From positions 1,612,001 to 1,676,000 of the forward strand of contig NZ_CP125957.1 of assembly GCF_030064125.1 (NCBI RefSeq): a DNA stretch of 64,000 bases, written 5' to 3'. Below, in pieces: positions 1-64,000 of the stretch; position 1 is the first letter of the stretch, and every line of letters begins with the position of its first letter. Both the position numbers and the translations under genes were made by a program. The notes under the pieces are model-generated. The model was given only the letters and a program-made list of their open reading frames with translations, did not search any database and had not been told where the DNA came from. The DNA is from Pseudomonas sp. G2-4 (GTDB lineage Bacteria; Pseudomonadota; Gammaproteobacteria; Pseudomonadales; Pseudomonadaceae).

Positions 1-431
1 CTGAGAATGCGCATCAGGCTCCAGCGCTTGAACCATTGCCAGCAGTCGTCGGGCGTGCGGACTTTGACTTCCGGCGCGCTGTTGACGATGCACAGGCTCT
101 TGACGAGGCCGGGGTGGTCCACCGCCAGTTGAAAGCAGATCATGCCACCCATGGACCAGCCCACCAGATGCACCGGACCCAGGTCCAGATGTTCGATCAG
201 GGCGACCAGGTCGGCGCTGAAGCCTTCGATGCTGTAGCGCTCGCGCGGCTTGTCGGAACGCCCGTGGCCGCGCACGTCCACCACGATCAGGTGGTAGCGG
301 GCGGACAACACCGGGATCTGCTTTTCCCAGTCGCGGGTGCTGGAGCCCAGGCCATGGACCAGCAGCAAGGGGGCGCCGTGGCCATATTCCTCATAGTGCA
401 GGTTACAACCTTCGTGTTCGAAATAGGCCAT
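1..431 (-). CDS. alpha/beta-hydrolase fold protein, 3' end cut by window
   Basis: The first 143 residues are visible; the C-terminus runs off the left edge. Directly visible are the oxyanion-side HG motif at residues 26-27, the DVRGHGRSDKP strand/turn at 52-62, and the nucleophile elbow GWSMGG with the predicted catalytic Ser at residue 93. This arrangement is standard for alpha/beta hydrolases of the esterase / haloperoxidase / 3-oxoadipate enol-lactonase type; the catalytic Asp and His would lie in the missing part. It is a cytoplasmic enzyme, as no signal peptide is present. The LysR gene at 446-1369 lies 14 bases upstream on the same strand, so the two may be co-transcribed. Substrate cannot be inferred. 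Confidence 0.85.
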   Translation of the reverse strand, partial: MAYFEHEGCNLHYEEYGHGAPLLLVHGLGSSTRDWEKQIPVLSARYHLIVVDVRGHGRSDKPRERYSIEGFSADLVALIEHLDLGPVHLVGWSMGGMICFQLAVDHPGLVKSLCIVNSAPEVKVRTPDDCWQWFKRWSLMRIL

Positions 432-445
432 CGGCGAAGTCCTTG

Positions 446-1369
446 TCAGGCTTGTTCAGGGGCGGCGAACGGTGCATCCAGCGGCGCGGTGTCGAAAGTG
501 CGCAGCAGTTCGATAAGGATTTGCGTGGCCGGACCCAGGGGTTTTTCCTTGTTTGAATACAAATAGAAGCTCGGGTTGCGACTGCCACCCTGATCCAAGG
601 GTAGACGTTTGAGCGTGCCTTCCCGCAGTTCCCGCTCGATCATGTGCCGGGGCAGCCAGGCGAAGCCCAGGCCGCTGCCGACGAACGTCGCGGCGGTGGC
701 CAGGCTGCCGACGGTCCAGCGCTGCTCTGCGCCAAGCCAGCCGACGTCCTTGGGTTGCTGGCGGCCGGAGTCGCGGATCACCACTTGCAACTGGCTTTCC
801 AGGTCCTGGAACGTCAGCTCGCGATTGTGCCGGTGCAGGGCGTGTTCGGGATGGGCCACCGCGACGAACTCCACGTCGCTCAATTCTGCGCCCAGGTAAC
901 CCGGAATGCTGAAGCCGCTGATAGCCAGGTCGGCCACGCCTTCAAGCAACACTTCCTCCACCCCCGACAACACTTCTTCACGCAGCCGCACCCGGCAGCC
1001 TCGGCTTTGCGGCATGAACGCAGTCAAGGCGCGCACGAGGCGGGCGGTGGGGTACGCGGCATCGACCACCAGGCGCACCTCTGCTTCCCAGCCTTGCTCC
1101 ATGTGATGGGCCAGGTCCTCCAGTTGGCTCGCCTGTTTCACCAGTTGCCGGGAGCGACGCAGCAACACGCCGCCGGCTTCGGTCAACACGGCCTTGCGCC
1201 CGTCGATGCGCAACAACGGCACGCCGAGTTGATCCTGCATGCGGGCCACGGTGTAGCTCACCGATGACTGGGAGCGATGTAGCACTTCGGCGGCTTGGGC
1301 GAAACCACCATGGTCCACCACGGCCTGCAGTGTTCGCCATTGATCAAGGGTCACGCGGGGCGCTTTCAT
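446..1369 (-). CDS. LysR-family transcriptional regulator
   Basis: The protein is 307 residues, usual for LysR regulators. An N-terminal winged helix-turn-helix (residues about 6-65, including AEVLHRSQSSVSYTVARMQDQLG) is followed by a LysR substrate-binding domain. The gene diverges from the small exported-protein gene at 1420 and lies upstream of the hydrolase on the same strand. LysR regulators usually control a divergent or adjacent gene; here that could be the hydrolase, the small protein or the azoreductase at 1885, since pairing of a LysR gene with azoR is known in pseudomonads. The effector cannot be predicted. Confidence 0.9.
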   Translation of the reverse strand: MKAPRVTLDQWRTLQAVVDHGGFAQAAEVLHRSQSSVSYTVARMQDQLGVPLLRIDGRKAVLTEAGGVLLRRSRQLVKQASQLEDLAHHMEQGWEAEVRLVVDAAYPTARLVRALTAFMPQSRGCRVRLREEVLSGVEEVLLEGVADLAISGFSIPGYLGAELSDVEFVAVAHPEHALHRHNRELTFQDLESQLQVVIRDSGRQQPKDVGWLGAEQRWTVGSLATAATFVGSGLGFAWLPRHMIERELREGTLKRLPLDQGGSRNPSFYLYSNKEKPLGPATQILIELLRTFDTAPLDAPFAAPEQA

Positions 1370-1419
1370 ATTGGGCTTCTCTTGTCCTAAGCTGGCGGTC
1401 CCTTGGTGGAGACTGCCGA

Positions 1420-1734
1420 ATGAAGAAAATCTGTTGTGCGCTGCTCGCCCTGTTGCCGCTGACTGCGTTTGCGTACCCGATCGATGTGGAGAAACACCTC
1501 AACGGCCTGAGCATCGACTACACCGCCTATGACACCGATGCCGACATCGGTTCCATCCAGGTCAACAACTACGGCGGCACGGACGCGGCCTGCACCGTGG
1601 TGTTCCGCAACGGTCCCGAAGCGCCTCGCACCCGCAAGATCGAAGTCGCCGCCGGCAAGTTCAAGAACGCCACCGCCAAGTTCAACCGCAACATCATCAA
1701 GCTGCGCATCGAGCTGACGTGTAAGCCGAAGTAA
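1420..1734 (+). CDS. small exported protein of unknown function
   Basis: A 104-residue protein with a clear signal peptide: MKK, a hydrophobic run, then cleavage probably after AFA near residue 18. The mature part is basic at its C-terminus and has two cysteines (in DAACTV and LTCKPK) that could form one disulfide in the periplasm. The ATG at 1420 is preceded by GGAG at 1408-1411, eight bases away, which decides the start. It resembles short periplasmic proteins common in Pseudomonas that have no assigned function; I do not recognise a domain. The 12-base palindrome CCCCGCGCGGGG follows the stop without a T-tract. Confidence 0.75.
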   Translation: MKKICCALLALLPLTAFAYPIDVEKHLNGLSIDYTAYDTDADIGSIQVNNYGGTDAACTVVFRNGPEAPRTRKIEVAAGKFKNATAKFNRNIIKLRIELTCKPK

Positions 1735-1781
1735 CCCCGCGCGGGGCTGCGACAGAACGCATGCTCCGCTTATAAACGAAA

Positions 1782-1825
1782 ATATCGATGCTTTGCAGCA
1801 ATTATTTGCGCTTTTTCATCGATAT
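1782..1825. promoter_or_regulatory. inverted repeat upstream of azoR
   Basis: The arms ATATCGATG (1782-1790) and CATCGATAT (1817-1825) are perfect 9-base complements separated by 26 bases, about 60 bases upstream of the azoreductase start. The site lies in AT-rich DNA and could be an operator. The binding protein is unknown; the LysR protein at 446-1369 is a candidate only by proximity. Confidence 0.35.
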
Positions 1826-1884
1826 GGTCACGTTTAATCTTCACTCCATCGACTGACAACATTCTCAGATGGAGCCTACATCCC

Positions 1885-2484
1885 ATGTCCCGCGTTCTGA
1901 TCATCGAAAGCAGTGCCCGCCAGCAAGACTCGGTTTCCCGTCAACTGACCCAGACGTTCATCAGCCAGTGGAAAGCCGCGCACCCAGCTGATGAAATCAA
2001 TGTTCGTGACCTGGCCGTGAACCCGGTACCGCACCTGGATGCCCATTTGCTGGGTGGCTGGATGAAGCCTGCCGAGCAGCGCAACGACATCGAAAACGCC
2101 TCGCTGGAGCGCTCCAACGAATTGACCGATGAGTTGCTGGCCGCCGACGTACTGGTGATGGCTGCGCCGATGTACAACTTCGCCATCCCCAGCACCTTGA
2201 AGGCCTGGCTCGACCACGTGCTGCGTGCTGGCGTGACCTTCAAATACACCCCCACCGGCCCCCAGGGCTTGCTGGCGGACAAGCGCGCTTTCGTGCTGAC
2301 CGCTCGCGGGGGCATTCATGCCGGTGGCAGTACCGACCATCAGGAACCCTACCTGCGTCAGGTCATGGGCTTCATTGGCATCCACGACGTGACCTTCATC
2401 CATGCCGAAGGCATGAACCTGGGCGGCGACTTCCAGGAGAAGGGGTTGAATCAGGCCAACGCCAAACTGTCCCAAGTCGCCTGA
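1885..2484 (+). CDS. azoR: FMN-dependent NADH:quinone/azo reductase
   Basis: A 199-residue flavodoxin-fold protein matching AzoR in length and motifs. The N-terminal strand and phosphate loop read VLIIESSARQQDSVSR, and the flavin-binding segment PMYNFAIPSTLKAWLDHVLR occupies residues 95-114. AzoR enzymes are cytoplasmic homodimers that use NADH and FMN to reduce quinones and azo compounds by two-electron steps, protecting against quinone or thiol stress. The gene stands alone, followed by a strong terminator at 2592-2630. An inverted repeat lies upstream at 1782-1825. Pseudomonads carry several azoR paralogues and I cannot say which this is. Confidence 0.92.
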   Translation: MSRVLIIESSARQQDSVSRQLTQTFISQWKAAHPADEINVRDLAVNPVPHLDAHLLGGWMKPAEQRNDIENASLERSNELTDELLAADVLVMAAPMYNFAIPSTLKAWLDHVLRAGVTFKYTPTGPQGLLADKRAFVLTARGGIHAGGSTDHQEPYLRQVMGFIGIHDVTFIHAEGMNLGGDFQEKGLNQANAKLSQVA

Positions 2485-2877
2485 TCTGTTAATCCTCGGG
2501 TAATCGCCAGGTGGTCTAGTGGCCTGGCGCTTCCCTTCAAACCGTTTTGCGCATCGAACCTCCCTTTGCACTTGTTGCTCCTGAGTGCAGTAGCCCGATT
2601 GAACGCTTTAGCGAGATCGGGCTTTTTTTTGGACTGGAAATAGCCCCCACTTAAATGGGCCCGAGGCTAAATCCACGGCGCAGGGAAATGTATTGATCGG
2701 AGCCTCAGTCAGATTTTGACAAAGTCTCCCCAGTCCCGCTGTGGTAGGCTATTTCGCAAATCGAAAACACCTTCGTAAACACGAAAAACTGGCGCTTCGG
2801 TCAAGTAAGTCTTGCCGTCAATACTTGCAGAAAGTGAAAACGATCCCTGCTTGAAATTACAGTATGGAGGCTGTGAT
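2485..2877. other. intergenic region between azoR and the hybrid kinase
   Basis: These 393 bases hold the azoR terminator (2592-2630) and the AT-richer leader of the histidine kinase gene. No further gene, repeat or clear promoter was recognised. Confidence 0.6.
2592..2630 (+). terminator. rho-independent terminator after azoR
   Basis: An 8-base stem AGCCCGAT (2592-2599) / ATCGGGCT (2616-2623) is followed by a run of eight T. Confidence 0.9.
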
Positions 2878-4740
2878 ATGTTCAAAGTCAGACGGAAAAC
2901 TTGGGCTTTATTCTTGGCTTATCTCATCGGGGCCAGTGGCTATATCTATTACCTGTATGTCGAGACTCAAGACGTTCTCACTGACAACGTTAATAGCAAA
3001 TTGCTGCATGCCGCGTTGGGCGCTTCGGCCATCCTCGGTGACCGTTACCACGACAATCTGATCGACAAACAATCCAAAACGCCAGCGCAAGACTGGGATG
3101 CCATTCAGCGGCTCTCCAGCTTCAATGAGTCCATGGGCACGGCTTTTGTCTACAGCGTGGTTAAACGCGCTGGAAAGGCTTATCTGATCAGTTCCAGCGC
3201 ATCACCAGAAGAAATTCAAGAGAAGAATTTCGTGCGCTTTTTTGATCCTTATCCAGATGCCAGCCAGGCATTACTTGATAGTTTTGAGCGCACCGAGCCG
3301 ACCTGGATCGACTATTCGGATCATTGGGGGGACTTTCGCGCCGTCTTCGTCCCCTTAAAGTCCCAAGACGGCACGGTGTATGTTGTCGGCGCGGAAATTA
3401 CGTTGGCGGACTACTATCAACAACTTAATCAGGACTCCCTGTACCACATTATCCTGGCCATTCTGGTGTTTCTCGCTTTCAGTCTTTTGCGCATGCGCGC
3501 TCATCTCCAGCAATTGCAAATAAACGAAAAAATATTGAATCAGGCCAAAAATGCCGCCGAGGATGCCGATCGCTCAAAAACCAGATTCCTGGCGACCATG
3601 AGTCATGAAATCCGCACCCCCATGTACGGCGTCATCGGCGCCACCGAGTTACTCGCCCGGTCTGCCCTGGACCCCGAGCAGCGCGGTCTGCTGACAACGA
3701 TTCATTCCAGCGGACGGACCCTGCTCTCTCTGATCGACAACATTCTCGACCTTGCGAAAATCGAAGCGGGCAAACTTGAATTGAAACCGCGTGTTTTCGA
3801 AGTGAGAACACTGGTTTCATCCATTATTGAAATGATCCGGCAGAATATTCAGGACAAACCCATTGTACTGGAGGCTCAGTTCTCTCCGGACGTACCGCCC
3901 TTGGTCAAAACCGATATCGATTGCCTTCGCCAGATATTGACCAACTTGTTGGGCAATGCCGTCAAATTCACCGAGGCCGGAAAAGTATCACTCCTGGTCA
4001 GCGCCAGCGGCTACGGTCCTCAAGCCCGGCTCGATTTTTCCATACGCGATACCGGCATAGGCATCCCGCTGGAACGGCAAGACAGCCTGTTCAAACCCTT
4101 TGCCCAGTTTAAAGAGCCCGTCAGCCAGCGCTTTACCGGGAGTGGGCTGGGCCTTTCAATCTGTAAGACTCTGGTCGAGGCGCAGGGCGGGACTTTAACC
4201 TTCACTAGTCAGCCTGGCGTTGGATCGACGTTCTGTTTCTCACTGCCCATGGCGCTTTTTTCAACCCGGGAAATACCCACCGGGGACGATTCAGCGGCGG
4301 TGGGTTTCGACTCATCTTTTGCTGTGGATTACCCGCTCGATATCCTGCTGGTGGAGAATCATTCCCTGAGCCAGAAAGTGGCCACGGCGATGCTGCAAGA
4401 GTTGGGTTACGCGCCCGACCTTGCGTCAGATGGACTGGAGGCGGTCAACCGATGCATGACTTCGACTCCGGAGGTCATCTTCATGGACATCAACATGCCG
4501 GTCATGGATGGGCTGGAGGCCGTGCGTAAAATCCGCGAACTACCACGGGGCGATACTTGCTACATCGTCGCGTTCACCGCGAGCGCTTTTTCGAGCGAGC
4601 TAGATCGTTTCCGGGCTGCTGGCGCCGATGACATTCTAACCAAGCCGGCGAACTTCCAGGCGTTGACCCGAGTGCTTCAGCGTGCCGCCCACTTCCGGCA
4701 GCAGCACCGGGCCGGCACTTCGGTCGTGGATGCCGTTTGA
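2878..4740 (+). CDS. hybrid sensor histidine kinase with C-terminal receiver
   Basis: A 620-residue inner-membrane kinase. Order: TM1 (about 9-28), an extracytoplasmic sensor of about 160 residues with no family I can name, TM2 (about 189-206), a short coiled linker, a HisKA domain with phosphoacceptor His243 in MSHEIRTPMYG, an HATPase domain (N-box Asn360, DTGIGIP, GSGLGLSICK), then a receiver domain (about 485-610) with phosphoacceptor Asp537 in FMDINMPVMDG. The ATG at 2878 has GGAGG at 2866-2870; the frame stays open upstream but with no ribosome site. No partner regulator is adjacent, so it probably signals through a distant phosphotransfer protein. The receiver's acidic pair reads VENH rather than the usual VEDN, so one Mg-binding acid is replaced by Asn. 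Confidence 0.9.
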   Translation: MFKVRRKTWALFLAYLIGASGYIYYLYVETQDVLTDNVNSKLLHAALGASAILGDRYHDNLIDKQSKTPAQDWDAIQRLSSFNESMGTAFVYSVVKRAGKAYLISSSASPEEIQEKNFVRFFDPYPDASQALLDSFERTEPTWIDYSDHWGDFRAVFVPLKSQDGTVYVVGAEITLADYYQQLNQDSLYHIILAILVFLAFSLLRMRAHLQQLQINEKILNQAKNAAEDADRSKTRFLATMSHEIRTPMYGVIGATELLARSALDPEQRGLLTTIHSSGRTLLSLIDNILDLAKIEAGKLELKPRVFEVRTLVSSIIEMIRQNIQDKPIVLEAQFSPDVPPLVKTDIDCLRQILTNLLGNAVKFTEAGKVSLLVSASGYGPQARLDFSIRDTGIGIPLERQDSLFKPFAQFKEPVSQRFTGSGLGLSICKTLVEAQGGTLTFTSQPGVGSTFCFSLPMALFSTREIPTGDDSAAVGFDSSFAVDYPLDILLVENHSLSQKVATAMLQELGYAPDLASDGLEAVNRCMTSTPEVIFMDINMPVMDGLEAVRKIRELPRGDTCYIVAFTASAFSSELDRFRAAGADDILTKPANFQALTRVLQRAAHFRQQHRAGTSVVDAV

Positions 4741-4756
4741 AGATTGAGGCTGCACC

Positions 4757-4778
4757 ATCGCGAGCACGCTCGCTCCCA
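4757..4778. repeat. single REP sequence, GTGGGAGCGAGC family
   Basis: ATCGCGAGCACGCTCGCTCCCA is a one-sided, slightly diverged copy of the palindromic REP core that occurs as a doublet at 5698-5784, 26958-27045 and 61402-61476. It lies between the kinase stop and the exporter start. Confidence 0.75.
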
Positions 4779-4823
4779 TCGTTCAAAACGGCTATCTTCG
4801 CCGCCACTTGAAACGGGGGGCGT

Positions 4824-5690
4824 ATGGGCTATCTACTTTTTGTGACGCTGATCCAGGCGTTTTCCTTCAGCCTGATCGGGGAGTACCTGGCCGGGCATGT
4901 GGACAGCTACTTCGCGGTGCTGGTGCGGGTCGTGTTGGCGGGGCTGGTGTTCATTCCCCTGACGCGCTGGCGCCAGGTGGAGCCGTCGTTCATGCGCGGC
5001 ATGCTGCTGATCGGCGCGTTGCAGTTCGGCGTGACCTACGTGTGCCTGTACCTGAGCTTTCGGGTGCTGACGGTGCCCGAGGTGTTGCTCTTTACTATCC
5101 TTACACCCCTGCACGTGACCTTGATCGAGGATGCGTTGAACCGTCGCTTCAACCCCTGGGCCTTGATCGCAGCGCTGGTGGCCGTGGCCGGCGCGGCGGT
5201 GATTCGCTACGATCGGATCAACCCGGACTTCTTCATGGGCTTTTTGCTGTTGCAACTGGCCAACTTCACCTATGCGGCCGGGCAGGTGCTGTACAAGCAT
5301 CTGGTGGCCCGCCACCCGAGCGATCTGCCGCACTACCGGCGCTTCGGTTATTTCTATCTCGGTGCGCTGATGGTGGCGTTGCCGGCCTTCCTCTTGTTCG
5401 GCAAGACAAACTTCTGGCCTGAGGCGCCACTGCAATGGGGCGTGCTGGTGTTCCTTGGCCTGGTTTCCACGGCATTGGGATTGTATTGGTGGAACAAAGG
5501 CGCATGCCTGGTCAACGGTGGGACGCTGGCGGTGATGAACAACCTGCACGTGCCCGTGGGGCTGTTGGTGAACCTGCTGATCTGGAACCAGCATGAGGAA
5601 CTGGGGCGGCTGCTGCTGGGCGGGTCGGTGATACTGGCGGCGGTGTGGATCAGTCGGTTGGGGGTGCGCCAGCCTCAGCCTTCACCCTGA
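4824..5690 (+). CDS. EamA/DMT-family transporter
   Basis: A 288-residue, very hydrophobic protein with about ten predicted transmembrane helices in two EamA halves, as expected for drug/metabolite transporters. The N-terminal half includes the conserved-type segment GALQFGVTYVCLYLSFRVLTVPEVLLFTILTPLHVTLIED, described here only by its position at about residues 70-108. Such proteins are inner-membrane exporters of amino acids, carboxylates or other metabolites. The gene is monocistronic, bounded by REP elements on both sides. The substrate is not predictable from sequence. Confidence 0.88.
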   Translation: MGYLLFVTLIQAFSFSLIGEYLAGHVDSYFAVLVRVVLAGLVFIPLTRWRQVEPSFMRGMLLIGALQFGVTYVCLYLSFRVLTVPEVLLFTILTPLHVTLIEDALNRRFNPWALIAALVAVAGAAVIRYDRINPDFFMGFLLLQLANFTYAAGQVLYKHLVARHPSDLPHYRRFGYFYLGALMVALPAFLLFGKTNFWPEAPLQWGVLVFLGLVSTALGLYWWNKGACLVNGGTLAVMNNLHVPVGLLVNLLIWNQHEELGRLLLGGSVILAAVWISRLGVRQPQPSP

Positions 5691-5697
5691 TCCCCTT

Positions 5698-5784
5698 GTG
5701 GGAGCGAGCTTGCTCGCGATGACGGAGTGTCAGTCAGCCGCTATGTCTCTGATACACCGCCATCGCGAGCAAGCTCGCTCCCAC
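5698..5784. repeat. REPIN (inverted REP pair), GTGGGAGCGAGC family
   Basis: Two inverted REP cores, GTGGGAGCGAGCTTGCTCGC and its complement, are separated by a short variable spacer. The whole unit can fold as one long hairpin. It lies between two convergent genes (EamA exporter and YbdG-type channel), a typical REPIN location in Pseudomonas. Confidence 0.9.
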
Positions 5785-5801
5785 AGGGATCTGTGGTGGT
5801 T

Positions 5802-7100
5802 TCAGATCACCTGCTTCTGCGGCGCTGAAATGGAACTCGCCCCCAGCACCGCCGGCAGCAGCCCTGAACGCAAGTCCGTGCCGCTGGGCTGCTGATACAG
5901 GTTCAAACCGAACTCCGGCATCACCGCCAGCAGGTAATCGAAAATATCCCCTTGGATGCGTTCGTAGTCGGCCCATGCGGTGGTGCGGGTGAAACAGTAG
6001 ATTTCCAGTGGGATGCCCTGGGCCGTGGTCTGCAACTGGCGGACCATGCAGGTCATGTTCGGCTGGATCTCCGGGTGGCTCTTCAAATAGGCCAGGGCAT
6101 AGGCGCGGAAGGTGCCCAGGTTGGTCATGCGCCGACGGTTGGCCGACATCGCCGCGACGTTGCCCTGGGCTTCGTTCCAGGCCTTGAGTTCGGCCTGTTT
6201 GCGGCCAATGTAATCGGTCAGCAGGTGAACCTGGGTCATGCGCTGCTCTTCCTCGTCATGCAGAAAACGCACGCCACTGGCATCGATGAACAGGCTGCGC
6301 TTGATCCGTCGCCCGCCGGACTGTTGCATGCCGCGCCAGTTCTTGAACGACTCGGACATCAGACGCCACGTGGGGATCGAGACAATGGTCTTGTCGAAAT
6401 TCTGCACCTTGACGGTGTGCAGCGTGATGTCCACCACGTCACCGTCGGCGCCGACCTGGGGCATCTCGATCCAATCGCCGACCCGCAACATGTCGTTGCT
6501 GGTCAACTGCACGCTGGCAACGAACGACAACAGGGTGTCCTTGTAGACCAACAGGATCACCGCCGACATCGCCCCCAGGCCCGACAGCAACAACAGCGGC
6601 GAACGGTCGATCAGGGTGGCGACGATGATGATCGCGCCAAACACATACAGCACCATCTTCGTCAGTTGCACGTAGCCTTTGATCGAGCGGGTCCGCGCAT
6701 GTTCGGTGCGCGCGTAGACATCCAGCAGGGCGCTGAGCAAGGCACTGAGGGCCAGCACCAGGAATAGAATGGTGAAAGCCAGGGCGACATTGCCCAGGAA
6801 AACCAGGCTGGTCTTGCTCAGCTCCGGCACCAGGTGCAGGCCAAACTGGATGATCAGCGACGGCGTCATCTGGGCCAGGCGGTGGAAGACTTTGTTATGG
6901 CGCAGGTCGTTCATCCAATGCAGGGCCGGTTGGCGCCCGAGCAATTTGGCCGCGTGCAGGATCAGGTAGCGCGCCACGCGCCCGAGCACCAGGGCAATGA
7001 CCAGCAGCAACATCAGGGCGAGGCTGGAATGCAGGAGTGGGTGCTGGTCAAGCGCACCCCAGAGGTCTTGAAGGTTGACCCAGAGTTGTTTGATGTCCAT
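5802..7100 (-). CDS. mechanosensitive channel of the MscS superfamily (YbdG type)
   Basis: A 432-residue inner-membrane protein with several N-terminal transmembrane segments and then the MscS pore/beta region. The segments LLLSGLGAMSAVILLVYKD, the MLRVGDWIEMPQVGADGDV region, SIPTWRLMSESFKNWRGM and SGGRRIKRSLFID follow E. coli YbdG (MscM) closely and the length is the same class (415 residues there). These channels open on membrane tension and release solutes during hypo-osmotic shock; YbdG gives small-conductance activity. The gene is convergent with the EamA exporter gene and divergent from the helicase gene at 7294. Confidence 0.88.
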   Translation of the reverse strand: MDIKQLWVNLQDLWGALDQHPLLHSSLALMLLLVIALVLGRVARYLILHAAKLLGRQPALHWMNDLRHNKVFHRLAQMTPSLIIQFGLHLVPELSKTSLVFLGNVALAFTILFLVLALSALLSALLDVYARTEHARTRSIKGYVQLTKMVLYVFGAIIIVATLIDRSPLLLLSGLGAMSAVILLVYKDTLLSFVASVQLTSNDMLRVGDWIEMPQVGADGDVVDITLHTVKVQNFDKTIVSIPTWRLMSESFKNWRGMQQSGGRRIKRSLFIDASGVRFLHDEEEQRMTQVHLLTDYIGRKQAELKAWNEAQGNVAAMSANRRRMTNLGTFRAYALAYLKSHPEIQPNMTCMVRQLQTTAQGIPLEIYCFTRTTAWADYERIQGDIFDYLLAVMPEFGLNLYQQPSGTDLRSGLLPAVLGASSISAPQKQVI

Positions 7101-7293
7101 GGACGAAACGGTTCTTCTATAAAGACGCGACGGTGCGATTAGAGCATTTAAGCCTGGTCAAGTGACCGTTGATGACAAATCGGCTTATAAAAATCCACTG
7201 ATTTACCGCCGTTTGTATAAAGAAACTCGGCCTTCGCGCTCGAAACCGTTACCCTATGCAGCTGTTTTTTTGCATTTCTTCGAGGTAGCACCC

Positions 7294-8640
7294 GTGTTTT
7301 CCCAATTCGCCCTGCACGAACGCCTGCTCAAAGCCGTGGCCGAGCTTAAATTTGTCGAGCCAACGCCGGTGCAGGCAGCGGCTATTCCGCTCGCGCTCCA
7401 GGGGCGTGACCTGCGGGTGACGGCACAGACCGGCAGCGGCAAGACCGCCGCGTTCGTGTTGCCGATCCTCAACCGCCTGATCGGCCCGGCCAAGGTCCGC
7501 GTCAGCATCAAGACCCTGATCCTGCTGCCGACCCGTGAACTGGCCCAGCAGACCTTGAAGGAAGTGGAGCGCTTCTCGCAGTTCACCTTCATCAAGTCCG
7601 GCCTGATCACCGGCGGCGAAGACTTCAAGGTCCAGGCCGCCATGCTGCGCAAGGTGCCAGACATCCTGATCGGCACGCCAGGGCGGATGATCGAGCAACT
7701 GAACGCCGGCAACCTTGACCTCAAGGAAGTCGAAGTGCTGGTGCTGGACGAAGCCGACCGCATGCTGGACATGGGCTTTGCCGAAGACGTGCAGCGTCTG
7801 GTGGACGAATGCACCAACCGCCAGCAGACCATGCTGTTCTCCGCCACCACGGGTGGTTCGGGCCTGCGGGAAATGATCGCCAAGGTGCTGAACAACCCTG
7901 AGCACTTGCAGCTCAACGCAGTCAGCCAGCTGAACTCCACCACCCGTCAGCAGATCATCACCGCCGACCACAACCAGCACAAAGAACAGATCCTGAACTG
8001 GTTGCTTGCCAACGAGACTTATCAGAAAGCCATCGTCTTCACCAACACCCGGGCCATGGCCGACCGTATCTACGGTCGTCTCGTGGCCCAGGAATACAAA
8101 GCGTTCGTGCTGCACGGCGAGAAAGACCAGAAAGACCGCAAACTGGCCATCGACCGCCTCAAGCAAGGCGGCGTGAAGATCCTCGTCGCCACCGACGTCG
8201 CTGCCCGGGGCCTGGACGTGGACGGCCTGGACATGGTCATCAACTTCGACATGCCCCGCAGCGGCGACGAATACGTGCACCGCATCGGCCGTACCGGCCG
8301 TGCCGGCAATGACGGCCTGGCGATTTCGCTGATCTGTCACGGCGACTGGAACCTGATGTCGAGCATCGAGCGCTACCTCAAGCAGAGCTTCGAGCGCCGT
8401 ACCATCAAGGAAGTCAAAGGCACCTACGGCGGACCGAAAAAGGTCAAGGCCTCGGGCAAGGCCGTTGGCGTGAAGAAGAAAAAAGTCGACGCCAAGGGCG
8501 ACAAGAAGAAAACCGGCGCCAAGGCGCCCACCAAGCGCAAAATCGCCAACCGCCCGAAGACCGACGCCCTGTCGCTGGTCAGCAAGGACGGCATGGCCCC
8601 GCTCAAGCGCCGCAAGCCAGAAGCGCCTGCGGCTGATTGA
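7294..8640 (+). CDS. DEAD-box ATP-dependent RNA helicase
   Basis: A 448-residue protein with all canonical motifs: Q motif near PTPVQAAAIP, motif I AQTGSGKT at residues 44-51 (Lys50), PTRELA, TPGR, motif II DEAD at 152-155, SAT, VATDVAARGLD and HRIGRTGRAG. The C-terminal tail (about residues 385-448) is Lys/Arg-rich and low complexity, which in this family gives non-specific RNA binding. These enzymes remodel rRNA or mRNA structure in the cytoplasm and are often needed in the cold. The GTG at 7294 is chosen because GAGG lies at 7282-7285 and the protein then begins at the normal family N-terminus; the frame is open further upstream. A terminator follows at 8661-8690. Confidence 0.92.
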   Translation: MFSQFALHERLLKAVAELKFVEPTPVQAAAIPLALQGRDLRVTAQTGSGKTAAFVLPILNRLIGPAKVRVSIKTLILLPTRELAQQTLKEVERFSQFTFIKSGLITGGEDFKVQAAMLRKVPDILIGTPGRMIEQLNAGNLDLKEVEVLVLDEADRMLDMGFAEDVQRLVDECTNRQQTMLFSATTGGSGLREMIAKVLNNPEHLQLNAVSQLNSTTRQQIITADHNQHKEQILNWLLANETYQKAIVFTNTRAMADRIYGRLVAQEYKAFVLHGEKDQKDRKLAIDRLKQGGVKILVATDVAARGLDVDGLDMVINFDMPRSGDEYVHRIGRTGRAGNDGLAISLICHGDWNLMSSIERYLKQSFERRTIKEVKGTYGGPKKVKASGKAVGVKKKKVDAKGDKKKTGAKAPTKRKIANRPKTDALSLVSKDGMAPLKRRKPEAPAAD

Positions 8641-8660
8641 AGCGGCGGTAGAGCTTCATG

Positions 8661-8690
8661 AAAAACCGGACCTTGGGTCCGGTTTTTTTA
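8661..8690 (+). terminator. rho-independent terminator after the helicase gene
   Basis: Stem ACCGGACC (8665-8672) / GGTCCGGT (8676-8683) with a 3-base loop and a T-run to 8689. Confidence 0.92.
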
Positions 8691-8718
8691 TGGGCAATCA
8701 GTTTCGCCACCAACCCCT

Positions 8719-8848
8719 GTGGCGAGGGAGCTTGCTCCCGCTGGGCTGCGCAGCAGCCCCAATGGTGTGTGTTCAGCATTGTTCCGTGGTGAGACTTGGT
8801 TTTTTTGGGGGCGCTTCGCACCCCAGCGGGAGCAAGCTCCCTCGCCAC
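8719..8848. repeat. REPIN, GTGGCGAGGGAGC family (copy 1)
   Basis: GTGGCGAGGGAGCTTGCTCC at the left is matched by its inverted copy ending GCTCCCTCGCCAC at the right. Each arm continues with a GC-rich CGCTGGGCTGCG-type extension. The element lies between the convergent helicase and small-secreted-protein genes. Confidence 0.92.
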
Positions 8849-8878
8849 GGAAGCGAAGTGGTGCTCAGGCTAGGGCAA

Positions 8879-9154
8879 TCACCCAGCCTTCTTCTCCGCC
8901 TCCTTCAACTCTTCCAGACGCTTATCAATCAACTGGCACTTATCCGGCATGTCCTTGCTGGCAGTCTCCATATCCATGGCCTGCAACTCATCATTGATTT
9001 CCTTGGCTTTGGCCGGGTTCTGCTCGGTGAGCTTGGTCACTTCCTGGGCCAGTTGTTCCCGCTTGGTAGTGGCTTCCTCTGGCGTGCAAGTGGCCCAGGC
9101 GGGCAGGGCGCAGGTGAGGGTGGCGGCAAGGGTGAGCTTGAGGAGGGTTGTCAT
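8879..9154 (-). CDS. small secreted charged protein
   Basis: A 91-residue protein with a signal peptide (MTTLLKLTLAATLTCALPAWA, cleavage likely after AWA at about residue 21). The mature part is a charged, helix-forming sequence rich in Glu and Lys with two cysteines (TCTPEE and DKCQLID) that could pair. The start at 9154 is preceded by GAGG and fits the signal peptide; the frame is open upstream without one. I recognise no family. A periplasmic helical protein is the most that can be said. Confidence 0.75.
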   Translation of the reverse strand: MTTLLKLTLAATLTCALPAWATCTPEEATTKREQLAQEVTKLTEQNPAKAKEINDELQAMDMETASKDMPDKCQLIDKRLEELKEAEKKAG

Positions 9155-9362
9155 GGCAGGGCCTCGTATTCCTTGTTGGGCAGGTAATGGGTTGAGGCCG
9201 GGGTTGATCGGAAAGTTCATTCGCTGAGGGCTGTGAGGATCTGTGTGTTCTGTTTGTAGGAGGTTTCCAGCTCTGCCCCCGGATCTTTCGCACCGTTGTA
9301 CCGGAGGCGTCCGATTTCAGACGAACGGATCCAACAATAACCTCAAAGCTCAGGCGAATAAG

Positions 9363-9412
9363 TTGACGTCAAAATGATGGCTAACTAATATCGCGCCACT
9401 ATTTTGATGTCA
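9363..9412 (+). promoter_or_regulatory. sigma-70 promoter of tpsBA with an overlapping inverted repeat
   Basis: TTGACG (9363-9368) and TAATAT (9386-9391) are separated by exactly 17 bases, a strong match to the sigma-70 consensus, 43 bases before the tpsB start. The arms TGACGTCAAAAT (9364-9375) and ATTTTGATGTCA (9401-9412) form an inverted repeat with one mismatch that spans the -35 and the probable transcription start. A repressor bound there would block initiation; the protein is unknown. Confidence 0.6.
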
Positions 9413-9433
9413 CTTTGGATCGAAGGATCGAAC

Positions 9434-11140
9434 ATGCTCTCACCCACCTTCTGGGCGAGGTTGGGCCTGGCTTTGCTATGCCTTTCTCCGCAGATGGTTG
9501 CGCAAGCAGCCCCCACGCCTGGCGACACCGACCTGATCCGAGAGCGCCAGAACCGCTTGCTCGAAGAGCAGCGCCGCCGGTTGGAAGAGCTCAAGAACCT
9601 GCCCGGCAAGGAAGCGAAGCCGACCCAGCCGACAGCGCCTGTCGATACCCGTTGCTTCCCCATCAAGACCATTGAACTCAAGGGGGCCGACAGCCTCTCT
9701 GCCAGTGAGCGCGAGCGACTGCTCAAACCCTACATCGGCCAATGCCTGGGCGTTCCGCAGCTCAACGAACTGCTCAAGGTCATCACCGACCACTACATCG
9801 AAAAAGGCCTGGTCACCAGCCGCGCCTATCTGCCGCAGCAGGATTTGTCCGGCGGGCATTTGAATGTGCTGGTGGTGGAAGGGCGGCTCGAAGGCTTGAA
9901 GGGCGCCGAGAACAGCAAGCTGTCGGATCGCGAGTTGGCGATGGCGTTTCCTGGGGCGACCGGCGACTTGGTCAACCTGCGGGAGATCGAGCAGATGGTG
10001 GACCAGCTCAATCGCCTGTCGTCGAATCAGGCGAAGATGGAGCTGACCCCCGGCCAAAACGTTGGCGGCAGTGAAGTGCGCGTGACCAACGAACCGCAAA
10101 AACCCTGGCGTGCCGGACTGTCCCGCAGCAACGACGGCCAGCGCAGCACGGGCGAGCAGCAGTGGGGCACCAGTTTCGAGTGGGACAGCCCGCTGGGCTT
10201 GGCCGACCAGTTGATGTTGCGCGGCGGTCACGACGCGATGACCGACCACCAGCACACCTCCCGCAACGCCATGCTCTATTACAACCTGCCGTTTGGCTGG
10301 TGGAACGTCAGCTACACCTACAGCCAGAGCGAGTACCGCTCGCAAATCGCGGCCAACGGTTTCAACTTCAAGCAGACCGGCGACAGCCAGAACCATCAGT
10401 TGCGGGTCGAGCGGGTGATCCACCGAGACGCCCTGAGCAAGACTTCCCTTAACACCGGCCTGGCGTACCTGCGCACCAGTAACTTCGTCAATGACAGCAA
10501 GCTCAAGGACAGCAGCAATCGCATCACCGAGGCGCAGTTCGGCATCACCCATGGCCGGCGAGTCGGCAGTGCCTTCGTCAACTTGGACCTGGGCGTGCAG
10601 CAAGGCCTCGGCGCCTTCGATGCCCAGGGCGATCACGACCCGGGCCGGGGCCTGCCGGATGCGCGCTACCGCAAATACACCGCCACCGCCAGCTACCTGC
10701 AACCCTTCAAGCTGTGGGGTGAATCGTTCAGCTTCAGCAGCCTGATGACCGGCCAGCGCAGCGAAGACGCGCTGTTCAGCCCGCAGCGCATGAGCCTGGG
10801 CGGGCAATCCTCGATTCGTGGCTACAAGGACCAGTCGCTGTCCGGCGACAGCGGCGGTTACTGGCGCAACGACCTGCGCTGGAGCCGCCCGGTGACGCTG
10901 CCCTGGCTGCGGCCGGTGTTCGCCGAATACGGCACCAGCCTCGGTTATGACCAGGGCGTGATTCGCGGCAATCGCTACAACAGCGATCCGCACGGGCGCA
11001 TGTCGAGCAACTCGGTGGAGTTGTTCGCCCGCGGTGAGCACTTGAGCGCCAGCGTCACCTTCGCCCATTCCCTGGAACGTCCGGATGCCCTGACCGAGCG
11101 CGAAGCGCCGATCTACTTCCGCGTGGATGCATTCCTCTAA
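9434..11140 (+). CDS. TpsB outer-membrane transporter (ShlB/FhaC/CdiB family)
   Basis: A 568-residue Omp85-type transporter for two-partner secretion. A signal peptide (ending near AQAAP) is followed by an alpha-helical plug-like segment rich in Arg/Glu, two POTRA domains (the first near RCFPIKTIELKGADSL, the second near SRAYLPQQDLSGGHLNVLVVEGRLEG), and a C-terminal 16-strand beta-barrel whose conserved SLGGQSSIRGYKDQSLSGD segment corresponds to the L6 loop. The last residue is Leu after an FRVDAF-type terminal strand. It secretes the TpsA protein encoded 23 bases downstream through the outer membrane. ATG 9434 is chosen over the upstream ATG because AAGGA at 9423-9427 is correctly spaced and the signal peptide then starts cleanly. 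Confidence 0.95.
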   Translation: MLSPTFWARLGLALLCLSPQMVAQAAPTPGDTDLIRERQNRLLEEQRRRLEELKNLPGKEAKPTQPTAPVDTRCFPIKTIELKGADSLSASERERLLKPYIGQCLGVPQLNELLKVITDHYIEKGLVTSRAYLPQQDLSGGHLNVLVVEGRLEGLKGAENSKLSDRELAMAFPGATGDLVNLREIEQMVDQLNRLSSNQAKMELTPGQNVGGSEVRVTNEPQKPWRAGLSRSNDGQRSTGEQQWGTSFEWDSPLGLADQLMLRGGHDAMTDHQHTSRNAMLYYNLPFGWWNVSYTYSQSEYRSQIAANGFNFKQTGDSQNHQLRVERVIHRDALSKTSLNTGLAYLRTSNFVNDSKLKDSSNRITEAQFGITHGRRVGSAFVNLDLGVQQGLGAFDAQGDHDPGRGLPDARYRKYTATASYLQPFKLWGESFSFSSLMTGQRSEDALFSPQRMSLGGQSSIRGYKDQSLSGDSGGYWRNDLRWSRPVTLPWLRPVFAEYGTSLGYDQGVIRGNRYNSDPHGRMSSNSVELFARGEHLSASVTFAHSLERPDALTEREAPIYFRVDAFL

Positions 11141-11163
11141 TTTCGCTGCAACGAGACCTGAAC

Positions 11164-14100
11164 ATGGACGACCGCCAATACACTTTCCTGGCCCGCCAAC
11201 CTTCCGCTGCCCTGCAAACCCGCGAGCAGTTCTGGGGCATGCCCAAGCGTGGCCTGGCGTTCCTGTTGGCCAACGTCATGTTCTGGCAACCGCTGTGGGC
11301 CCAGGCCGAAGGCATTGTGGTCAGCGCACCGGGCACCGGCCTGGACCGGGCGGGCAACGGCGTGCCCATCGTCAACATCGCCCGGCCCAACGGCAGCGGC
11401 CTGTCCCACAACAAATTCAAGGACTACAACGTCGGCAGCAACGGCGTCATCCTCAACAACGCCACGTCCCGCACCCAGTCCACACAACTGGGTGGGATCA
11501 TCCTTGGCAACCCGAACCTCAACGGCACGGCCGCCAAGATCATCCTCAACGAAGTCAACGGCGGTAACCCCAGCCAACTGCGCGGCTACACCGAAGTGGC
11601 GGGGCAATCGGCCCACGTCATTGTCGCCAACCCACATGGCATTACGTGTAATGGCTGCGGGTTTATCAACACGCCCAGGGCGACCCTGAGCACAGGTAAA
11701 CCGATCATCGAAAACGGCCAATTGAACCGCTACCAAGTGGATCAGGGCAGCGTCTCCATCGAAGGCGCGGGCCTTAACGCAACCAATGTCGACCGCTTCG
11801 AAATCATCACCCGCAGCGCGAAGATCAACGCCGAAATCCAGGCGAAAAACCTGACCATCGTCGCCGGCCGCAACGACGTCAATGCGGGCACCCTCAACGC
11901 CACTGCTCGTGCCGACGACGGTAGTGCTAAACCGCAACTGGCCATCGACTCCTCGGCCCTGGGCGGCATGTACGCCGGCGCCATCAAACTGGTGGGCACC
12001 GAGGCCGGGGTTGGGGTGAAGTTGGACGGTAAGCTGATTGCCAGCGGTGGTGATATTCAGCTCGATTCCAATGGGCAGTTGAGCATGGTCGATGCTTCGG
12101 CCAGTGGCGCTGTGAACGTGAAGGCTGCGAGCCTTGATTCTCGGGGATCGGTTTACGCTGGCACGACACTGAGCGCTCAAACGCAGGGCGATCTGACCAA
12201 CCAGCAAACCCTCGCGGCGCGGGACAGCATCGTGCTCGATGCGGGTGGGCGGTTGAGTAATAGCGGGATTATCGAGGCTGGGGTTAATGCTGATAACACC
12301 CGTAATGCCACGGGGGATGTGAGCGTTACGGCGCAGAACCTGAACAACAACGGCAAGAGTGTCATTGCCAGCCGTAACCTGACGGCCAACGTTGCGCAGA
12401 CGTTGAACAACCAAGGCGGGACCTTGAGTGCCGGGCAAACCGGTACGGTAAAAGCCGGGACCTTGAATAATCAGAGCAAGGGGCGGGTGCTGAGCAACGG
12501 CGCGCTGAACGTGACCGCCGACAAGCTCCTCAATGCCCAAGGCCTCGTCAGCAGCAATGGCAACCTGACGGCCAATGTCGGGCAACTCAACAACAGCAAC
12601 GGCGAACTCAACAGCTTGAGTAACGTCACGTTGCGCGTCGCGTCGTTGGATAACGTGGCGGGGCTGGTCGCGGCCGGCCAAGTGCTGGACATCAACGCCA
12701 GTGGTCAGGTGAACAACCGAGGCGGGCGTCTCACCGCAAGCAAGAGCGTCCAGCTGAATGCTGGATCGATGGATAACACGGCAGGTCGCTTGCTCAGTGA
12801 CGGCGCGCTCACCGCAAGCATCTCGGCGCAGTTGCTCAACCAGACCGGGTTGCTGTCATCGGCCGGGCTGCTGAGCCTCAACGCGCAGCAACTGGATAAC
12901 CGCCAGGGCTCTCTGTATGCCCGGCAAGGGCTGAATCTGAACCTGCGCGGGCAACTGCTCAATGCCCAGGGCGGCGTGAAAAGCGACACCACCGCCAGCG
13001 TCAAAGCGGCCGAGATCAATAACGACGCGGGTCAGCTATCCAGCATCGGTGCGTTGAGCATCCACAGCACCGCCACCCTGAGCAACCTGGGCGGCAGCGT
13101 GATCAGCAGCGACACGCTGCTATTGAAGGCCGGCCAGGTGAATAACGCTGGCGGCCGCATCGCCAGTGCAAAAGCTCTGGATGCCAACGTCAGTGGTCTT
13201 GATCAACAGAACGGCCAATTGGTCAGCAACACCAGCCTTGCCCTCGACCTCAACCACGGGCAGTTGAATAACCAGGGCGGGCTGATCAGTGCTCCGGGCA
13301 GCTTGCTGCTGAAAAACCTGGCCGCGGTGAACAACCGCGACGGCGAGATCTCCAGTGACCAGGCCTTCAGCCTGAACGCCACGAGCCTGGACAACAGCGC
13401 CGGTTCGATCGCCAGCAAGCAGAACCTCAACCTGGTCATCGCCCAAGCCTTGAACAACACCAAAGGCCTGATTGCGGCCAACGGTCTCGAGGTCCGCGCC
13501 GCCAGCCTGGACAACAGCGGCGGCACCCTGGGCAGCGACACCGACCTGACCGTCAATGTCGACGGGACGTTGAACAACCAGGATGGCGAAATCTCCAGCG
13601 CAGGCCTGACCCGGCTCAACGCGATGGCGCTGAATAACGGCAACGGTCAGGTCTTGGGCGACAAGGCCTTGAATATCACCCTTGGCGGTGCGCTGGACAA
13701 CCGCAACGGTGTGCTCGGTTCGGGCAAGGTCGTGGATATCCAGGCGGCCAGCCTGAACAACAGCAATGGCGGGCAAGTGATCAGCGACGGCACCCTGGCC
13801 GCGCGCATCAGCGGCCTGCTGGATAATCAGAGTCTGGGTGAAGTGGCCGCCAAAGGCGCACTTGACCTGCAAACCGGCGCCATCGACAACCGTGGCGGTC
13901 GCCTGTCCGGCTATGACCTGCTGACGTTGCACAGCGATTCGCTCGACAACCGCGGTGGGAACATCCGCGCCGACAAGGCGCTGCAGTTGACGGTTGATCA
14001 ACTGGACAACCGTAGCAACGGCATCATTACCGGCAAGGCTGGCATCCACTTCGAAGGCTCGCGGTTGGATAACAGCAGCGGCCTGCTGACAAGCGCAGGT

Positions 14101-17100
14101 CCACTCACCTTGAAGGCCGCTGAGGTGCAGAACGGCCTCGGTCGCATCTCCAGCCAAACCGACCTCACCGCCGTGATCGATACCCTGCAGCAACAGGGCG
14201 GTGCGCTGGTGGCCCAAGGCAACCTGAGCCTGGCGGGCAGCACACTGGATAACCGCAACGGCGGTTTGGTCGGCACCACAAAAGCGCTGGATTTGCAGGT
14301 CGGGCAGATCGATAACCGGGCGGGCGAACTGTCCGCAGGGCTTGGCGTGAAGGTTGGCGGTCAACGGCTGGACAACAGCGCTGGCGGCAAACTCATCGCC
14401 GGCACTGACCTGGAATTGAAAGTCGCTCAACTGATCAACCAGAACAAAGGATTGATCCACGCTCAAGGCCGCATGACGCTCAGCGGCAGCACGCTGGACA
14501 ACACCGATGGCGCAATCGCTAGCCTCAACGGCCTGGTGATCACCCTCGATAACACCTTGTTGAACAACAAAGGCTTGATCAGCAGCGAGGGCGAGCTGAC
14601 CGTCAACGCAGGCAGCCTCGATAACTCCGTTGGCAGCTTGGGCAGCGCTGGCGCGTTGTCGATTGTGAGCAGTGGCGGGCTGACCAACCAGGGCGGCTCC
14701 ATCAGCACCGATGCCGCCCTGACCCTTAAAAGCGTCAGCCTGGACAACAGCCAGAAGGGCCTGATTTCGGGCAACGCCGCGACGCAAATCACCACCGGCG
14801 CCCTCAACAACAGCCAGGGCGGGCGCCTGACCTCAGGCAATACGCTCCAGCTTGATGCCACGCAGGTGAATAACGCCGCCGGCCGCATCGCCAGCAGCCA
14901 AGCCTTGACCGCCTCGGTCACCGGGCTCGATCAACAGCAAGGGGAATTGTTCAGCAACACCAGCCTGCGCCTGGACATGAACCAGGGCCAGTTGAACAAC
15001 CAGGCCGGCCTGATCAACGCTTCGGGTGCGTTGCTGTTGAGTAACCTCAAGGACGTCAACAACCAGAACGGTGAAATCTCCAGCCAGCAAGCCTTCACTC
15101 TGGCAGCGCAAAACCTCGATAACAGCGGCGGTAAATTGCTGAGTAACCAAGGCCTGGTGCTGAGAACCGCCCAGGCCCTGAACAATGCCCGGGGCGTCAT
15201 TTCCGCAGCGTCGTTGGACAGCCGCAGCAACAGCCTGGACAACAGCGATGGCCTGATCAGCAGCCGAGCTCAGCTCGACCTGAATGTGCAAACCCTGCTC
15301 GACAACCAACGCGGCTCGCTGATTGCCGACGGTGCGCTGCTGCTGACGGCTGATCACCTCGACAACCGTGCTGCAAACATCGCCGGCAAGGCCGGGCTCA
15401 ACGCCACCGTCACCCGCCTGGATAACCGCCAAGGCACGCTGATCAGCACCACCGACCTGACATTGAAAGCGTCCAGCCTCGACAACCGGCAGGCCGGTCT
15501 GATCGGCGCGACAAAAGCGCTGGAACTGGACGTTGACGATCTCGACAACCGTGGCGGTGAGCTGACGGGCAATGCAGACGTCACGCTGGTCAGCCAAAAC
15601 CTCGACAACAGCGACGGCGGCCAGGTGTTCGCCGGGCAAGCGCTGAAACTGACCGTGGATAAACTGCTCAACCGCACCAAAGGCCTGCTCAGCGCCAAGA
15701 CTAAGCTGAGCCTCGATGGCGGCTCCCTGGACAACAGCGGCGGTTATCTGGTCAGTCAGCAGAATCAGCGCATCAGTCTGAGCCGCGATCTGAATAACAC
15801 CCAAGGCCAACTCAGCAGCGAAGGCACGCTGAACATCAGCGCAGCCAACCTGACCAACACCGGCGGCAGCCTGTCCAGCGCGGCGGACCTCACCGTGCAC
15901 AGCCTGGGGCGGCTCGACAACCAGGGCGGCGAACTGGTCACCGACGGCGCGCTGCTGCTGACCAGCACGGCGCTGGATAATCGCCAGCAGGGCAACATCA
16001 GCGGCAAAGGCGCGGTGAGCGTCACCACCGGCGCTTTCGACAACAGCCAGAACGGTCGCCTCAATAGCGGCGCTACGCTGAACCTGCAGGCCGGCCAAGT
16101 CACCAACCAGAACGGTGGACGCATCGGCAGCCAAGGTGCGTTGACCGCTTCGGTTTCCGGCCTGGATCAACAGGGCGGCCAACTGTTCAGCAACACTTCC
16201 CTGAGCCTGGACACGAACAACGGCCAGCTCAATAACCAGAATGGCTTGATCAACGCCCCCGGCACCTTGCTGCTGAAAAACCTCAACGGCGTGAACAACC
16301 AGGGCGGCGAAATCTCCAGCGCCCAGGCGTTCACCCTGGCGGCGAAAAACCTCAACAACGACAACGGCCGGCTGCTCAGCAACCAGGGCCTGACCCTGCG
16401 CATCGCCCAGGCCTTGAACAACGTCAAAGGCGTGATCGGCGCGGCCACCCTCGACGCCCGGGCTCAAAGCCTGAACAACAACGGCGGCACCCTCACGAGC
16501 CGCGGCAACCTTGACCTGACAATTGATCAACAATTGGATAACCAGGCCCAAGGCCTGATCAGCGCCGCGCAACGCCTGACACTCAACAGCGGCGACTTGA
16601 ACAACCAGAGCGGCAGCGTGCTGGCGGGCGGCGCTTTGGTCCTCAACGCCATGGCCCTGAACAACAGCGCCAACGGCCTGATCAATGCCCAGGATAACCT
16701 CACGCTTGGCGCCGATTCGCTGGACTCCAGCGACGGTGGTGAAGTGTCGGCCAAGGGCGACATGAACCTGACCCTATCGGCGCTCACCCAAAATGGCGGT
16801 CGCCTGATGGGCGAGAAAGCCCTCACGCTGAACCTGGGCGGCCATGACCTGAGCAACCGCAATGGCCTGATCACCGCCAAAGGTCCGCTGACCCTCAACG
16901 GCCTGCGCGACCTGAACAACCAGGGCGGTGAAATTTCCAGTAGCCAGAGCTTCAACCTGGCCGGGCGCACCCTCGACAACACGGGCGGCAAGCTGATCAG
17001 CAGCAACCTGCTCAGCCTCAACGCCACCAACGTGCTCAACCAGAACGGCCTGATCTCCGGCTGGCAGGGGTTGGACGTCCGCGGCACCAGCCTGGACAAC

Positions 17101-20100
17101 CGCAACAACGGCACACTCTCCAGCCGCAATGGAGACGTTGGCGTCACCCTCAGTGGGGCGCTGCTCAACAGCGGCGCCGGTGCGTTGGTCGGGCAGAAAA
17201 AACTGACTGTCAGCGCCGCCAGCCTGGATAACAGCGGTGGCGGGATTCTTTCCAGCAGCGGCGACCAGACCCTGACCGTCATCGGCGGTTTGCTGAATAA
17301 CGCCCAAGGCGGCTTGATCGACAGCGGTGCTGTGCTGGTCATGAACGCCATGACCCTGGGCAACGCCGGCGGTACCGTCAACGCGCAAAAAGCTCTGAGC
17401 TTCACCGGCTCTGTGCTGGATAACAGCGGTGGCAACCTGATCGGCAACGCCGCCGTGACCCTGGACCTGCTCGGCGCCTTGACCAATACCAATGGCAAGA
17501 TCGCTAGCGTCGGCCCGCTGCGGGTCGAGCGCGCCACGCAGATCAATAACCAGGGCGGCCAGATCGCCAGCCAGGGCCTGCTGACCTTGCTCACCGATGG
17601 CCTGGACAACAGCAATACGGGCACCCTCGCCGCGAAAAATGCGCTGCTAATCACAGCCTCCGGAGCCGTGCAGAACCACACCAATGGCCTGATCTACAAC
17701 CAGACGGCCGACGTTGCACTCAATGCCGCGAGCCTTGCCAACGGCCAGGGTGAGATGCAAGGCCAGACCGGCCTGAGTCTTGAACTGCGCGCAGGCCTGG
17801 ACAACCAGGGCGGAAAACTCATCGCCCAAACCGGCGATGTCAGCGTGACTGCGGCCAGCATCGACAACCGTGGCGGCACCCTCGCCAGCCTCAAGGGCGC
17901 CCTTGAGGCGAGCACCGTGGGCGTGCTGCGTAACGGCTTCGATGTGAACAACAAGGGCGGTGTGATTCAAGGCCAACGTCTGGACCTGCGCGCCTTGGCC
18001 GGGCTGAACAACAACGGCGGTCGAATCGCCGCGCAGGCGGGCGATATCGTCATCGACACCGCCAGCCTGAACAACCGCAGTGGTGGTCTCTACGCGTCTG
18101 GCCTGATCAAGGTCTCCGGCGCCGGTGCCAGCCTGGACAACGCCGCCGGTCAGATCGCCGGCAATGCCATCCATTTGGATCTGGACGGCGCCCTGACCAA
18201 CCGTGGCGGCATTCTGGAAAGCGACAGCACCTTGGTGGTGAGCGCCGCGAGCCTCGATAACCAGACCGGCCAACTGCGTGCCCTAGGGGGCGCTGGCAAA
18301 ACCGACTTCCAGATCGGCAGCCTCTTCGACAACCGCAACGGCAAGCTGGAAAGCGTCAACAGTCAGCTGACCCTGTCCGCCAACAGCTTCCTCAACGGCG
18401 GCGGCCAACTGCTGCATCTAGGCGACGGCACGTTCGACATCTCCCTGGCCAACGTCACCGGCGCTGGCGGCGACATCGTCACCCGTGGCGGCCTGACGCT
18501 CAAGGCCGATACCTGGACGAACACCAGCGCCATCCAGGCCGGACGGTTGACGGTCGACGTCAACAACTTCACCCAGACCGAGACCGGGCAACTGCTGGCT
18601 TCGACGCAACTGGAAGGCAAGGGCGGGAACTGGGTTAACAACGGGTTGATCGCCAGTGATGGTGGCCTGGGCTTGCAGTTGACCGGGCGGTACAGCGGCA
18701 ATGGCCGAGTCACCAGCCTGGGCGACATGACGGTAGACGCCGCTGCGATCGACTTGAGTAGCGTGGCGAGTATCACCGGTGGCGGGACCACGACGATCGG
18801 TGGGCGCGGTGGCCTGGGCAGCCTGAACAACTACGGGCGGATGACGTCGGCGGGTGCGCTGAATATCACTGCGGGCACCATTAATAACTATGGAACGGTT
18901 GCCGGTGCGGATGGATTGAAACTGACGGCTTCGACCTTGCTGAACGATCAAGGTGGGTTTTTGTTCAGCGGTGGCGACATGAAGCTGCGGGTGGGGAGTT
19001 TCACCAACCGTAAGTCGGATGTTTATGCGCTAGAGAACATTGATGTAGCGCGCAATGACCTGGGGGGACGGTCGGCGTTGATGGAGAATGATTCGGGCAC
19101 CATGGAGAGTGGGCTGGATTTTTCTATTAATGCGGATTCGATTATTAATAAGCGAGGGGACTTCAAGACTGAGGCGGAGTTGTATTCGTCGGCGTTGGGC
19201 TTTCGTTGCTATAGTTGTAATTCGCTTCCTACGTCTGGGACATGGGAACAATTACCTTCCTCGTATTTGGTTTTTCAGCAAAAGTATCGCGTAGTAGTGT
19301 CTGGGGACTCTGAAGCCAAAGCGGCCTCCTTGAATGCAGGAAAAAAGCTGACTGTTCAAGGAGGTTCGTTTTTAAATTCAAACTCATCTGTCACCGCGGG
19401 AGGTGATATTGCTATAAATGTAGACGGTTTTGAGAATTCAGCTACTGCATTGGGGGATTACACGAGTTATCAATATTATTCTGACTATAGCCCGTTCTTG
19501 GATACGATGAGGCAGGTTGTAAATTACAATATACATAATGATGCTGACTATAATGAGGATATGCGCTTTTGGAATGCTGCGGGAGTTGAGTCCATAGCTT
19601 ATTCACGCGTTCTCCGTCAGGGGTCTAAGAATCCGGATAAGGAAAGTGTTCAAGTTATCGGTCCGGTGACCTTGCACCTTTCATGGTCTTGGGATATATC
19701 ATCGGCGATCATATTCGAAGCTTCTAAATACTCAACGGGCGTTCGCGCGGATTTGCCTGCCTTCATAAAAAATCTCAACGCATTTAAATCTGAAGTTTTT
19801 TCTACCACTTCATCTGATAGCTTTGCTCCCGCCATCATCCAAGCCGGCGGCAACGTCTCCATTACCGCAACAAACAAAATCACCAACGGCGTGGAGCGCC
19901 CGTTCTCCACCGGCATAACGACTTCCTCCCGCAACACCACAACCGCCGCCTCAGGCTCAGGCAAAACCACGGTCGTGACCCTGAACAGCCAACTCCCACC
20001 GGACTTGGCCCAACAACAAATAAACCCCCTGACACTCCCCGGCTTCAGCCTCCCCACCGGTCAAAATGGCCTGTTCCGGCTGAGCGGGCAGGGCGCCAGC

Positions 20101-23100
20101 GACGCGTCAGTGTCCCAGACGCCGCCCGTGTCGCAGAACTGGACAATCGGCGGCGCCAGCGTGAGCGCATTGAATCGATCGACCGCCACCCCAACCGCCA
20201 ATGTGCGCGACATCCAGATCACCGATGTCACCCAGGTTTCCGCCGCCGAACGACAGGTGCAATTATTGAATCGTGAGAGCGGTAGCGTCACGGCTGGCGC
20301 GTCCGCCATTCAGGTCAGCGCTCCAACGGACTCATCCACAAGCACGCCACAACTGCCAGGGCATTCCCTTGACAGCACCGTCACCCGTGGCGCCGACATT
20401 GCGTTGGACACTTCGGGCACTCCACCGATCGACGCCTCGGTAAGCGCACCAGTGCCTGTCACAGGCCAAACGGTGGCGCGGGTGACGGGGCTGCCGAGTA
20501 CGGCTGTTACCTCAACGACACATAAATACTTGATCGAGACCAATCCGGTCCTTACCAACCTCAAGTCATTCACCAGTTCGGATTATCTGCTGACGAAACT
20601 CGGCTACGACGCGGACACCAGCGCCAAACGCCTGGGCGACGGTCTGTTCGAACAGCGTTTAATCCAACAAGCCGTCGTCGCTCGCACTGGCCAGCGTTTC
20701 ATCGACGGCCAGACTTCCGACGATGCGATGTTCAAGTACCTGATGAACAACGCCATCGCCAGCAAGGACGCACTCAACCTGTCGATGGGCATCACCCTCA
20801 CCGCCCAACAAGTTGCCGCCCTGACCCACGACATCGTCTGGCTCGAAGAGCACGAAGTGAACGGCGAAAAGGTGCTGGTGCCGGTGCTGTATATGGCCCA
20901 GGCCAATAACCGCCTGGCACCTAATGGCGCGTTGATTGCCGGGCAGGACGTTACGTTGATTGCCGGCAAGGATCTGGAGAACGCCGGCACGCTTCGAGCC
21001 ACCAATAATCTTTCCGCTACCGCAGGCCAGAACCTTGCCAACAGCGGACTGATTGAAGCCGGCAATCGCCTCGACATGTTAGCTGGCAACACCATTGTCA
21101 ACCAATCCGGCGGCATCATCGCCGGGCGTGACATCAGCATGAATGCGCTGGTTGGCGACATCATCAACGAGCGCACGTTGACCACCGCAAGTGTCAGCAA
21201 CAAGGGCTATACCCAGCGGCAGGACTATGCAGATAACGCCTCGCGTATCGAGGCGGCCAACGACCTGACCATGGGCGCCGGTAGAGACGTCAACAGCGTC
21301 GGCAGTGTCATGGTCAGCGGGCGCGACACGCAAATCGATGCAGGGCAGGATGTGAATATAGTCTCTGCGCAGCAGCAGACCTCCAACACCGGTGGTACCC
21401 GCAGAAGTTCAATCACCCAACTGGGCTCGGAGGTAGATGCCGGTCGCGACGTCGTTGTGAATGCCGGCCGAGACTTCAATGCCATCGCCAGCAAGATCAG
21501 TGCCGACCGCAATGTAGCCTTGGCCGCCGACGAGGACATGATCATTGCCTCAGGCGCCAACGAAACTCACTCTTACCGCAAGTCGAAAAAGGTCACTGCT
21601 CAAGAGGATCACGTCAAACAGGTCGGCAGCGCTATCAATGCTGGAGGCGACGTGAGGTTGGACGCCGGGAAAGACATGGCGCTTATCTCCAGTCGTATCA
21701 ACGCCGGTGACGAGGCTTACTTGCTGGCTGGAGAGAACCTGGCACTCCTGGCAGCACAGAATAGCGATTATTCGTTGTATGAGAAAAAGAAGAAGGGCAG
21801 TTTTGGGAAAAAACAGAATCGGCGAGATGAGCTGACCAAGGTAACTCATGTGGGAAGTGAGATCACCACTGGGGGCAATCTGACGCTGTTCAGTGGTGGG
21901 GATCAACGGTATCAAGTAGCGAAGCTGAACAGTGGCAACGATGCAGCGTTGCTGAGCGGCGGTGCGATTACCTTTGAAGGCGTAAAGGATCTCGTTCAAG
22001 AAAGCCACACGAAGAATAATTCCAGCATGGCCTGGAACTCCATGAAGGGTAAGGGCCACACTGACGAAACCTTGCGCCAGAGCCAACTAATGGCGAAAGG
22101 TGATTTGATCATCCAGGCCGTTGACGGCTTGAACATCGATATCAAGCAGATCAATCAGAAGTCTGTCAGCCAGACTATCGATGCGATGGTAAAGGCCGAC
22201 CCTGAGCTGGCGTGGTTGAAGGAGGCTGAAAAACGAGGCGACGTCGACTGGCGTCGTGTGGAGGAAATCCACCAGAGCTTCAAATATTCAAGCTCAGGGC
22301 TTGGCGTTGCCGCCCAAATGGTCCTGGCAATCGTGCTGGCGGTGGTCACGGGCGGTGCTGGAGCAGGTCTGATAGGGGCTACGGGAGGAACCTTCGCGTC
22401 AGGCTTTGCCAATGCGGTGCTGATCGCCGTGGAAACTAACGCAGTCAACAGCGCCATTAGCAACCAAGGTGATTTGGGCGCGGTTCTGAAAGACGTCACC
22501 AGCAGCGAAAGCCTTAAAAGCTATGTGATTTCAGGGATGATGGGCGGCATTGGAAGCAGCCTCGGCTACGATCCGACTAAAATAGGCTTCGATTGGAACA
22601 GTGCCGGCCAGATCGTCTTGAAGACGAGCGCAGAAACCTTGGTCCAAACCGCCCTACAGGGCGGCAGCCTTGGCGATAACTTTGTCGATAACCTGCTAGG
22701 CGCCGTCATTGATATTGGCGGTGCTGTTGCCGCCAATGCAGTCGGTGACTACATGGTCGAAGGCAGTCCCTCCAAAATCGCTGCCCACGCCTTGGTGGGT
22801 GGCTTGAAATCGATGGCCATGGGCGGTGATTTCAGGACAGGAGCCTTGGCGGGAGGCGCCAACGAAGCGCTTATTGGATATCTGGCGAAGCTGGTTCTAC
22901 CCGAGGATTATGATCCGAACAAACCGGGAGCCGAGCAGGCTGAGGCCAACCTGTTGGCCATGTCGCAGTTGCTTGGGGTGCTCACAGCAGTGGTTTCAGG
23001 CAGCGACCCGCGTATCGCAGCAGACATCGCCGCCAACGCGACGCAGAACAATTTTCTCAATCACACAGAGAACACCGAGCGTTTGGAGGCCATTAAAGGT

Positions 23101-23994
23101 TGTAACAATGGCGATCAGCAGGCCTGTGCCCGTAGGGAAGAGCTTAATCTACTGGACGTGAATCGTGATAAGGCCGTTTGGGCGGCGTGTGATGGAGCTG
23201 CCACGAGCCCAGCCTGCACTGCCGCGCGGACGGAAGCCCAGATAGCTCGATTTGACCTCTTGAGGCATTTGGACAATCCGGAAGCGCAAGCGCAATTGCA
23301 AAAGGATTTGAAAGATCCTGCGTTGATGAATTTTACGATTCTGGGTGAGTTGCGCAGTATCAAGATGCTGGATGATGCGGTCATTCGTCAAATTTCAACC
23401 AGTATCAGCAAGAGCCTGTTTTCGATAGGAACTAACCTGGCGCCGGGGATTGGGGATGTAAAGGCTTTTGCAGAAGCTGAGGATGCATGGGACTATATTT
23501 TTGCATCGATAGGTGTGGTCCCTGGCGCTGGTGATATTTTTGCTATAGGGATGCGTGAGAGCAGAGCCCTGCTAAAGGATGGCAAGGCGCAGGAAGCCAG
23601 TGATCTACTTGGAAGCTTGGCGACTTATGCTTCGGATGCAAAAGACGCAGGGAAGACCCTGCCTGAAGTGCTCAATCCGACCTACAGGGAACTAAAGGGG
23701 TTGAATAAAGGTTTTCAAGCGCATCACACCCTACCGCAGTATTTGGGGGAGATGTTGGGGTACAGCCGTAACGATATGCTTGATCATCCGGCTACTTTGA
23801 TTACTCAATATGCTCACACTGGAGCGATTAATCCAGATGCCATGCATAAAGCGATCAATCAATATTTGCCGCCAATGAAGGAAGGTAAAAAAGCAATCTA
23901 TACCTCTGGTCAAATAAAAACGGGGTTGCAGCAGGCTTATAAGGATATTGGGCGTCCCGAACTCTTTGAGTCTATTAAACATTTAATTAAGTAG
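11164..23994 (+). CDS. TpsA filamentous haemagglutinin / CdiA-like exoprotein with C-terminal toxin
   Basis: A 4276-residue two-partner secretion exoprotein. Order: an extended signal region (residues 1-48, ending WAQA); a TPS secretion domain (about 49-300) with the conserved LGNPNL and ANPHGITCNGCGFIN motifs (Cys162, Cys165); a very long FHA-1 beta-helix of degenerate repeats of the type LDN-GG-L-S (about 300-2640); an AT-rich, Tyr-rich non-repetitive insert with Cys2682 and Cys2685 (about 2646-2899); a Ser/Thr/Pro-rich linker (about 2900-3210); FHA-2 repeats (about 3250-3650); a DUF637-like hydrophobic region (about 3680-3810); a pretoxin boundary QNNFL at 3961-3965; and a C-terminal toxin region with AHH at 4186-4188. 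This is the CdiA layout: stick, receptor-binding tip, then delivered toxin. The AHH and later His residues suggest an HNH/Endo VII-superfamily nuclease, an inference from motif only. Confidence 0.93.
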   Translation: MDDRQYTFLARQPSAALQTREQFWGMPKRGLAFLLANVMFWQPLWAQAEGIVVSAPGTGLDRAGNGVPIVNIARPNGSGLSHNKFKDYNVGSNGVILNNATSRTQSTQLGGIILGNPNLNGTAAKIILNEVNGGNPSQLRGYTEVAGQSAHVIVANPHGITCNGCGFINTPRATLSTGKPIIENGQLNRYQVDQGSVSIEGAGLNATNVDRFEIITRSAKINAEIQAKNLTIVAGRNDVNAGTLNATARADDGSAKPQLAIDSSALGGMYAGAIKLVGTEAGVGVKLDGKLIASGGDIQLDSNGQLSMVDASASGAVNVKAASLDSRGSVYAGTTLSAQTQGDLTNQQTLAARDSIVLDAGGRLSNSGIIEAGVNADNTRNATGDVSVTAQNLNNNGKSVIASRNLTANVAQTLNNQGGTLSAGQTGTVKAGTLNNQSKGRVLSNGALNVTADKLLNAQGLVSSNGNLTANVGQLNNSNGELNSLSNVTLRVASLDNVAGLVAAGQVLDINASGQVNNRGGRLTASKSVQLNAGSMDNTAGRLLSDGALTASISAQLLNQTGLLSSAGLLSLNAQQLDNRQGSLYARQGLNLNLRGQLLNAQGGVKSDTTASVKAAEINNDAGQLSSIGALSIHSTATLSNLGGSVISSDTLLLKAGQVNNAGGRIASAKALDANVSGLDQQNGQLVSNTSLALDLNHGQLNNQGGLISAPGSLLLKNLAAVNNRDGEISSDQAFSLNATSLDNSAGSIASKQNLNLVIAQALNNTKGLIAANGLEVRAASLDNSGGTLGSDTDLTVNVDGTLNNQDGEISSAGLTRLNAMALNNGNGQVLGDKALNITLGGALDNRNGVLGSGKVVDIQAASLNNSNGGQVISDGTLAARISGLLDNQSLGEVAAKGALDLQTGAIDNRGGRLSGYDLLTLHSDSLDNRGGNIRADKALQLTVDQLDNRSNGIITGKAGIHFEGSRLDNSSGLLTSAGPLTLKAAEVQNGLGRISSQTDLTAVIDTLQQQGGALVAQGNLSLAGSTLDNRNGGLVGTTKALDLQVGQIDNRAGELSAGLGVKVGGQRLDNSAGGKLIAGTDLELKVAQLINQNKGLIHAQGRMTLSGSTLDNTDGAIASLNGLVITLDNTLLNNKGLISSEGELTVNAGSLDNSVGSLGSAGALSIVSSGGLTNQGGSISTDAALTLKSVSLDNSQKGLISGNAATQITTGALNNSQGGRLTSGNTLQLDATQVNNAAGRIASSQALTASVTGLDQQQGELFSNTSLRLDMNQGQLNNQAGLINASGALLLSNLKDVNNQNGEISSQQAFTLAAQNLDNSGGKLLSNQGLVLRTAQALNNARGVISAASLDSRSNSLDNSDGLISSRAQLDLNVQTLLDNQRGSLIADGALLLTADHLDNRAANIAGKAGLNATVTRLDNRQGTLISTTDLTLKASSLDNRQAGLIGATKALELDVDDLDNRGGELTGNADVTLVSQNLDNSDGGQVFAGQALKLTVDKLLNRTKGLLSAKTKLSLDGGSLDNSGGYLVSQQNQRISLSRDLNNTQGQLSSEGTLNISAANLTNTGGSLSSAADLTVHSLGRLDNQGGELVTDGALLLTSTALDNRQQGNISGKGAVSVTTGAFDNSQNGRLNSGATLNLQAGQVTNQNGGRIGSQGALTASVSGLDQQGGQLFSNTSLSLDTNNGQLNNQNGLINAPGTLLLKNLNGVNNQGGEISSAQAFTLAAKNLNNDNGRLLSNQGLTLRIAQALNNVKGVIGAATLDARAQSLNNNGGTLTSRGNLDLTIDQQLDNQAQGLISAAQRLTLNSGDLNNQSGSVLAGGALVLNAMALNNSANGLINAQDNLTLGADSLDSSDGGEVSAKGDMNLTLSALTQNGGRLMGEKALTLNLGGHDLSNRNGLITAKGPLTLNGLRDLNNQGGEISSSQSFNLAGRTLDNTGGKLISSNLLSLNATNVLNQNGLISGWQGLDVRGTSLDNRNNGTLSSRNGDVGVTLSGALLNSGAGALVGQKKLTVSAASLDNSGGGILSSSGDQTLTVIGGLLNNAQGGLIDSGAVLVMNAMTLGNAGGTVNAQKALSFTGSVLDNSGGNLIGNAAVTLDLLGALTNTNGKIASVGPLRVERATQINNQGGQIASQGLLTLLTDGLDNSNTGTLAAKNALLITASGAVQNHTNGLIYNQTADVALNAASLANGQGEMQGQTGLSLELRAGLDNQGGKLIAQTGDVSVTAASIDNRGGTLASLKGALEASTVGVLRNGFDVNNKGGVIQGQRLDLRALAGLNNNGGRIAAQAGDIVIDTASLNNRSGGLYASGLIKVSGAGASLDNAAGQIAGNAIHLDLDGALTNRGGILESDSTLVVSAASLDNQTGQLRALGGAGKTDFQIGSLFDNRNGKLESVNSQLTLSANSFLNGGGQLLHLGDGTFDISLANVTGAGGDIVTRGGLTLKADTWTNTSAIQAGRLTVDVNNFTQTETGQLLASTQLEGKGGNWVNNGLIASDGGLGLQLTGRYSGNGRVTSLGDMTVDAAAIDLSSVASITGGGTTTIGGRGGLGSLNNYGRMTSAGALNITAGTINNYGTVAGADGLKLTASTLLNDQGGFLFSGGDMKLRVGSFTNRKSDVYALENIDVARNDLGGRSALMENDSGTMESGLDFSINADSIINKRGDFKTEAELYSSALGFRCYSCNSLPTSGTWEQLPSSYLVFQQKYRVVVSGDSEAKAASLNAGKKLTVQGGSFLNSNSSVTAGGDIAINVDGFENSATALGDYTSYQYYSDYSPFLDTMRQVVNYNIHNDADYNEDMRFWNAAGVESIAYSRVLRQGSKNPDKESVQVIGPVTLHLSWSWDISSAIIFEASKYSTGVRADLPAFIKNLNAFKSEVFSTTSSDSFAPAIIQAGGNVSITATNKITNGVERPFSTGITTSSRNTTTAASGSGKTTVVTLNSQLPPDLAQQQINPLTLPGFSLPTGQNGLFRLSGQGASDASVSQTPPVSQNWTIGGASVSALNRSTATPTANVRDIQITDVTQVSAAERQVQLLNRESGSVTAGASAIQVSAPTDSSTSTPQLPGHSLDSTVTRGADIALDTSGTPPIDASVSAPVPVTGQTVARVTGLPSTAVTSTTHKYLIETNPVLTNLKSFTSSDYLLTKLGYDADTSAKRLGDGLFEQRLIQQAVVARTGQRFIDGQTSDDAMFKYLMNNAIASKDALNLSMGITLTAQQVAALTHDIVWLEEHEVNGEKVLVPVLYMAQANNRLAPNGALIAGQDVTLIAGKDLENAGTLRATNNLSATAGQNLANSGLIEAGNRLDMLAGNTIVNQSGGIIAGRDISMNALVGDIINERTLTTASVSNKGYTQRQDYADNASRIEAANDLTMGAGRDVNSVGSVMVSGRDTQIDAGQDVNIVSAQQQTSNTGGTRRSSITQLGSEVDAGRDVVVNAGRDFNAIASKISADRNVALAADEDMIIASGANETHSYRKSKKVTAQEDHVKQVGSAINAGGDVRLDAGKDMALISSRINAGDEAYLLAGENLALLAAQNSDYSLYEKKKKGSFGKKQNRRDELTKVTHVGSEITTGGNLTLFSGGDQRYQVAKLNSGNDAALLSGGAITFEGVKDLVQESHTKNNSSMAWNSMKGKGHTDETLRQSQLMAKGDLIIQAVDGLNIDIKQINQKSVSQTIDAMVKADPELAWLKEAEKRGDVDWRRVEEIHQSFKYSSSGLGVAAQMVLAIVLAVVTGGAGAGLIGATGGTFASGFANAVLIAVETNAVNSAISNQGDLGAVLKDVTSSESLKSYVISGMMGGIGSSLGYDPTKIGFDWNSAGQIVLKTSAETLVQTALQGGSLGDNFVDNLLGAVIDIGGAVAANAVGDYMVEGSPSKIAAHALVGGLKSMAMGGDFRTGALAGGANEALIGYLAKLVLPEDYDPNKPGAEQAEANLLAMSQLLGVLTAVVSGSDPRIAADIAANATQNNFLNHTENTERLEAIKGCNNGDQQACARREELNLLDVNRDKAVWAACDGAATSPACTAARTEAQIARFDLLRHLDNPEAQAQLQKDLKDPALMNFTILGELRSIKMLDDAVIRQISTSISKSLFSIGTNLAPGIGDVKAFAEAEDAWDYIFASIGVVPGAGDIFAIGMRESRALLKDGKAQEASDLLGSLATYASDAKDAGKTLPEVLNPTYRELKGLNKGFQAHHTLPQYLGEMLGYSRNDMLDHPATLITQYAHTGAINPDAMHKAINQYLPPMKEGKKAIYTSGQIKTGLQQAYKDIGRPELFESIKHLIK

Positions 23995-24001
23995 GTGGTT
24001 T

Positions 24002-24451
24002 ATGCTTGATAAGCAGGTATACGATTTGACGGCGCGAGATATCGAAGAGCATGGTGTTTGGTATTTCCCTATGGATGAGACTGTCCAGAACGAGCTAACC
24101 GTACGTCCTATATGCTCTAAGGAGCAGATTGATATAGGGTTTCAAGTCATTGTCAGGGCTTGGTTTCAAACCTGTTGCGGTGCTAGATATATAGGGTATA
24201 TCTATTGGGGTGTTAGTTCGGCCATTGGTCACCTGCAGCCTGTCATGTTTGTCGGTGTGGATCAGTGTATTAATTTTTGGAGTGGGATGAACGAACCGAT
24301 GTGGGAAAACTATTCTCCAGAGCTGCAAGTGATTCGTTCGGATTTTCCCATTTCATTTTCTTCGGAGAGTGTCTTTGATTTACCTGTTGTGGCAGGAGTT
24401 TTGCAAGGGTTGTACAGCCTGAAAGATGGTCAGGTGACAGTATCTACATAA
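24002..24451 (+). CDS. probable immunity protein for the TpsA toxin
   Basis: A 149-residue acidic, cytoplasmic-looking protein starting 7 bases after the TpsA stop, with GTAGGTGG just upstream of its ATG. Position, size and base composition (as AT-rich as the toxin end of tpsA and unlike the rest of the locus) are what is expected of a CdiI-type immunity protein that binds and neutralises the adjacent toxin in sibling cells. I recognise no named immunity family; the central segment is rich in Trp, Tyr and Cys. The function is inferred from context alone. Confidence 0.7.
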   Translation: MLDKQVYDLTARDIEEHGVWYFPMDETVQNELTVRPICSKEQIDIGFQVIVRAWFQTCCGARYIGYIYWGVSSAIGHLQPVMFVGVDQCINFWSGMNEPMWENYSPELQVIRSDFPISFSSESVFDLPVVAGVLQGLYSLKDGQVTVST

Positions 24452-24549
24452 GTAACTAGGGCTGGGAGGTTGGCAGATTTGAGCAGGAAAAGGGGACAGA
24501 TTTGAATGGCACTTCCTTAGCGGCTAAACGCTTGAACTGAAAGCGAAAA

Positions 24550-24852
24550 ATGAAGAGGGTCGTTTGCCTGTCCAGTGGTGCCGTTTTAGATGCTGCCCTT
24601 GGGCGTTTTCGAGGCAAGGGCGGCGATGAGCAAACATTGCTCAGATCGATGCTCGAACTGGAGTTAAGAGCCGTTGCAGGGGCGGGTGGTCGATATACGC
24701 ATTTCGCTAATGGTTTGATTACGTTGCAGAAAGTTGATGAAGGCGTTTACAAGATCCTTGATCTTGAAATGTTCTATAAAAGTTACGGCTGGTGCGCTGT
24801 CTTACGAGGGGGGGAGTATGCGCCTCCCGGAGATTTTTGGGATGAAGAGTAA
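24550..24852 (+). CDS. small protein downstream of the toxin-immunity pair
   Basis: A 100-residue protein ending in a cluster of acidic residues (GDFWDEE). It has no signal peptide and no family I recognise. It lies 98 bases after the immunity gene, on the same strand, before a terminator. The ribosome site is weak (GAAAGCGAAAA before the ATG). In CDI loci, further small genes here are often orphan immunity genes left behind when toxin cassettes are exchanged; that is a possibility here, not a demonstrated function. The preceding gap holds GGGGACAGATTTGA, which may mark an old recombination joint. Confidence 0.5.
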   Translation: MKRVVCLSSGAVLDAALGRFRGKGGDEQTLLRSMLELELRAVAGAGGRYTHFANGLITLQKVDEGVYKILDLEMFYKSYGWCAVLRGGEYAPPGDFWDEE

Positions 24853-24890
24853 AGATTTTCTGATGAGTGCTGATCCGATTTAAGAGTTGA

Positions 24891-24920
24891 AAAACGGGCG
24901 ATCTTCAAGTCGCCCGTTTT
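24891..24920. terminator. terminator at the end of the tps/CDI locus, possibly bidirectional
   Basis: An 11-base perfect stem AAAACGGGCGA (24891-24901) / TCGCCCGTTTT (24910-24920) carries A-runs on one side and T-runs on the other, so it can serve both the upstream plus-strand genes and the minus-strand gene that ends at 24923. Confidence 0.88.
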
Positions 24921-24922
24921 CA

Positions 24923-25195
24923 TTACTCAGCAGCCTGCGCCCGCAACCGCCTCCCAATCACGTCCATCACATCACAGCCATCGCGCAACGATATCGTCAG
25001 CATTTTGCAGAAGTCAGAAAGCACCACTGTATCGGAGCTGATATCCGAACGGAACGCGATGTTTTCCAGCAGTTGGGTCACGGTGCGGATGCGGTAGTCG
25101 GCGGTTTCGAAGAGGACATCGAGTGGAGCTTCGGTGTCGATGAGCAGGGTAGCGGGGACGCAGTCGATGCCAGTGATGGGCATGTATCGATTCAT
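24923..25195 (-). CDS. small hypothetical protein with a structured leader
   Basis: A 90-residue soluble protein with no signal peptide. It contains a helical segment around LDVLFETADYRIRTVTQLLENIAF and a basic end (IGRRLRAQAAE). Its general pattern is like short Pseudomonas proteins that occur in paralogous sets and have no known role, but I cannot assign a family. It is notable because the element at 25237-25418 lies in its 5' region and would be transcribed on the sense strand. It converges with the CDI locus at the shared terminator 24891-24920. Confidence 0.6.
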   Translation of the reverse strand: MNRYMPITGIDCVPATLLIDTEAPLDVLFETADYRIRTVTQLLENIAFRSDISSDTVVLSDFCKMLTISLRDGCDVMDVIGRRLRAQAAE

Positions 25196-25236
25196 TTTGA
25201 AGATCTCTGTTTGATTGGCTGAAAGCCATCACTCAG

Positions 25237-25418
25237 TCGTCGCCAAACGATTGGGTGGTGGCTGTGCGCAGGTTGGCGAACCGGTTACAGAGAAAACCGG
25301 CAGATCCGAAGATCTCCCGCGCACAGCCGCCGTGGAATATAGCGGCTTTGCGGGTGCGTCGGTACCTGCAATGAGCTGGTAGCTTTCGCATTCTCTGTAG
25401 TCGGGTCGCCAAACCCGA
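25237..25418 (-). ncRNA. candidate structured leader: three-way junction flanked by two matching hairpins
   Basis: Seen directly: stem P1, a 10-base perfect pairing GGCTGTGCGC (25260-25269) / GCGCACAGCC (25319-25328), extendable to 13 with one G-U. It encloses P2, CCGGTT (25281-25286) / AACCGG (25295-25300), and P3, AGATC (25302-25306) / GATCT (25311-25315). On the minus strand the P3 loop is C(UUCG)G, an extra-stable RNA tetraloop. Two further hairpins flank the junction at 25237-25250 (stem TCGT/ACGA) and 25401-25418 (stem TCGGGT/ACCCGA), both with the same six-base loop, TTGGCG on the minus strand. It ends about 40 bases before the gene starting at 25195. Role unknown; a cis-regulatory RNA or a mobile structured repeat is possible. 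Confidence 0.5.
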
Positions 25419-25570
25419 GTCGCCTTTTGGGACGACAACGGACTATAGGCCGCCCCGTTCTCGAGCTACAAGACGCCGCTTTCCGAGCTTTGTGTAGGAC
25501 CTTTGGCCCAGCATCAGTCGGCTTTTGGGGTGCGGCGGTTCAGGCAACGCAGGCGCCTGCTGCGCAGTCG

Positions 25571-25594
25571 AGCGGGAGCAAGCTCCCTCGCCAC
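25571..25594. repeat. single REP sequence, GTGGCGAGGGAGC family
   Basis: AGCGGGAGCAAGCTCCCTCG followed by CCAC is one arm only; no inverted partner is visible nearby. The rest of the 25419-25626 stretch holds no gene that I can support. Confidence 0.85.
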
Positions 25595-25626
25595 GGGGAC
25601 CGCGCTTGACTGGGCCAGTGGGCGTA

Positions 25627-26358
25627 TCAGCTATGGCAGCAGCTGTGGGGTTTGGCCTCGTCGTATTTATCGTGATGCCGTACCCAGTCCATGATTTCTT
25701 CTTCGTTGCGGCCCTTGGGCGTCAGGTCGAGGTAGTTGTAGGTGCCAACCAGGATGTCGAGGCCGCGGGCGTAGGTTGAGTAGGTGTGGAAGATGTCGCC
25801 GGCTTCGTTGCGATAGAAGACGCTCAGGCCTGGGAGTTCGCCTTCGGTGCTGTCGGATTTTTCGTAGTTGTAGGTGGCTTTTCCGGCGGCGACGTCTTCG
25901 TCATTGAGGGTGACGCCAAAGTCGGGGTTGAAGTCGCAGCCGTTGGACGAGACCCAGTCGAAGGCCCAGCCCATGCGCCGTTTGAAGGGTTGGAACTCGG
26001 CGAACGGGGCGCGGGAGACGGCTACGACGGCGACGTCGTGATGGGCCAGGTGCTGGTTGGCGCCGTCGATGTGGTCGGACAGGAAGGAGCAGCCTTGGCA
26101 GCCTTGTGTCCAGCCAGGGCCGAACATGAAGTGGTAGATGATCAGTTGGCTGCGGCCGCCGAACAGGTCGGCCAGGCTCAGTTCGCCGTGGGGACCTTGG
26201 AAGCGGTAGGGTTTGTCGATTTTTACCCAGGGCAGGGCGCGGCGCTCGGCGCTGAGTTTGTCTCGTTCGCGGGTGAAGGCTTTTTCGTGGGCCAGGTGTT
26301 GGCGTCGGGCGGTGAGCCATTCTTCCCGTGAGACGACTGGATGATTCTCTACGTTCAT
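25627..26358 (-). CDS. DUF899 family thioredoxin-fold protein
   Basis: A 243-residue protein of the DUF899 (AhpC/TSA-like) family. Recognisable are the N-terminal EEWLTARRQHLAHEKAFTR, the LFGGRSQLIIYHFMFGPGW block, the cysteine motif CQGCSF, and the C-terminal GLDILVGTYNYLDLTPKGR. The family adopts a thioredoxin-like fold; members are widespread in soil bacteria and lack an established substrate. The start at 26358 is set by GGAGAAATC just upstream. The final residues SCCHS carry an unusual Cys pair. It is divergent from the gene at 26546. Confidence 0.88.
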   Translation of the reverse strand: MNVENHPVVSREEWLTARRQHLAHEKAFTRERDKLSAERRALPWVKIDKPYRFQGPHGELSLADLFGGRSQLIIYHFMFGPGWTQGCQGCSFLSDHIDGANQHLAHHDVAVVAVSRAPFAEFQPFKRRMGWAFDWVSSNGCDFNPDFGVTLNDEDVAAGKATYNYEKSDSTEGELPGLSVFYRNEAGDIFHTYSTYARGLDILVGTYNYLDLTPKGRNEEEIMDWVRHHDKYDEAKPHSCCHS

Positions 26359-26545
26359 GATGATTTCTCCTACATGGCAGAGCCGCTGAGTCGGCGCTTC
26401 AACAGGTAGTCGTTTGGCCTTCGATGAATTCGACAGGCCGTTGGTCGGCTGGTGATATGGCCCGCCCGCGAACCCGGCTGAACGGCGGCGTAGCGCCTCG
26501 GTCACAACCTAGGTAGGCATCTCACTCTTTAGAGGATGGACCAGG

Positions 26546-26938
26546 ATGACGACTTATAACTGGGACTTGATCGAAAAGTTGTTGCATGAAGTGCAGAACG
26601 GCGCTGGCCACAGCTTCACCCCTCGGCCTTATGCGGAGGAGTACGCGGCGGCGAAGGCGGCCGAGGGCGAGGAGATCGAGAACCTCGATCATCTGAAAGC
26701 GGTCGCCGGGGAGTACGAAAAGTTACTGCTGGAGCGTGGTTATATTGAGCCTCGGCCGGAGGAAGAGGGCGGTAATGGCGAGAACTTTGTGCTGACGCCC
26801 CGTGGTTCGCGGTTGTTGAGCCTGATCGACAGCAGCATCCCGGGCAATGATCATCCGCGCCAGGTGCTGGATGAGCAGGACGATGCGCTGGATGAATTTA
26901 CCTTTGATGAGTTGGCTTCGAAGGCGCAGATTGCCTGA
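26546..26938 (+). CDS. DUF2513-like small protein, possible winged-helix
   Basis: A 130-residue acidic protein. Its beginning (NWDLIEKLLHEVQN) and the later pattern of a paired-helix segment ending in LTPRGSRLLSLI resemble DUF2513 proteins, which look like small winged-helix domains. No membrane segment or signal is present. It diverges from the DUF899 gene with 187 bases between them and is followed by a REPIN. Assignment to DUF2513 is moderate; function is unknown. Confidence 0.7.
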   Translation: MTTYNWDLIEKLLHEVQNGAGHSFTPRPYAEEYAAAKAAEGEEIENLDHLKAVAGEYEKLLLERGYIEPRPEEEGGNGENFVLTPRGSRLLSLIDSSIPGNDHPRQVLDEQDDALDEFTFDELASKAQIA

Positions 26939-26957
26939 CAGGCCTGCACTGAGCCCT

Positions 26958-27045
26958 GTTGGAGCGAGCTTGCTCGCGATAGCGATTGAACAGGCAACAC
27001 ATCTGTTGAATGTCAGACCGCTATCGCGAGCAAGCTCGCTCCCAC
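26958..27045. repeat. REPIN, GTGGGAGCGAGC family
   Basis: GTTGGAGCGAGCTTGCTCGC and its inverted copy ending GCTCGCTCCCAC enclose a short spacer. It lies between convergent genes at 26938 and 27077. Confidence 0.9.
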
Positions 27046-27076
27046 ATTGGATCTCCCACAATGGATCTCAGTGGTT

Positions 27077-27943
27077 CTAAGATCGTGCCGCTTTCAGGCA
27101 CTTCAAGTCGCTGAAATCCTTCTTCACCCCGTCTATTTTCTTAAGCAGCTGTTCGCGCTGGGCCGGGGTGCTGTCGGCCATCAGGTCCACCAGCAGGCTG
27201 CGGGCCTGGGCTTCGGTTTTGTTGAAGGCTTCGCGGTAGGCCGGGGTCCAGAGGCTTTCGCGGTTAACCAGCAATTGCTCGATGCGTTTCGGGAAGTCGG
27301 GGCTGTGGCGCTGGGCCACGGCTTCGCTGAACTGGTTCTGCCAGTGGGCACGGTTGGCGATCCATTGCTGGTTCTGGTCGCCTAGGGCGGTGGACCAGGC
27401 CACGACGCGTTGGCGTTGGGCGATGTTGAGCGGGCCGAGCCAGTCGTTCAGGCGTTTTTCCATGCGTGCGCTACGTTCCTGGATCTGCTCCTGCAGCGTC
27501 GGCTTGAGGTATTGCTGCTGGCGTTTGCGCTGGTCTTTGACGAAAGAGGCGTCCATGTCGTCGACTTGTTCGTCACTCAAGCCTTGCAGCAGTTCGGTGG
27601 CCGACGGGGTGATTGCCCGGGCGGTTTCGGCGATGGCGGCCTTGGCTTCCCGGGTGCGCTGTTGCAGGGCTTCGTCGGTCACTTGATTGGTTTGCACCAT
27701 GGTTTTCAAGCGGTCCAGCCAATCGAGGTAGCCGGGTAACTGCGTCGTGCAGTGCCAGGTCAGGTGTTCCTGGAGGCGGTCGTTGAACCAGTCTTTTTGC
27801 TCGCCTTTGATCTCCAGGTAGTCGTTGAGGGTCCAGGGGATGATCAGGTCGAGGTTGCGGTAGGCCAGGCCTACACGGCTGCAGGCGGTCAGCGTCAGCA
27901 GCAGGGCGATGAACATGGCGGTGCGTGTTAACCAGCGCGACAT
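27077..27943 (-). CDS. DUF6279 family lipoprotein
   Basis: A 288-residue predicted lipoprotein: the N-terminus has Arg/Lys, a hydrophobic run and a lipobox LTAC, with the lipidated Cys at about residue 21. The mature part is almost wholly helical and highly charged, with the typical early segment GLAYRNLDLIIPWTLNDYLE and long amphipathic stretches of Gln/Arg/Glu. This matches the DUF6279 family seen throughout Pseudomonas. It should sit in the periplasm anchored to the inner or outer membrane. Function is unknown. Confidence 0.85.
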   Translation of the reverse strand: MSRWLTRTAMFIALLLTLTACSRVGLAYRNLDLIIPWTLNDYLEIKGEQKDWFNDRLQEHLTWHCTTQLPGYLDWLDRLKTMVQTNQVTDEALQQRTREAKAAIAETARAITPSATELLQGLSDEQVDDMDASFVKDQRKRQQQYLKPTLQEQIQERSARMEKRLNDWLGPLNIAQRQRVVAWSTALGDQNQQWIANRAHWQNQFSEAVAQRHSPDFPKRIEQLLVNRESLWTPAYREAFNKTEAQARSLLVDLMADSTPAQREQLLKKIDGVKKDFSDLKCLKAARS

Positions 27944-28051
27944 GAGCGAGTCCTTGCGAGGGCATGGTTGCGAAGGTGTAGCTGTTTTGTTTGAGCATCG
28001 CAGGCGCGCGGCAGTTCAGCCGATTGAATACGTAACACTTAGTAAAAAGAG

Positions 28052-28768
28052 TTAGTAAAAAGGGTGCGCCATCTTGAGGGTCAGCAGGCCGTCGCATTCG
28101 CTGTTGTGACCGGAGTACGCCGAGCAACTGCTGCCGCTGAGGCTTGAGTCGCTGTAGATCAAGTCCAGGTCGATGCCTTTCCACGGACGGGAAATTTTCA
28201 ACGACCAGTCGCTGAAACTGCCTACGGAGCCGTTCTCCACCGAGACCGGTGAGTTGAGCTGGTGGGTGGTGTATTTGGCGCTGATACCGATGCCGAACGG
28301 CACGTTGCCGCCCAGGTCGGCAAACAGTGTGCTGTTCTGTTTGTCCGGATCGTTGCTCAAGGCTGCGCCGAAGCGGCTGCCAAGGAAGGTCAGGCCGCCG
28401 AAGAATTCTTGGCTGTCGAGGGTATCGACGGTGGGGTAGCTGTAGTGAATCAAGCCGACTTCGTAGCCCAGGGTCTGGTCGAAGGGTTGTTTAAAGCCCA
28501 TGTAGGAATCGATTTCAAGGTTGGCGGACGAGGTCAGGCCGGCGCTGGGTGACCACTGGCCGACGTACCAGCCGCTGTCGTGGCTCAGGTCCAGGCCGCC
28601 ATGAAATGAGCCGCTGCTGGACGGGGTGACCAGGCCCTCGGCCATGCTGCGGCTCGGGGTAGTGCCCAGTTTGAGGTCGAAGTCGCCGAGTTCGCGCTGG
28701 AACACCTGCCCCTGGGCGAAGGAGCATGTCAGCAGGCTGATCGCCAGCGGAACAACAGGAATGCGCAT
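28052..28768 (-). CDS. TorF-family putative porin (Gcw_chp)
   Basis: A 238-residue outer-membrane protein. A signal peptide ends near AQGQV; the mature part alternates hydrophobic and polar residues as in beta-barrels, with features usual for TorF porins such as the early GGLDLSHDSGWYVGQWSPSA segment and a terminal aromatic residue (HPFY). Two cysteines near the C-terminus could close an extracellular loop. TorF proteins are thought to admit small solutes; the substrate is unknown. GGAG precedes the start at a suitable distance. Confidence 0.87.
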   Translation of the reverse strand: MRIPVVPLAISLLTCSFAQGQVFQRELGDFDLKLGTTPSRSMAEGLVTPSSSGSFHGGLDLSHDSGWYVGQWSPSAGLTSSANLEIDSYMGFKQPFDQTLGYEVGLIHYSYPTVDTLDSQEFFGGLTFLGSRFGAALSNDPDKQNSTLFADLGGNVPFGIGISAKYTTHQLNSPVSVENGSVGSFSDWSLKISRPWKGIDLDLIYSDSSLSGSSCSAYSGHNSECDGLLTLKMAHPFY

Positions 28769-28964
28769 GCTTCACTCCGTGAAATAGCGAGGAGCAGGAA
28801 CGGTAACTAAGCTGAAACGCTTGAGCTAGAGAGGTGCAAGGATACCGGCGAATGCTCGGCAGCGAAGGCCGTTCGTCGATTCATGGGAAATGGATAGAGC
28901 GAGGAGGGGTTCCAGTCCAAGCGCTTCGAAGCTCAAAGCGCTTTGGGACCAGGTGACGCGCAGG

Positions 28965-29153
28965 TTACTTTTTGCCCAGGCTGATCTGCTTGGACGGGCC
29001 GAAAGTCTGGCCGCTGACGCCTTTGGCAATTTGCTGGATCTCACCGCCGGACTTGAGGAACGCAGCGATTTGGTCGTTGATCGACTCGCTGGTTTCAACG
29101 GCTGGAGCTGGCTTTGATTTGCTGTTGGATGCTTTTACGCGCATGACGGCCAT
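28965..29153 (-). CDS. small basic protein of unknown function
   Basis: A 62-residue protein beginning MAVMRVKASNSK and ending in PSKQISLGKK, with a central SESINDQIAAFLKSGGEIQQI helix-turn pattern. Clusters of Lys and Ser/Pro at both ends suggest a disordered, nucleic-acid- or ribosome-associated protein, but I recognise no family. ATG 29153 has AGG four bases upstream; the alternative ATG at 29144 would shorten it by three residues. It diverges from the cvfB-like gene. Confidence 0.65.
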   Translation of the reverse strand: MAVMRVKASNSKSKPAPAVETSESINDQIAAFLKSGGEIQQIAKGVSGQTFGPSKQISLGKK

Positions 29154-29491
29154 TAACCTAAAGATAATTAATTGGGCCAGGCATCGTACAGGAAATACTT
29201 GACAATAGCTTGGCAAATATCCTTCAAGATTACCCGTGTGGGAGCTGAATAGCGGCTGGCTTATCCTGCCGTTATTGCCCTAAGCCCCTGTTTTAACTAA
29301 CAACCGTGGCGCGAATATAACGCCGATGCCGCAGGGTACGCACCGTCCATCGCCTGACGAATGGCCGAGCCTCAAGCGCAAACCCAGGAAAATCAAGGGT
29401 TGCGCAGGGGTTCTTGGCGAACCTTGCTTGCGTTCACGAATCGCGGCGCAAAACCGGGTAGAATGCCGCCCACGCAATGAGGGTACAGGAA

Positions 29492-30328
29492 ATGGCTTTA
29501 GTCGGGCGCTACAACAGTTTGCAAGTGGTTAAACACACTAACTTCGGTTTATATCTGGACGGCGGTGCGGACGGCGAAATTCTGCTGCCCAACCGTTATA
29601 TCCCCAAGGATATTCCCAGCGAAGATGAAGACTGGCTCAATGTTTTTATTTATCTGGACAGCGACGACAAACTGATCGCCACCACCGAAAAACCAAAAGT
29701 GCAGGTGGGTGAGTTCGCCAGCCTGAAAGTGGTTGAGGTCAACAGCATTGGTGTGTTCCTGGACTGGGGCCTGCCCAAGGATCTGCTGCTGCCGTATTCC
29801 GAAGAAAAGCGCCAGATGACCGCTGGCGAGTATTGCGTGGTGCACGTCTACCTCGACAAGCACACCCGCCGCATCACCGCCACGGCGCGCCTGGATCGTT
29901 ATCTGGACAAGACGCCGGCCAACTACACGCCGGGCCAAGAGGTTGATTTGCTGGTCGCCGAAGCCACTGACATGGGGTTCAAGGCGATCATCAATAACAA
30001 GCACTGGGGCTTGATCCACAAGAACGAAATCTTCAAGTTCATGCGCGCCGGCAAAGAGGAAAAAGGTTTCATCAAGGAAATCCGCCCGGACGGCAAGATC
30101 AGTCTGAGCCTGCAGCCAGTGGGCCAGGAAGCCGCCACCAGCCTGAATGCAAAGATCCTCGCCAAGTTGCGCGAGAACAACGGCACGCTCCCGGTCAGCG
30201 ACAAGAGCGACCCGGTGCTGATCAGCAGCCTGTTTGGCGTGAGCAAGGGCAACTTCAAGAAAGCCATTGGTGCGCTGTACAAGAATGGGCAGATTGTTAT
30301 TCATGCTGATCGGATTGAATTGAGCTAA
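29492..30328 (+). CDS. CvfB-like S1-domain RNA-binding protein
   Basis: A 278-residue cytoplasmic protein made of tandem S1-type beta-barrel domains and a C-terminal winged helix, the CvfB/YitL architecture. Each S1 unit is visible by its repeated pattern: NFGLYLDGGADGEILLP, SIGVFLDWGLPKDLLLP and MGFKAIINNKHWGLIHKNE. The last 60 residues (SSLFGVSKGNFKKAIGALYKNG) form the winged helix. CvfB proteins bind RNA and influence virulence or stress gene expression in Gram-positive bacteria; the role in Pseudomonas is not settled. The start at 29492 follows GAGGG at 29480-29484; an in-frame ATG at 29477 has no ribosome site. Confidence 0.88.
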   Translation: MALVGRYNSLQVVKHTNFGLYLDGGADGEILLPNRYIPKDIPSEDEDWLNVFIYLDSDDKLIATTEKPKVQVGEFASLKVVEVNSIGVFLDWGLPKDLLLPYSEEKRQMTAGEYCVVHVYLDKHTRRITATARLDRYLDKTPANYTPGQEVDLLVAEATDMGFKAIINNKHWGLIHKNEIFKFMRAGKEEKGFIKEIRPDGKISLSLQPVGQEAATSLNAKILAKLRENNGTLPVSDKSDPVLISSLFGVSKGNFKKAIGALYKNGQIVIHADRIELS

Positions 30329-30344
30329 CTGCACACAATCCCCC

Positions 30345-30478
30345 GTGGCGAGGGAGCTTGCTCCCGCTGGGCTGCGAAGCAGCCCCCAAACCAGTTGCAC
30401 GCAATCAAAGCTGACACACCGAGGTGGCATGTTCGAGGGGCCGCTTCGCAGCCCAGCGGGAGCAGGCTCCCTCGCCAT
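30345..30478. repeat. REPIN, GTGGCGAGGGAGC family (copy 2)
   Basis: Left arm GTGGCGAGGGAGCTTGCTCC; the right arm is an inverted copy with one substitution (GGGAGCAGGCTCCCTCGCCA), so this copy is slightly decayed. Confidence 0.9.
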
Positions 30479-30609
30479 GGTTGATCTGCGCTGTATACAA
30501 AACCCTGCACCTTTAGCATGCACTCACGCCCTGTTCATGGGCGTGCGCCCGTTTCTGCGCGGCGTTCCTTTGCGCCACACACCACGGTTTGTCTCACATT
30601 CTTCGCCTA

Positions 30610-30625
30610 TGGCACGCATTCTGCG
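30610..30625 (+). promoter_or_regulatory. sigma-54-like promoter for the NCS1 transporter
   Basis: TGGCACGCATTCTGCG has GG and GC spaced exactly ten bases apart, and matches the RpoN consensus TGGCACG-N4-TTGC in all but one conserved position. It lies about 93 bases upstream of the transporter start. RpoN control is plausible for a nucleobase or hydantoin nitrogen source. Confidence 0.55.
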
Positions 30626-30717
30626 TAGCAACGCGTATACAAACCATGCCGGCTCCCGTGCGCAGTATGGTGAGCAGGTCGACTCGGGGGCACGGCGGCA
30701 CTCAAAGGAGCCTCGCA

Positions 30718-32166
30718 ATGTCCGAGCAATTGCCCAACGGCTACAGCCCTCGCCTCTATAACGAGGACTTGGGCCCGCTGCCGCAGAAATGGAATTGGTA
30801 CAACATCTTCGCGTTCTGGATGAGTGATGTGCACAGCGTCGGCGGCTACGTGTTCGCCGCCAGTCTGTTCGCGCTGGGGTTGGCGAGTTGGCAGGTGTTG
30901 ATCGCGTTGTTAGGCGGGATTTGCATCGTGCAGTTGATTGCCAACCTGGTTGCCAGGCCGAGCCAGCAAGCAGCGGTGCCGTATCCGGTGATCTGTCGGC
31001 TGGCATTCGGGGTGTTTGGGGCGAATATTCCAGCGGTGATCCGTGGCTTGATCGCCGTGGCCTGGTACGGCATTCAGACGTACCTGGCATCCAGCGCGCT
31101 GATCATTGTGGTGCTGCGGTTTTTTCCTGCAATGGAAGTCTATGCCGCGCCGCAATTTGCCGGTTTGTCCTACCTGGGCTGGTTCGGTTTCCTCGGCCTG
31201 TGGTTCGTCCAGGCGTTGGTGTTCTGGACGGGCATGGAGTCGATCCGCCGTTTCATCGATTGGGCCGGGCCGGTGGTCTACGCGGTGATGTTTCTGTTGG
31301 CTGGCTGGATCGTGTGGAAGGCCGGTTGGAGCAACATCAGCTTCACCCTGGCGGAAAAGTCCCTGTCCGGCTGGCAGGCCTTCGGCCAGGTGATCATGGC
31401 GATGGCGCTGGTGGTGTCGTATTTTTCCGGCCCGACCCTGAATTTCGGCGATTTCAGTCGTTACTGCCGGAGCATGTCTGACGTTCGCCGTGGCAATTTC
31501 TGGGGGCTGCCGGTGAATTTCCTGGCGTTCTCCCTGGTTACCGTGGTGATTGTTTCCGGAACCTTGCCGGTGTTCGGTGAAATGCTTCACGACCCGATCG
31601 CCACCGTGGCGCGCATCGACAACGACGTGGCTGTGCTGTTGGGGGCTTTTGCATTCGTGACCGCCACCGTTGGCATCAACATTGTGGCCAACTTCGTGTC
31701 CCCGGCCTTTGACTTCGCCAACGTTGCGCCCAGCAAAATCAGCTGGCGCGCCGGGGGCATGATCGCGGCGCTGGCCTCGATCTTCATCACGCCGTGGAAC
31801 CTGTTCAACAACCCCGAGGTGATCCATTACACCCTGGACGTGCTGGCGGCATTCATCGGCCCGCTGTTCGGGATTCTGTTGGTGGATTACTACCTGATCA
31901 AGAAACAGCAGATCGACGTCGATGCGCTGTTCAATGACGGGCCAAGTGGGCGTTATTACTACAGCGGCGGCATCAATTGGACGGCGGTCAAGGCGTTGGT
32001 GCCGGCGACGCTGATGGGTGTGGCGATCACTTTTACACCGATGTTGCAATCGATGGCCAATTTTGCCTGGTTCACCGGTTGCTTCCTCGGCGGGGTGTTG
32101 TATTTCGCCTTGGCCCGGCGCGAGGTGGCGCCGCAGCCATCGCTCAGCCCGGCCGGCCAGGCCTGA
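30718..32166 (+). CDS. NCS1-family nucleobase:cation symporter
   Basis: A 482-residue inner-membrane transporter with about twelve helices. Family signs: the N-terminal LYNEDLGPLPQKWNWYNIFAFWMSD, RGLIAVAWYGIQTYLAS, and the GPTLNFGDFSRY and NIVANFVSPAFDFAN blocks, all placed as in Mhp1, PucI and related NCS1 permeases. It would import a nucleobase, allantoin, hydantoin or similar N-compound with Na+ or H+. The start at 30718 follows AAAGGAG. No catabolic enzyme is adjacent, so the substrate cannot be read from context. A sigma-54-like promoter upstream points to nitrogen control. It meets the convergent YbfB gene with no gap. Confidence 0.92.
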   Translation: MSEQLPNGYSPRLYNEDLGPLPQKWNWYNIFAFWMSDVHSVGGYVFAASLFALGLASWQVLIALLGGICIVQLIANLVARPSQQAAVPYPVICRLAFGVFGANIPAVIRGLIAVAWYGIQTYLASSALIIVVLRFFPAMEVYAAPQFAGLSYLGWFGFLGLWFVQALVFWTGMESIRRFIDWAGPVVYAVMFLLAGWIVWKAGWSNISFTLAEKSLSGWQAFGQVIMAMALVVSYFSGPTLNFGDFSRYCRSMSDVRRGNFWGLPVNFLAFSLVTVVIVSGTLPVFGEMLHDPIATVARIDNDVAVLLGAFAFVTATVGINIVANFVSPAFDFANVAPSKISWRAGGMIAALASIFITPWNLFNNPEVIHYTLDVLAAFIGPLFGILLVDYYLIKKQQIDVDALFNDGPSGRYYYSGGINWTAVKALVPATLMGVAITFTPMLQSMANFAWFTGCFLGGVLYFALARREVAPQPSLSPAGQA

Positions 32167-33336
32167 TCAACGCAGGGCGGTCTGGCTGCACGGGCTCACG
32201 GCGCTTCGGCTGGCGGGCCGCAGCAACAGTCCACCGGCCAGCACCAGGCCGCTGCCTGCGATGATCAGCGCCGGTTGCAAGCCGCCGCTGAAATGGCTGC
32301 TCAGCGCCGCCAGCAGCGGGCCGCTGAGCTGGCCCACGGCAAAGCAGGCGGTCAGCAGTCCGGCGTTGCGCTGGGTGGCGTGTGGCGCCAGTTCCCGTGA
32401 GCGCAGCATCACCAATTGCATGCAGGCCAGGAAGGGCGCGCCACACAGGATCACCCCCAAGGCCAGCCCCGGCCCGCTGCCCAGCAGGCAGGCGAAGACC
32501 CCGGCGGCTTGTAGCCACAACGTACCGATCAACCAACGACCGGTGGTGTTCGGGTTTGGCCGACGCAGGCTCACCAGCAGCACGCCGATAGCCGCGGCCA
32601 GGCCGAAGCAGGGCCAAAACAGGTCCGCCTGCCATTGCCCCTGGAACTGCGCCGAGGCCATTTGCGACAAAAACGTTGCCGGGATGATGTAGCCCAGGCC
32701 GTACAAGGCGTACACCACACCGAGTCGAGCGATACCGCGATTCGGCGACGTGGTGACCGGCGTTGCAGTGGTCGCGGCGGCGGGTTGCGGCAGCATTGGC
32801 AAGATCACCAGCAACATCGCCAACCCCACCCCGGCGTACACCAGCCACAGGGTCGCGGACGTCTGGCCCAGCAGGTTCGAGCCCAGGGCCAGCAAGCCTG
32901 TCAGAAAAATACCCAACCCAGGGCCGGCAAACACCAGCGCGCCGAGCCGCGGCCGTCCTGCCGCTGCGGCCAAGGGTTGGCTCAGGGCGGTGATCATCAC
33001 CATCACCCAGGCACTTGCCACGCCAGTGCCGAAGCGCAGTGCCAGGTGCGGCCAGAAACCCCAGGCCCAGAACGACGCCAGGGTCAGCAGCACGCACAAC
33101 CACAGGCCTCCGATCAAACGCCGCCGTACCTGTTCCGGGCGGCGGGCGAACATGGCGTCGAGCGCGCCGAGGAAGTAACCCAGGTAGTTGGCGGCGGCAA
33201 TCAGACCGGCGGCGGTCAAGTCGATCTGACCTTCGCCGATCAAGTGAGGTAACTGGGGCGTAAGGGCGAAGCGGCCGATGCCCATGGCCATCATCAAGGC
33301 GATGAAGCTGCCGAGCAGACGAATGAGAGGTGACAT
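32167..33336 (-). CDS. YbfB/YjiJ-family MFS transporter
   Basis: A 389-residue twelve-helix inner-membrane transporter. The opening (IALMMAMGIGRFALTPQLP) and the first-half segment AAGLIAAANYLGYFLGA are characteristic of YbfB/YjiJ proteins, a branch of the major facilitator superfamily without an established substrate. The stop directly abuts that of the convergent NCS1 gene. It diverges from the LysR gene at 33440 with 103 bases between, which is the usual arrangement of a LysR regulator and its target, so PtrR-like control is likely. Confidence 0.88.
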   Translation of the reverse strand: MSPLIRLLGSFIALMMAMGIGRFALTPQLPHLIGEGQIDLTAAGLIAAANYLGYFLGALDAMFARRPEQVRRRLIGGLWLCVLLTLASFWAWGFWPHLALRFGTGVASAWVMVMITALSQPLAAAAGRPRLGALVFAGPGLGIFLTGLLALGSNLLGQTSATLWLVYAGVGLAMLLVILPMLPQPAAATTATPVTTSPNRGIARLGVVYALYGLGYIIPATFLSQMASAQFQGQWQADLFWPCFGLAAAIGVLLVSLRRPNPNTTGRWLIGTLWLQAAGVFACLLGSGPGLALGVILCGAPFLACMQLVMLRSRELAPHATQRNAGLLTACFAVGQLSGPLLAALSSHFSGGLQPALIIAGSGLVLAGGLLLRPASRSAVSPCSQTALR

Positions 33337-33388
33337 GGTCGTTCTCCAGCGTTGGGGCGAATGACCGTCAGGCTAGGACTGATTGACT

Positions 33389-33403
33389 TTCATTAAAAAT
33401 GAA
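33389..33403. promoter_or_regulatory. LysR-type operator between ybfB-like and ptrR-like genes
   Basis: TTCATTAAAAATGAA is a perfect palindrome around AAA and includes TCATT-N3-AATGA, which fits the T-N11-A box of LysR regulators. It lies midway in the divergent intergenic region. Confidence 0.55.
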
Positions 33404-33439
33404 TAATAGTGAGTAACTTGTTCTTTTTTGGAGAAGGTC

Positions 33440-34333
33440 GTGGAGTTCAGCCAATTACGGATTTTCCAGGCCGTGGCCGAGGAGGGTTCCATCACCCGGG
33501 CCGCCGAGCGCCTGCACCGGGTGCCGTCGAACCTCTCGACCCGGCTCAAGCAGCTTGAAGAGCAACTGGGCGTGGATCTTTTCCTGCGCCAGCGTCAGCG
33601 CTTACAGCTATCGCCTGCAGGAAAAGTCCTGCTGGACTATGCGGCCAAGCTCTTTGCCTTGCACGACGAAGCCCATGCGGCCGTGCAGGGCGGGCAGCCG
33701 GCCGGGGATTTTGTCCTGGGCACGATGTACAGCACGGCGGCGATTCACTTGCCGGACCTGCTGGCCGGTTATCACCGCACGTATCCGGCGGTGAACCTGC
33801 AAGTGCAATCCGGGCCCAGCGGTGAATTGCTGGAGGGCTTGCTCACCGGACGTCTGGATGCAGCGCTGGTGGACGGTCCGCTGGAGCTGGCGGGACTGGA
33901 TGGCGTGCCGTTGTGCGACGAACGGTTGGTGCTGATCACCGAGGCCGATCACCCGCCGGTAGGCAGTGCGCTGGATGTCCAGGGGCGTTCAGTGTTCACC
34001 TTTCGCCAGGGCTGTTCGTACCGCATGCGCCTGGAAGCCTGGTTTGCCCATGACCACGCGACCATGGGCCGGGCGATGGAAATCGAGTCTTACCCAGGGA
34101 TGCTGGCGTGTGTGATTGCCGGCTCTGGCGTGGCGCTGATGTCCGAGTCGATGCTCGCCAGCTTGCCGGGCCGTGAACGTGTGACGGTGCATCCGCTGGC
34201 CGAGCCGTTTGCCAGTGCCACGACCTGGTTGATGTGGCGCAAAGGGATGGTGGGGGCGAACCTCAACGCCTGGATTGAGCTGCAGCAGCAGGCTTGGCCG
34301 CGTACACCCATGATGACGGCACAATCGGCTTGA
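33440..34333 (+). CDS. LysR-family regulator, PtrR/YneJ-like
   Basis: A 297-residue LysR regulator. The DNA-binding end (AAERLHRVPSNLSTRLKQLEEQLGVDLFLRQRQRLQLSPAGK) corresponds closely to E. coli PtrR (YneJ), which controls putrescine-related genes; the region is at residues 18-58. The rest is a standard effector-binding domain. GTG 33440 is chosen because GGAGA lies just before it; the frame extends a few codons upstream to a TTG without such a site. It is divergent from the YbfB-type transporter, its probable target. Whether the effector is putrescine or something else is not shown by the sequence. Confidence 0.87.
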   Translation: MEFSQLRIFQAVAEEGSITRAAERLHRVPSNLSTRLKQLEEQLGVDLFLRQRQRLQLSPAGKVLLDYAAKLFALHDEAHAAVQGGQPAGDFVLGTMYSTAAIHLPDLLAGYHRTYPAVNLQVQSGPSGELLEGLLTGRLDAALVDGPLELAGLDGVPLCDERLVLITEADHPPVGSALDVQGRSVFTFRQGCSYRMRLEAWFAHDHATMGRAMEIESYPGMLACVIAGSGVALMSESMLASLPGRERVTVHPLAEPFASATTWLMWRKGMVGANLNAWIELQQQAWPRTPMMTAQSA

Positions 34334-34472
34334 ACTCCGGGAGGTGGATTTGGATCAATTCAGTAACAGATCATTGCAATCTGTAACGAGCATTGCGTAG
34401 GACTTCGGACTATTATCAGTGCGAAGGGGCAACAGAATTCTGCCGCTCGCACCACCCTGAGGGGGCACCACG

Positions 34473-34601
34473 ATGAAAGAGAAAATCCAGAACTGGCTTC
34501 ACGACTTGGGTGTCGCGCTGGGGCTGATCGAGCCGCCAATGCAACCGATACCGATCCGCACCGATGACGAGCAACGCCGCCGCCAGCCGCGCCGCCGATA
34601 A
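34473..34601 (+). CDS. conserved basic microprotein
   Basis: A 42-residue protein: an amphipathic N-terminal helix (KEKIQNWLHDLGVALGLIE), a Pro-rich turn and a basic tail (RRRQPRRR). GAGGGGG at 34459-34465 is a strong ribosome site seven bases before the ATG, and a large terminator follows at 34622. From memory, P. aeruginosa has a similar-sized gene (PA1414) a few genes from its gbu cluster, so position and size agree, although I could not compare sequences. Function is unknown; it could bind nucleic acid or membrane. Confidence 0.72.
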   Translation: MKEKIQNWLHDLGVALGLIEPPMQPIPIRTDDEQRRRQPRRR

Positions 34602-34621
34602 AGTCACTGCAGAATACTGGA

Positions 34622-34680
34622 GAGATCGCAGTCTTCGACCGTTTCAAACGAGACGGCCGAGGACTGCGATCTTTTATTTT
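34622..34680 (+). terminator. rho-independent terminator after the microprotein gene
   Basis: Long stem AGATCGCAGTC (34623-34633) / GACTGCGATCT (34662-34672), with inner pairing, followed by TTTATTTT. Confidence 0.88.
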
Positions 34681-34691
34681 GTGAACCGTCC

Positions 34692-34821
34692 GTGGCGAGG
34701 GAGCTTGCTCCCGCTGGGCTGCGAAGCAGCCCCAAGGCCATTCACCTCGCTGTGTCAGGAATACCGCGTCGGCAGGTTTTACGACGGCTCGCCGCCGAGC
34801 GGGAGCAAGCTCCCTCGCCAC
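34692..34821. repeat. REPIN, GTGGCGAGGGAGC family (copy 3)
   Basis: Inverted REP arms GTGGCGAGGGAGCTTGCTCC and GGAGCAAGCTCCCTCGCCAC flank a spacer. The element lies between the microprotein terminator and the convergent SSS symporter gene. Confidence 0.92.
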
Positions 34822-34900
34822 CGGGTCCTATGTTCGGCTGGCGAACTTGGTGGGCTGGTGTGACCTGCGACGCCATACCCTCTCGAAGAAAACCCCGCTT

Positions 34901-36289
34901 TCAGGCCGCTTTCGCCACCCCATTCGCGCGCGGCGACAACATGCTCACCACGACGAAACTCACCAGTGCCACGCTCAGGCTGTAGTAGATCGGCGTATTC
35001 GCATCCAGGCCATCCTTGAGCATGAAGAACAGCGCAGTCACAAAGCCCAGCGACATACTGGTGATCGCGCCCGCCGTGGTTGCGCGCTTCCAGTAGATCG
35101 CGCCGATCAGCGGGATCAGCATGCCGCCGACCAACAGGTTGTAAGCCAGGGTCAGGGCGCTGATCACGTCACTGACTACCAGGGCGATGCCCAGCACCAC
35201 TAACCCCAGCAACAGGGTTGCGATACGGTTTTCGTGGACGTCGCCATTGCCACTTTCACGGCCTTGGCGCAAACGCGGCAGCAGATCCTGGACCACGGTG
35301 GTGGACGCCGCCAGCAGGCCCGCCGCTGCAGTGGACATCAAGGCCGCCAGGGCCGCGGCGATCACCAGCCCGCGAATACCGTTGGGCAGGCTGGTCTGGA
35401 CGACGCTGGCGAAGGCGTTGTTGACGTTTTCCAGGTCCGGCAGCAGTACCTTGGCCGCCATGCCAATCAACGCCCCGGCCAGGCCGTACAGCACGCAGTA
35501 AAGGCCTGCGGCGGTGCCGGCGACTTTCGCCACGCGTTCACTGCGGGCGGTGAACACCCGCTGCCAGATGTCCTGGCCGATGAAGATGCCGAAAAAGTAG
35601 ATCAGGAAGTAAGTGAGGATGGTGTCCCAGCCAATCGCGGTGAAATCGAAGTAACTGGCCGGCAGTGCCGCCACCATCGCATCCCAGCCGCCGGCATCGA
35701 CGATGGACATCGGCATCAGCAGGAACACCAGGCCAACGGTCATGATCAGGAATTGCACGATGTCGGTCAGGGTCAGCGACCACATGCCGCCGATGGTCGA
35801 ATACAACACCACAACACCGCCACCCACCAGGATCGACACCCAGAAGGGCAGGCCGAACAATACTTGCATGACGGTGCCGATGGCGATGGTCGAGGTGGCG
35901 CCGATCATCAGCGCATAGACCAGCATGATCAACGCGCTGGCGTGGCGGGCGGCCGGGTTGTAGCGGCGCTCCAGCACTTGGGTCACGGTGTAGATCTTGA
36001 GCTTGAGCAACGGCTTGGCGAGGAACAGGCTCAGGCCGACGATGCCCAGGCCGATGGCGCCGCACAGCCAGAATCCGGAAATGCCATAGACATAGCCCAG
36101 GCGCACGGTGCCGATGGTGGATGCACCGCCCAGGACGGTGGCGGCCATGGTGCCCAGGTAAAAGCCCGGTCCCAGGTTGCGCCCGGCCACCAGATAGTCG
36201 TCACGGGTCTTGGCGCGGCGCATGCCGTACCAACCCAGGGCGATCATGCCAGTGGCGTAGAGAAGAACGACGATTAAATCCAAAGCCAT
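34901..36289 (-). CDS. sodium:solute symporter (SSS family) of the gbu cluster
   Basis: A 462-residue inner-membrane protein with about thirteen helices. Typical SSS features include YLVAGRNLGPGFYLGTMAATVLGGAST near the N-terminus and the IAAALAALMSTAAAGLLAASTTVVQDL block in the second half. It would couple Na+ to uptake of an organic solute. It is the last gene of the minus-strand series gbuA, NTF2-like, NCS1, SSS, in the order I recall for P. aeruginosa PA1421 to PA1418. A guanidino compound or related amine is the likely substrate, inferred from context. A REPIN sits in the gap to the NCS1 gene. Confidence 0.9.
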   Translation of the reverse strand: MALDLIVVLLYATGMIALGWYGMRRAKTRDDYLVAGRNLGPGFYLGTMAATVLGGASTIGTVRLGYVYGISGFWLCGAIGLGIVGLSLFLAKPLLKLKIYTVTQVLERRYNPAARHASALIMLVYALMIGATSTIAIGTVMQVLFGLPFWVSILVGGGVVVLYSTIGGMWSLTLTDIVQFLIMTVGLVFLLMPMSIVDAGGWDAMVAALPASYFDFTAIGWDTILTYFLIYFFGIFIGQDIWQRVFTARSERVAKVAGTAAGLYCVLYGLAGALIGMAAKVLLPDLENVNNAFASVVQTSLPNGIRGLVIAAALAALMSTAAAGLLAASTTVVQDLLPRLRQGRESGNGDVHENRIATLLLGLVVLGIALVVSDVISALTLAYNLLVGGMLIPLIGAIYWKRATTAGAITSMSLGFVTALFFMLKDGLDANTPIYYSLSVALVSFVVVSMLSPRANGVAKAA

Positions 36290-36373
36290 GGTGGCGTGTC
36301 TCCGATTGTCTTTTTATAGGAAGTCGGGGTGATGCCGTCCCTGGCACCGCAACCTCAGTGCGAACTTGCTTGT

Positions 36374-36462
36374 GTGGCGAGGGAGCTTGCTCCCGTTCGA
36401 CTGCGCAGCAGTCGCCATCAGGGGCTGCTTCGCAGCCCAGCGGGAGCAAGCTCCCTCGCCAC
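36374..36462. repeat. REPIN, GTGGCGAGGGAGC family (copy 4)
   Basis: Inverted REP arms with a short spacer. It lies between the NCS1 permease gene and the SSS symporter gene of the gbu cluster, both transcribed on the minus strand. Confidence 0.92.
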
Positions 36463-36481
36463 AGGTGTGTGTTGACTCAGG

Positions 36482-37993
36482 TCAAACGGTCTGTCTGAGG
36501 GAGGGCGTATCGATTGGCACCGAAGAACCCTTGCTACGCGGATCATCCGGCCCATACACCGCCGCCGGCTCTGGAAACAACCCAAGCAGCGCCAGGTACA
36601 CCACCGAAGCCAGGCCCAGGGTCACCGGCAGGCTGATGTCGATTCCGCCGGCGAGCTCGCCCAACGGCCCGACGAACTGCCCCGGCAGGTTGACGAAGCA
36701 CAACCCCACCAGTGCGCTGGGAATCCACGCCCCCAGGCCGCGCCAGTTCCAGCCATGGGTGAACCAGTAGCGTCCGCCGGTTTCGCCCCGGGTGAACACT
36801 TGCAGGTCGTCCGGGCAGTAGAAGCCGCGTCGCACCAACAGGCCGATGATCATGATCACCATCCACGGGGTGGTGCAGGTGATGATCAGCACGGCGAAGG
36901 TGGACACGCTCTGCACCAGGTTCGCGGCGAAGCGTCCGATGAAGATGAAGGCAATCGACAGCACGCCGATCAGCAATGTCGCCTTGACCCGCGACAGCAC
37001 CCGCGGGAACACGCTGGACATGTCCAGCCCGGTGCCATACAGCGACGTGGTGCCGGTGGACATGCCGCCGATCACGGCGATCAGGCACACCGGCAGGAAG
37101 AACCAGCTCGGCGAAACCGCCAGCAGGCCGCCCACGTAGTTGTTGGCCGCGATGTAGTCCGGCGCCTTGATCGCCACGATGGTGGCGGTGGCGAGGCCGA
37201 ACAGGAAGGGGATCAGCGTTGCCAGTTGTGCGGCAATCACCGCCAGCATGATTCGCGGCTTGGGCGTGTTGCGTGGGATGTAGCGCGACCAGTCACCCAG
37301 GAACGCGCCGAAGGAGATCGGGTTGCTCATGGCCACCAGCGCCGCGCCGATGAACGCCGCCCAGAAGCCCGGCTGGCCGAGGCTGACGGTGCCGGCGAAC
37401 TGGCTGTCGAAGGTTGGCGCGAAGGCCAGGATGCCCAACAGGAACAACAGGCTGGCGGCCCACACGGCAATGCGGTTGACCCACAGCATGAAGCGAAAGC
37501 CGTAGATGCACACCGTCAACACCAGCAAGGCGAACAGCCCGTAGGCCAGGCCAAGGCTCAGGTCAGTTTCCGGCAAGCCGATCAATCGCTTGGCACCGCC
37601 GATCAATGCATCCCCGGAACTCCAGACCGACAGCGAGAAGAAGGCGATGGCGGTCAACAGCGACAGGAACGAACCGACGATCCGCCCGTGCACACCAAAG
37701 TGCGCACCGGAAGACACGGCGTTGTTGGTGCCGTTGAGCGGGCCGAACAGGCCCATGGGGGCGAGGATGATCGACCCCACCAATACCCCCAGCACAATCG
37801 CCCAGACACCGGCCTGGAATGACAGGCCGAACAGTACCGGGAAACTGCCGAGCACCGCGGTGGCAAAGGTATTGGCGCCGCCGAAGATCAGGCGAAACAA
37901 GTCCCCCGGGCCGGCGGTTCGCTGGTGGTCCGGGATCTGTTCGACCCCGTTGGTTTCAATTTGCGTAAGGCTGTTGTCGTTATTGTTATTCAT
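36482..37993 (-). CDS. NCS1/cytosine-permease-type transporter of the gbu cluster
   Basis: A 503-residue inner-membrane transporter with about twelve helices, in the cytosine permease/NCS1 superfamily. Marks include the N-terminal DLFRLIFGGANTFATAVLGSFP, FGPLNGTNNAVSSGAHFGVHG and PISFGAFLGDWSRYIPRNT. It is separated by 54 bases from the NTF2-like gene upstream and is presumably co-transcribed from gbuA. In P. aeruginosa the equivalent gene (PA1419 by memory) lies in the same position. Transport of 4-guanidinobutyrate or another guanidino compound fits the neighbourhood but is not proven. Confidence 0.9.
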   Translation of the reverse strand: MNNNNDNSLTQIETNGVEQIPDHQRTAGPGDLFRLIFGGANTFATAVLGSFPVLFGLSFQAGVWAIVLGVLVGSIILAPMGLFGPLNGTNNAVSSGAHFGVHGRIVGSFLSLLTAIAFFSLSVWSSGDALIGGAKRLIGLPETDLSLGLAYGLFALLVLTVCIYGFRFMLWVNRIAVWAASLLFLLGILAFAPTFDSQFAGTVSLGQPGFWAAFIGAALVAMSNPISFGAFLGDWSRYIPRNTPKPRIMLAVIAAQLATLIPFLFGLATATIVAIKAPDYIAANNYVGGLLAVSPSWFFLPVCLIAVIGGMSTGTTSLYGTGLDMSSVFPRVLSRVKATLLIGVLSIAFIFIGRFAANLVQSVSTFAVLIITCTTPWMVIMIIGLLVRRGFYCPDDLQVFTRGETGGRYWFTHGWNWRGLGAWIPSALVGLCFVNLPGQFVGPLGELAGGIDISLPVTLGLASVVYLALLGLFPEPAAVYGPDDPRSKGSSVPIDTPSLRQTV

Positions 37994-38047
37994 GACCTGC
38001 TCCGATCATCGAGACGCGTTCATCGAAGGTGAACGTCGTCTGTTTGG

Positions 38048-38473
38048 CTAAGGGGGTGGCAGCCCTTCCGGCATTGCGGACAAATGTTCATGACAGGCCA
38101 GCCATAGGCCCTGTTGTTCTTGTGCGCGTCCTGCCTGTTTGCGGAACAGGATGGTTTCGCGCTCCTGGCTAAAGTGTCGCTCCCCTTGCATGCGCAGCTC
38201 GGTGGCCACGTCATGGATGAAAACCGCCACGTCCCCTTGCAGGCTGACGAAGGCGTTGCTCGAAGTGCACGAGAGCACCTCGAAGCCATCCTCGGACCGC
38301 CAACGGTCCCACAACGCCTGGTAGGCATCGCGTGACAGCAGCGGCTGTTCGAGGGTGTAGAACACAAAACTCGCGTCAGGTGTGAATGCGCCGAAATAGG
38401 CTGCGCGGTCATTGCGGGCGAAGGCCGACACCAGTTCGGCGGCGGCCTGGAGAACCTGCTCCTGCTCGTTCAT
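38048..38473 (-). CDS. NTF2/SnoaL-like protein
   Basis: A 141-residue protein with the alpha+beta pattern of NTF2-like folds: an N-terminal helix pair (AAELVSAFARNDRAAYFGAF), then FTPDASFVFYTLEQPLLSRDAY, a central beta region with Trp/Arg (ALWDRWRSEDG) and a final helix-strand segment. It starts nine bases after the gbuA stop, so it is translationally close to gbuA. Such proteins often act as small enzymes or binding modules; its role in guanidinobutyrate metabolism is unknown. Confidence 0.82.
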   Translation of the reverse strand: MNEQEQVLQAAAELVSAFARNDRAAYFGAFTPDASFVFYTLEQPLLSRDAYQALWDRWRSEDGFEVLSCTSSNAFVSLQGDVAVFIHDVATELRMQGERHFSQERETILFRKQAGRAQEQQGLWLACHEHLSAMPEGLPPP

Positions 38474-38482
38474 GGGCGCACC

Positions 38483-39433
38483 TCAGCGATGCACCACACC
38501 GGGCAGTACGCAGAGCATCTCGTACAGCAGGTTGGCGCCCAGCAGCGAGGTATTGCCGCTGGTGTCGTAGGGCGGCGAGACTTCTACCAGGTCGCAACCG
38601 ACCAGGTCGAGGCCCTGGCAGCCGCGCACGATTTCAATCGCCTGGATGGTGGTCAGCCCGCCGATTTCCGGGGTGCCGGTGCCAGGGGCCCAGGCCGGGT
38701 CGATGCCGTCGATGTCGAAACTCAGGTACACCGGACCGCCGCCGACCTTCTCGCGGACTTCCGCCATCAACGGTGCCAGGGATTTGTGCCAGCACTCTTC
38801 GGCCTGAACCACGCGGAAACCCTGGTTGCGGCTCCAGTTGAAATCATCGGCTGTGTAGCCTTGGGCCCGCAGACCGATCTGCACCACGCGGTCGCAATCG
38901 AGCAGGCCTTCTTCCACAGCGCGGCGGAAGGTGGTGCCGTGGGCAATTTTCTCGCCGAACATGTGGTCGTTCACATCGGCGTGGGCGTCGATGTGCACCA
39001 GGCCGACCTTGCCGTGTTTCTTGTGGATGGCCCGCAGGATCGGCAGGGTGATGGTGTGGTCGCCGCCCAGGGTCAGGGGGATGACGTTGTGTTCGAGGAT
39101 CTTGTGGTACGACTCTTCGATGATCCGCACTGCGTCCAGCAGGTTGAAGGTGTTGATCGCCACGTCACCGATGTCGGCCACCGCCAGCGAGTCGAACGGT
39201 GCCGCACCAGTGGCCATGTTGTAGGGGCGGATCATCACGGATTCGGCGCGGATTTCACGGGGCCCGAAACGGGTGCCGGCGCGCAGGGAGGTGCCGATGT
39301 CCAGTGGCACGCCGACGAAGGCAGCGTCGAGGCCGGCAGCGGTTTGCAAATGGGGGAGTCGCATCATGGTGGCGATGCCGCCGAAGCGCGGCATTTCGTT
39401 GCCGCCCAGTGGTTGGTGAAGAATCTTGTCCAC
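38483..39433 (-). CDS. gbuA: guanidinobutyrase
   Basis: A 316-residue ureohydrolase nearly identical in its recalled sequence pattern to P. aeruginosa GbuA, including MDKILHQPLGGNEMPRFGGI and RPYNMATGAAPFDSL. It hydrolyses 4-guanidinobutyrate to 4-aminobutyrate (GABA) and urea, a late step of the arginine dehydrogenase/oxidase routes. The binuclear Mn2+ ligands are visible in GGDH, HIDAHADVND and SFDIDGIDP. The gene leads the cluster gbuA, NTF2-like, NCS1, SSS and diverges from gbuR. A palindromic LysR box at 39518-39541, 85 bases upstream, is a good candidate for GbuR control. Confidence 0.95.
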   Translation of the reverse strand: MDKILHQPLGGNEMPRFGGIATMMRLPHLQTAAGLDAAFVGVPLDIGTSLRAGTRFGPREIRAESVMIRPYNMATGAAPFDSLAVADIGDVAINTFNLLDAVRIIEESYHKILEHNVIPLTLGGDHTITLPILRAIHKKHGKVGLVHIDAHADVNDHMFGEKIAHGTTFRRAVEEGLLDCDRVVQIGLRAQGYTADDFNWSRNQGFRVVQAEECWHKSLAPLMAEVREKVGGGPVYLSFDIDGIDPAWAPGTGTPEIGGLTTIQAIEIVRGCQGLDLVGCDLVEVSPPYDTSGNTSLLGANLLYEMLCVLPGVVHR

Positions 39434-39517
39434 GGGTAGGGCCTCATCGTTGTTTTATTTATCAGGGGCCGATTCTGCGAAAAGCGTGGAACGGGAAGAA
39501 TCGCTGGGGGCAAATAC

Positions 39518-39541
39518 TTAGTTCAGATTTTTCTAAACTAA
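39518..39541. promoter_or_regulatory. probable GbuR operator
   Basis: Arms TTAGTTCAGA (39518-39527) and TCTAAACTAA (39532-39541) are inverted copies with one mismatch around TTTT. This has the size and symmetry of a LysR-family activation site and lies upstream of gbuA. Confidence 0.6.
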
Positions 39542-39605
39542 TGCGGGGCGGGGCGATAGACTTCGCCGCAGTCCCCTGTTTGGATGAGGGGACATAGTGC
39601 CCCCT

Positions 39606-39736
39606 GTGGCGAGGGAGCTTGCTCCCGCTGGGCGGCGAAGCCACCCCAAAACCATTCACCTCGGTGCATCAGGCAGATTGCAGCGACAGGTTCTGCGACG
39701 GCTGCGCCGCCGAGCGGGAGCAAGCTCCCTCGCCAC
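39606..39736. repeat. REPIN, GTGGCGAGGGAGC family (copy 5)
   Basis: Inverted REP arms with a GC-rich extension (CGCTGGGCGGCG / CGCCGCCGAGCG). It separates the GbuR box from the gbuR start. Confidence 0.92.
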
Positions 39737-39780
39737 ATAGATCTCTGCAATTCCATACATCCAGCGTTCAGGAGCATCTG

Positions 39781-40674
39781 ATGGCCAACGCTCTACCCGA
39801 CCTGAAACTGCTGCGCATTTTCGTCAGCGTGGTCCGGCACCAGGGGTTTGCCAACGCCCAGCACGAACTCAACCTGTCCACGTCGGCCATCAGCACCTAC
39901 ATGAGCCAGCTGGAATCGGCCCTGGGCCTGGTGCTGTGTCATCGCGGCCGGGGTGGGTTCAGCCTGACCAGCAAGGGCGAGTTGTTCCATCAGGAAACCC
40001 TGCGCCTGTTGGGCGAGCTCGAAGGCTTCGAACAATACGCCGCAGCCCTCAAAGGCGAATTGCGCGGCACGCTGAACCTGGGGGTGATCGATTCCACCGT
40101 CAGCGACAAGGCCTTGCCGTTCGCCGAAGCCATCGGCGCCTACAGCCAGGAGCACCCGGCGGTGCACCTGCACCTGTCGGTCATGAGCCCCTATGAGTTG
40201 CAACTGGGCGTGCAGGACAATCGCCTGGACCTGGCCATCGGTGCGTTTTCCACGCGCATGAGCGGGCTGGTCTACATGCCGCTCTACCGTGAGCAACACT
40301 GGCTGTATTGCAGCAACCGCCACCCGCTGTTCAACGAGCGGCGCATCCCCGAGCAAGTCATCACCCAGCAGCGTATGGTCGGGCGCGGTTACTGGAGTCA
40401 GGCCGAACTGGCCCGCCATGGCTTCAAGCACAGCGCGGCGACGGTGGAGAGCATGGAGGCGCAATTGATCCTGGTGTTGTCCGGTGCCTACGTCGGTTAC
40501 CTGCCCGAGCACTACGCACAGGCTTGGGTCGACAAGGGGGATTTGCGCGTGCTGCTGCCGGCGACCTTTGGTTACCAGGCACCCTTTTCAATGATCGTGC
40601 GCCGTGGCCGCAGTCGCGAGCCGCTGATCCAGACGTTCCGCGACCTGCTCAAGGCGCAGCTCAACCAGGCCTGA
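39781..40674 (+). CDS. gbuR: LysR-family regulator of guanidinobutyrate genes
   Basis: A 297-residue LysR regulator. The winged helix (NAQHELNLSTSAISTYMSQLESALG) occupies residues about 25-50 and an effector domain follows. Position directly divergent from gbuA matches gbuR of P. aeruginosa, which activates gbuA in response to 4-guanidinobutyrate. AGGAG is seven bases upstream of ATG 39781. The DTW gene follows after nine bases and may be co-transcribed. Confidence 0.88.
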   Translation: MANALPDLKLLRIFVSVVRHQGFANAQHELNLSTSAISTYMSQLESALGLVLCHRGRGGFSLTSKGELFHQETLRLLGELEGFEQYAAALKGELRGTLNLGVIDSTVSDKALPFAEAIGAYSQEHPAVHLHLSVMSPYELQLGVQDNRLDLAIGAFSTRMSGLVYMPLYREQHWLYCSNRHPLFNERRIPEQVITQQRMVGRGYWSQAELARHGFKHSAATVESMEAQLILVLSGAYVGYLPEHYAQAWVDKGDLRVLLPATFGYQAPFSMIVRRGRSREPLIQTFRDLLKAQLNQA

Positions 40675-40683
40675 GGTACCGCC

Positions 40684-41280
40684 ATGTCCCGAATTCATTG
40701 CCCGCGTTGCCACAGGCCGCAAAGCCATTGCCTGTGCCCGCTAATTCCCAGCCTCGACAGCCGCACCCGGGTGCTGCTGTTGCAGCACCCCAGCGAAGTG
40801 AACCACGCCTTGAACACCGCCCGGCTGGCGGCGTTGGGGCTGAACAATGCCGAGTTGATCGTGGGCGAGGTGTTCGAGGATTTGCCCAGCTTGCTCAACC
40901 CGCCGGGTTATCGGGCGCGGTTGCTGTTTCCCGGCGACGATGCGCAGCCGCTGCAGGCTTATGTTCCGTCCGATGAGCCGCTGCTATTGGTCGTGCCCGA
41001 CGGCACCTGGCGCAAGGCGCGTAAGCTGTTGCACCTCAACCCGTTGCTGGCAACGCTGCCGAGGGTGACCTTGGCCGAAGGCGGAGTGTCCCGTTATCGC
41101 TTGCGCAAGGCGCCGGGGCCGGGGGCGTTGTCGACGGTGGAGGCGATTGTCCAGGCGTTGCAGACCCTTGAGGAACCAGCATGCTTCGAGCCGTTATTGA
41201 GGCCGTTTGAGGCGTTGATCGAGGGGCAGATTGCAGCGATGGGGGAGGAGACTTACCAGAAGAATCATGCCGGGAGTTAG
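40684..41280 (+). CDS. DTW-domain tRNA-uridine aminocarboxypropyltransferase
   Basis: A 198-residue DTW protein. The N-terminus has a Zn-binding cysteine set (HCPRCHRPQSHCLCP); the family motif appears as PDGTWRKARKLL, and SRYRLRKAPGPGALSTVEA is the conserved active-site block. DTW enzymes (TapT/TuaA) transfer the 3-amino-3-carboxypropyl group from SAM to uridine in tRNA, giving acp3U. It lies after gbuR with a nine-base gap, but a functional link to guanidinobutyrate is unlikely. A REPIN follows. Confidence 0.92.
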   Translation: MSRIHCPRCHRPQSHCLCPLIPSLDSRTRVLLLQHPSEVNHALNTARLAALGLNNAELIVGEVFEDLPSLLNPPGYRARLLFPGDDAQPLQAYVPSDEPLLLVVPDGTWRKARKLLHLNPLLATLPRVTLAEGGVSRYRLRKAPGPGALSTVEAIVQALQTLEEPACFEPLLRPFEALIEGQIAAMGEETYQKNHAGS

Positions 41281-41288
41281 AGATTTAT

Positions 41289-41419
41289 GTGGCGAGGGAG
41301 CTTGCTCCCGCTCGGCGGCGCAGCCGTCGTAGAACCTGCCGCCGCGGTCTGCCTGACACAACGAGGTGATTGGTCTTGGGGCTGCTGCGCAGCCCAGCGG
41401 GAGCAAGCTCCCTCGCCAC
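41289..41419. repeat. REPIN, GTGGCGAGGGAGC family (copy 6)
   Basis: Inverted REP arms between the convergent DTW gene and the type I secretion membrane-fusion gene. Confidence 0.92.
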
Positions 41420-41439
41420 GGGGTCGAGGTAACTTCGGA

Positions 41440-42804
41440 TCAACGCTCACGCATCGCCTCAGTCCGCGCCTTCAACACCGGCTTGAGCAAGTAATCCAGC
41501 ACACTCTTCTCCCCGGTAATGATATCCACCGTCGCCACCATCCCCGGAATGATCAACAACGGCTTGGCATCCCCGCCCAAGTGGTTTTTATCCGTGCGCA
41601 CCTGGATCAGGTAGAAGCTGTTGCCCTTGTCATCGGTGATGGTGTCGGCGCCGATCAGTTCGAGTTTGGCGCTGAGCCCGCCGTAGATGGTGTAGTCGTA
41701 GGCGCTGAACTTGACCATGGCTTTCTGGCCGGGATGGAGGAACGCCACGTCCTGGGGGCGGACCTTGGCTTCGATCAGCAGGTTGTCTTCCAACGGTACG
41801 ATTTCCACCATGTCGCTGCCCGGCTGCACCACGCCGCCGATCGTGTTGACCTTCAGTTGCTTGATCACCCCGTGCACGGGCGAGACCACGGTGGTGCGGG
41901 TGACGCGGTCGTCGATGGCGATACTCGACGCGGCGATTTTCGACAGTTCGGTGCGTTTCTCGTTGAGGTCCTTGGCCGCGTCGGAGCGGAAGGATTGTTC
42001 GGACTCGTCGATCTTGCTCTTGATCTCATTGATCGCTGATTCGGCCCGAGGGATTGCCAAGGTGGTGGCGTTGAGCGAGCCGCGGATTTCCACTGCGCTG
42101 CGTTTGAGCCGCAGGATCTCTACCGGCGATACGGCACCGGTGCGCACCAGTGGCGCGGACATGTTCATTTCTTCTTGCAGCAAGGCCAGGGAGGAGCTGA
42201 ACTGGCCTTGCTTGGAGCGAAACTCCGCCAGCTCCTGGGTCTTCTGCCGCAGTTGCTCGGTCAGGGTCCGTTGTTCGCTGGCCAGGCGCCGCTGCCGTTG
42301 CTCGTACAGCGAGCGCTCGTCCTCGGCCACTTGCGGGGCCTTGGCGATCACCTCTGCGGAAAGCTTGAATGGCCGGCCCTCGGCCTCGGCCGACAGGCGC
42401 TCGACCTGGGCGGTCAAGGCATAGCGATCGGCCTCGCTCTCACCCTTGTTCGACAGAAACCGTGTGTCGTCCAGGCGCAGCAGGGTGTCGCCCTTGTTCA
42501 CCATCTGGCCTTCACGGGCGAAAATCTCGGTGACGATACCGCCCTCCAGATTCTGGATCACTTGGATCTTGCTCGACGGAATTGCCTTGCCTTCACCCGT
42601 GGTGACTTCCTGCAAGACCGCCAATTTCGCCCAGACCAGCGCGGTGATGATCAGCCCGGCGGCCAGCCACACGGTGACACGCGAGCGCCGGGGCGAATCC
42701 TGCAACGTGGCGCCGGCGGTTTCCGGCATGAACTCGCTCTCGGCGCTTTTGCTGAAACTGCCGAAGTAGCTTCGAACGGCGGATTCCGGTGTTTGGGTAG
42801 ACAT
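41440..42804 (-). CDS. type I secretion membrane-fusion protein (HlyD/LapC family)
   Basis: A 454-residue HlyD-family adaptor: a short cytoplasmic N-terminus, one transmembrane helix (about residues 43-64), a lipoyl/barrel region (GEGKAIPSSKIQVIQNLEGGIV), a long coiled-coil hairpin (about 110-310) and a C-terminal beta region (PGQKAMVKFSAYDYTIYGGL). It links the inner-membrane ABC transporter to the TolC-like channel. It is the third gene after tolC-like and ABC genes, with a REPIN in the 265-base gap upstream. Together with the divergent adhesin this is a Lap/Map-type secretion apparatus. The ribosome site before ATG 42804 is poor. Confidence 0.93.
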   Translation of the reverse strand: MSTQTPESAVRSYFGSFSKSAESEFMPETAGATLQDSPRRSRVTVWLAAGLIITALVWAKLAVLQEVTTGEGKAIPSSKIQVIQNLEGGIVTEIFAREGQMVNKGDTLLRLDDTRFLSNKGESEADRYALTAQVERLSAEAEGRPFKLSAEVIAKAPQVAEDERSLYEQRQRRLASEQRTLTEQLRQKTQELAEFRSKQGQFSSSLALLQEEMNMSAPLVRTGAVSPVEILRLKRSAVEIRGSLNATTLAIPRAESAINEIKSKIDESEQSFRSDAAKDLNEKRTELSKIAASSIAIDDRVTRTTVVSPVHGVIKQLKVNTIGGVVQPGSDMVEIVPLEDNLLIEAKVRPQDVAFLHPGQKAMVKFSAYDYTIYGGLSAKLELIGADTITDDKGNSFYLIQVRTDKNHLGGDAKPLLIIPGMVATVDIITGEKSVLDYLLKPVLKARTEAMRER

Positions 42805-42902
42805 GGGGCGATACCCGTCGGTTAAGTGAAATGGAGCTAGGTGCGGCTTTTTAGAAGAGAACTGAGTGCTGCTTTTGAGAAGAGAGCCAGGTGCTGCTTT
42901 TT

Positions 42903-43033
42903 GTGGCGAGGGAGCTTGCTCCCGCTCGGCGGCGAAGCCGTCGTAAAACCTGCCGACGCGGTCTGCCTGACGCTGCGAGGTGAATGGCTTTGGGGCTGCT
43001 TCGCAGCCCAGCGGGAGCAAGCTCCCTCGCCAC
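42903..43033. repeat. REPIN, GTGGCGAGGGAGC family (copy 7), inside the type I secretion operon
   Basis: Inverted REP arms in the gap between the ABC-transporter and HlyD-like genes. Just outside its left edge, related short direct repeats (AGTGCTGCTTTT, GGTGCTGCTTTTT) occur at 42866-42902, and AAAAAGCAGCACC occurs on its right, extending the inverted symmetry. Confidence 0.9.
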
Positions 43034-43069
43034 AAAAAGCAGCACCCAGCACAGGTGTCGGATGAGCAT

Positions 43070-45244
43070 TCAAACCGCCGCAGCCCCCACCCGTCCTTTA
43101 CGCAACGCATCGATGACCGCGTCCTTCGGCCCATCGGCCACAATCCGTCCGTTGTCCAGCACCACCAACCGGTCCACCAGGCTGAGCATCGAGGTGCGGT
43201 GGGTCACCAGCAGCACCGTCTTGCCCTGGACATGGGTGTGGAGTTTCTGCCGCAGGACGTCTTCACTGCTGTTGTCCATGGCACTGGTGGGCTCGTCCAG
43301 CAGCAGGATCGGTGGGTCGAGCAACAAGGCCCGCGCCAGCAGCACGGCTTGGCGCTGACCACCGGAGAGCAACTGGCCGCGCTCGCCCACCGGGCGGTCG
43401 AAACCTTGGGGATGCTGGCGGGCCAGTTCGGTGACCCCGGTCAACTCGGCCACTTCCAGCATGCGCGCGTCGCTGATGTAGCGGGCGCCGAGGGTGAGGT
43501 TGTCCCGCAGGCTGCCGGCCAGCAACGGCAGGTCGTGGGCGACGTAGCCGATCTGTTGGCGCAGGTCGGCGACGTCCAGTTGGCGCAGGTCCAGGCCGTC
43601 GAGCAGCAACTGGCCTTCCTCCGGCGCATAGAAGCCCATCACCAGCCGCGCCAGGGTACTTTTGCCCGAGCCACTGCGACCGATAATGCCTACCCGCTCA
43701 CCAGGCTTGAGGCTGAAGCTGATGTTGTCCAGCGCCGCAGCGTTCTGCCCGTTGTAGTGGAACGTCACGCCGTTGACGTCCAGCGCGCCCTGCAACTGGG
43801 TGCGATCCAACGGCCGCTGCTTGGCATCGCGCTCCTGGGGCAACGCCATCAAGGCATCGGTGCTGCGCATGGTGAGCTGGGCTTGCTGGTAGCGGGTGAT
43901 CAGCCCGGCGATCTGCCCCAGCGGAGCGAGCACTCGGCTGCCGAGCATGTAGGTCGCCACCAGCGCACCGACGCTGAGGTTGCCGGCGATGATGCTGTAG
44001 ACCCCGGCGACGATGGTCGCCATGCCAGCCAGTTGTTGCAGGAACAACGTGCCATTGGTCGCCAATGCGGAGAGGTTGCGTGCGTGGCTGTCCAGGCGGG
44101 TGAGGGCGCCGTGGGTGCTTTCCCACTGATGCTGGCGCTCGCTTTCGGCGCTGCAGGCCTTGAGGGTTTCCAGGCCACCGAGGGTTTCAATCAACAAAGC
44201 TTGGCGCTGGGCGCCGAGGGCCAGGCTTTTTTGCACGGTGTCGCGCAGGCGTGCCTGTATGATCATCGCGAAGGCAATGGTGAGCGGAAAAGCTATCACC
44301 GGAATCACCACCAGCCAGCCGCCCAGCAGGCCGATCACCACCAGCATCAGCACGGCGAAGGGCAGGTCGATCAGGCTGGTGAGGGTCACAGCGGTGAGGA
44401 ATTCCCGCAGGCCCTGGAAGTCGTGGATGCTCTGGGCAAATCCGCCGATGGTCACCGGTTTGGCCTTCATCGCCATGCCGGTGATGCGCTCGAACAGCGT
44501 GGCGGAAAGAATGATGTCGGTTTTCCTGCCGGCGGTGTCCAGCAGATGGGCGCGCACCACCCGCAGTACCAGTTCGAAGCCGGTGCCGATCAACAGCCCC
44601 ACGGCCAACACCCACAGCGTAGAGGTGGCTTGATTCGGCACCACGCGGTCGTAGGTCTGCATGACGAACAACGGCACCATCAGCCCCAGCAGGTTGATCA
44701 GGAAACTCGCCAGGATCGCGTCGCTGTACAGCCAGCGCGACAGTTTCAAGGTGTCGCGAAACCACGCCTCGACCCGCGGTATCAGAGGCGAGCGCAGGTC
44801 TTCGAGTTCATGGCGCGGCCGGGCGAACAACGCCTGGCCGCTATAGTCGGCGGTCAGCTCCTCGCGACTGACCCATTGCTCGCCGCCATCGGCTTCGCTC
44901 GGCAGGATCAGCGCCTTGCCGTCCTCGCCCCAGCGCCGCAACACTGCGCACCGGCCACCGGCCAGAATCAGCATCACCGGCAAGTTGAGCGGCGAGATGT
45001 CGCCCAGGTCGCGGCGCAGCAACCGCGCCTGCAAACCGGCCCGGGCCGCTGCACGAGGCAGCAGCTCCAGGCTCAGGCGTTGGTGCGCCATAGGAAGCCC
45101 GGCGCTGAGGCTGGCGCGGCTGACTGTCGCGCCATGGAGTTTGCAGAGGATCAATAGACCGTCGAGCAAAGGATCGTCGAAGTTCAGGCGCGGATCGGCG
45201 CCAAGGGTTGCGGGTTCCATGCTGGTCACATTGATCGTTCCCAT
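43070..45244 (-). CDS. type I secretion ABC transporter (LapB-like)
   Basis: A 724-residue permease/ATPase. The N-terminal C39-like domain (about 1-150) lacks a protease Cys motif, as in LapB/HlyB; six transmembrane helices span about 165-440; the nucleotide-binding domain has Walker A GRSGSGKST (about 521-529), the signature LSGGQRQ (about 624) and Walker B ILLLDEPT (about 645), then an H-loop His in THRTSM. It powers export of the divergent adhesin. The start is unusual: between the tolC stop and ATG 45244 there is only C7A7, with no ribosome site; ATG 45220 is an alternative start. Confidence 0.93.
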   Translation of the reverse strand: MGTINVTSMEPATLGADPRLNFDDPLLDGLLILCKLHGATVSRASLSAGLPMAHQRLSLELLPRAAARAGLQARLLRRDLGDISPLNLPVMLILAGGRCAVLRRWGEDGKALILPSEADGGEQWVSREELTADYSGQALFARPRHELEDLRSPLIPRVEAWFRDTLKLSRWLYSDAILASFLINLLGLMVPLFVMQTYDRVVPNQATSTLWVLAVGLLIGTGFELVLRVVRAHLLDTAGRKTDIILSATLFERITGMAMKAKPVTIGGFAQSIHDFQGLREFLTAVTLTSLIDLPFAVLMLVVIGLLGGWLVVIPVIAFPLTIAFAMIIQARLRDTVQKSLALGAQRQALLIETLGGLETLKACSAESERQHQWESTHGALTRLDSHARNLSALATNGTLFLQQLAGMATIVAGVYSIIAGNLSVGALVATYMLGSRVLAPLGQIAGLITRYQQAQLTMRSTDALMALPQERDAKQRPLDRTQLQGALDVNGVTFHYNGQNAAALDNISFSLKPGERVGIIGRSGSGKSTLARLVMGFYAPEEGQLLLDGLDLRQLDVADLRQQIGYVAHDLPLLAGSLRDNLTLGARYISDARMLEVAELTGVTELARQHPQGFDRPVGERGQLLSGGQRQAVLLARALLLDPPILLLDEPTSAMDNSSEDVLRQKLHTHVQGKTVLLVTHRTSMLSLVDRLVVLDNGRIVADGPKDAVIDALRKGRVGAAAV

Positions 45245-45258
45245 TTTTTTTGGGGGGG

Positions 45259-46617
45259 CTACTTCAGTTCGGGCAGCCGTGCGTCGCTTTTGACTTCGGT
45301 CTGGGCGACCGCGTCGGCCGGCAGCACTATCCGTTGTTTACTCAGGAGCTGACCCATGTTCGCCAGCACCCGGTACATCGAGTACTCCTCGGTGTACCGC
45401 ACCTCGGTGTAGCGACGGTTGGCGTTGTACAGCTCGTTTTCGCTGTCGAGCACATCGAGCAAGGTCCGCTGGCCGAGCCCGAACTGATCCTGATACGCGG
45501 CGCGCACGCGAGAGGTGGTGTCGGCATATTCGCGGGCGGTGGGCGTCTGTTTGCGGGCGTTGGTCATCGCGTTCCAGGCCAGGCGCGTGTCTTCATTGAG
45601 CTGGCGCAGGGCGTTGTTGCGAATGTCCATGGCCTGGTTGATCTGGTGGGCATTGGACGCCAGCCGGGCTTTGTCGCTGCCGCCGCGGAACAGGTTGTAG
45701 TTCATCACCACACCGACACGCCAGTTGTTGTCGTGACCTTCTTCTCCGCCGATGTTGTTGTTGGCGCCCACGGCCGCCTCGGCATCGAAGCGTGGGTAAA
45801 ACGGCGACTTGGCCACTTCGTACTGGCTTTCGGCGGACTGTATGTCGGCTTGGGCCGACTTCAGGTACGGGTTGTTATCCACCATGCTTTGCTGGGCTGC
45901 GCGCAGGTCGGTCGGCATTTCGCCTTTGGTCGAGGGCGGCGCTTCCAGCTCATCGGGCATGCGCCCGACCACGCTGTAGAAGTTCGCCTCGGCATCGGCC
46001 AGATCGACCTGGGCGGTATCGTAGTTGTTTTCCGCCAGGGCCCGACGGGCATTGGACTGATCGGAGTCGGCCGTACTGCCGACCCCGCGCTCGGTGCGCA
46101 GGCCGATCTGGTCGTTGACCCGCAGGTGCGCTTGCAGGTTGTTCTTGGCCAGGGTCACCAACTCGCGCCGCTTGAGCACTTCCAGGTAGACCTCGATGGT
46201 GCGCAGGGCCAGGTCCTGAGCGGTGCCCTGGGCGTAATAGGCCCGGGAGTTGACCACGCCTTTGGTGCGTTCCACTTCGTTGGCGGTGTTGAACCCGTCG
46301 AAGATCATCTGCCGCAGGCGCAGCTCCGATTGGGTGTAGGTGAGGATATTGGTGTGGTGGTTGCCCAAGGCCCGTGTGTTGGTGTTGTCGCTGTAGCCAC
46401 GACCGTAACCGGCATTCAAATCCACCGATGGGAAAAAGCCCCCTCTGGCGACTTTGACGTCCTCATTGGCCGACAGACGGCTGTCTACCCGTTGTGCCAG
46501 CTCCGGGTGAGTCGCAATGGTGCTCTGGATAGCTTCGGTCAAGGACATGGCCTGCGCCTGAGAAGAACAGGCCATGGCCAGCAAGACCGCGCTGCAGAGG
46601 GGGGTTAGAACGCGCAT
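45259..46617 (-). CDS. TolC-family outer-membrane channel (LapE-like)
   Basis: A 452-residue TolC-type protein: signal peptide ending QAQA (about residue 23), then alternating coiled-coil and strand segments in two repeats, including TERGVGSTADSDQSNARRALAENNYDTAQVDLADAE and QFGLGQRTLLDVLDSENELYNA (each given only as a landmark; positions about 185-220 and 395-417). It forms the outer-membrane exit for type I secretion. ATG 46617 is chosen since AGGAG is correctly spaced before it. First gene of the operon tolC-like, ABC, HlyD-like, divergent from the adhesin. Confidence 0.93.
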   Translation of the reverse strand: MRVLTPLCSAVLLAMACSSQAQAMSLTEAIQSTIATHPELAQRVDSRLSANEDVKVARGGFFPSVDLNAGYGRGYSDNTNTRALGNHHTNILTYTQSELRLRQMIFDGFNTANEVERTKGVVNSRAYYAQGTAQDLALRTIEVYLEVLKRRELVTLAKNNLQAHLRVNDQIGLRTERGVGSTADSDQSNARRALAENNYDTAQVDLADAEANFYSVVGRMPDELEAPPSTKGEMPTDLRAAQQSMVDNNPYLKSAQADIQSAESQYEVAKSPFYPRFDAEAAVGANNNIGGEEGHDNNWRVGVVMNYNLFRGGSDKARLASNAHQINQAMDIRNNALRQLNEDTRLAWNAMTNARKQTPTAREYADTTSRVRAAYQDQFGLGQRTLLDVLDSENELYNANRRYTEVRYTEEYSMYRVLANMGQLLSKQRIVLPADAVAQTEVKSDARLPELK

Positions 46618-46651
46618 GGGGTACATCTCCTGAGGTCTGTAGTATTTCGAT

Positions 46652-46668
46652 GTCGCCATAAAATTGAC
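46652..46668. promoter_or_regulatory. possible FleQ-like site near the tolC-like gene
   Basis: GTCGCCATAAAATTGAC carries GTC and GAC ends around an AT core, like the FleQ consensus GTCANTAAATTGAC, but with three extra bases between the ends. FleQ regulates lapA in related bacteria. Weak match. Confidence 0.3.
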
Positions 46669-46846
46669 GTATTAAAGATCAAAACCGTTTCAAGCTTGTA
46701 ACAACACAGCTAAGAACATTCTGCGCAGAACCTAAGAAGGATTTTTCATAAGGCTTATTCCAAAAAAAACTTATGTGCTTGGAAAAAACCGGCACATTGT
46801 TCAACGGGAAAGCCTTTGGATACGCGGCTTCTGACGGTTTTAAGGC

Positions 46847-46860
46847 GTCAATAAAAGTTC
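46847..46860. promoter_or_regulatory. possible FleQ-like half site
   Basis: GTCAATAAAAGTTC matches the first nine positions of the FleQ consensus, then diverges. Confidence 0.3.
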
Positions 46861-47071
46861 CATTCAAATTTTGAAACGTATGTGAAGAAGTGCTGAACGG
46901 ACAGGATGAGAGGCGATTCGGGGTGACGGTTTTTTGTCATTGCGGCGAATGGCTAGCACCTCTCACTGACACGAAAGCTGGCAGATTTTCCAGATTTTCG
47001 GGTTGCCGACCTGAGTACGAATTCTTCACCCAGACAGGTGCCGACTGCGGTTGGCAACGGAGGAAATGCAC

Positions 47072-50000
47072 ATGGCAGCGCTCATCGGTACCGTCAGCAA
47101 GGTGGTAGGGCAGGTTTTCGCAGAAGCGGCCGGTGGTCTGCGGCGACCTCTGGTGGAAGGTGATCGGCTCTATGCCGGCGAACACCTGATCACCGGGGCC
47201 GAGGGCGCGGTAGCGGTGCATTTGCAGAACGGTCAGGAGTTGACCCTGGGTCGCGGAAGCAACCTGACCCTGACCCCGCAGCTGCTCGCCAACCATGCGC
47301 CTCATGTCGACACACCTGAAGCGGTGACACCGAGTGACGCGCAACTGACCGATGTGCAAAAACTGCAACAAGCCATCGCCGCCGGTGCCGACCCGACCCA
47401 GACCGGCGAAGCCACGGCTGCGGGCCCCGAGGGCGGCAACCCCGGCGGGGTGGGTGGCGGACACAACTTCGTGTTGCTGGAAGAAGTCGGCGGGGAAGTC
47501 GATCCGCAGATTGGTTTCCCCACGGCGGGGTTCAATGGGATTCCTGAGTTTCCACCTCTAGAGCTGGCGGGTGATCCGGATAACAACGGCGACGATGGCG
47601 CGGTACCGCCCGAAACACCGGACAACCCCGTGACGCTCGATGGGGTCGATGTGGAGGGGGGCGAACTGACCACCCACGAGGCCAGCCTGGCCGACGGCAC
47701 CACCAGCAATCCGTCGGCGCTGGTGCAAAGTGGCACCTTCACGGTTTCTGCCCCCGATGGGCTGAGCAGCCTGAGCATCGGCGGCATCAGCGTGATCGCT
47801 GGCGGCGTGCCCGCAGGCTTTCCTCAAACCATTACCTCGGCGCTGGGCAACACGTTGACCATCACCGGCTACAACCCGGCCACCGGTGTGGTCAGCTACA
47901 GCTACACCCTGACGGACAATGAAACGCACCCTGCCGGCGGTGGGGCTAACAACATCACTGAACAGTTCCCGGTCGTGGCCGTCGACACCGATGGCGACAC
48001 CGCCACGGGTACCCTGGACGTCAACATCACCGACGACGTGCCCCAGGCAATCGACGACAGTCACGCCAGCACGGCATCGGAAACCCTCGTCACGCTCACC
48101 GGCAACGTATTGCCCAACGATCATCAAGGCGCGGACCGTATTCCTGTCGGGCCCGACAGCGGGCCGATCATTGGCGGGACTTTCACCGGCACCTACGGCA
48201 CCCTGGTGCTCAACCCCAACGGCACGTACACCTACACCCTGAACACCAGCGATCCACAATTTGTCGCGTTGCACGGCGGAGGAAGCGGCACCGAAACGTT
48301 CACCTACACCCTCACCGATGCCGACGGCGATACCAGCACCGCGAACCTGGTGCTGCAGGTCCACAACAACGACGATCCGGTAATCATCGACGGCCTCGAC
48401 ACCGAGGGCGGTGAGCTGTCATTGCAGGAGAAAAACCTCAGCGACGGCAGCAGCCCGGACGCACCGGCCCTGACCCAAAGCGGCACCTTTACCGTCACTG
48501 CGCTGGACGGTGTGCAGACCTTGAGCGTCGGCGGCATCAACGTGGTCAGCGGTGGCGTGGCGGCCGGTTTCCCTCAATCGATTACCACTGCACTCGGCAA
48601 CACGTTGACCATCACCGGCTTCAACGCCGCGACTGGCGTGGTGAGCTACAGCTACACGCTGCTGGACAACGAAGCTCATCCGAATGCCAGCGGCGCCAAC
48701 AGCCTGAGCGAACAGTTCGCCGTCGTCGTGACCGATGACAACGGCACCACCGCCAACGGCAACCTGGACGTGAACATCGTCGACGACTTGCCGAACGCCG
48801 TGGACGACAGCAACGCCGGTACCGCGTCGGAAACCAACCTCACCCTGACCGGCAGCGTGCTGACCAACGACACCCAAGGTGCGGACCAAGTCGCTTCAGG
48901 TCCCATCACCCCCGGCACGTTCACTGGCACTTACGGCACCCTGGTCCTCAACGCCGACGGCTCCTACACCTACACCCTCAACACCGCCGACGCCGACTTC
49001 AAAGGCCTGCACGGCGGTGGCAACGGCAGCGAAACGTTCACCTACACTCTGACCGATGCCGACGGCGACACCAGCACCGCAAACCTGGTGCTGCAGGTCC
49101 ACAACAACGACGATCCAGTGATCATCGACGGCCTCGACACCGAGGGCGGTGAGCTGTCATTGCAGGAGAAAAACCTCAGCGACGGCAGCAGCCCGGACGC
49201 ACCGGCCCTGACCCAAAGCGGCACCTTTACCGTGACTGCGCTGGACGGTGTGCAAACCCTGAGCGTCGGCGGTATCAACGTTGTCAGCGGTGGCGTGGCG
49301 GCCGGTTTCCCTCAATCGATTACCACTGCACTCGGCAACACGTTGACCATCACCGGCTTCAACGCCGCGACTGGCGTGGTGAGCTACAGCTACACGCTGC
49401 TGGACAACGAAGCTCATCCGAATGCCAGCGGTGCCAACAGCCTGAGCGAACAATTTGCCGTCGTCGTGACCGATGACAACGGCACCACCGCCAACGGCAA
49501 CCTGGACGTGAACATCGTCGATGACTTGCCGAACGCCGTGGACGACAGCAACGCCGGTACCGCGTCGGAAACCAACCTGACCCTGACCGGCAGCGTGCTG
49601 ACCAACGACACCCAAGGTGCGGACCAAGTCGCTTCAGGCCCCATCACCCCCGGCACGTTCACCGGCACCTACGGCACCTTGGTGCTCAACGCCGACGGCT
49701 CCTACACCTACACCCTCAACACCGCCGACGCCGACTTCAAAGGCCTGCACGGCGGTGGCAACGGCAGCGAAACCTTCACCTACACCCTCACCGATGCCGA
49801 CGGCGATACCAGCACCGCGAACCTGGTGCTGCAGGTCCACAACAACGACGATCCAGTGATCATCGACGGCCTCGACACTGAAGGTGGAGAGCTGACGCTC
49901 CAGGAGAAAAACCTCAGCGACGGCACCAGCCCGGACGCACCGGCCCTGACCCAAAGCGGCACCTTTACCGTGACTGCGTTGGACGGTGTACAGACCCTGA

Positions 50001-53000
50001 GCGTTGGCGGTATCAACGTGGTCAGCGGTGGCGTGGCGGCCGGTTTCCCTCAATCGATTACCACTGCACTCGGCAACACGTTGACCATCACCGGCTTCAA
50101 CGCCGCGACTGGCGTGGTGAGCTACAGCTACACGCTGCTGGACAACGAAGCTCATCCGAATGCCAGCGGTGCCAACAGCCTGAGCGAACAATTTGCCGTC
50201 GTCGTGACCGATGACAACGGCACCACCGCCAACGGCAACCTGGACGTGAACATCGTCGATGACTTGCCGAACGCCGTGGACGACAGCAACGCCGGTACCG
50301 CGTCGGAAACCAACCTGACCCTGACCGGCAGCGTGCTGACCAACGACACCCAAGGTGCGGACCAAGTCGCTTCAGGTCCCATCACCCCCGGCACGTTCAC
50401 TGGCACTTACGGCACCCTGGTCCTCAACGCCGACGGCTCCTACACCTACACCCTCAACACCGCCGACGCCGACTTCAAAGGCCTGCACGGCGGTGGCAAC
50501 GGCAGCGAAACGTTCACCTACACTCTGACCGATGCCGACGGCGATACCAGCACCGCAAACCTGGTGCTGCACGTCCACAACAACGACGATCCAGTGGTTA
50601 TCGACGGCCTCGACACTGAAGGTGGAGAGCTGACGCTCCAGGAGAAAAACCTCAGCGACGGCAGCAGCCCGGACGCACCGGCCCTGACCCAAAGCGGCAC
50701 CTTTACCGTCACTGCGCTGGACGGTGTACAGACCTTGAGCGTCGGCGGCATCAACGTGGTCAGCGGTGGCGTGGCGGCCGGTTTCCCTCAATCGATTACC
50801 ACCGCGCTGGGCAACACCTTGACCATCACCGGCTTCAACGCCGCGACTGGCGTGGTGAGCTACAGCTACACCTTGCTGGACAACGAAGCTCATCCGAATG
50901 CCAGCGGTGCGAACAGCCTGAGCGAACAATTTGCCGTCGTCGTGACCGATGACAACGGCACCACCGCCAACGGCAACCTGGACGTGAACATCGTCGATGA
51001 CTTGCCCACTGCTCATGCCGATTCCGCTTCGGTGGATGAGGGCGGGACGGTCAGTGGCAACGTCTTGAACAACGACGTGGGCGGCGCCGATGGGCCCGCC
51101 GCGAGCGGTGCGGTGATCGGCGTACGCGCCGGCGACGACACCTCGACCCCGGCGGTGGGCGGCCTCAACACTCAGATCAACGGGGCCTACGGCTACCTGA
51201 CCCTGGATGCCAACGGCAACGCCGTCTACCACAGCAATCCGAACACCGTCAGCGCCCCCGGTGCCACCGATGTGTTCACCTACACCGTGCGCGATGCCGA
51301 CGGTGATGAAAGCACCACCACCATCACCATCGATGTCCATGAAAGCTGCCTCGTCGCCGCGTCCGACCAGGAAATCAGCGTTTACGAAAAGGCCCTCGAC
51401 CTGAACCAGGACGGCCAGGACCTGGCGCCCGGCACCGTCATCGGCAGCGCCCCGAATAGCACCAGCGAAACCGCCACGGGTAGTCTGGTGGGCTCGGTCA
51501 GTGGTGCCGTCGGTGCCGTGACTTTTGCCCTGGTGGGCAATGCCACCGGTGCCTACGGCCAGCTATTGCTTCATCCTGACGGGTCCTACACTTACACCTT
51601 GACCTCGCCGGCCACGACCGCACCCGCCGCCAACGACGGGCCGAACGTGTTGAGCGAAAGTTTCACCTATCAGGCCACGGACTCCCTGGGCAATACCGTC
51701 ACCAATACCATCGTCATCGAGATCGTCGACGATGTGCCCAAGGCTCATTGTGATACCGCTTCGGTGGTGGAGGGCGGGACGGTCAGCGGCAATGTGCTGG
51801 ACAACGACGTACTCGGCGCCGACGGCGGTGCAGTCATCGGTGTGCGCGCCGGCAACGACACGTCGAACCCCGCCACTGGCGGTCTCAACAGCCAGATCAA
51901 CGGCACCTACGGCTACCTGACCCTGGACGCCAACGGCAATGCCGTTTACCACAGCAACCCGGATTCAGTCGGCGCGCCGGGCGCCACGGATGTGTTTACC
52001 TACACGGTGCGCGATGCCGACGGTGACGAGAGCACCACGACCATCACCATTGACGTGCACAACAGCTGCCTGGTTGCCAATCCCGATCAGGACATTGCCG
52101 TCTACGAAAAAGCCTTGGATCTTAACCAGGATGGCCAGGATCTGGCCCCCGGCACCGTCACGGGCAGTGACCCGGGCGCCACCAGCGAAACCGCCACCGG
52201 CAGTCTTGTCGGTTCGGTGACCGGTGCTACTGGCGCAGTGACCTTCAGCCTGGTGGGCAATGCCACGGGCGCTTACGGTCAGCTATCACTCCACCCCGAT
52301 GGCTCGTACACCTACACGCTGACCTCGCCCGCCACGACGACGCCCCATGCCAACGACGGCCCGAACGTCCTGGGTGAAAGCTTTACCTATCAAGCGACGG
52401 ATGCCTTGGGCAACAGCGTCACCGGCAACCTGGTGGTGAGCATCGTCGACGACGTGCCCAAAGCCGTCGCGTCCGAGCGTTCGGTGACGGCGGTGGAGAT
52501 CGATTCGAACCTGCTGATCGTGCTCGACGTGTCCGGCAGCATGAAAGACGATTCCGGCGTGCCGGGGCTCTCGCGTATGGATCTGGCCAAACAGGCGATC
52601 AGTGCCTTGCTCGACAAATACGACGACATGGGCGACGTCAAAGTCCAGCTGGTGACCTTCAGCGGCAGTGCCACCGACCAGAGCGCCGTGTGGGTGGACG
52701 TGGCAACTGCCAAGACGCTGATCGCCGCGCTGAACGCGCACGGTGACACCAACTACGATGCGGCCGTGGCGATGGCCAAGACTGCGTTCGCAACCCCCGG
52801 ACAACTGACCGGCGCCCAGAACATTGGTTATTTTTTCTCCGATGGCAAGCCGACCTTGGGCGAAATCGGCTCGGCGGACGAGGTCGCGTGGAAAGCCTTT
52901 CTCGATGCCAACAGCATCAAGAATTACGCCGTCGGCCTGGGCAGCGGCGCCAGAAACGTCAATCTCGACCCGTTGGCCTATGACGGCAGCACCCACACCA

Positions 53001-54913
53001 ACACCAACGCGGTGGTGGTCACCGACTTGAATCAACTCAATTCGGTGCTCTCCGGCACCGTGCAAGGTGCGCCGGTTACCGGCAACCTGCTGGGCGAGGG
53101 TGGCTCGTTCGGCGCCGATGGCGGGTTTATCAAAAGCCTGGTGGTCGACGGCACCACGTACAGCTACAGCCCGACCGCCAACGATGGTCATGGCGCACTG
53201 ACCGCCAGTGGCGGGATCAACCACGGCAGCTTCAATACCGCTACCAACACCCTGAGCATCGCCACTGACCATGACGGCACCCTGGTGGTCAACCTTGACA
53301 CCGGTGCGTTCAGCTATACCTCCCAGACCGCCACCAGCACGTTGATCACCGAGAACATCGGCTACACTGTCAGCGACAACGATGGTGACCTGGCCAGTTC
53401 CAGCCTGGTGATCAAAGTCGTTCCCAACAGCCCGCCGGTGGCGATGGACGACAACATCATCACCAACGTGCTGTCGGGCAACATCGTGGTTCCTGGAGAG
53501 TTGCTGCTGGGCAATGACAGCGACGCCAACGGCGATCCGCTGACTGCTTCGCCCACCGGTTTCAACACCGGCTGGGTCGCCAAAGGGGCGGACTTCACCG
53601 GCAGCACTGGTACGGCCAGTTTCACCGGTAGCAATGTGCAGTCGATCAATCTCAATCGCAGCGCCTTCGTTGCCAATAGCGCGACCATGACGGCGGTGCT
53701 GGTGGTCAGCGGTGCGCTGGGAATGGTGTCGAACAACAACGCCAACGATGAAGACCGGCTCAACGTCACCCTCAAGCAGGGCGAAACCCTCACCCTGGAT
53801 CACAACCTGGCGGGCGGTCGCATTGCCCTAGAATACTCCCTCAATGGGGGGCCATTCATTGCGATCAGCGACGGCGCTTCGTTCACTGCGGCGGCGACCG
53901 GCAACTACCAGATCCACGTCACCAACATTGCCAATGGCAGCGGCGGCAACCCCAACGGTGCGGAGAACTATCAACTGACCATGACCGTCAACTACGCCGG
54001 CGCCCAGGACAGCACACCGGATTATCACGGCACCTATACCGCCAGTGACAACCACGGCGGTAGCGACAGCGCGACGGTGGGCATCAGCTACCAGGCGGGC
54101 CACACCCTGACGGGCACCGCGGGGGACGATGTGCTGATGGCCGGCAACGGTGACAACATCCTCAATGCGGGCGACGGCAACGACATACTCAGTGCCGGCA
54201 CGGGCAACAACGCCCTGCATGGCGGGGCGGGCAATGACTTGCTCTACAGCGGCACGGGCAACGATCTGCTCGACGGCGGTACGGGTAGCGACACTGCGAG
54301 CTATGCCCATGCGACTGCCGGGGTCACCGTGAACCTGGGGCTGTTGGCGGCGCAAAACACCTTGGGCGCCGGCACCGACACATTGGCGGGCATCGAAAAC
54401 CTGATCGGCTCGAACTTCAACGACACCCTTACCGGTGACGGCGCGAGCAACCGCATCAACGGCGGATTGGGCAATGACGTGCTCAACGGTGGTGGCGGCG
54501 ACGACTTGCTGATCGGCGGCCTGGGCAACAACACCCTCACCGGCGGCAGCGGCGCCGATACCTTCCAATGGCAGGCGGGCAACACTGGTCATGACGTGAT
54601 CACGGACTTCACACCCGGCCTCGATAAACTCGACCTGTCCCAACTGCTGCTGGGGGAAAACGGCAGCGCCGCGTCCCTGGACGACTACCTGCACTTCTCC
54701 GTCACCGGCAGTGGCGCTTCGGTCACCACCAGCATCGACGTCAGCAGCATCGCGGGGGGGACGCCGAACCAGACCATCGACCTGACCGGCGTCAACCTCG
54801 CCAGCCAATATGGCGTCACACCGGGCGTGGACGGAATGATCGCGGGCGCCGATACGGCGACCATCATCAACGGCATGTTGAATGACCACTCGTTGAAGGT
54901 GGACACGGTGTGA
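47072..54913 (+). CDS. large RTX adhesin with Lap-type retention module, tandem repeats and vWA domain
   Basis: A 2613-residue adhesin. Order: retention module (about 1-125, MAALIGTVSKVVGQVF, IEDRLYAGEH-type core); a TAAG site at residues 115-118, the sequence LapG proteases cut; a Gly-rich linker; a diverged repeat; three near-identical 246-residue repeats (434-679, 680-925, 926-1171) and a partial fourth (1172 to about 1312); two copies of a second repeat (about 1313-1555, 1556-1793); a vWA domain with MIDAS DVSGS (Asp1819); further VCBS-like domains; RTX repeats (about 2346-2500); and a C-terminal type I secretion region. It resembles P. fluorescens LapA/MapA. Start 47072 is set by GGAGGA eight bases before; earlier in-frame codons are badly spaced. 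Confidence 0.93.
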   Translation: MAALIGTVSKVVGQVFAEAAGGLRRPLVEGDRLYAGEHLITGAEGAVAVHLQNGQELTLGRGSNLTLTPQLLANHAPHVDTPEAVTPSDAQLTDVQKLQQAIAAGADPTQTGEATAAGPEGGNPGGVGGGHNFVLLEEVGGEVDPQIGFPTAGFNGIPEFPPLELAGDPDNNGDDGAVPPETPDNPVTLDGVDVEGGELTTHEASLADGTTSNPSALVQSGTFTVSAPDGLSSLSIGGISVIAGGVPAGFPQTITSALGNTLTITGYNPATGVVSYSYTLTDNETHPAGGGANNITEQFPVVAVDTDGDTATGTLDVNITDDVPQAIDDSHASTASETLVTLTGNVLPNDHQGADRIPVGPDSGPIIGGTFTGTYGTLVLNPNGTYTYTLNTSDPQFVALHGGGSGTETFTYTLTDADGDTSTANLVLQVHNNDDPVIIDGLDTEGGELSLQEKNLSDGSSPDAPALTQSGTFTVTALDGVQTLSVGGINVVSGGVAAGFPQSITTALGNTLTITGFNAATGVVSYSYTLLDNEAHPNASGANSLSEQFAVVVTDDNGTTANGNLDVNIVDDLPNAVDDSNAGTASETNLTLTGSVLTNDTQGADQVASGPITPGTFTGTYGTLVLNADGSYTYTLNTADADFKGLHGGGNGSETFTYTLTDADGDTSTANLVLQVHNNDDPVIIDGLDTEGGELSLQEKNLSDGSSPDAPALTQSGTFTVTALDGVQTLSVGGINVVSGGVAAGFPQSITTALGNTLTITGFNAATGVVSYSYTLLDNEAHPNASGANSLSEQFAVVVTDDNGTTANGNLDVNIVDDLPNAVDDSNAGTASETNLTLTGSVLTNDTQGADQVASGPITPGTFTGTYGTLVLNADGSYTYTLNTADADFKGLHGGGNGSETFTYTLTDADGDTSTANLVLQVHNNDDPVIIDGLDTEGGELTLQEKNLSDGTSPDAPALTQSGTFTVTALDGVQTLSVGGINVVSGGVAAGFPQSITTALGNTLTITGFNAATGVVSYSYTLLDNEAHPNASGANSLSEQFAVVVTDDNGTTANGNLDVNIVDDLPNAVDDSNAGTASETNLTLTGSVLTNDTQGADQVASGPITPGTFTGTYGTLVLNADGSYTYTLNTADADFKGLHGGGNGSETFTYTLTDADGDTSTANLVLHVHNNDDPVVIDGLDTEGGELTLQEKNLSDGSSPDAPALTQSGTFTVTALDGVQTLSVGGINVVSGGVAAGFPQSITTALGNTLTITGFNAATGVVSYSYTLLDNEAHPNASGANSLSEQFAVVVTDDNGTTANGNLDVNIVDDLPTAHADSASVDEGGTVSGNVLNNDVGGADGPAASGAVIGVRAGDDTSTPAVGGLNTQINGAYGYLTLDANGNAVYHSNPNTVSAPGATDVFTYTVRDADGDESTTTITIDVHESCLVAASDQEISVYEKALDLNQDGQDLAPGTVIGSAPNSTSETATGSLVGSVSGAVGAVTFALVGNATGAYGQLLLHPDGSYTYTLTSPATTAPAANDGPNVLSESFTYQATDSLGNTVTNTIVIEIVDDVPKAHCDTASVVEGGTVSGNVLDNDVLGADGGAVIGVRAGNDTSNPATGGLNSQINGTYGYLTLDANGNAVYHSNPDSVGAPGATDVFTYTVRDADGDESTTTITIDVHNSCLVANPDQDIAVYEKALDLNQDGQDLAPGTVTGSDPGATSETATGSLVGSVTGATGAVTFSLVGNATGAYGQLSLHPDGSYTYTLTSPATTTPHANDGPNVLGESFTYQATDALGNSVTGNLVVSIVDDVPKAVASERSVTAVEIDSNLLIVLDVSGSMKDDSGVPGLSRMDLAKQAISALLDKYDDMGDVKVQLVTFSGSATDQSAVWVDVATAKTLIAALNAHGDTNYDAAVAMAKTAFATPGQLTGAQNIGYFFSDGKPTLGEIGSADEVAWKAFLDANSIKNYAVGLGSGARNVNLDPLAYDGSTHTNTNAVVVTDLNQLNSVLSGTVQGAPVTGNLLGEGGSFGADGGFIKSLVVDGTTYSYSPTANDGHGALTASGGINHGSFNTATNTLSIATDHDGTLVVNLDTGAFSYTSQTATSTLITENIGYTVSDNDGDLASSSLVIKVVPNSPPVAMDDNIITNVLSGNIVVPGELLLGNDSDANGDPLTASPTGFNTGWVAKGADFTGSTGTASFTGSNVQSINLNRSAFVANSATMTAVLVVSGALGMVSNNNANDEDRLNVTLKQGETLTLDHNLAGGRIALEYSLNGGPFIAISDGASFTAAATGNYQIHVTNIANGSGGNPNGAENYQLTMTVNYAGAQDSTPDYHGTYTASDNHGGSDSATVGISYQAGHTLTGTAGDDVLMAGNGDNILNAGDGNDILSAGTGNNALHGGAGNDLLYSGTGNDLLDGGTGSDTASYAHATAGVTVNLGLLAAQNTLGAGTDTLAGIENLIGSNFNDTLTGDGASNRINGGLGNDVLNGGGGDDLLIGGLGNNTLTGGSGADTFQWQAGNTGHDVITDFTPGLDKLDLSQLLLGENGSAASLDDYLHFSVTGSGASVTTSIDVSSIAGGTPNQTIDLTGVNLASQYGVTPGVDGMIAGADTATIINGMLNDHSLKVDTV
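48371..51008 (+). repeat. 738-base tandem repeats within the adhesin gene
   Basis: Units begin at GACGATCC on 48371, 49109, 49847 and 50585, exactly 738 bases (246 codons) apart; the fourth ends early at about 51008. Units differ at few bases: units 1 and 2 share GAGCTGTCATTGCAGG, units 3 and 4 share GAGCTGACGCTCCAGG. A more diverged unit precedes them at about 47618-48370. Confidence 0.92.
51009..52450 (+). repeat. second tandem repeat pair within the adhesin gene
   Basis: Two copies of about 725 bases, each starting at a codon run for AH-DSASV / AHCDTASV and containing CLVA--DQ-I-VYEKALDLNQDGQDLAPGT. They are less alike at DNA level than the 738-base units. Confidence 0.8.
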
Positions 54914-54928
54914 GGTGAGCTGAAATAA

Positions 54929-54972
54929 CAAAACCCGCGATTTCCGGTCTGGAAATGGCGGGTTTTGTTTTT
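54929..54972 (+). terminator. rho-independent terminator after the adhesin gene
   Basis: CAAAACCCGC (54929-54938) pairs with GCGGGTTTTG (54958-54967), with ATTTCC/GGAAAT pairing inside, followed by TTTTTC. Confidence 0.93.
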
Positions 54973-55022
54973 CTGAAACTTGTGGGTGGATCCACAGATT
55001 TGCTGGACGCATGCATGCCTTT

Positions 55023-55151
55023 GTGGCGAGGGAGCTTGCTCCCGCTCGGCTGCGCAGCAGTCGTAAATTGCCTGACGCGGTGTGCCTGGAGGATTGAGTT
55101 GTTGCATCTGGGGCGGCTTCGCCACCCAGCGGGAGCAAGCTCCCTCGCCAC
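55023..55151. repeat. REPIN, GTGGCGAGGGAGC family (copy 8)
   Basis: Inverted REP arms between the adhesin terminator and the convergent YbaN-type gene. Confidence 0.92.
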
Positions 55152-55175
55152 AGGAGATCCAGGCTCGTGCCACAT

Positions 55176-55571
55176 TCAAGGCCTGCGCAATGTCTTCTGC
55201 CTGAGGATGTAGACCGTCACCAGCACCGCACTGGTCAGCATGAACCCTCGCGCCCACGGCAGGGGCACCAGGTAGCAGGAAAAGAGGATGCTCACCCACA
55301 TCAGCCCGATGGCGTAGACCTTGCCCTTGAGCGGGATGCCGTTGCCACTGAGGTAGTCGCTGATCCAGGGGCCGAGGCGGGGATGGCTCACCAGCCAGCG
55401 ATAGAAGCGTGGCGAGCTGCGGGCGAAGCAGGCGGCGGCCAGCAGCAGGAAAGGAGTGGTGGGCAGTACGGGAACGAAGATGCCAATGACCCCCAGTGCC
55501 ACGCTCAGCCAGCCAATGGCCAGCAGAACGTAACGCAGGATCAGCGAGCGATTGCCAATGGGCGCGTGCAC
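55176..55571 (-). CDS. YbaN/DUF454 inner-membrane protein
   Basis: A 131-residue protein with three to four transmembrane helices. It matches the DUF454 pattern: LGVIGIFVPVLPTTPFLLLAAACFARSSPRFYRWL, occurring at about residues 27-61, and a basic C-terminus (RQKTLRRP). Function of this family is unknown. GTG 55571 is chosen as it lies eight bases after the stop of the UPF0149 gene and gives the normal family length; the frame is open far upstream through that gene. Confidence 0.8.
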   Translation of the reverse strand: MHAPIGNRSLILRYVLLAIGWLSVALGVIGIFVPVLPTTPFLLLAAACFARSSPRFYRWLVSHPRLGPWISDYLSGNGIPLKGKVYAIGLMWVSILFSCYLVPLPWARGFMLTSAVLVTVYILRQKTLRRP

Positions 55572-55579
55572 CCGGTCGC

Positions 55580-56167
55580 TCAGTGGTGGCGCGGCTTGAG
55601 GATCGCCGGTTTCTCGTCTGGAGCGTTGCACAGCAGGTACAGGGCGGTGAGGGCTTCCGGGATCTGTACGATCATGTCGTCCATCAGGTTCGCGTCGGCG
55701 GCGATATCGGAAAACTCCGGTTGTTCGTCGAACAGGCCGGAACCCACCATGATCGGCAGCAACATTTCGCTGACTTCTTCCTCGGCGGTTTCGAACCAGG
55801 CGGCTTCGCGCAGGAACACACCTTCCATGAAGCCGATGCACCAGCCACGCAGTTCCGAATCGTCCGGGTCATCGCCCAGGTCCAGTTCGCACGGCAGCTC
55901 GAATTCTTCGTCGGAAGCCAATTGACGGGCGATGTGGGCCTTGAGGCCTACCAACGTGGCTTCGATTTCGGCGCGCTGGGCTTCGTCGCTGTAATGCGGC
56001 TCCTCGGCGAACAGGGCGTCGATCCATTCACGATCCGGCACCGTTTCGGAGCAGATCGACAGGGCGGTCAGATAGCCGTGAGCGGCCACGTAATCCAGCG
56101 CCTCTTCGTGCAGCTCATCAGCGTCGAGGAAGACTTGCAGGCGGGTCAGTTGCTCAGCGAAGGACAT
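55580..56167 (-). CDS. UPF0149 (YecA/YgfB-like) protein
   Basis: A 195-residue acidic, wholly helical protein. The two-lobed UPF0149 fold is suggested by the N-terminal EEALDYVAAHGYLTALSICSE and the central LRGWCIGFMEGVF. Family members in Pseudomonas include AlpA-interacting regulators and proteins of unknown role; this copy has no extra domain such as the C-terminal Zn motif. It lies just upstream of the YbaN gene on the same strand. Confidence 0.88.
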   Translation of the reverse strand: MSFAEQLTRLQVFLDADELHEEALDYVAAHGYLTALSICSETVPDREWIDALFAEEPHYSDEAQRAEIEATLVGLKAHIARQLASDEEFELPCELDLGDDPDDSELRGWCIGFMEGVFLREAAWFETAEEEVSEMLLPIMVGSGLFDEQPEFSDIAADANLMDDMIVQIPEALTALYLLCNAPDEKPAILKPRHH

Positions 56168-56591
56168 TACGGGCTACCTTGGGGAATAAACAATGCGGGA
56201 ATTCTAGGCCTTCTTGAGCGCACAGGCCAGCCGCGTGGCGTATTTGCCTTGCCGGTAAGGGCTGGGTTGCCCCCATGCACTGGCACATATCCCCCGTGGC
56301 GAGGGAGCTTGCTCCCGTTGGGGCGCGCAGCGGCCCTGTTTTTTTGGGGCGGCTTCGCCACCCAGCGGGAGCAAGCTCCCTCGCCACGGGTTCGTGCCTT
56401 TTCCAGCTCTCGTCTCAAGCACCTCTTGTCAGCAGCGCCCTTCGCGACGAAGGCCTCGGGTATACTGCCGCGTTTTGTGATGCCCTGCGGCGTCCCCACC
56501 GGTTCGAAACGCGCACTTACGATTTGCCGGTGCGGCTTTTGTGATTCTGAACCAGCCTTGCAGGGATGTTTCGGTGATTTTTGGAGTTTCT
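56168..56591. other. divergent gap between UPF0149 and recQ
   Basis: These 424 bases contain a REPIN (56296-56387). The remainder, including the likely recQ promoter region, shows no gene or clear promoter. Confidence 0.6.
56296..56387. repeat. REPIN, GTGGCGAGGGAGC family (copy 9)
   Basis: Inverted REP arms (GTGGCGAGGGAGCTTGCTCC and its complement) with a spacer holding GGCCCTGTTTTTTTGGGGCGG-type sequence; the short spacer makes this one of the smallest REPINs in the window. Confidence 0.92.
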
Positions 56592-58718
56592 ATGCTCGAA
56601 CAGGCTCAACGCGTCCTCAAGGACATCTTCGGCTACGACAGTTTCCGTGGCCGTCAGGGTGCCATTATTGAGCGCGTGGCCAGCGGCGGCGATGCCCTGG
56701 TGCTGATGCCCACCGGCGGCGGCAAGTCTTTGTGTTTCCAGGTGCCGGCGCTGCTGCGCGACGGCCTGGCGGTGGTGGTATCGCCGCTGATCGCATTGAT
56801 GGATGACCAGGTCGCGACCCTTGAAGAGCTGGGCGTTGCCGCGGCGGCGCTGAATTCCACCTTGAGCGCCGAGCAACAGCGAGACCTGGCGACGCGCATC
56901 AAGCGTGGCGAAGTGAAAATGCTCTACCTGGCGCCCGAACGCCTGGTGCAGCCGCGCATGCTGGCGTTCCTGCAGAGCCTGGAAATCGCCCTGTTCGCCA
57001 TTGATGAAGCCCACTGCGTGTCCCAATGGGGTCATGATTTCCGCCGCGAATACCTGCAATTGGGGCAACTGGCGGAGCTGTTCCCCGACGTGCCGCGTAT
57101 CGCCCTGACCGCCACCGCCGACAAACGCACCCGTGAAGAAATCGTCGAGCGCCTGCACTTGCAGGACGCCGAGCGGTTCCTGTCGAGCTTCGACCGGCCC
57201 AACATTTTCTACCGCATCGTGCCCAAGGAGCAGCCGCGCAAGCAGTTGCTGGTCTTCCTCGCCGAGCGGCGCAGCGATGCCGGCATTGTCTATTGCCTGT
57301 CGCGCAAGAAGGTCGATGAAGTGGCGGCGTTCCTGTGCGAGCAGGGCTTTCCGGCGTTGCCATATCACGCTGGGCTGCCCAATGACCTGCGGGCTTACCA
57401 TCAGAAGCGTTTCCTCAACGAGGAAGGCCTGATCATGGTGGCCACCGTGGCGTTCGGCATGGGGATCGACAAACCCAACGTGCGTTTTGTCGCTCACCTG
57501 GACTTGCCCAAATCCCTCGAGGCCTATTATCAGGAAACCGGGCGTGCCGGCCGTGATGGCTTGCCGGCCGATGCCTGGATGGCCTACGGCCTGCAAGACG
57601 TGGTGATGCTCAAGCAGATGCTGCAGAACTCCGAAGGCGACGAGCGCCACAAGCGCCTGGAGCAGCACAAGCTCGACGCCATGCTCTCGCTCTGCGAAGA
57701 AACCCGCTGCCGTCGCCAGACCCTGCTGGCCTATTTCGATGAAGACATGCCCCAGCCTTGTGGGCATTGCGACAATTGCGTCGACGGCGTGGAAACCTGG
57801 GACGCCACCGAACCGGCCCGCCAGGCGTTGTCGGCCATCTATCGCACCGGCCAGCGCTACGGGGTGGGGCATTTGGTGGACGTGTTGCTGGGCAAGGACA
57901 ACGAGAAGGTCCGCAACTTCGGCCACCAACATCTTTCGGTCTTCGGGGTGGGCAAGGCCCGCACCGAGGGCGAATGGCGATCACTGTTCCGACAGCTGGT
58001 GGCCCGCGGCCTGGCCGACATCGACCTGGAAGGCTACGGCGGCCTGCGCCTGAGTGCGAGCTGCCGGCCCTTGCTCAAGGGCGAGGTCTCCCTCGAACTG
58101 CGCCGCGACCTCAAGCCGGCGACGGCGGTCAAGAGCAGCAAGAGCCAGGCCAGCCAACTGGTGCGCGGTGAAGAGCGCGATCAGTGGGAAGCCTTGCGCG
58201 CCCTGCGCCGCAAGCTGGCCGAAGAACACGGTGTGCCGCCGTACGTCATTTTCCCCGACTCGACGCTGCTGGAAATGCTCCGCAGCCAGCCTACGTCCCT
58301 GGCCGAAATGGCCCGGGTCAGTGGCGTCGGCGCGCGCAAGCTGGAACGTTATGGCGAGGCCTTCCTCCAGGTGCTCGGTGGCGAGGTCGAGGCGCCGAAA
58401 GTGGTGGCCGATGTACGCCACGAACTGATCACCCTGGCCCGCGCCGGAATGACGCCGCTGCAGATCGCCGGGCAACTGCAATGTTCTGAGAAGAACGTCT
58501 ACGCGATGTTGGCCGAGGCCATCGGTAAACAGCAATTGTCCCTGGAGCAGGCACTGGACTTGCCCGAGGAGTTGATGGGCGAGGTGCAGGATGCGTTTCT
58601 GGATGGCGAAGGCGAGTTACCGCCGGTGTCGGAAATCGCCGCGCTGTTTGTCGGCCGAGTGCCTGAAGGTGTCCTGTATTGCGTCAGGGCTGCATTGCAG
58701 TCGGAATTCGAAGTTTGA
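56592..58718 (+). CDS. recQ: ATP-dependent DNA helicase RecQ
   Basis: A 708-residue 3'-5' DNA helicase of recombination and replication-fork repair. Visible: Walker A PTGGGKSL with Lys45; DEAH at 138-141 followed by the aromatic-rich [10 protein letters not shown]; helicase motifs V-VI ([29 protein letters not shown]); the Zn-binding Cys set ending CGHCDNC; the RQC winged helix; and a C-terminal HRDC domain near [24 protein letters not shown] 56592 follows GGAG at 56583-56586. Next to it are the MarR, FimV-like and PlpD genes, the order I recall for P. aeruginosa PA3344-PA3339. Confidence 0.96.
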
Positions 58719-58791
58719 TCAATGAGTTACGCACCTTTAACGATTCAGTACAGGGCAAACCTTGCTTGAATCCGAAGCTCATGCTTAGCTG

Positions 58792-58804
58792 ACTAATAAT
58801 TAGT
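58792..58804. promoter_or_regulatory. palindrome upstream of the MarR gene, probable autoregulatory operator
   Basis: ACTAATAATTAGT is a perfect palindrome around a central A, 20 bases before ATG 58825. MarR proteins bind such AT-rich dyads, often in their own promoter. Confidence 0.5.
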
Positions 58805-58824
58805 TTTTCTCTATTTCAGATCTG

Positions 58825-59271
58825 ATGAGTTCTTATATGCCTTTAACCGATCAACACCGTTTTGGCATGCAGCTGGCGCAAATGTCTCGAGGCTGGCGCG
58901 CCGAGCTGGATCGTCGCCTGGCCGGGCTCGGCCTGTCCCAGGCGCGCTGGCTGGTGCTGCTGCACCTGGCCCGTTTCGAACAGGCGCCGACCCAGCGTGA
59001 ACTGGCCCAGAGCGTCGCCGTCGAAGGCCCGACCCTGGCCCGATTGCTTGACAGCCTGGAAACCCAGGGGCTGGTGCAGCGCCAAGCCGTGGCGGAGGAT
59101 CGCCGGGCGAAGAAAATCGTGCTCTGTGCGCCAGCCCGACCGTTGATCGAACAAATCGAAACCATCGCCACCCAATTGCGCCGGGAGTTGTTCGAGGGCG
59201 TCGATGAGGCGGACATGCGCGTGTGCATGCGGGTCCACGGCACGATCCTGGCCAACCTGGAAAAATCCTGA
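58825..59271 (+). CDS. MarR-family transcriptional regulator
   Basis: A 148-residue winged-helix dimer. The DNA-binding region reads QRELAQSVAVEGPTLARLLDSLETQGLVQRQAVAEDRRAKKI (about residues 58-98); the ends form the dimer helices. These regulators sense small phenolic or oxidising ligands and repress their own and nearby genes. The start may be 58825 or the in-frame ATG 58837, since the ribosome site is weak. A palindrome lies upstream at 58792-58804. Confidence 0.9.
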   Translation: MSSYMPLTDQHRFGMQLAQMSRGWRAELDRRLAGLGLSQARWLVLLHLARFEQAPTQRELAQSVAVEGPTLARLLDSLETQGLVQRQAVAEDRRAKKIVLCAPARPLIEQIETIATQLRRELFEGVDEADMRVCMRVHGTILANLEKS

Positions 59272-59383
59272 GGCACATCCCCGGCGCCAGACTTTTGAGA
59301 TTCGGCGATTAGCGAACTATAACCAGTACTAGGCGTTCGTATTGGATGCGTTTCGCCCAGTCTGGTAATTGAAAGGGATGCCC

Positions 59384-61369
59384 ATGCTTGGAAGTTTGCA
59401 GTCCACGTTGCGCAGTTGGGTCAACGTGTCGGTCGTCGTGGGGGCCCTTGGGTATTCGGCTTTGGCCTCCGCGCTGGGGCTGGGGGAGATCACGCTTCAT
59501 TCCGCTTTGAACCAGCCATTGCGCGCCGATATCGCCCTGGTCGATGTGGCTGGCGTGAGTGAGGGCGATTTGTCGGCCAGCCTGGCCAACCCTGACGATT
59601 TCAGCCGTGCGGGTGTGGAGCGGGTGTTCTTTCTCAACAGCCTGCGCTTCACGCCCGTGCTGCGCGGTGAGCGCAGTTTCATTCGGGTGACCTCCAGCAA
59701 ACCCGTCGAGGAACCGTTCCTCAATTTCCTGGTGCAACTCAATCAGCCCAACGGGCGTCTGCTGCGCGAATACACCGTGCTGCTCGATCCGCCAGGCACG
59801 CCGGGTATCGTGCCGGCTCGTGACGAACCCGCAGACGCTCCCCAGTCCTCGCTGGCGACCCAGGCAGCGCCTGCCATCAAGCCGCCCCCAGCGGTACAGG
59901 GCAAACGCTACACGGTCGTGCAGGGGGACAATCCTTGGGTCATCGCCAAACGCCTGCATGACGCCGGCAGCAACGCGTCGGTCAATGAGCTGATGCAAGG
60001 GATCCAGGCTCTGAACCCTGGCAGCGACCGGCTCTCCATCGGGCAGCGCTTGCTGTTGCCCGACTCGGCGGTGCTGCCAACGCCTGCTCAAGCGGCTGCC
60101 CCGGCCTCCGTCGCGTCCGACGAGCAATTGGCTGCCAGCGTGCTGCAGAACCAACAGCAACAGCAAACCATCGACGAGCTGCAGGCCCGCCTTCAGGCCC
60201 AGGACCAGGAAATTGCCGGCCAGCGCAAGCAGATCAGCGAATTGCAGACGCAACTGGCCGAGGTCATGCCTGCTTCGGTTGCGGTGCCGTCGCAGCAATC
60301 GGAGCCACCGGCACCCGTAGCGGAGACAGCCGCACCGTCAGTGACAGAACCGGTTCCAGAAGCTGAGGGCATTGACTGGCTGTGGGTAGCGGGGTTGGTG
60401 GGCCTGCTGGGTTTGCTGGTGCTGTTACTGTTGCTCCGTCGTCGGCAGCAGGAGCAGGCTGAAGTGCAGCCAATGCCCGGGCATCCCGAACCGATGCTGG
60501 AGGACGACACCGACACCTATGCCTCGACAACCGACACGAAGCAGCCCGAGGCAGCCGCGTCGTTCCATAATGGTGACGCGCCCTTGGGGGATGTGCTGGA
60601 CGGCGTCGGGATCTACCTGACTTATGGGCGTTTCACCGAAGCCGCAGGGTTGCTGCGGGCCGCGTTACTGGCGGAGCCGGAGCGCACCGATCTCGGGCTT
60701 AAATTGCTGGAAGTACTGGGCAAGCAGGGCGACATCATCGGTTTCCAGGCCCAGGAACATCATCTATTGGCCCAGGGCGTTGATGCAGGAACGCTGGAGG
60801 AGATTCGTGGACGCTACCCTAAGGTCGCGGCGATCACGCCCCCTGTGGTGGCGCCGGTCGAACCGCTGGCACCGGCCTCTGTACCTGAACCTACAGGCGC
60901 ACCCGGCGACGAGTTCGAGTTGGATCTTGAGGCGCTGTCCATGGAGAGCAGCTGGGACCTGACCGATGCCCCGGACAACGCCCCCGGAAAAAGTGCCGCG
61001 CCATCGCCTGCTGTCAATGCGCCCGAGGAGTTATCACTCTCGGGTTTCGACGAGGCGGACCTGCAATGGGGCGCGCCACTGGAAACCGAGTCGCTGGACG
61101 ATGCTTTTCTCGACGGTTTTGCCGATGAAGAGCAGTCCCTGGAGCTGGAGTCGCTATCACTCGAACCCATGCCCCTCGAACCTGTGTCCTTCGAGGCCGT
61201 GTCCTTCAAGCCTCAGGCACCGGAGCATTCGATCAAACTGGAGCAGGCGCAGAACTGCATCGACGATGGCGATGTGCAGACCGCCATCACCCTGCTTGAA
61301 GAATTGCTCGAAGAGGGTGACGAACCCCTCAAGCAGACTGCCCGGGTGTTGCTGGCAGGGATTCGCTGA
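59384..61369 (+). CDS. FimV/HubP-like polar scaffold protein
   Basis: A 661-residue single-pass protein. Signal peptide ending ASA; N-terminal FimV domain (LGEITLHSALNQPLRADIALVDV); LysM domain (KRYTVVQGDNPWVIAKRL, about 183-230) for peptidoglycan binding; a Gln-rich coiled coil (about 250-300); a TM helix (about 338-358) with RRRQQEQ; an acidic low-complexity cytoplasmic stretch; and a C-terminal FimV/TPR motif (KLEQAQNCIDDGDVQTAITLLEE). FimV/HubP organise polar type IV pili and flagella. This is a shorter paralogue of FimV (which is near 900+ residues); the P. aeruginosa counterpart I recall is PA3340. ATG 59384 has AAAGGG six bases before it. Confidence 0.87.
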   Translation: MLGSLQSTLRSWVNVSVVVGALGYSALASALGLGEITLHSALNQPLRADIALVDVAGVSEGDLSASLANPDDFSRAGVERVFFLNSLRFTPVLRGERSFIRVTSSKPVEEPFLNFLVQLNQPNGRLLREYTVLLDPPGTPGIVPARDEPADAPQSSLATQAAPAIKPPPAVQGKRYTVVQGDNPWVIAKRLHDAGSNASVNELMQGIQALNPGSDRLSIGQRLLLPDSAVLPTPAQAAAPASVASDEQLAASVLQNQQQQQTIDELQARLQAQDQEIAGQRKQISELQTQLAEVMPASVAVPSQQSEPPAPVAETAAPSVTEPVPEAEGIDWLWVAGLVGLLGLLVLLLLLRRRQQEQAEVQPMPGHPEPMLEDDTDTYASTTDTKQPEAAASFHNGDAPLGDVLDGVGIYLTYGRFTEAAGLLRAALLAEPERTDLGLKLLEVLGKQGDIIGFQAQEHHLLAQGVDAGTLEEIRGRYPKVAAITPPVVAPVEPLAPASVPEPTGAPGDEFELDLEALSMESSWDLTDAPDNAPGKSAAPSPAVNAPEELSLSGFDEADLQWGAPLETESLDDAFLDGFADEEQSLELESLSLEPMPLEPVSFEAVSFKPQAPEHSIKLEQAQNCIDDGDVQTAITLLEELLEEGDEPLKQTARVLLAGIR

Positions 61370-61401
61370 AGCTCTATCGATGGGTGTTGCTTGTGCCGGC
61401 G

Positions 61402-61476
61402 CTATCGCGAGCAAGCTCGCTCCCACAGTTGGGGGGGTACACCGCAAACCCCTGTGGGAGCGAGCTTGCTCGCGAT
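61402..61476. repeat. REP pair, GTGGGAGCGAGC family, opposite arrangement
   Basis: The complement arm ATCGCGAGCAAGCTCGCTCC comes first and GTGGGAGCGAGCTTGCTCGC second, the reverse of the order in the other doublets, with a spacer containing a G-run. It lies between convergent genes. Confidence 0.88.
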
Positions 61477-61523
61477 GACGGCCTGTCAGGCTGTCAATCT
61501 TTCCCAGGCAAACTTTCAGCCCT

Positions 61524-63713
61524 TTAGAACGTCTGCCCCAGATTCAGGTAAACCGCCCGCTCATCATCATCGTTAAAGCCATAACTGAAATTCAATGGCC
61601 CCAGTGGCGTGTCAAACCCCAGGAAAATACTGGCGGCATTGATGTAGCCGCTGTCGAACTCATTGTCGTTGTTCCACGCCCGACCGCGTTCCAGCGAGCC
61701 GCCGATGTACAGCGGAAAGTCCAGCGGCAGGTAGGCGCGTGGCGTGAGCCGGCGGTAATACACTGCGCGCATCAGGCTTACGTTCTGCCCGGATATGCCG
61801 TCTTCGCGAAAGCCTGACAACTGCCGCGCACCACCGAGCACAAAGCTTGAAGTCACCACTTCGGCCGTGTCGAGGGTACGGCCATAGCGTCCGCCGAGGA
61901 TGAAGGTGTCCGGGCCGCTGCTCAGGGCCTTGTCCAGCTTGAACTCCCACTGGCGATAACGCTCATCGGAACCCAGTCCCGGTTCATACTGGCGCCAGGT
62001 CAGGCCGATGTCTTCGCCTTCGTGGGGGAAATACACGTTGTCGAAGGAATCGAATGAGTATTTAAGTTCGTAGAAACCCTCGTTGAAGTTCTCGCTGGGC
62101 TGGTCGTGGTCGCCAATGCGCACGTCCGCCTTGCCCCAGGCTTGGCCGACACCGAAACGGATTTCACCACTGTTGCCGATCTGGCGGCCCACGTTCAGGC
62201 CGAAGCCATAGCGCTCGACGCGATACTGGGCCACTGGATCGTTGTCCAGGATCGATTCCACGTTGCGCGATTCGAATTGCCCATAGGGGGCGATGAAGTA
62301 GCGCGAGCCAACATCCAGCGGCTGGTAGAACTCGCTGTACAACTCTTGCTTGCCGCCGATTTGCGCCCGGGTCAGCCATTCGGCGCCCAGGCGATTGATG
62401 CCGTTGACCCGATAACTGGCGCCGAGGTTGAAGGCGCTGTCGCCGCGCATGTCGTCCGAAAGGCTCAGCCCCAGCCGCAGGTAATCAGTGCCGGTGCGTT
62501 TGCCCCGGGCGCTGATCACCAGTGTATGGTCCGCCCCCTTGTGCACCACACGGTATTGCACCTGTTCGAAGTAATCCAGGCCGTACAGCGTACCCATGTC
62601 GGTCTGCAAGCGACCCAGGTCCAGCGGTTCACCGATTTGCTGGCGAACGTAGTAGCGAATCACGTCGTCGCCGACTTTCGAATCGTTATCTACCCGAATC
62701 GCGGTGATGACCGGTGTGCGTTCGCTCGGGGTACGCGCCGCCGTGAGTGCGGGATCGGTCGGCTCCGCCGGACGCAGGCGCGCGAGGCGGACCTCGAGTA
62801 TCCGGGTGGCGCGGTAGCCGGCGTCGATCATTTCCTGGGCTCGGCCGAAGTCAGTAGAGCCGAAGCTCGCCAGGGCCGGCTGGATCAGCACGTCGTCTTT
62901 TTTCAGCGTCGCCAGTTGCTCTTCAGAGTTACGCCGGGTCATCAAGGTCGTCGACTGGTTCAACACGTCGAGTACCGTGACCAATTGCTTGCGGTTGCGC
63001 AGAGGTGTGCCGATGTCGACCACGATGGCCACGTCTACGCCCATCTGCCGGGCCACGTCCAACGGGATATTGTCGCTCATGCCGCCGTCCACCAACAGCC
63101 GGCCATCCAGTTCCACCGGAGCGAACACCGCTGGGATCGACATGCTGGCGCGAATCACCTTGGGCAGATGGCCTTTGCTGAACACCACTTTTTCGCCGCT
63201 GGCGATGTCGGTCGCGACCGCGCGGAAAGGGATTGGCAGTTTGTCGAAGTCCCGAGTGTCGCTGGCATGGGCCAACAGGCTTTCGAGCAGCAGGGCCAGG
63301 TTCTGTCCCTGAATGACCCCCAGTGGCAGGCCGAGGCTGCCGTCATCGCGAAAGCTCAGTTTCTGTTTCACCAGGAAATCCCGGTCATCCTGCTTGCGCC
63401 GGAAGGGCACGTCCTTGCGCGGCGGCGCATCGGACAGCGCTTGTTGCCAGTCAATGCCCAGGGCGAGTTTTTCCAGCTCGTCGATCTTGTAGCCCGAGGC
63501 ATACAACCCGCCGATCACCGCGCCCATGCTGGTGCCGGCAATCGCATCGATCTTGATGCCTTGCTCTTCCAAGGCCTTGAGCACGCCGATGTGGGCCAGG
63601 CCGCGTGCCGCGCCGCCGGACAACACCAGGCCGATTTTCGGGCGCGGCGCTTCGACGGCATGAGTGAACAGGGGCAATAGCAACAGAAGCAGGCAGGGCA
63701 GCAGGCGGCGCAT
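61524..63713 (-). CDS. plpD: PlpD-type patatin phospholipase, type Vd autotransporter
   Basis: A 729-residue protein, matching PlpD (728 residues) and its order. Signal peptide (about 1-22); patatin domain (about 27-240) with oxyanion loop SGGAARGLAHIG, nucleophile motif GTSMG and catalytic Asp in LVDGGMSD; one POTRA domain (about 325-400); then a 16-strand Omp85-like barrel ending in a Phe (LGQTF). The passenger, a Ser-Asp lipase (phospholipase A1 in P. aeruginosa), is carried outside by its own barrel. ATG 63713 is preferred to an upstream TTG because it opens the signal peptide. It diverges from the SelW-like gene at 63784. Confidence 0.93.
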   Translation of the reverse strand: MRRLLPCLLLLLLPLFTHAVEAPRPKIGLVLSGGAARGLAHIGVLKALEEQGIKIDAIAGTSMGAVIGGLYASGYKIDELEKLALGIDWQQALSDAPPRKDVPFRRKQDDRDFLVKQKLSFRDDGSLGLPLGVIQGQNLALLLESLLAHASDTRDFDKLPIPFRAVATDIASGEKVVFSKGHLPKVIRASMSIPAVFAPVELDGRLLVDGGMSDNIPLDVARQMGVDVAIVVDIGTPLRNRKQLVTVLDVLNQSTTLMTRRNSEEQLATLKKDDVLIQPALASFGSTDFGRAQEMIDAGYRATRILEVRLARLRPAEPTDPALTAARTPSERTPVITAIRVDNDSKVGDDVIRYYVRQQIGEPLDLGRLQTDMGTLYGLDYFEQVQYRVVHKGADHTLVISARGKRTGTDYLRLGLSLSDDMRGDSAFNLGASYRVNGINRLGAEWLTRAQIGGKQELYSEFYQPLDVGSRYFIAPYGQFESRNVESILDNDPVAQYRVERYGFGLNVGRQIGNSGEIRFGVGQAWGKADVRIGDHDQPSENFNEGFYELKYSFDSFDNVYFPHEGEDIGLTWRQYEPGLGSDERYRQWEFKLDKALSSGPDTFILGGRYGRTLDTAEVVTSSFVLGGARQLSGFREDGISGQNVSLMRAVYYRRLTPRAYLPLDFPLYIGGSLERGRAWNNDNEFDSGYINAASIFLGFDTPLGPLNFSYGFNDDDERAVYLNLGQTF

Positions 63714-63783
63714 CGTCAATCTCGGGCGGGCGGTCAAAGGCGGGTATTATAGCGACGCCTTCGAACCCAGGAGTCCACCGGCA

Positions 63784-64000
63784 ATGAGCGAACACAAACC
63801 GGAAGTCGTCATCACCTATTGCACCCAATGCCAATGGCTGTTGCGTGCCGCCTGGCTGGCCCAGGAACTGCTCAGCACTTTCGGCGACGACTTGGGCAAA
63901 GTGTCTTTGGTGCCGGGCACCGGCGGGATATTCCACATCAGCTGCGACGGCACGCAGCTCTGGGAGCGCAAGGCTGACGGTGGCTTTCCGGAAGCCAAGA
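63784..64000 (+). CDS. SelW/Rdx-family thioredoxin-fold protein, 3' end cut
   Basis: The first 72 residues are visible. The start (VVITYCTQCQWLLRAAWLAQELL) has the CxxC redox motif at residues 13-16, and the later GTGGIFHISCDGTQLWERK fits the SelW/SelT/SelH (Rdx) family, which has a thioredoxin-like fold and probably acts in redox homeostasis. The reading frame continues to the window end. Pseudomonas members have Cys rather than selenocysteine at the active site, as here. Confidence 0.88.
   Translation, partial: MSEHKPEVVITYCTQCQWLLRAAWLAQELLSTFGDDLGKVSLVPGTGGIFHISCDGTQLWERKADGGFPEAK

Follow-up and report, generated by a model that had tools for sequence, protein, structure and literature searches.

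The question raised by this locus is what the structured RNA ahead of a 90-residue gene of Pseudomonas sp. G2-4 is, and what it does. The original prediction placed it in the leader of that gene and offered a regulatory leader, a protein-binding RNA or a new non-autonomous repeat as explanations. When the window (the whole 64-kb stretch of DNA analyzed) was searched with Rfam models, the sole match at gathering score was a full-length hit to the C4 antisense RNA (RF01695), located on the minus strand at positions 25251 to 25337, with a score of 79.7 bits (E 5.5e-14, model positions 1 to 87) against a gathering cut-off of 45 bits. The match lies upstream of the 90-residue gene and on the same strand, in agreement with the proposed leader. 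Judged from its sequence, the structured RNA belongs to the antisense-RNA family typified by phage P1 C4, here in a chromosomal setting, and this membership in a known Rfam family had been missed.

Of the stems described at first, the closing stem corresponds to C4 stem P1, the UUCG hairpin to P2 and the second inner hairpin to P3. The closing stem is present and is longer than the 10 to 13 bp originally given, 16 pairs being counted in the alignment of paralogues. The inner hairpins form the C4 fold on the minus strand, where P2, with its UUCG tetraloop, spans positions 25302 to 25316 and has 5 of 5 helix pairs changed on both sides. P3 (25281 to 25301, minus strand) carries in its loop, b', the variable antisense segment UUUUCUCUGUAA at positions 25285 to 25296, and the linker a' (UCGCCAA, 25273 to 25279, minus strand) constitutes the second antisense segment. 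By analogy with P1, the mature RNA would extend from about position 25331 to 25254 on the minus strand; at the putative RNase P maturation site, a GG is found at 25331 and CCACC on the 3' side of C4.

The two outer hairpins with a common loop, UCGGGUUUGGCGACCCGA at 25401 to 25418 and UCGUUUGGCGACGA at 25237 to 25250 on the minus strand, are also both present, and both hold UUGGCGA. However, they do not represent covariation within one motif, as had been proposed, but two copies of a target. The linker UCGCCAA is complementary to UUGGCGA in both loops, as in P1, and the hairpins therefore correspond to a1 and a2, with loop a1 at 25406 to 25412 and loop a2 at 25240 to 25246, each a 7-nt perfect complement of a'. 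The P3 loop holds UUCUCUGUA, whose complements are UACAGAGAA upstream, the 9-nt b1 site at 25391 to 25399, and ACAGAGA in the ribosome-binding region of the 90-residue gene, the b2 site at 25204 to 25210, a perfect complement of 7 nt (both on the minus strand). Thus, the two antisense segments match a2 and b2 before the next start codon, and a second target copy, a1-b1, lies upstream on the same strand. The leader begins with hairpin I (GTCGTCCCAAAAGGCGAC, 25419 to 25436, minus strand), which occupies the same position as the first hairpin in RF03163 and in the P1 leader.

The 182-nt region folded on the minus strand with a lower energy than 200 of 200 shuffles (z -4.85), and the plus strand was also stable relative to shuffles (z -4.0); since both strands fold well, energy alone cannot indicate the strand. 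In addition, the minimum-free-energy fold of the whole region differs from the C4 fold, with a1-b1 paired to the C4 antisense segments and the closing stem open. The C4 fold in the window is supported by the covariance model and by covariation, not by the minimum-free-energy fold.

The P1 record AF234172 is annotated in the order a1, b1, c4, a2, b2 and icd. In P1, a1 and a2 are both TTGACAG, the complement of the C4 linker, and b1 and b2 (GTTAGTGC and GTTAGTGA) are the complement of the P3 loop. The window unit resembles the P1/P7 C4 in its fold, its two antisense segments, the order of its sites and a b2 just before the start codon. Measured from the end of the mature C4, which is an inferred end in the window, a2 starts after 4 nt in P1 and 8 nt in the window, and b2 after 33 and 44 nt; b2 lies 10 nt from the ATG in P1 and 8 nt in the window. 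When 30 of the 32 Pseudomonas copies described below were used to build a covariance model, it recovered P1 c4 with 47.8 bits (E 3.7e-10). Unlike the P1/P7 C4, the window unit resides on a bacterial chromosome and has a 90-residue protein as its target instead of Icd/Ant, so that it lacks the antirepressor target and the phage setting of a P1-type immI; the Pseudomonas units also differ in having many copies per genome, differing codes and a common promoter signature.

By this likeness to P1, we consider it highly probable that the window unit is a self-silencing leader, in which a co-transcribed C4 represses the translation of the 90-residue gene. A single minus-strand transcript would start near position 25435 and contain, in this order, the 5' hairpin, a1-b1, the C4 RNA, a2-b2 and the gene. 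RNase P would trim C4 from this transcript. In the freed C4, the linker a' would bind loop a2, and b2, in the ribosome-binding region, would be bound by the P3 loop b' (UCUCUGU), so that translation would be blocked. The upstream a1-b1 would pair with the same C4 segments, probably buffering or delaying C4; the minimum-free-energy fold, in which these elements are paired in the precursor, suggests such a delay or buffer. For P1/P7, passages of PMC5320573 and PMC12197685 report that C4 represses at the ribosome site and is matured by RNase P, and they describe Acinetobacter baumannii RNA-seq consistent with C4-type RNA processing.

The window unit is one of about thirty in its genome, and most of the others carry another pairing code. 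We found 32 C4 matches in the genome (6.65 Mb, one contig), all above the cut-off at 56 to 83 bits, and in 28 of the 32 an intact small family gene follows 45 to 58 nt downstream. These genes comprise 22 of DUF6124 (21 by position, plus L011), 4 of the 90-residue family (L003, L006, L017 and L018) and 2 of the 93/91-residue type (L008 and L015), the last two groups being assigned by reading. At L016, the DUF6124 match behind C4 is apparently frame-shifted, and no family gene lies behind C4 at L001, L022 and L027. A Pfam scan of 8 C4-adjacent proteins assigned 4 to DUF6124, and three 90-residue-family proteins and one 93-residue protein had no family at the cut-off. The genome (G000) holds 30 DUF6124 matches; of the 28 that were listed, 22 lie next to a C4 and 6 stand without one. 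One leader architecture is found, consisting of the promoter region, hairpin I, the a1 hairpin, b1, a spacer, C4, the a2 hairpin, the b2/ribosome site and the ATG, with L027 and L028 lacking the exact a1 string.

In an alignment of 30 of the 32 genome copies (L031 and L032 were left out), 16 of the 26 C4 stem pairs were changed on both sides, and 97.9% of stem cells were paired versus 33 to 43% for slid partners. The compensatory changes among homologues that the original prediction looked for are thus present. The protein-coding alternative that it named was also evaluated: the lengths of the C4 copies differ by non-multiples of three, which argues against a coding signal.

The matching of each copy to its own targets was scored with contiguous helices, which replaced gapped duplex energies; the latter allow long interior loops and are therefore a poor measure. 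By gapped energy, the window's downstream target was not the best of the genome (rank 10 by row and 12 by column), whereas by contiguous helices the window's own target ranked 1 and 2. At least 7 Watson-Crick pairs joined a' to its own a2 in 29 of 32 copies (non-own, 63 of 992, 6.4%) and to its own a1 in 31 of 32 (non-own, 94 of 992, 9.5%). With G-U allowed, at least 8 pairs joined b' to its own b2 in 26 of 32 copies (non-own, 122 of 992, 12.3%) and to its own b1 in 20 of 32 (non-own, 252 of 992, 25.4%). For each of the four target sites, 0 of 20000 permutations were as good as the own-target counts, and both downstream sites were matched in 24 of 32 own pairs versus 10 of 992 non-own pairs. 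With at least 7 Watson-Crick pairs only, 17 of 32 copies matched their own b2 and 12 of 32 their own b1, and b1 is the least convincing of the pairing sites. Among the 32 copies, 31 different b' loops and 14 different a' heptamers occur. Since shared descent alone would not keep several changing sites complementary, the sequences indicate that antisense-target pairing has very likely been selected.

Upstream of hairpin I, a promoter signature common to other C4 loci (CTACA-N8-RGAA-N8-CTTGT) occupies positions 25468 to 25497 on the minus strand, together with a -10-like TATAGT at 25442 to 25447 and a weak -35-like TTGTAG at 25466 to 25471, with an 18-bp spacer. A strict sigma-70 scan of this region gave no consensus promoter, and hence the promoter and the start sites are inferred from conservation. 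The genome contains 19 exact and 4 one-mismatch signatures versus 1 for the reversed pattern at up to one mismatch, the pattern having been drawn from the same C4 leaders that were later scored. Exact signatures lie upstream of 16 of the 32 C4 loci (L005 to L007, L009, L010, L012 to L014, L016, L018 to L023 and L025), and a 17th, L002, has one with one mismatch; the upstream sequences of the remaining 15 differ from it. Exact signatures at 794086 and 6471753 precede C4-less family genes, and the one at 15304 has no family gene behind it. The window/L123 signature and that of L018 deviate from the common version in variable positions; many of the matches are near-identical, so that part of the sharing reflects descent. 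A one-mismatch signature at G000:C1:3848285-3848314 (L149) is accompanied by an a1-like UUGGCGA hairpin without a C4 or a family gene, and is possibly a decayed unit or a decoy target; the other two signatures with one mismatch were assigned to no locus.

We also compared the homologues of the 90-residue protein, using the best 80 of 159 loci, all labelled Pseudomonas. In 44 of these 80, the gene is preceded on its own strand by a full C4, and 35 have none, L061, whose C4 is cut by the contig end, being counted as a truncated C4 locus; C4 is therefore dispensable for the gene. The gap between C4 and gene is 48 to 65 nt in 38 of the 44 and 220 to 475 nt in the other 6. For a comparison of codes, 44 of 45 C4s (the 44 homologues plus the window, with L113 left out) were parsed into 30 distinct types of loop plus linker. 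Own helices of at least 8 pairs occurred at b2 in 18 of the 30 types versus 9.5% of non-own pairs, and at b1 in 17 of 30 versus 21.1%; both own means lay above all 20000 permutations. In L089, a change of the b' loop is matched at b1 and b2. Among the loci syntenic with the window (shared DUF899-side flank), L041, L043, L083 and L086 have the same code as the window, another self-consistent code (loop UACCUCGUU, b1 AACGAGGU and b2 AACGAGG) is found in L052 and L066, and six orthologues (L048 to L051, L067 and L069) lack the stretch for C4, a2 and b2. Two consistent codes and the absence of C4 at one locus indicate that the code can change as a unit and that C4 can be absent. Pairing of the ribosome site is predicted to be just modestly stronger where C4 is absent: the mean unpaired probability of this site was 0.27 in 28 leaders lacking C4 (including the truncated L061) versus 0.39 in 36 of the 44 C4-bearing ones. 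In the C4-less leaders of L042, L048 and L072, a stretch beside the former b1 is predicted to pair with the ribosome-binding region, possibly forming a cis hairpin that replaces antisense control.

In a set of 57 relatives, C4 units occurred in 32 of the 36 genomes of the same genus, the window's own among them, and in 4 of the other 21; the expectation of similar sequence ahead of small genes elsewhere in Pseudomonas was borne out. Counts in the relatives are lower bounds, with at most 62 candidates scored per genome; same-genus genomes have a median of at least 13.5 copies and a maximum of at least 42, and 23 genomes have at least 10. Across genomes, C4 and DUF6124 counts are correlated (Spearman 0.82), with G009 (40 and 1) and G025 (28 and 1) as C4-rich, DUF6124-poor genomes. 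In a class-wide sample, with 18 candidates scored per genome, at least 1 to 4 copies occurred in at least 11 of 228 other genomes. Furthermore, 19 hand-picked stretches from eight other same-genus genomes held 22 C4 matches, of which 12 precede genes starting with TPNPP or VPDPP, 1 precedes a 90-residue-family gene and 1 a Bro-N gene; 8 have no gene of these kinds behind them. In the Bro-N case (L146, genome G011), C4 at 558 to 644 lies 49 nt before the gene (PF02498, E 1.4e-11), a juxtaposition that ties chromosomal C4 units to phage antirepressor operons. At L139 (G025, 168 to 653), a stretch of less than 500 bases contains three successive C4 matches, of which the first two are weaker, a pattern suggestive of tandem duplication with decay.

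The target gene (24923 to 25195, minus strand) encodes a protein of 90 residues for which Pfam, NCBIfam, PHROGs and PADLOC gave no hit at E 0.001 or better; a PADLOC scan of 3 proteins likewise gave no match, nor did a search of the 90-residue protein against 50,697 phage records. The predicted structure of its family is a confident helical hairpin (pLDDT 86.6), for which Foldseek returned nothing at E 0.001 or better (0 of 58 reported for the PDB and 0 of 247 for viral models), and that of DUF6124 is weaker (72.8). As a profile comparison found no significant relation between the two families, we do not claim homology. One DUF6124 member matched 1 of the 50,697 phage records, a Pseudomonas phage entry of 22.7 kb in which the match lies 55 bases from the end and may represent host flank; a plasmid search with the same member gave no match. 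A short N-terminal motif (TPNPP or VPDPP) recurs in C4-controlled proteins whose sequences otherwise differ. By eye, a DUF6124-like coding sequence lies directly upstream of the 90-residue gene in L094, L108, L113, L115 and L117, and in L113 it stands itself behind a C4; this proximity suggests that the two families may work together. Elsewhere in the window, short repeats at 25557 to 25598 and 26956 to 27046, which we take to resemble REP-type palindromes, recur in the flanks of several Pseudomonas loci. A 4276-residue open reading frame (11164 to 23994), presumably a filamentous-haemagglutinin/contact-dependent-inhibition exoprotein, is followed by small frames at 24002 to 24451 and 24550 to 24852, which gave no Pfam matches and are possibly immunity genes.

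The C4 RNAs might instead act mainly in trans, silencing other genes that include family leaders with an a1 but no C4. UUGGCGA is kept in 27 of the 35 C4-less leaders among the best 80 of 159 homologues, with a GUGGAAG hairpin in 2 more, and, of six C4-less paralogues in the genome, in L122, L123, L124 (which keeps a weak C4 remnant) and L126, where it is matched by the linkers of L003, L006, L017 and L018; L127 has UUCGCAG. L018 fits L126 at both sites: its linker matches perfectly, and 8 Watson-Crick pairs can form directly behind a1, a fit that 39 of 2000 shuffles equalled or bettered before any correction for the four leaders that were tried. With G-U allowed, the L025 loop can form 12 pairs with L122, as good a match being reached by 16 of 300 shuffles. 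The a' codes are also common within classes, with 14 codes for 32 copies, and the 10 non-own pairs of 992 passing at both sites fit such a network. However, the L126 and L122 matches are nominal, for L123, L124 and L127 even the best loop match is no better than expected by chance (59 to 188 of 300 shuffles as good, G-U allowed), L125 has neither heptamer and no a site, and own matches dominate among the 32 copies. In addition, passages of PMC5320573, which names the variable loop a', report that a 4-nt difference stops cross-reaction between the P1 and P7 C4s. We therefore regard a mainly trans-acting network as unlikely; control of C4-less leaders in trans is possible, the sequence matches lending it weak support.

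Among the points against self-silencing are that the window's b2 match has only 7 pairs, that L001, L022 and L027 have no family gene behind C4, and that RF03163 (c4-a1b1) scored 27.3 bits on the window, below its cut-off of 46.7, so that the leader is not a member by Rfam's rule, although it shares with that family a two-hairpin leader with the a1 loop in the second hairpin. C4 was first described in phages, and the three gene-less copies, the truncated, weak remnant at L124 and the six C4-less syntenic orthologues could be read as non-functional phage-derived relics spread by duplication. Nevertheless, stem covariation and own pairing kept across 31 distinct loops need continuing or recent selection, and we find this explanation highly improbable. 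Even less credible is a protein-binding RNA or a non-autonomous mobile repeat: the genome does hold many dispersed copies, but these mostly carry their own genes and their variable parts match their own targets. The C4 family acts by base-pairing and the complementarity is copy-specific, leaving this part of the original prediction unsupported. Self-silencing by a co-transcribed C4 remains our preferred reading of the window unit.

C4 has been worked out in two related phages, and most other members are database predictions. The main expressed case beyond phages appears to be that of A. baumannii, where passages of PMC5320573 describe Group 1 sRNAs that, like the Pseudomonas units, form a large chromosomal C4-type set with a variable target-specificity loop and are apparently processed; in those passages they are presented as sRNAs, without named downstream small-gene targets or coevolution with their own targets. 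The C4 family and, from those passages, a chromosomal C4 set in A. baumannii are thus already known. The related two-hairpin RNA isrK (RF01394) scored 16.7 bits on the window against a cut-off of 50; in Burkholderia cenocepacia, a passage of PMC4603805 places C4 and isrK in one transcriptional unit. In searches of the open-access literature, no title or abstract opening among the papers listed reported C4 arrays or C4-controlled DUF6124 genes in Pseudomonas. As far as these searches reach, the new elements are a large Pseudomonas set tied to its own small target genes, private codes backed by coevolution, and a promoter element at half of the loci.

The C4 units give a regulatory context to DUF6124 and to the 90-residue family, and this context suggests that their proteins may be costly if freely expressed. 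A genus with often ten or more readable codes per genome makes the divergence of duplicated antisense-target pairs into orthogonality testable, and the same C4 sets allow the number of base changes needed for it to be measured. We tentatively propose, with slightly less than even confidence, that the roughly thirty units of this genome form one regulon, in which a common promoter element would switch on many transcripts and the private antisense brake on each, through nearly orthogonal codes, would silence the paralogous small proteins one by one. If so, three to four pairing sites would change in concert as the codes evolve, and the genome would contain a very large natural collection of orthogonal antisense-target pairs that either descends from a phage immunity device or gave rise to one.
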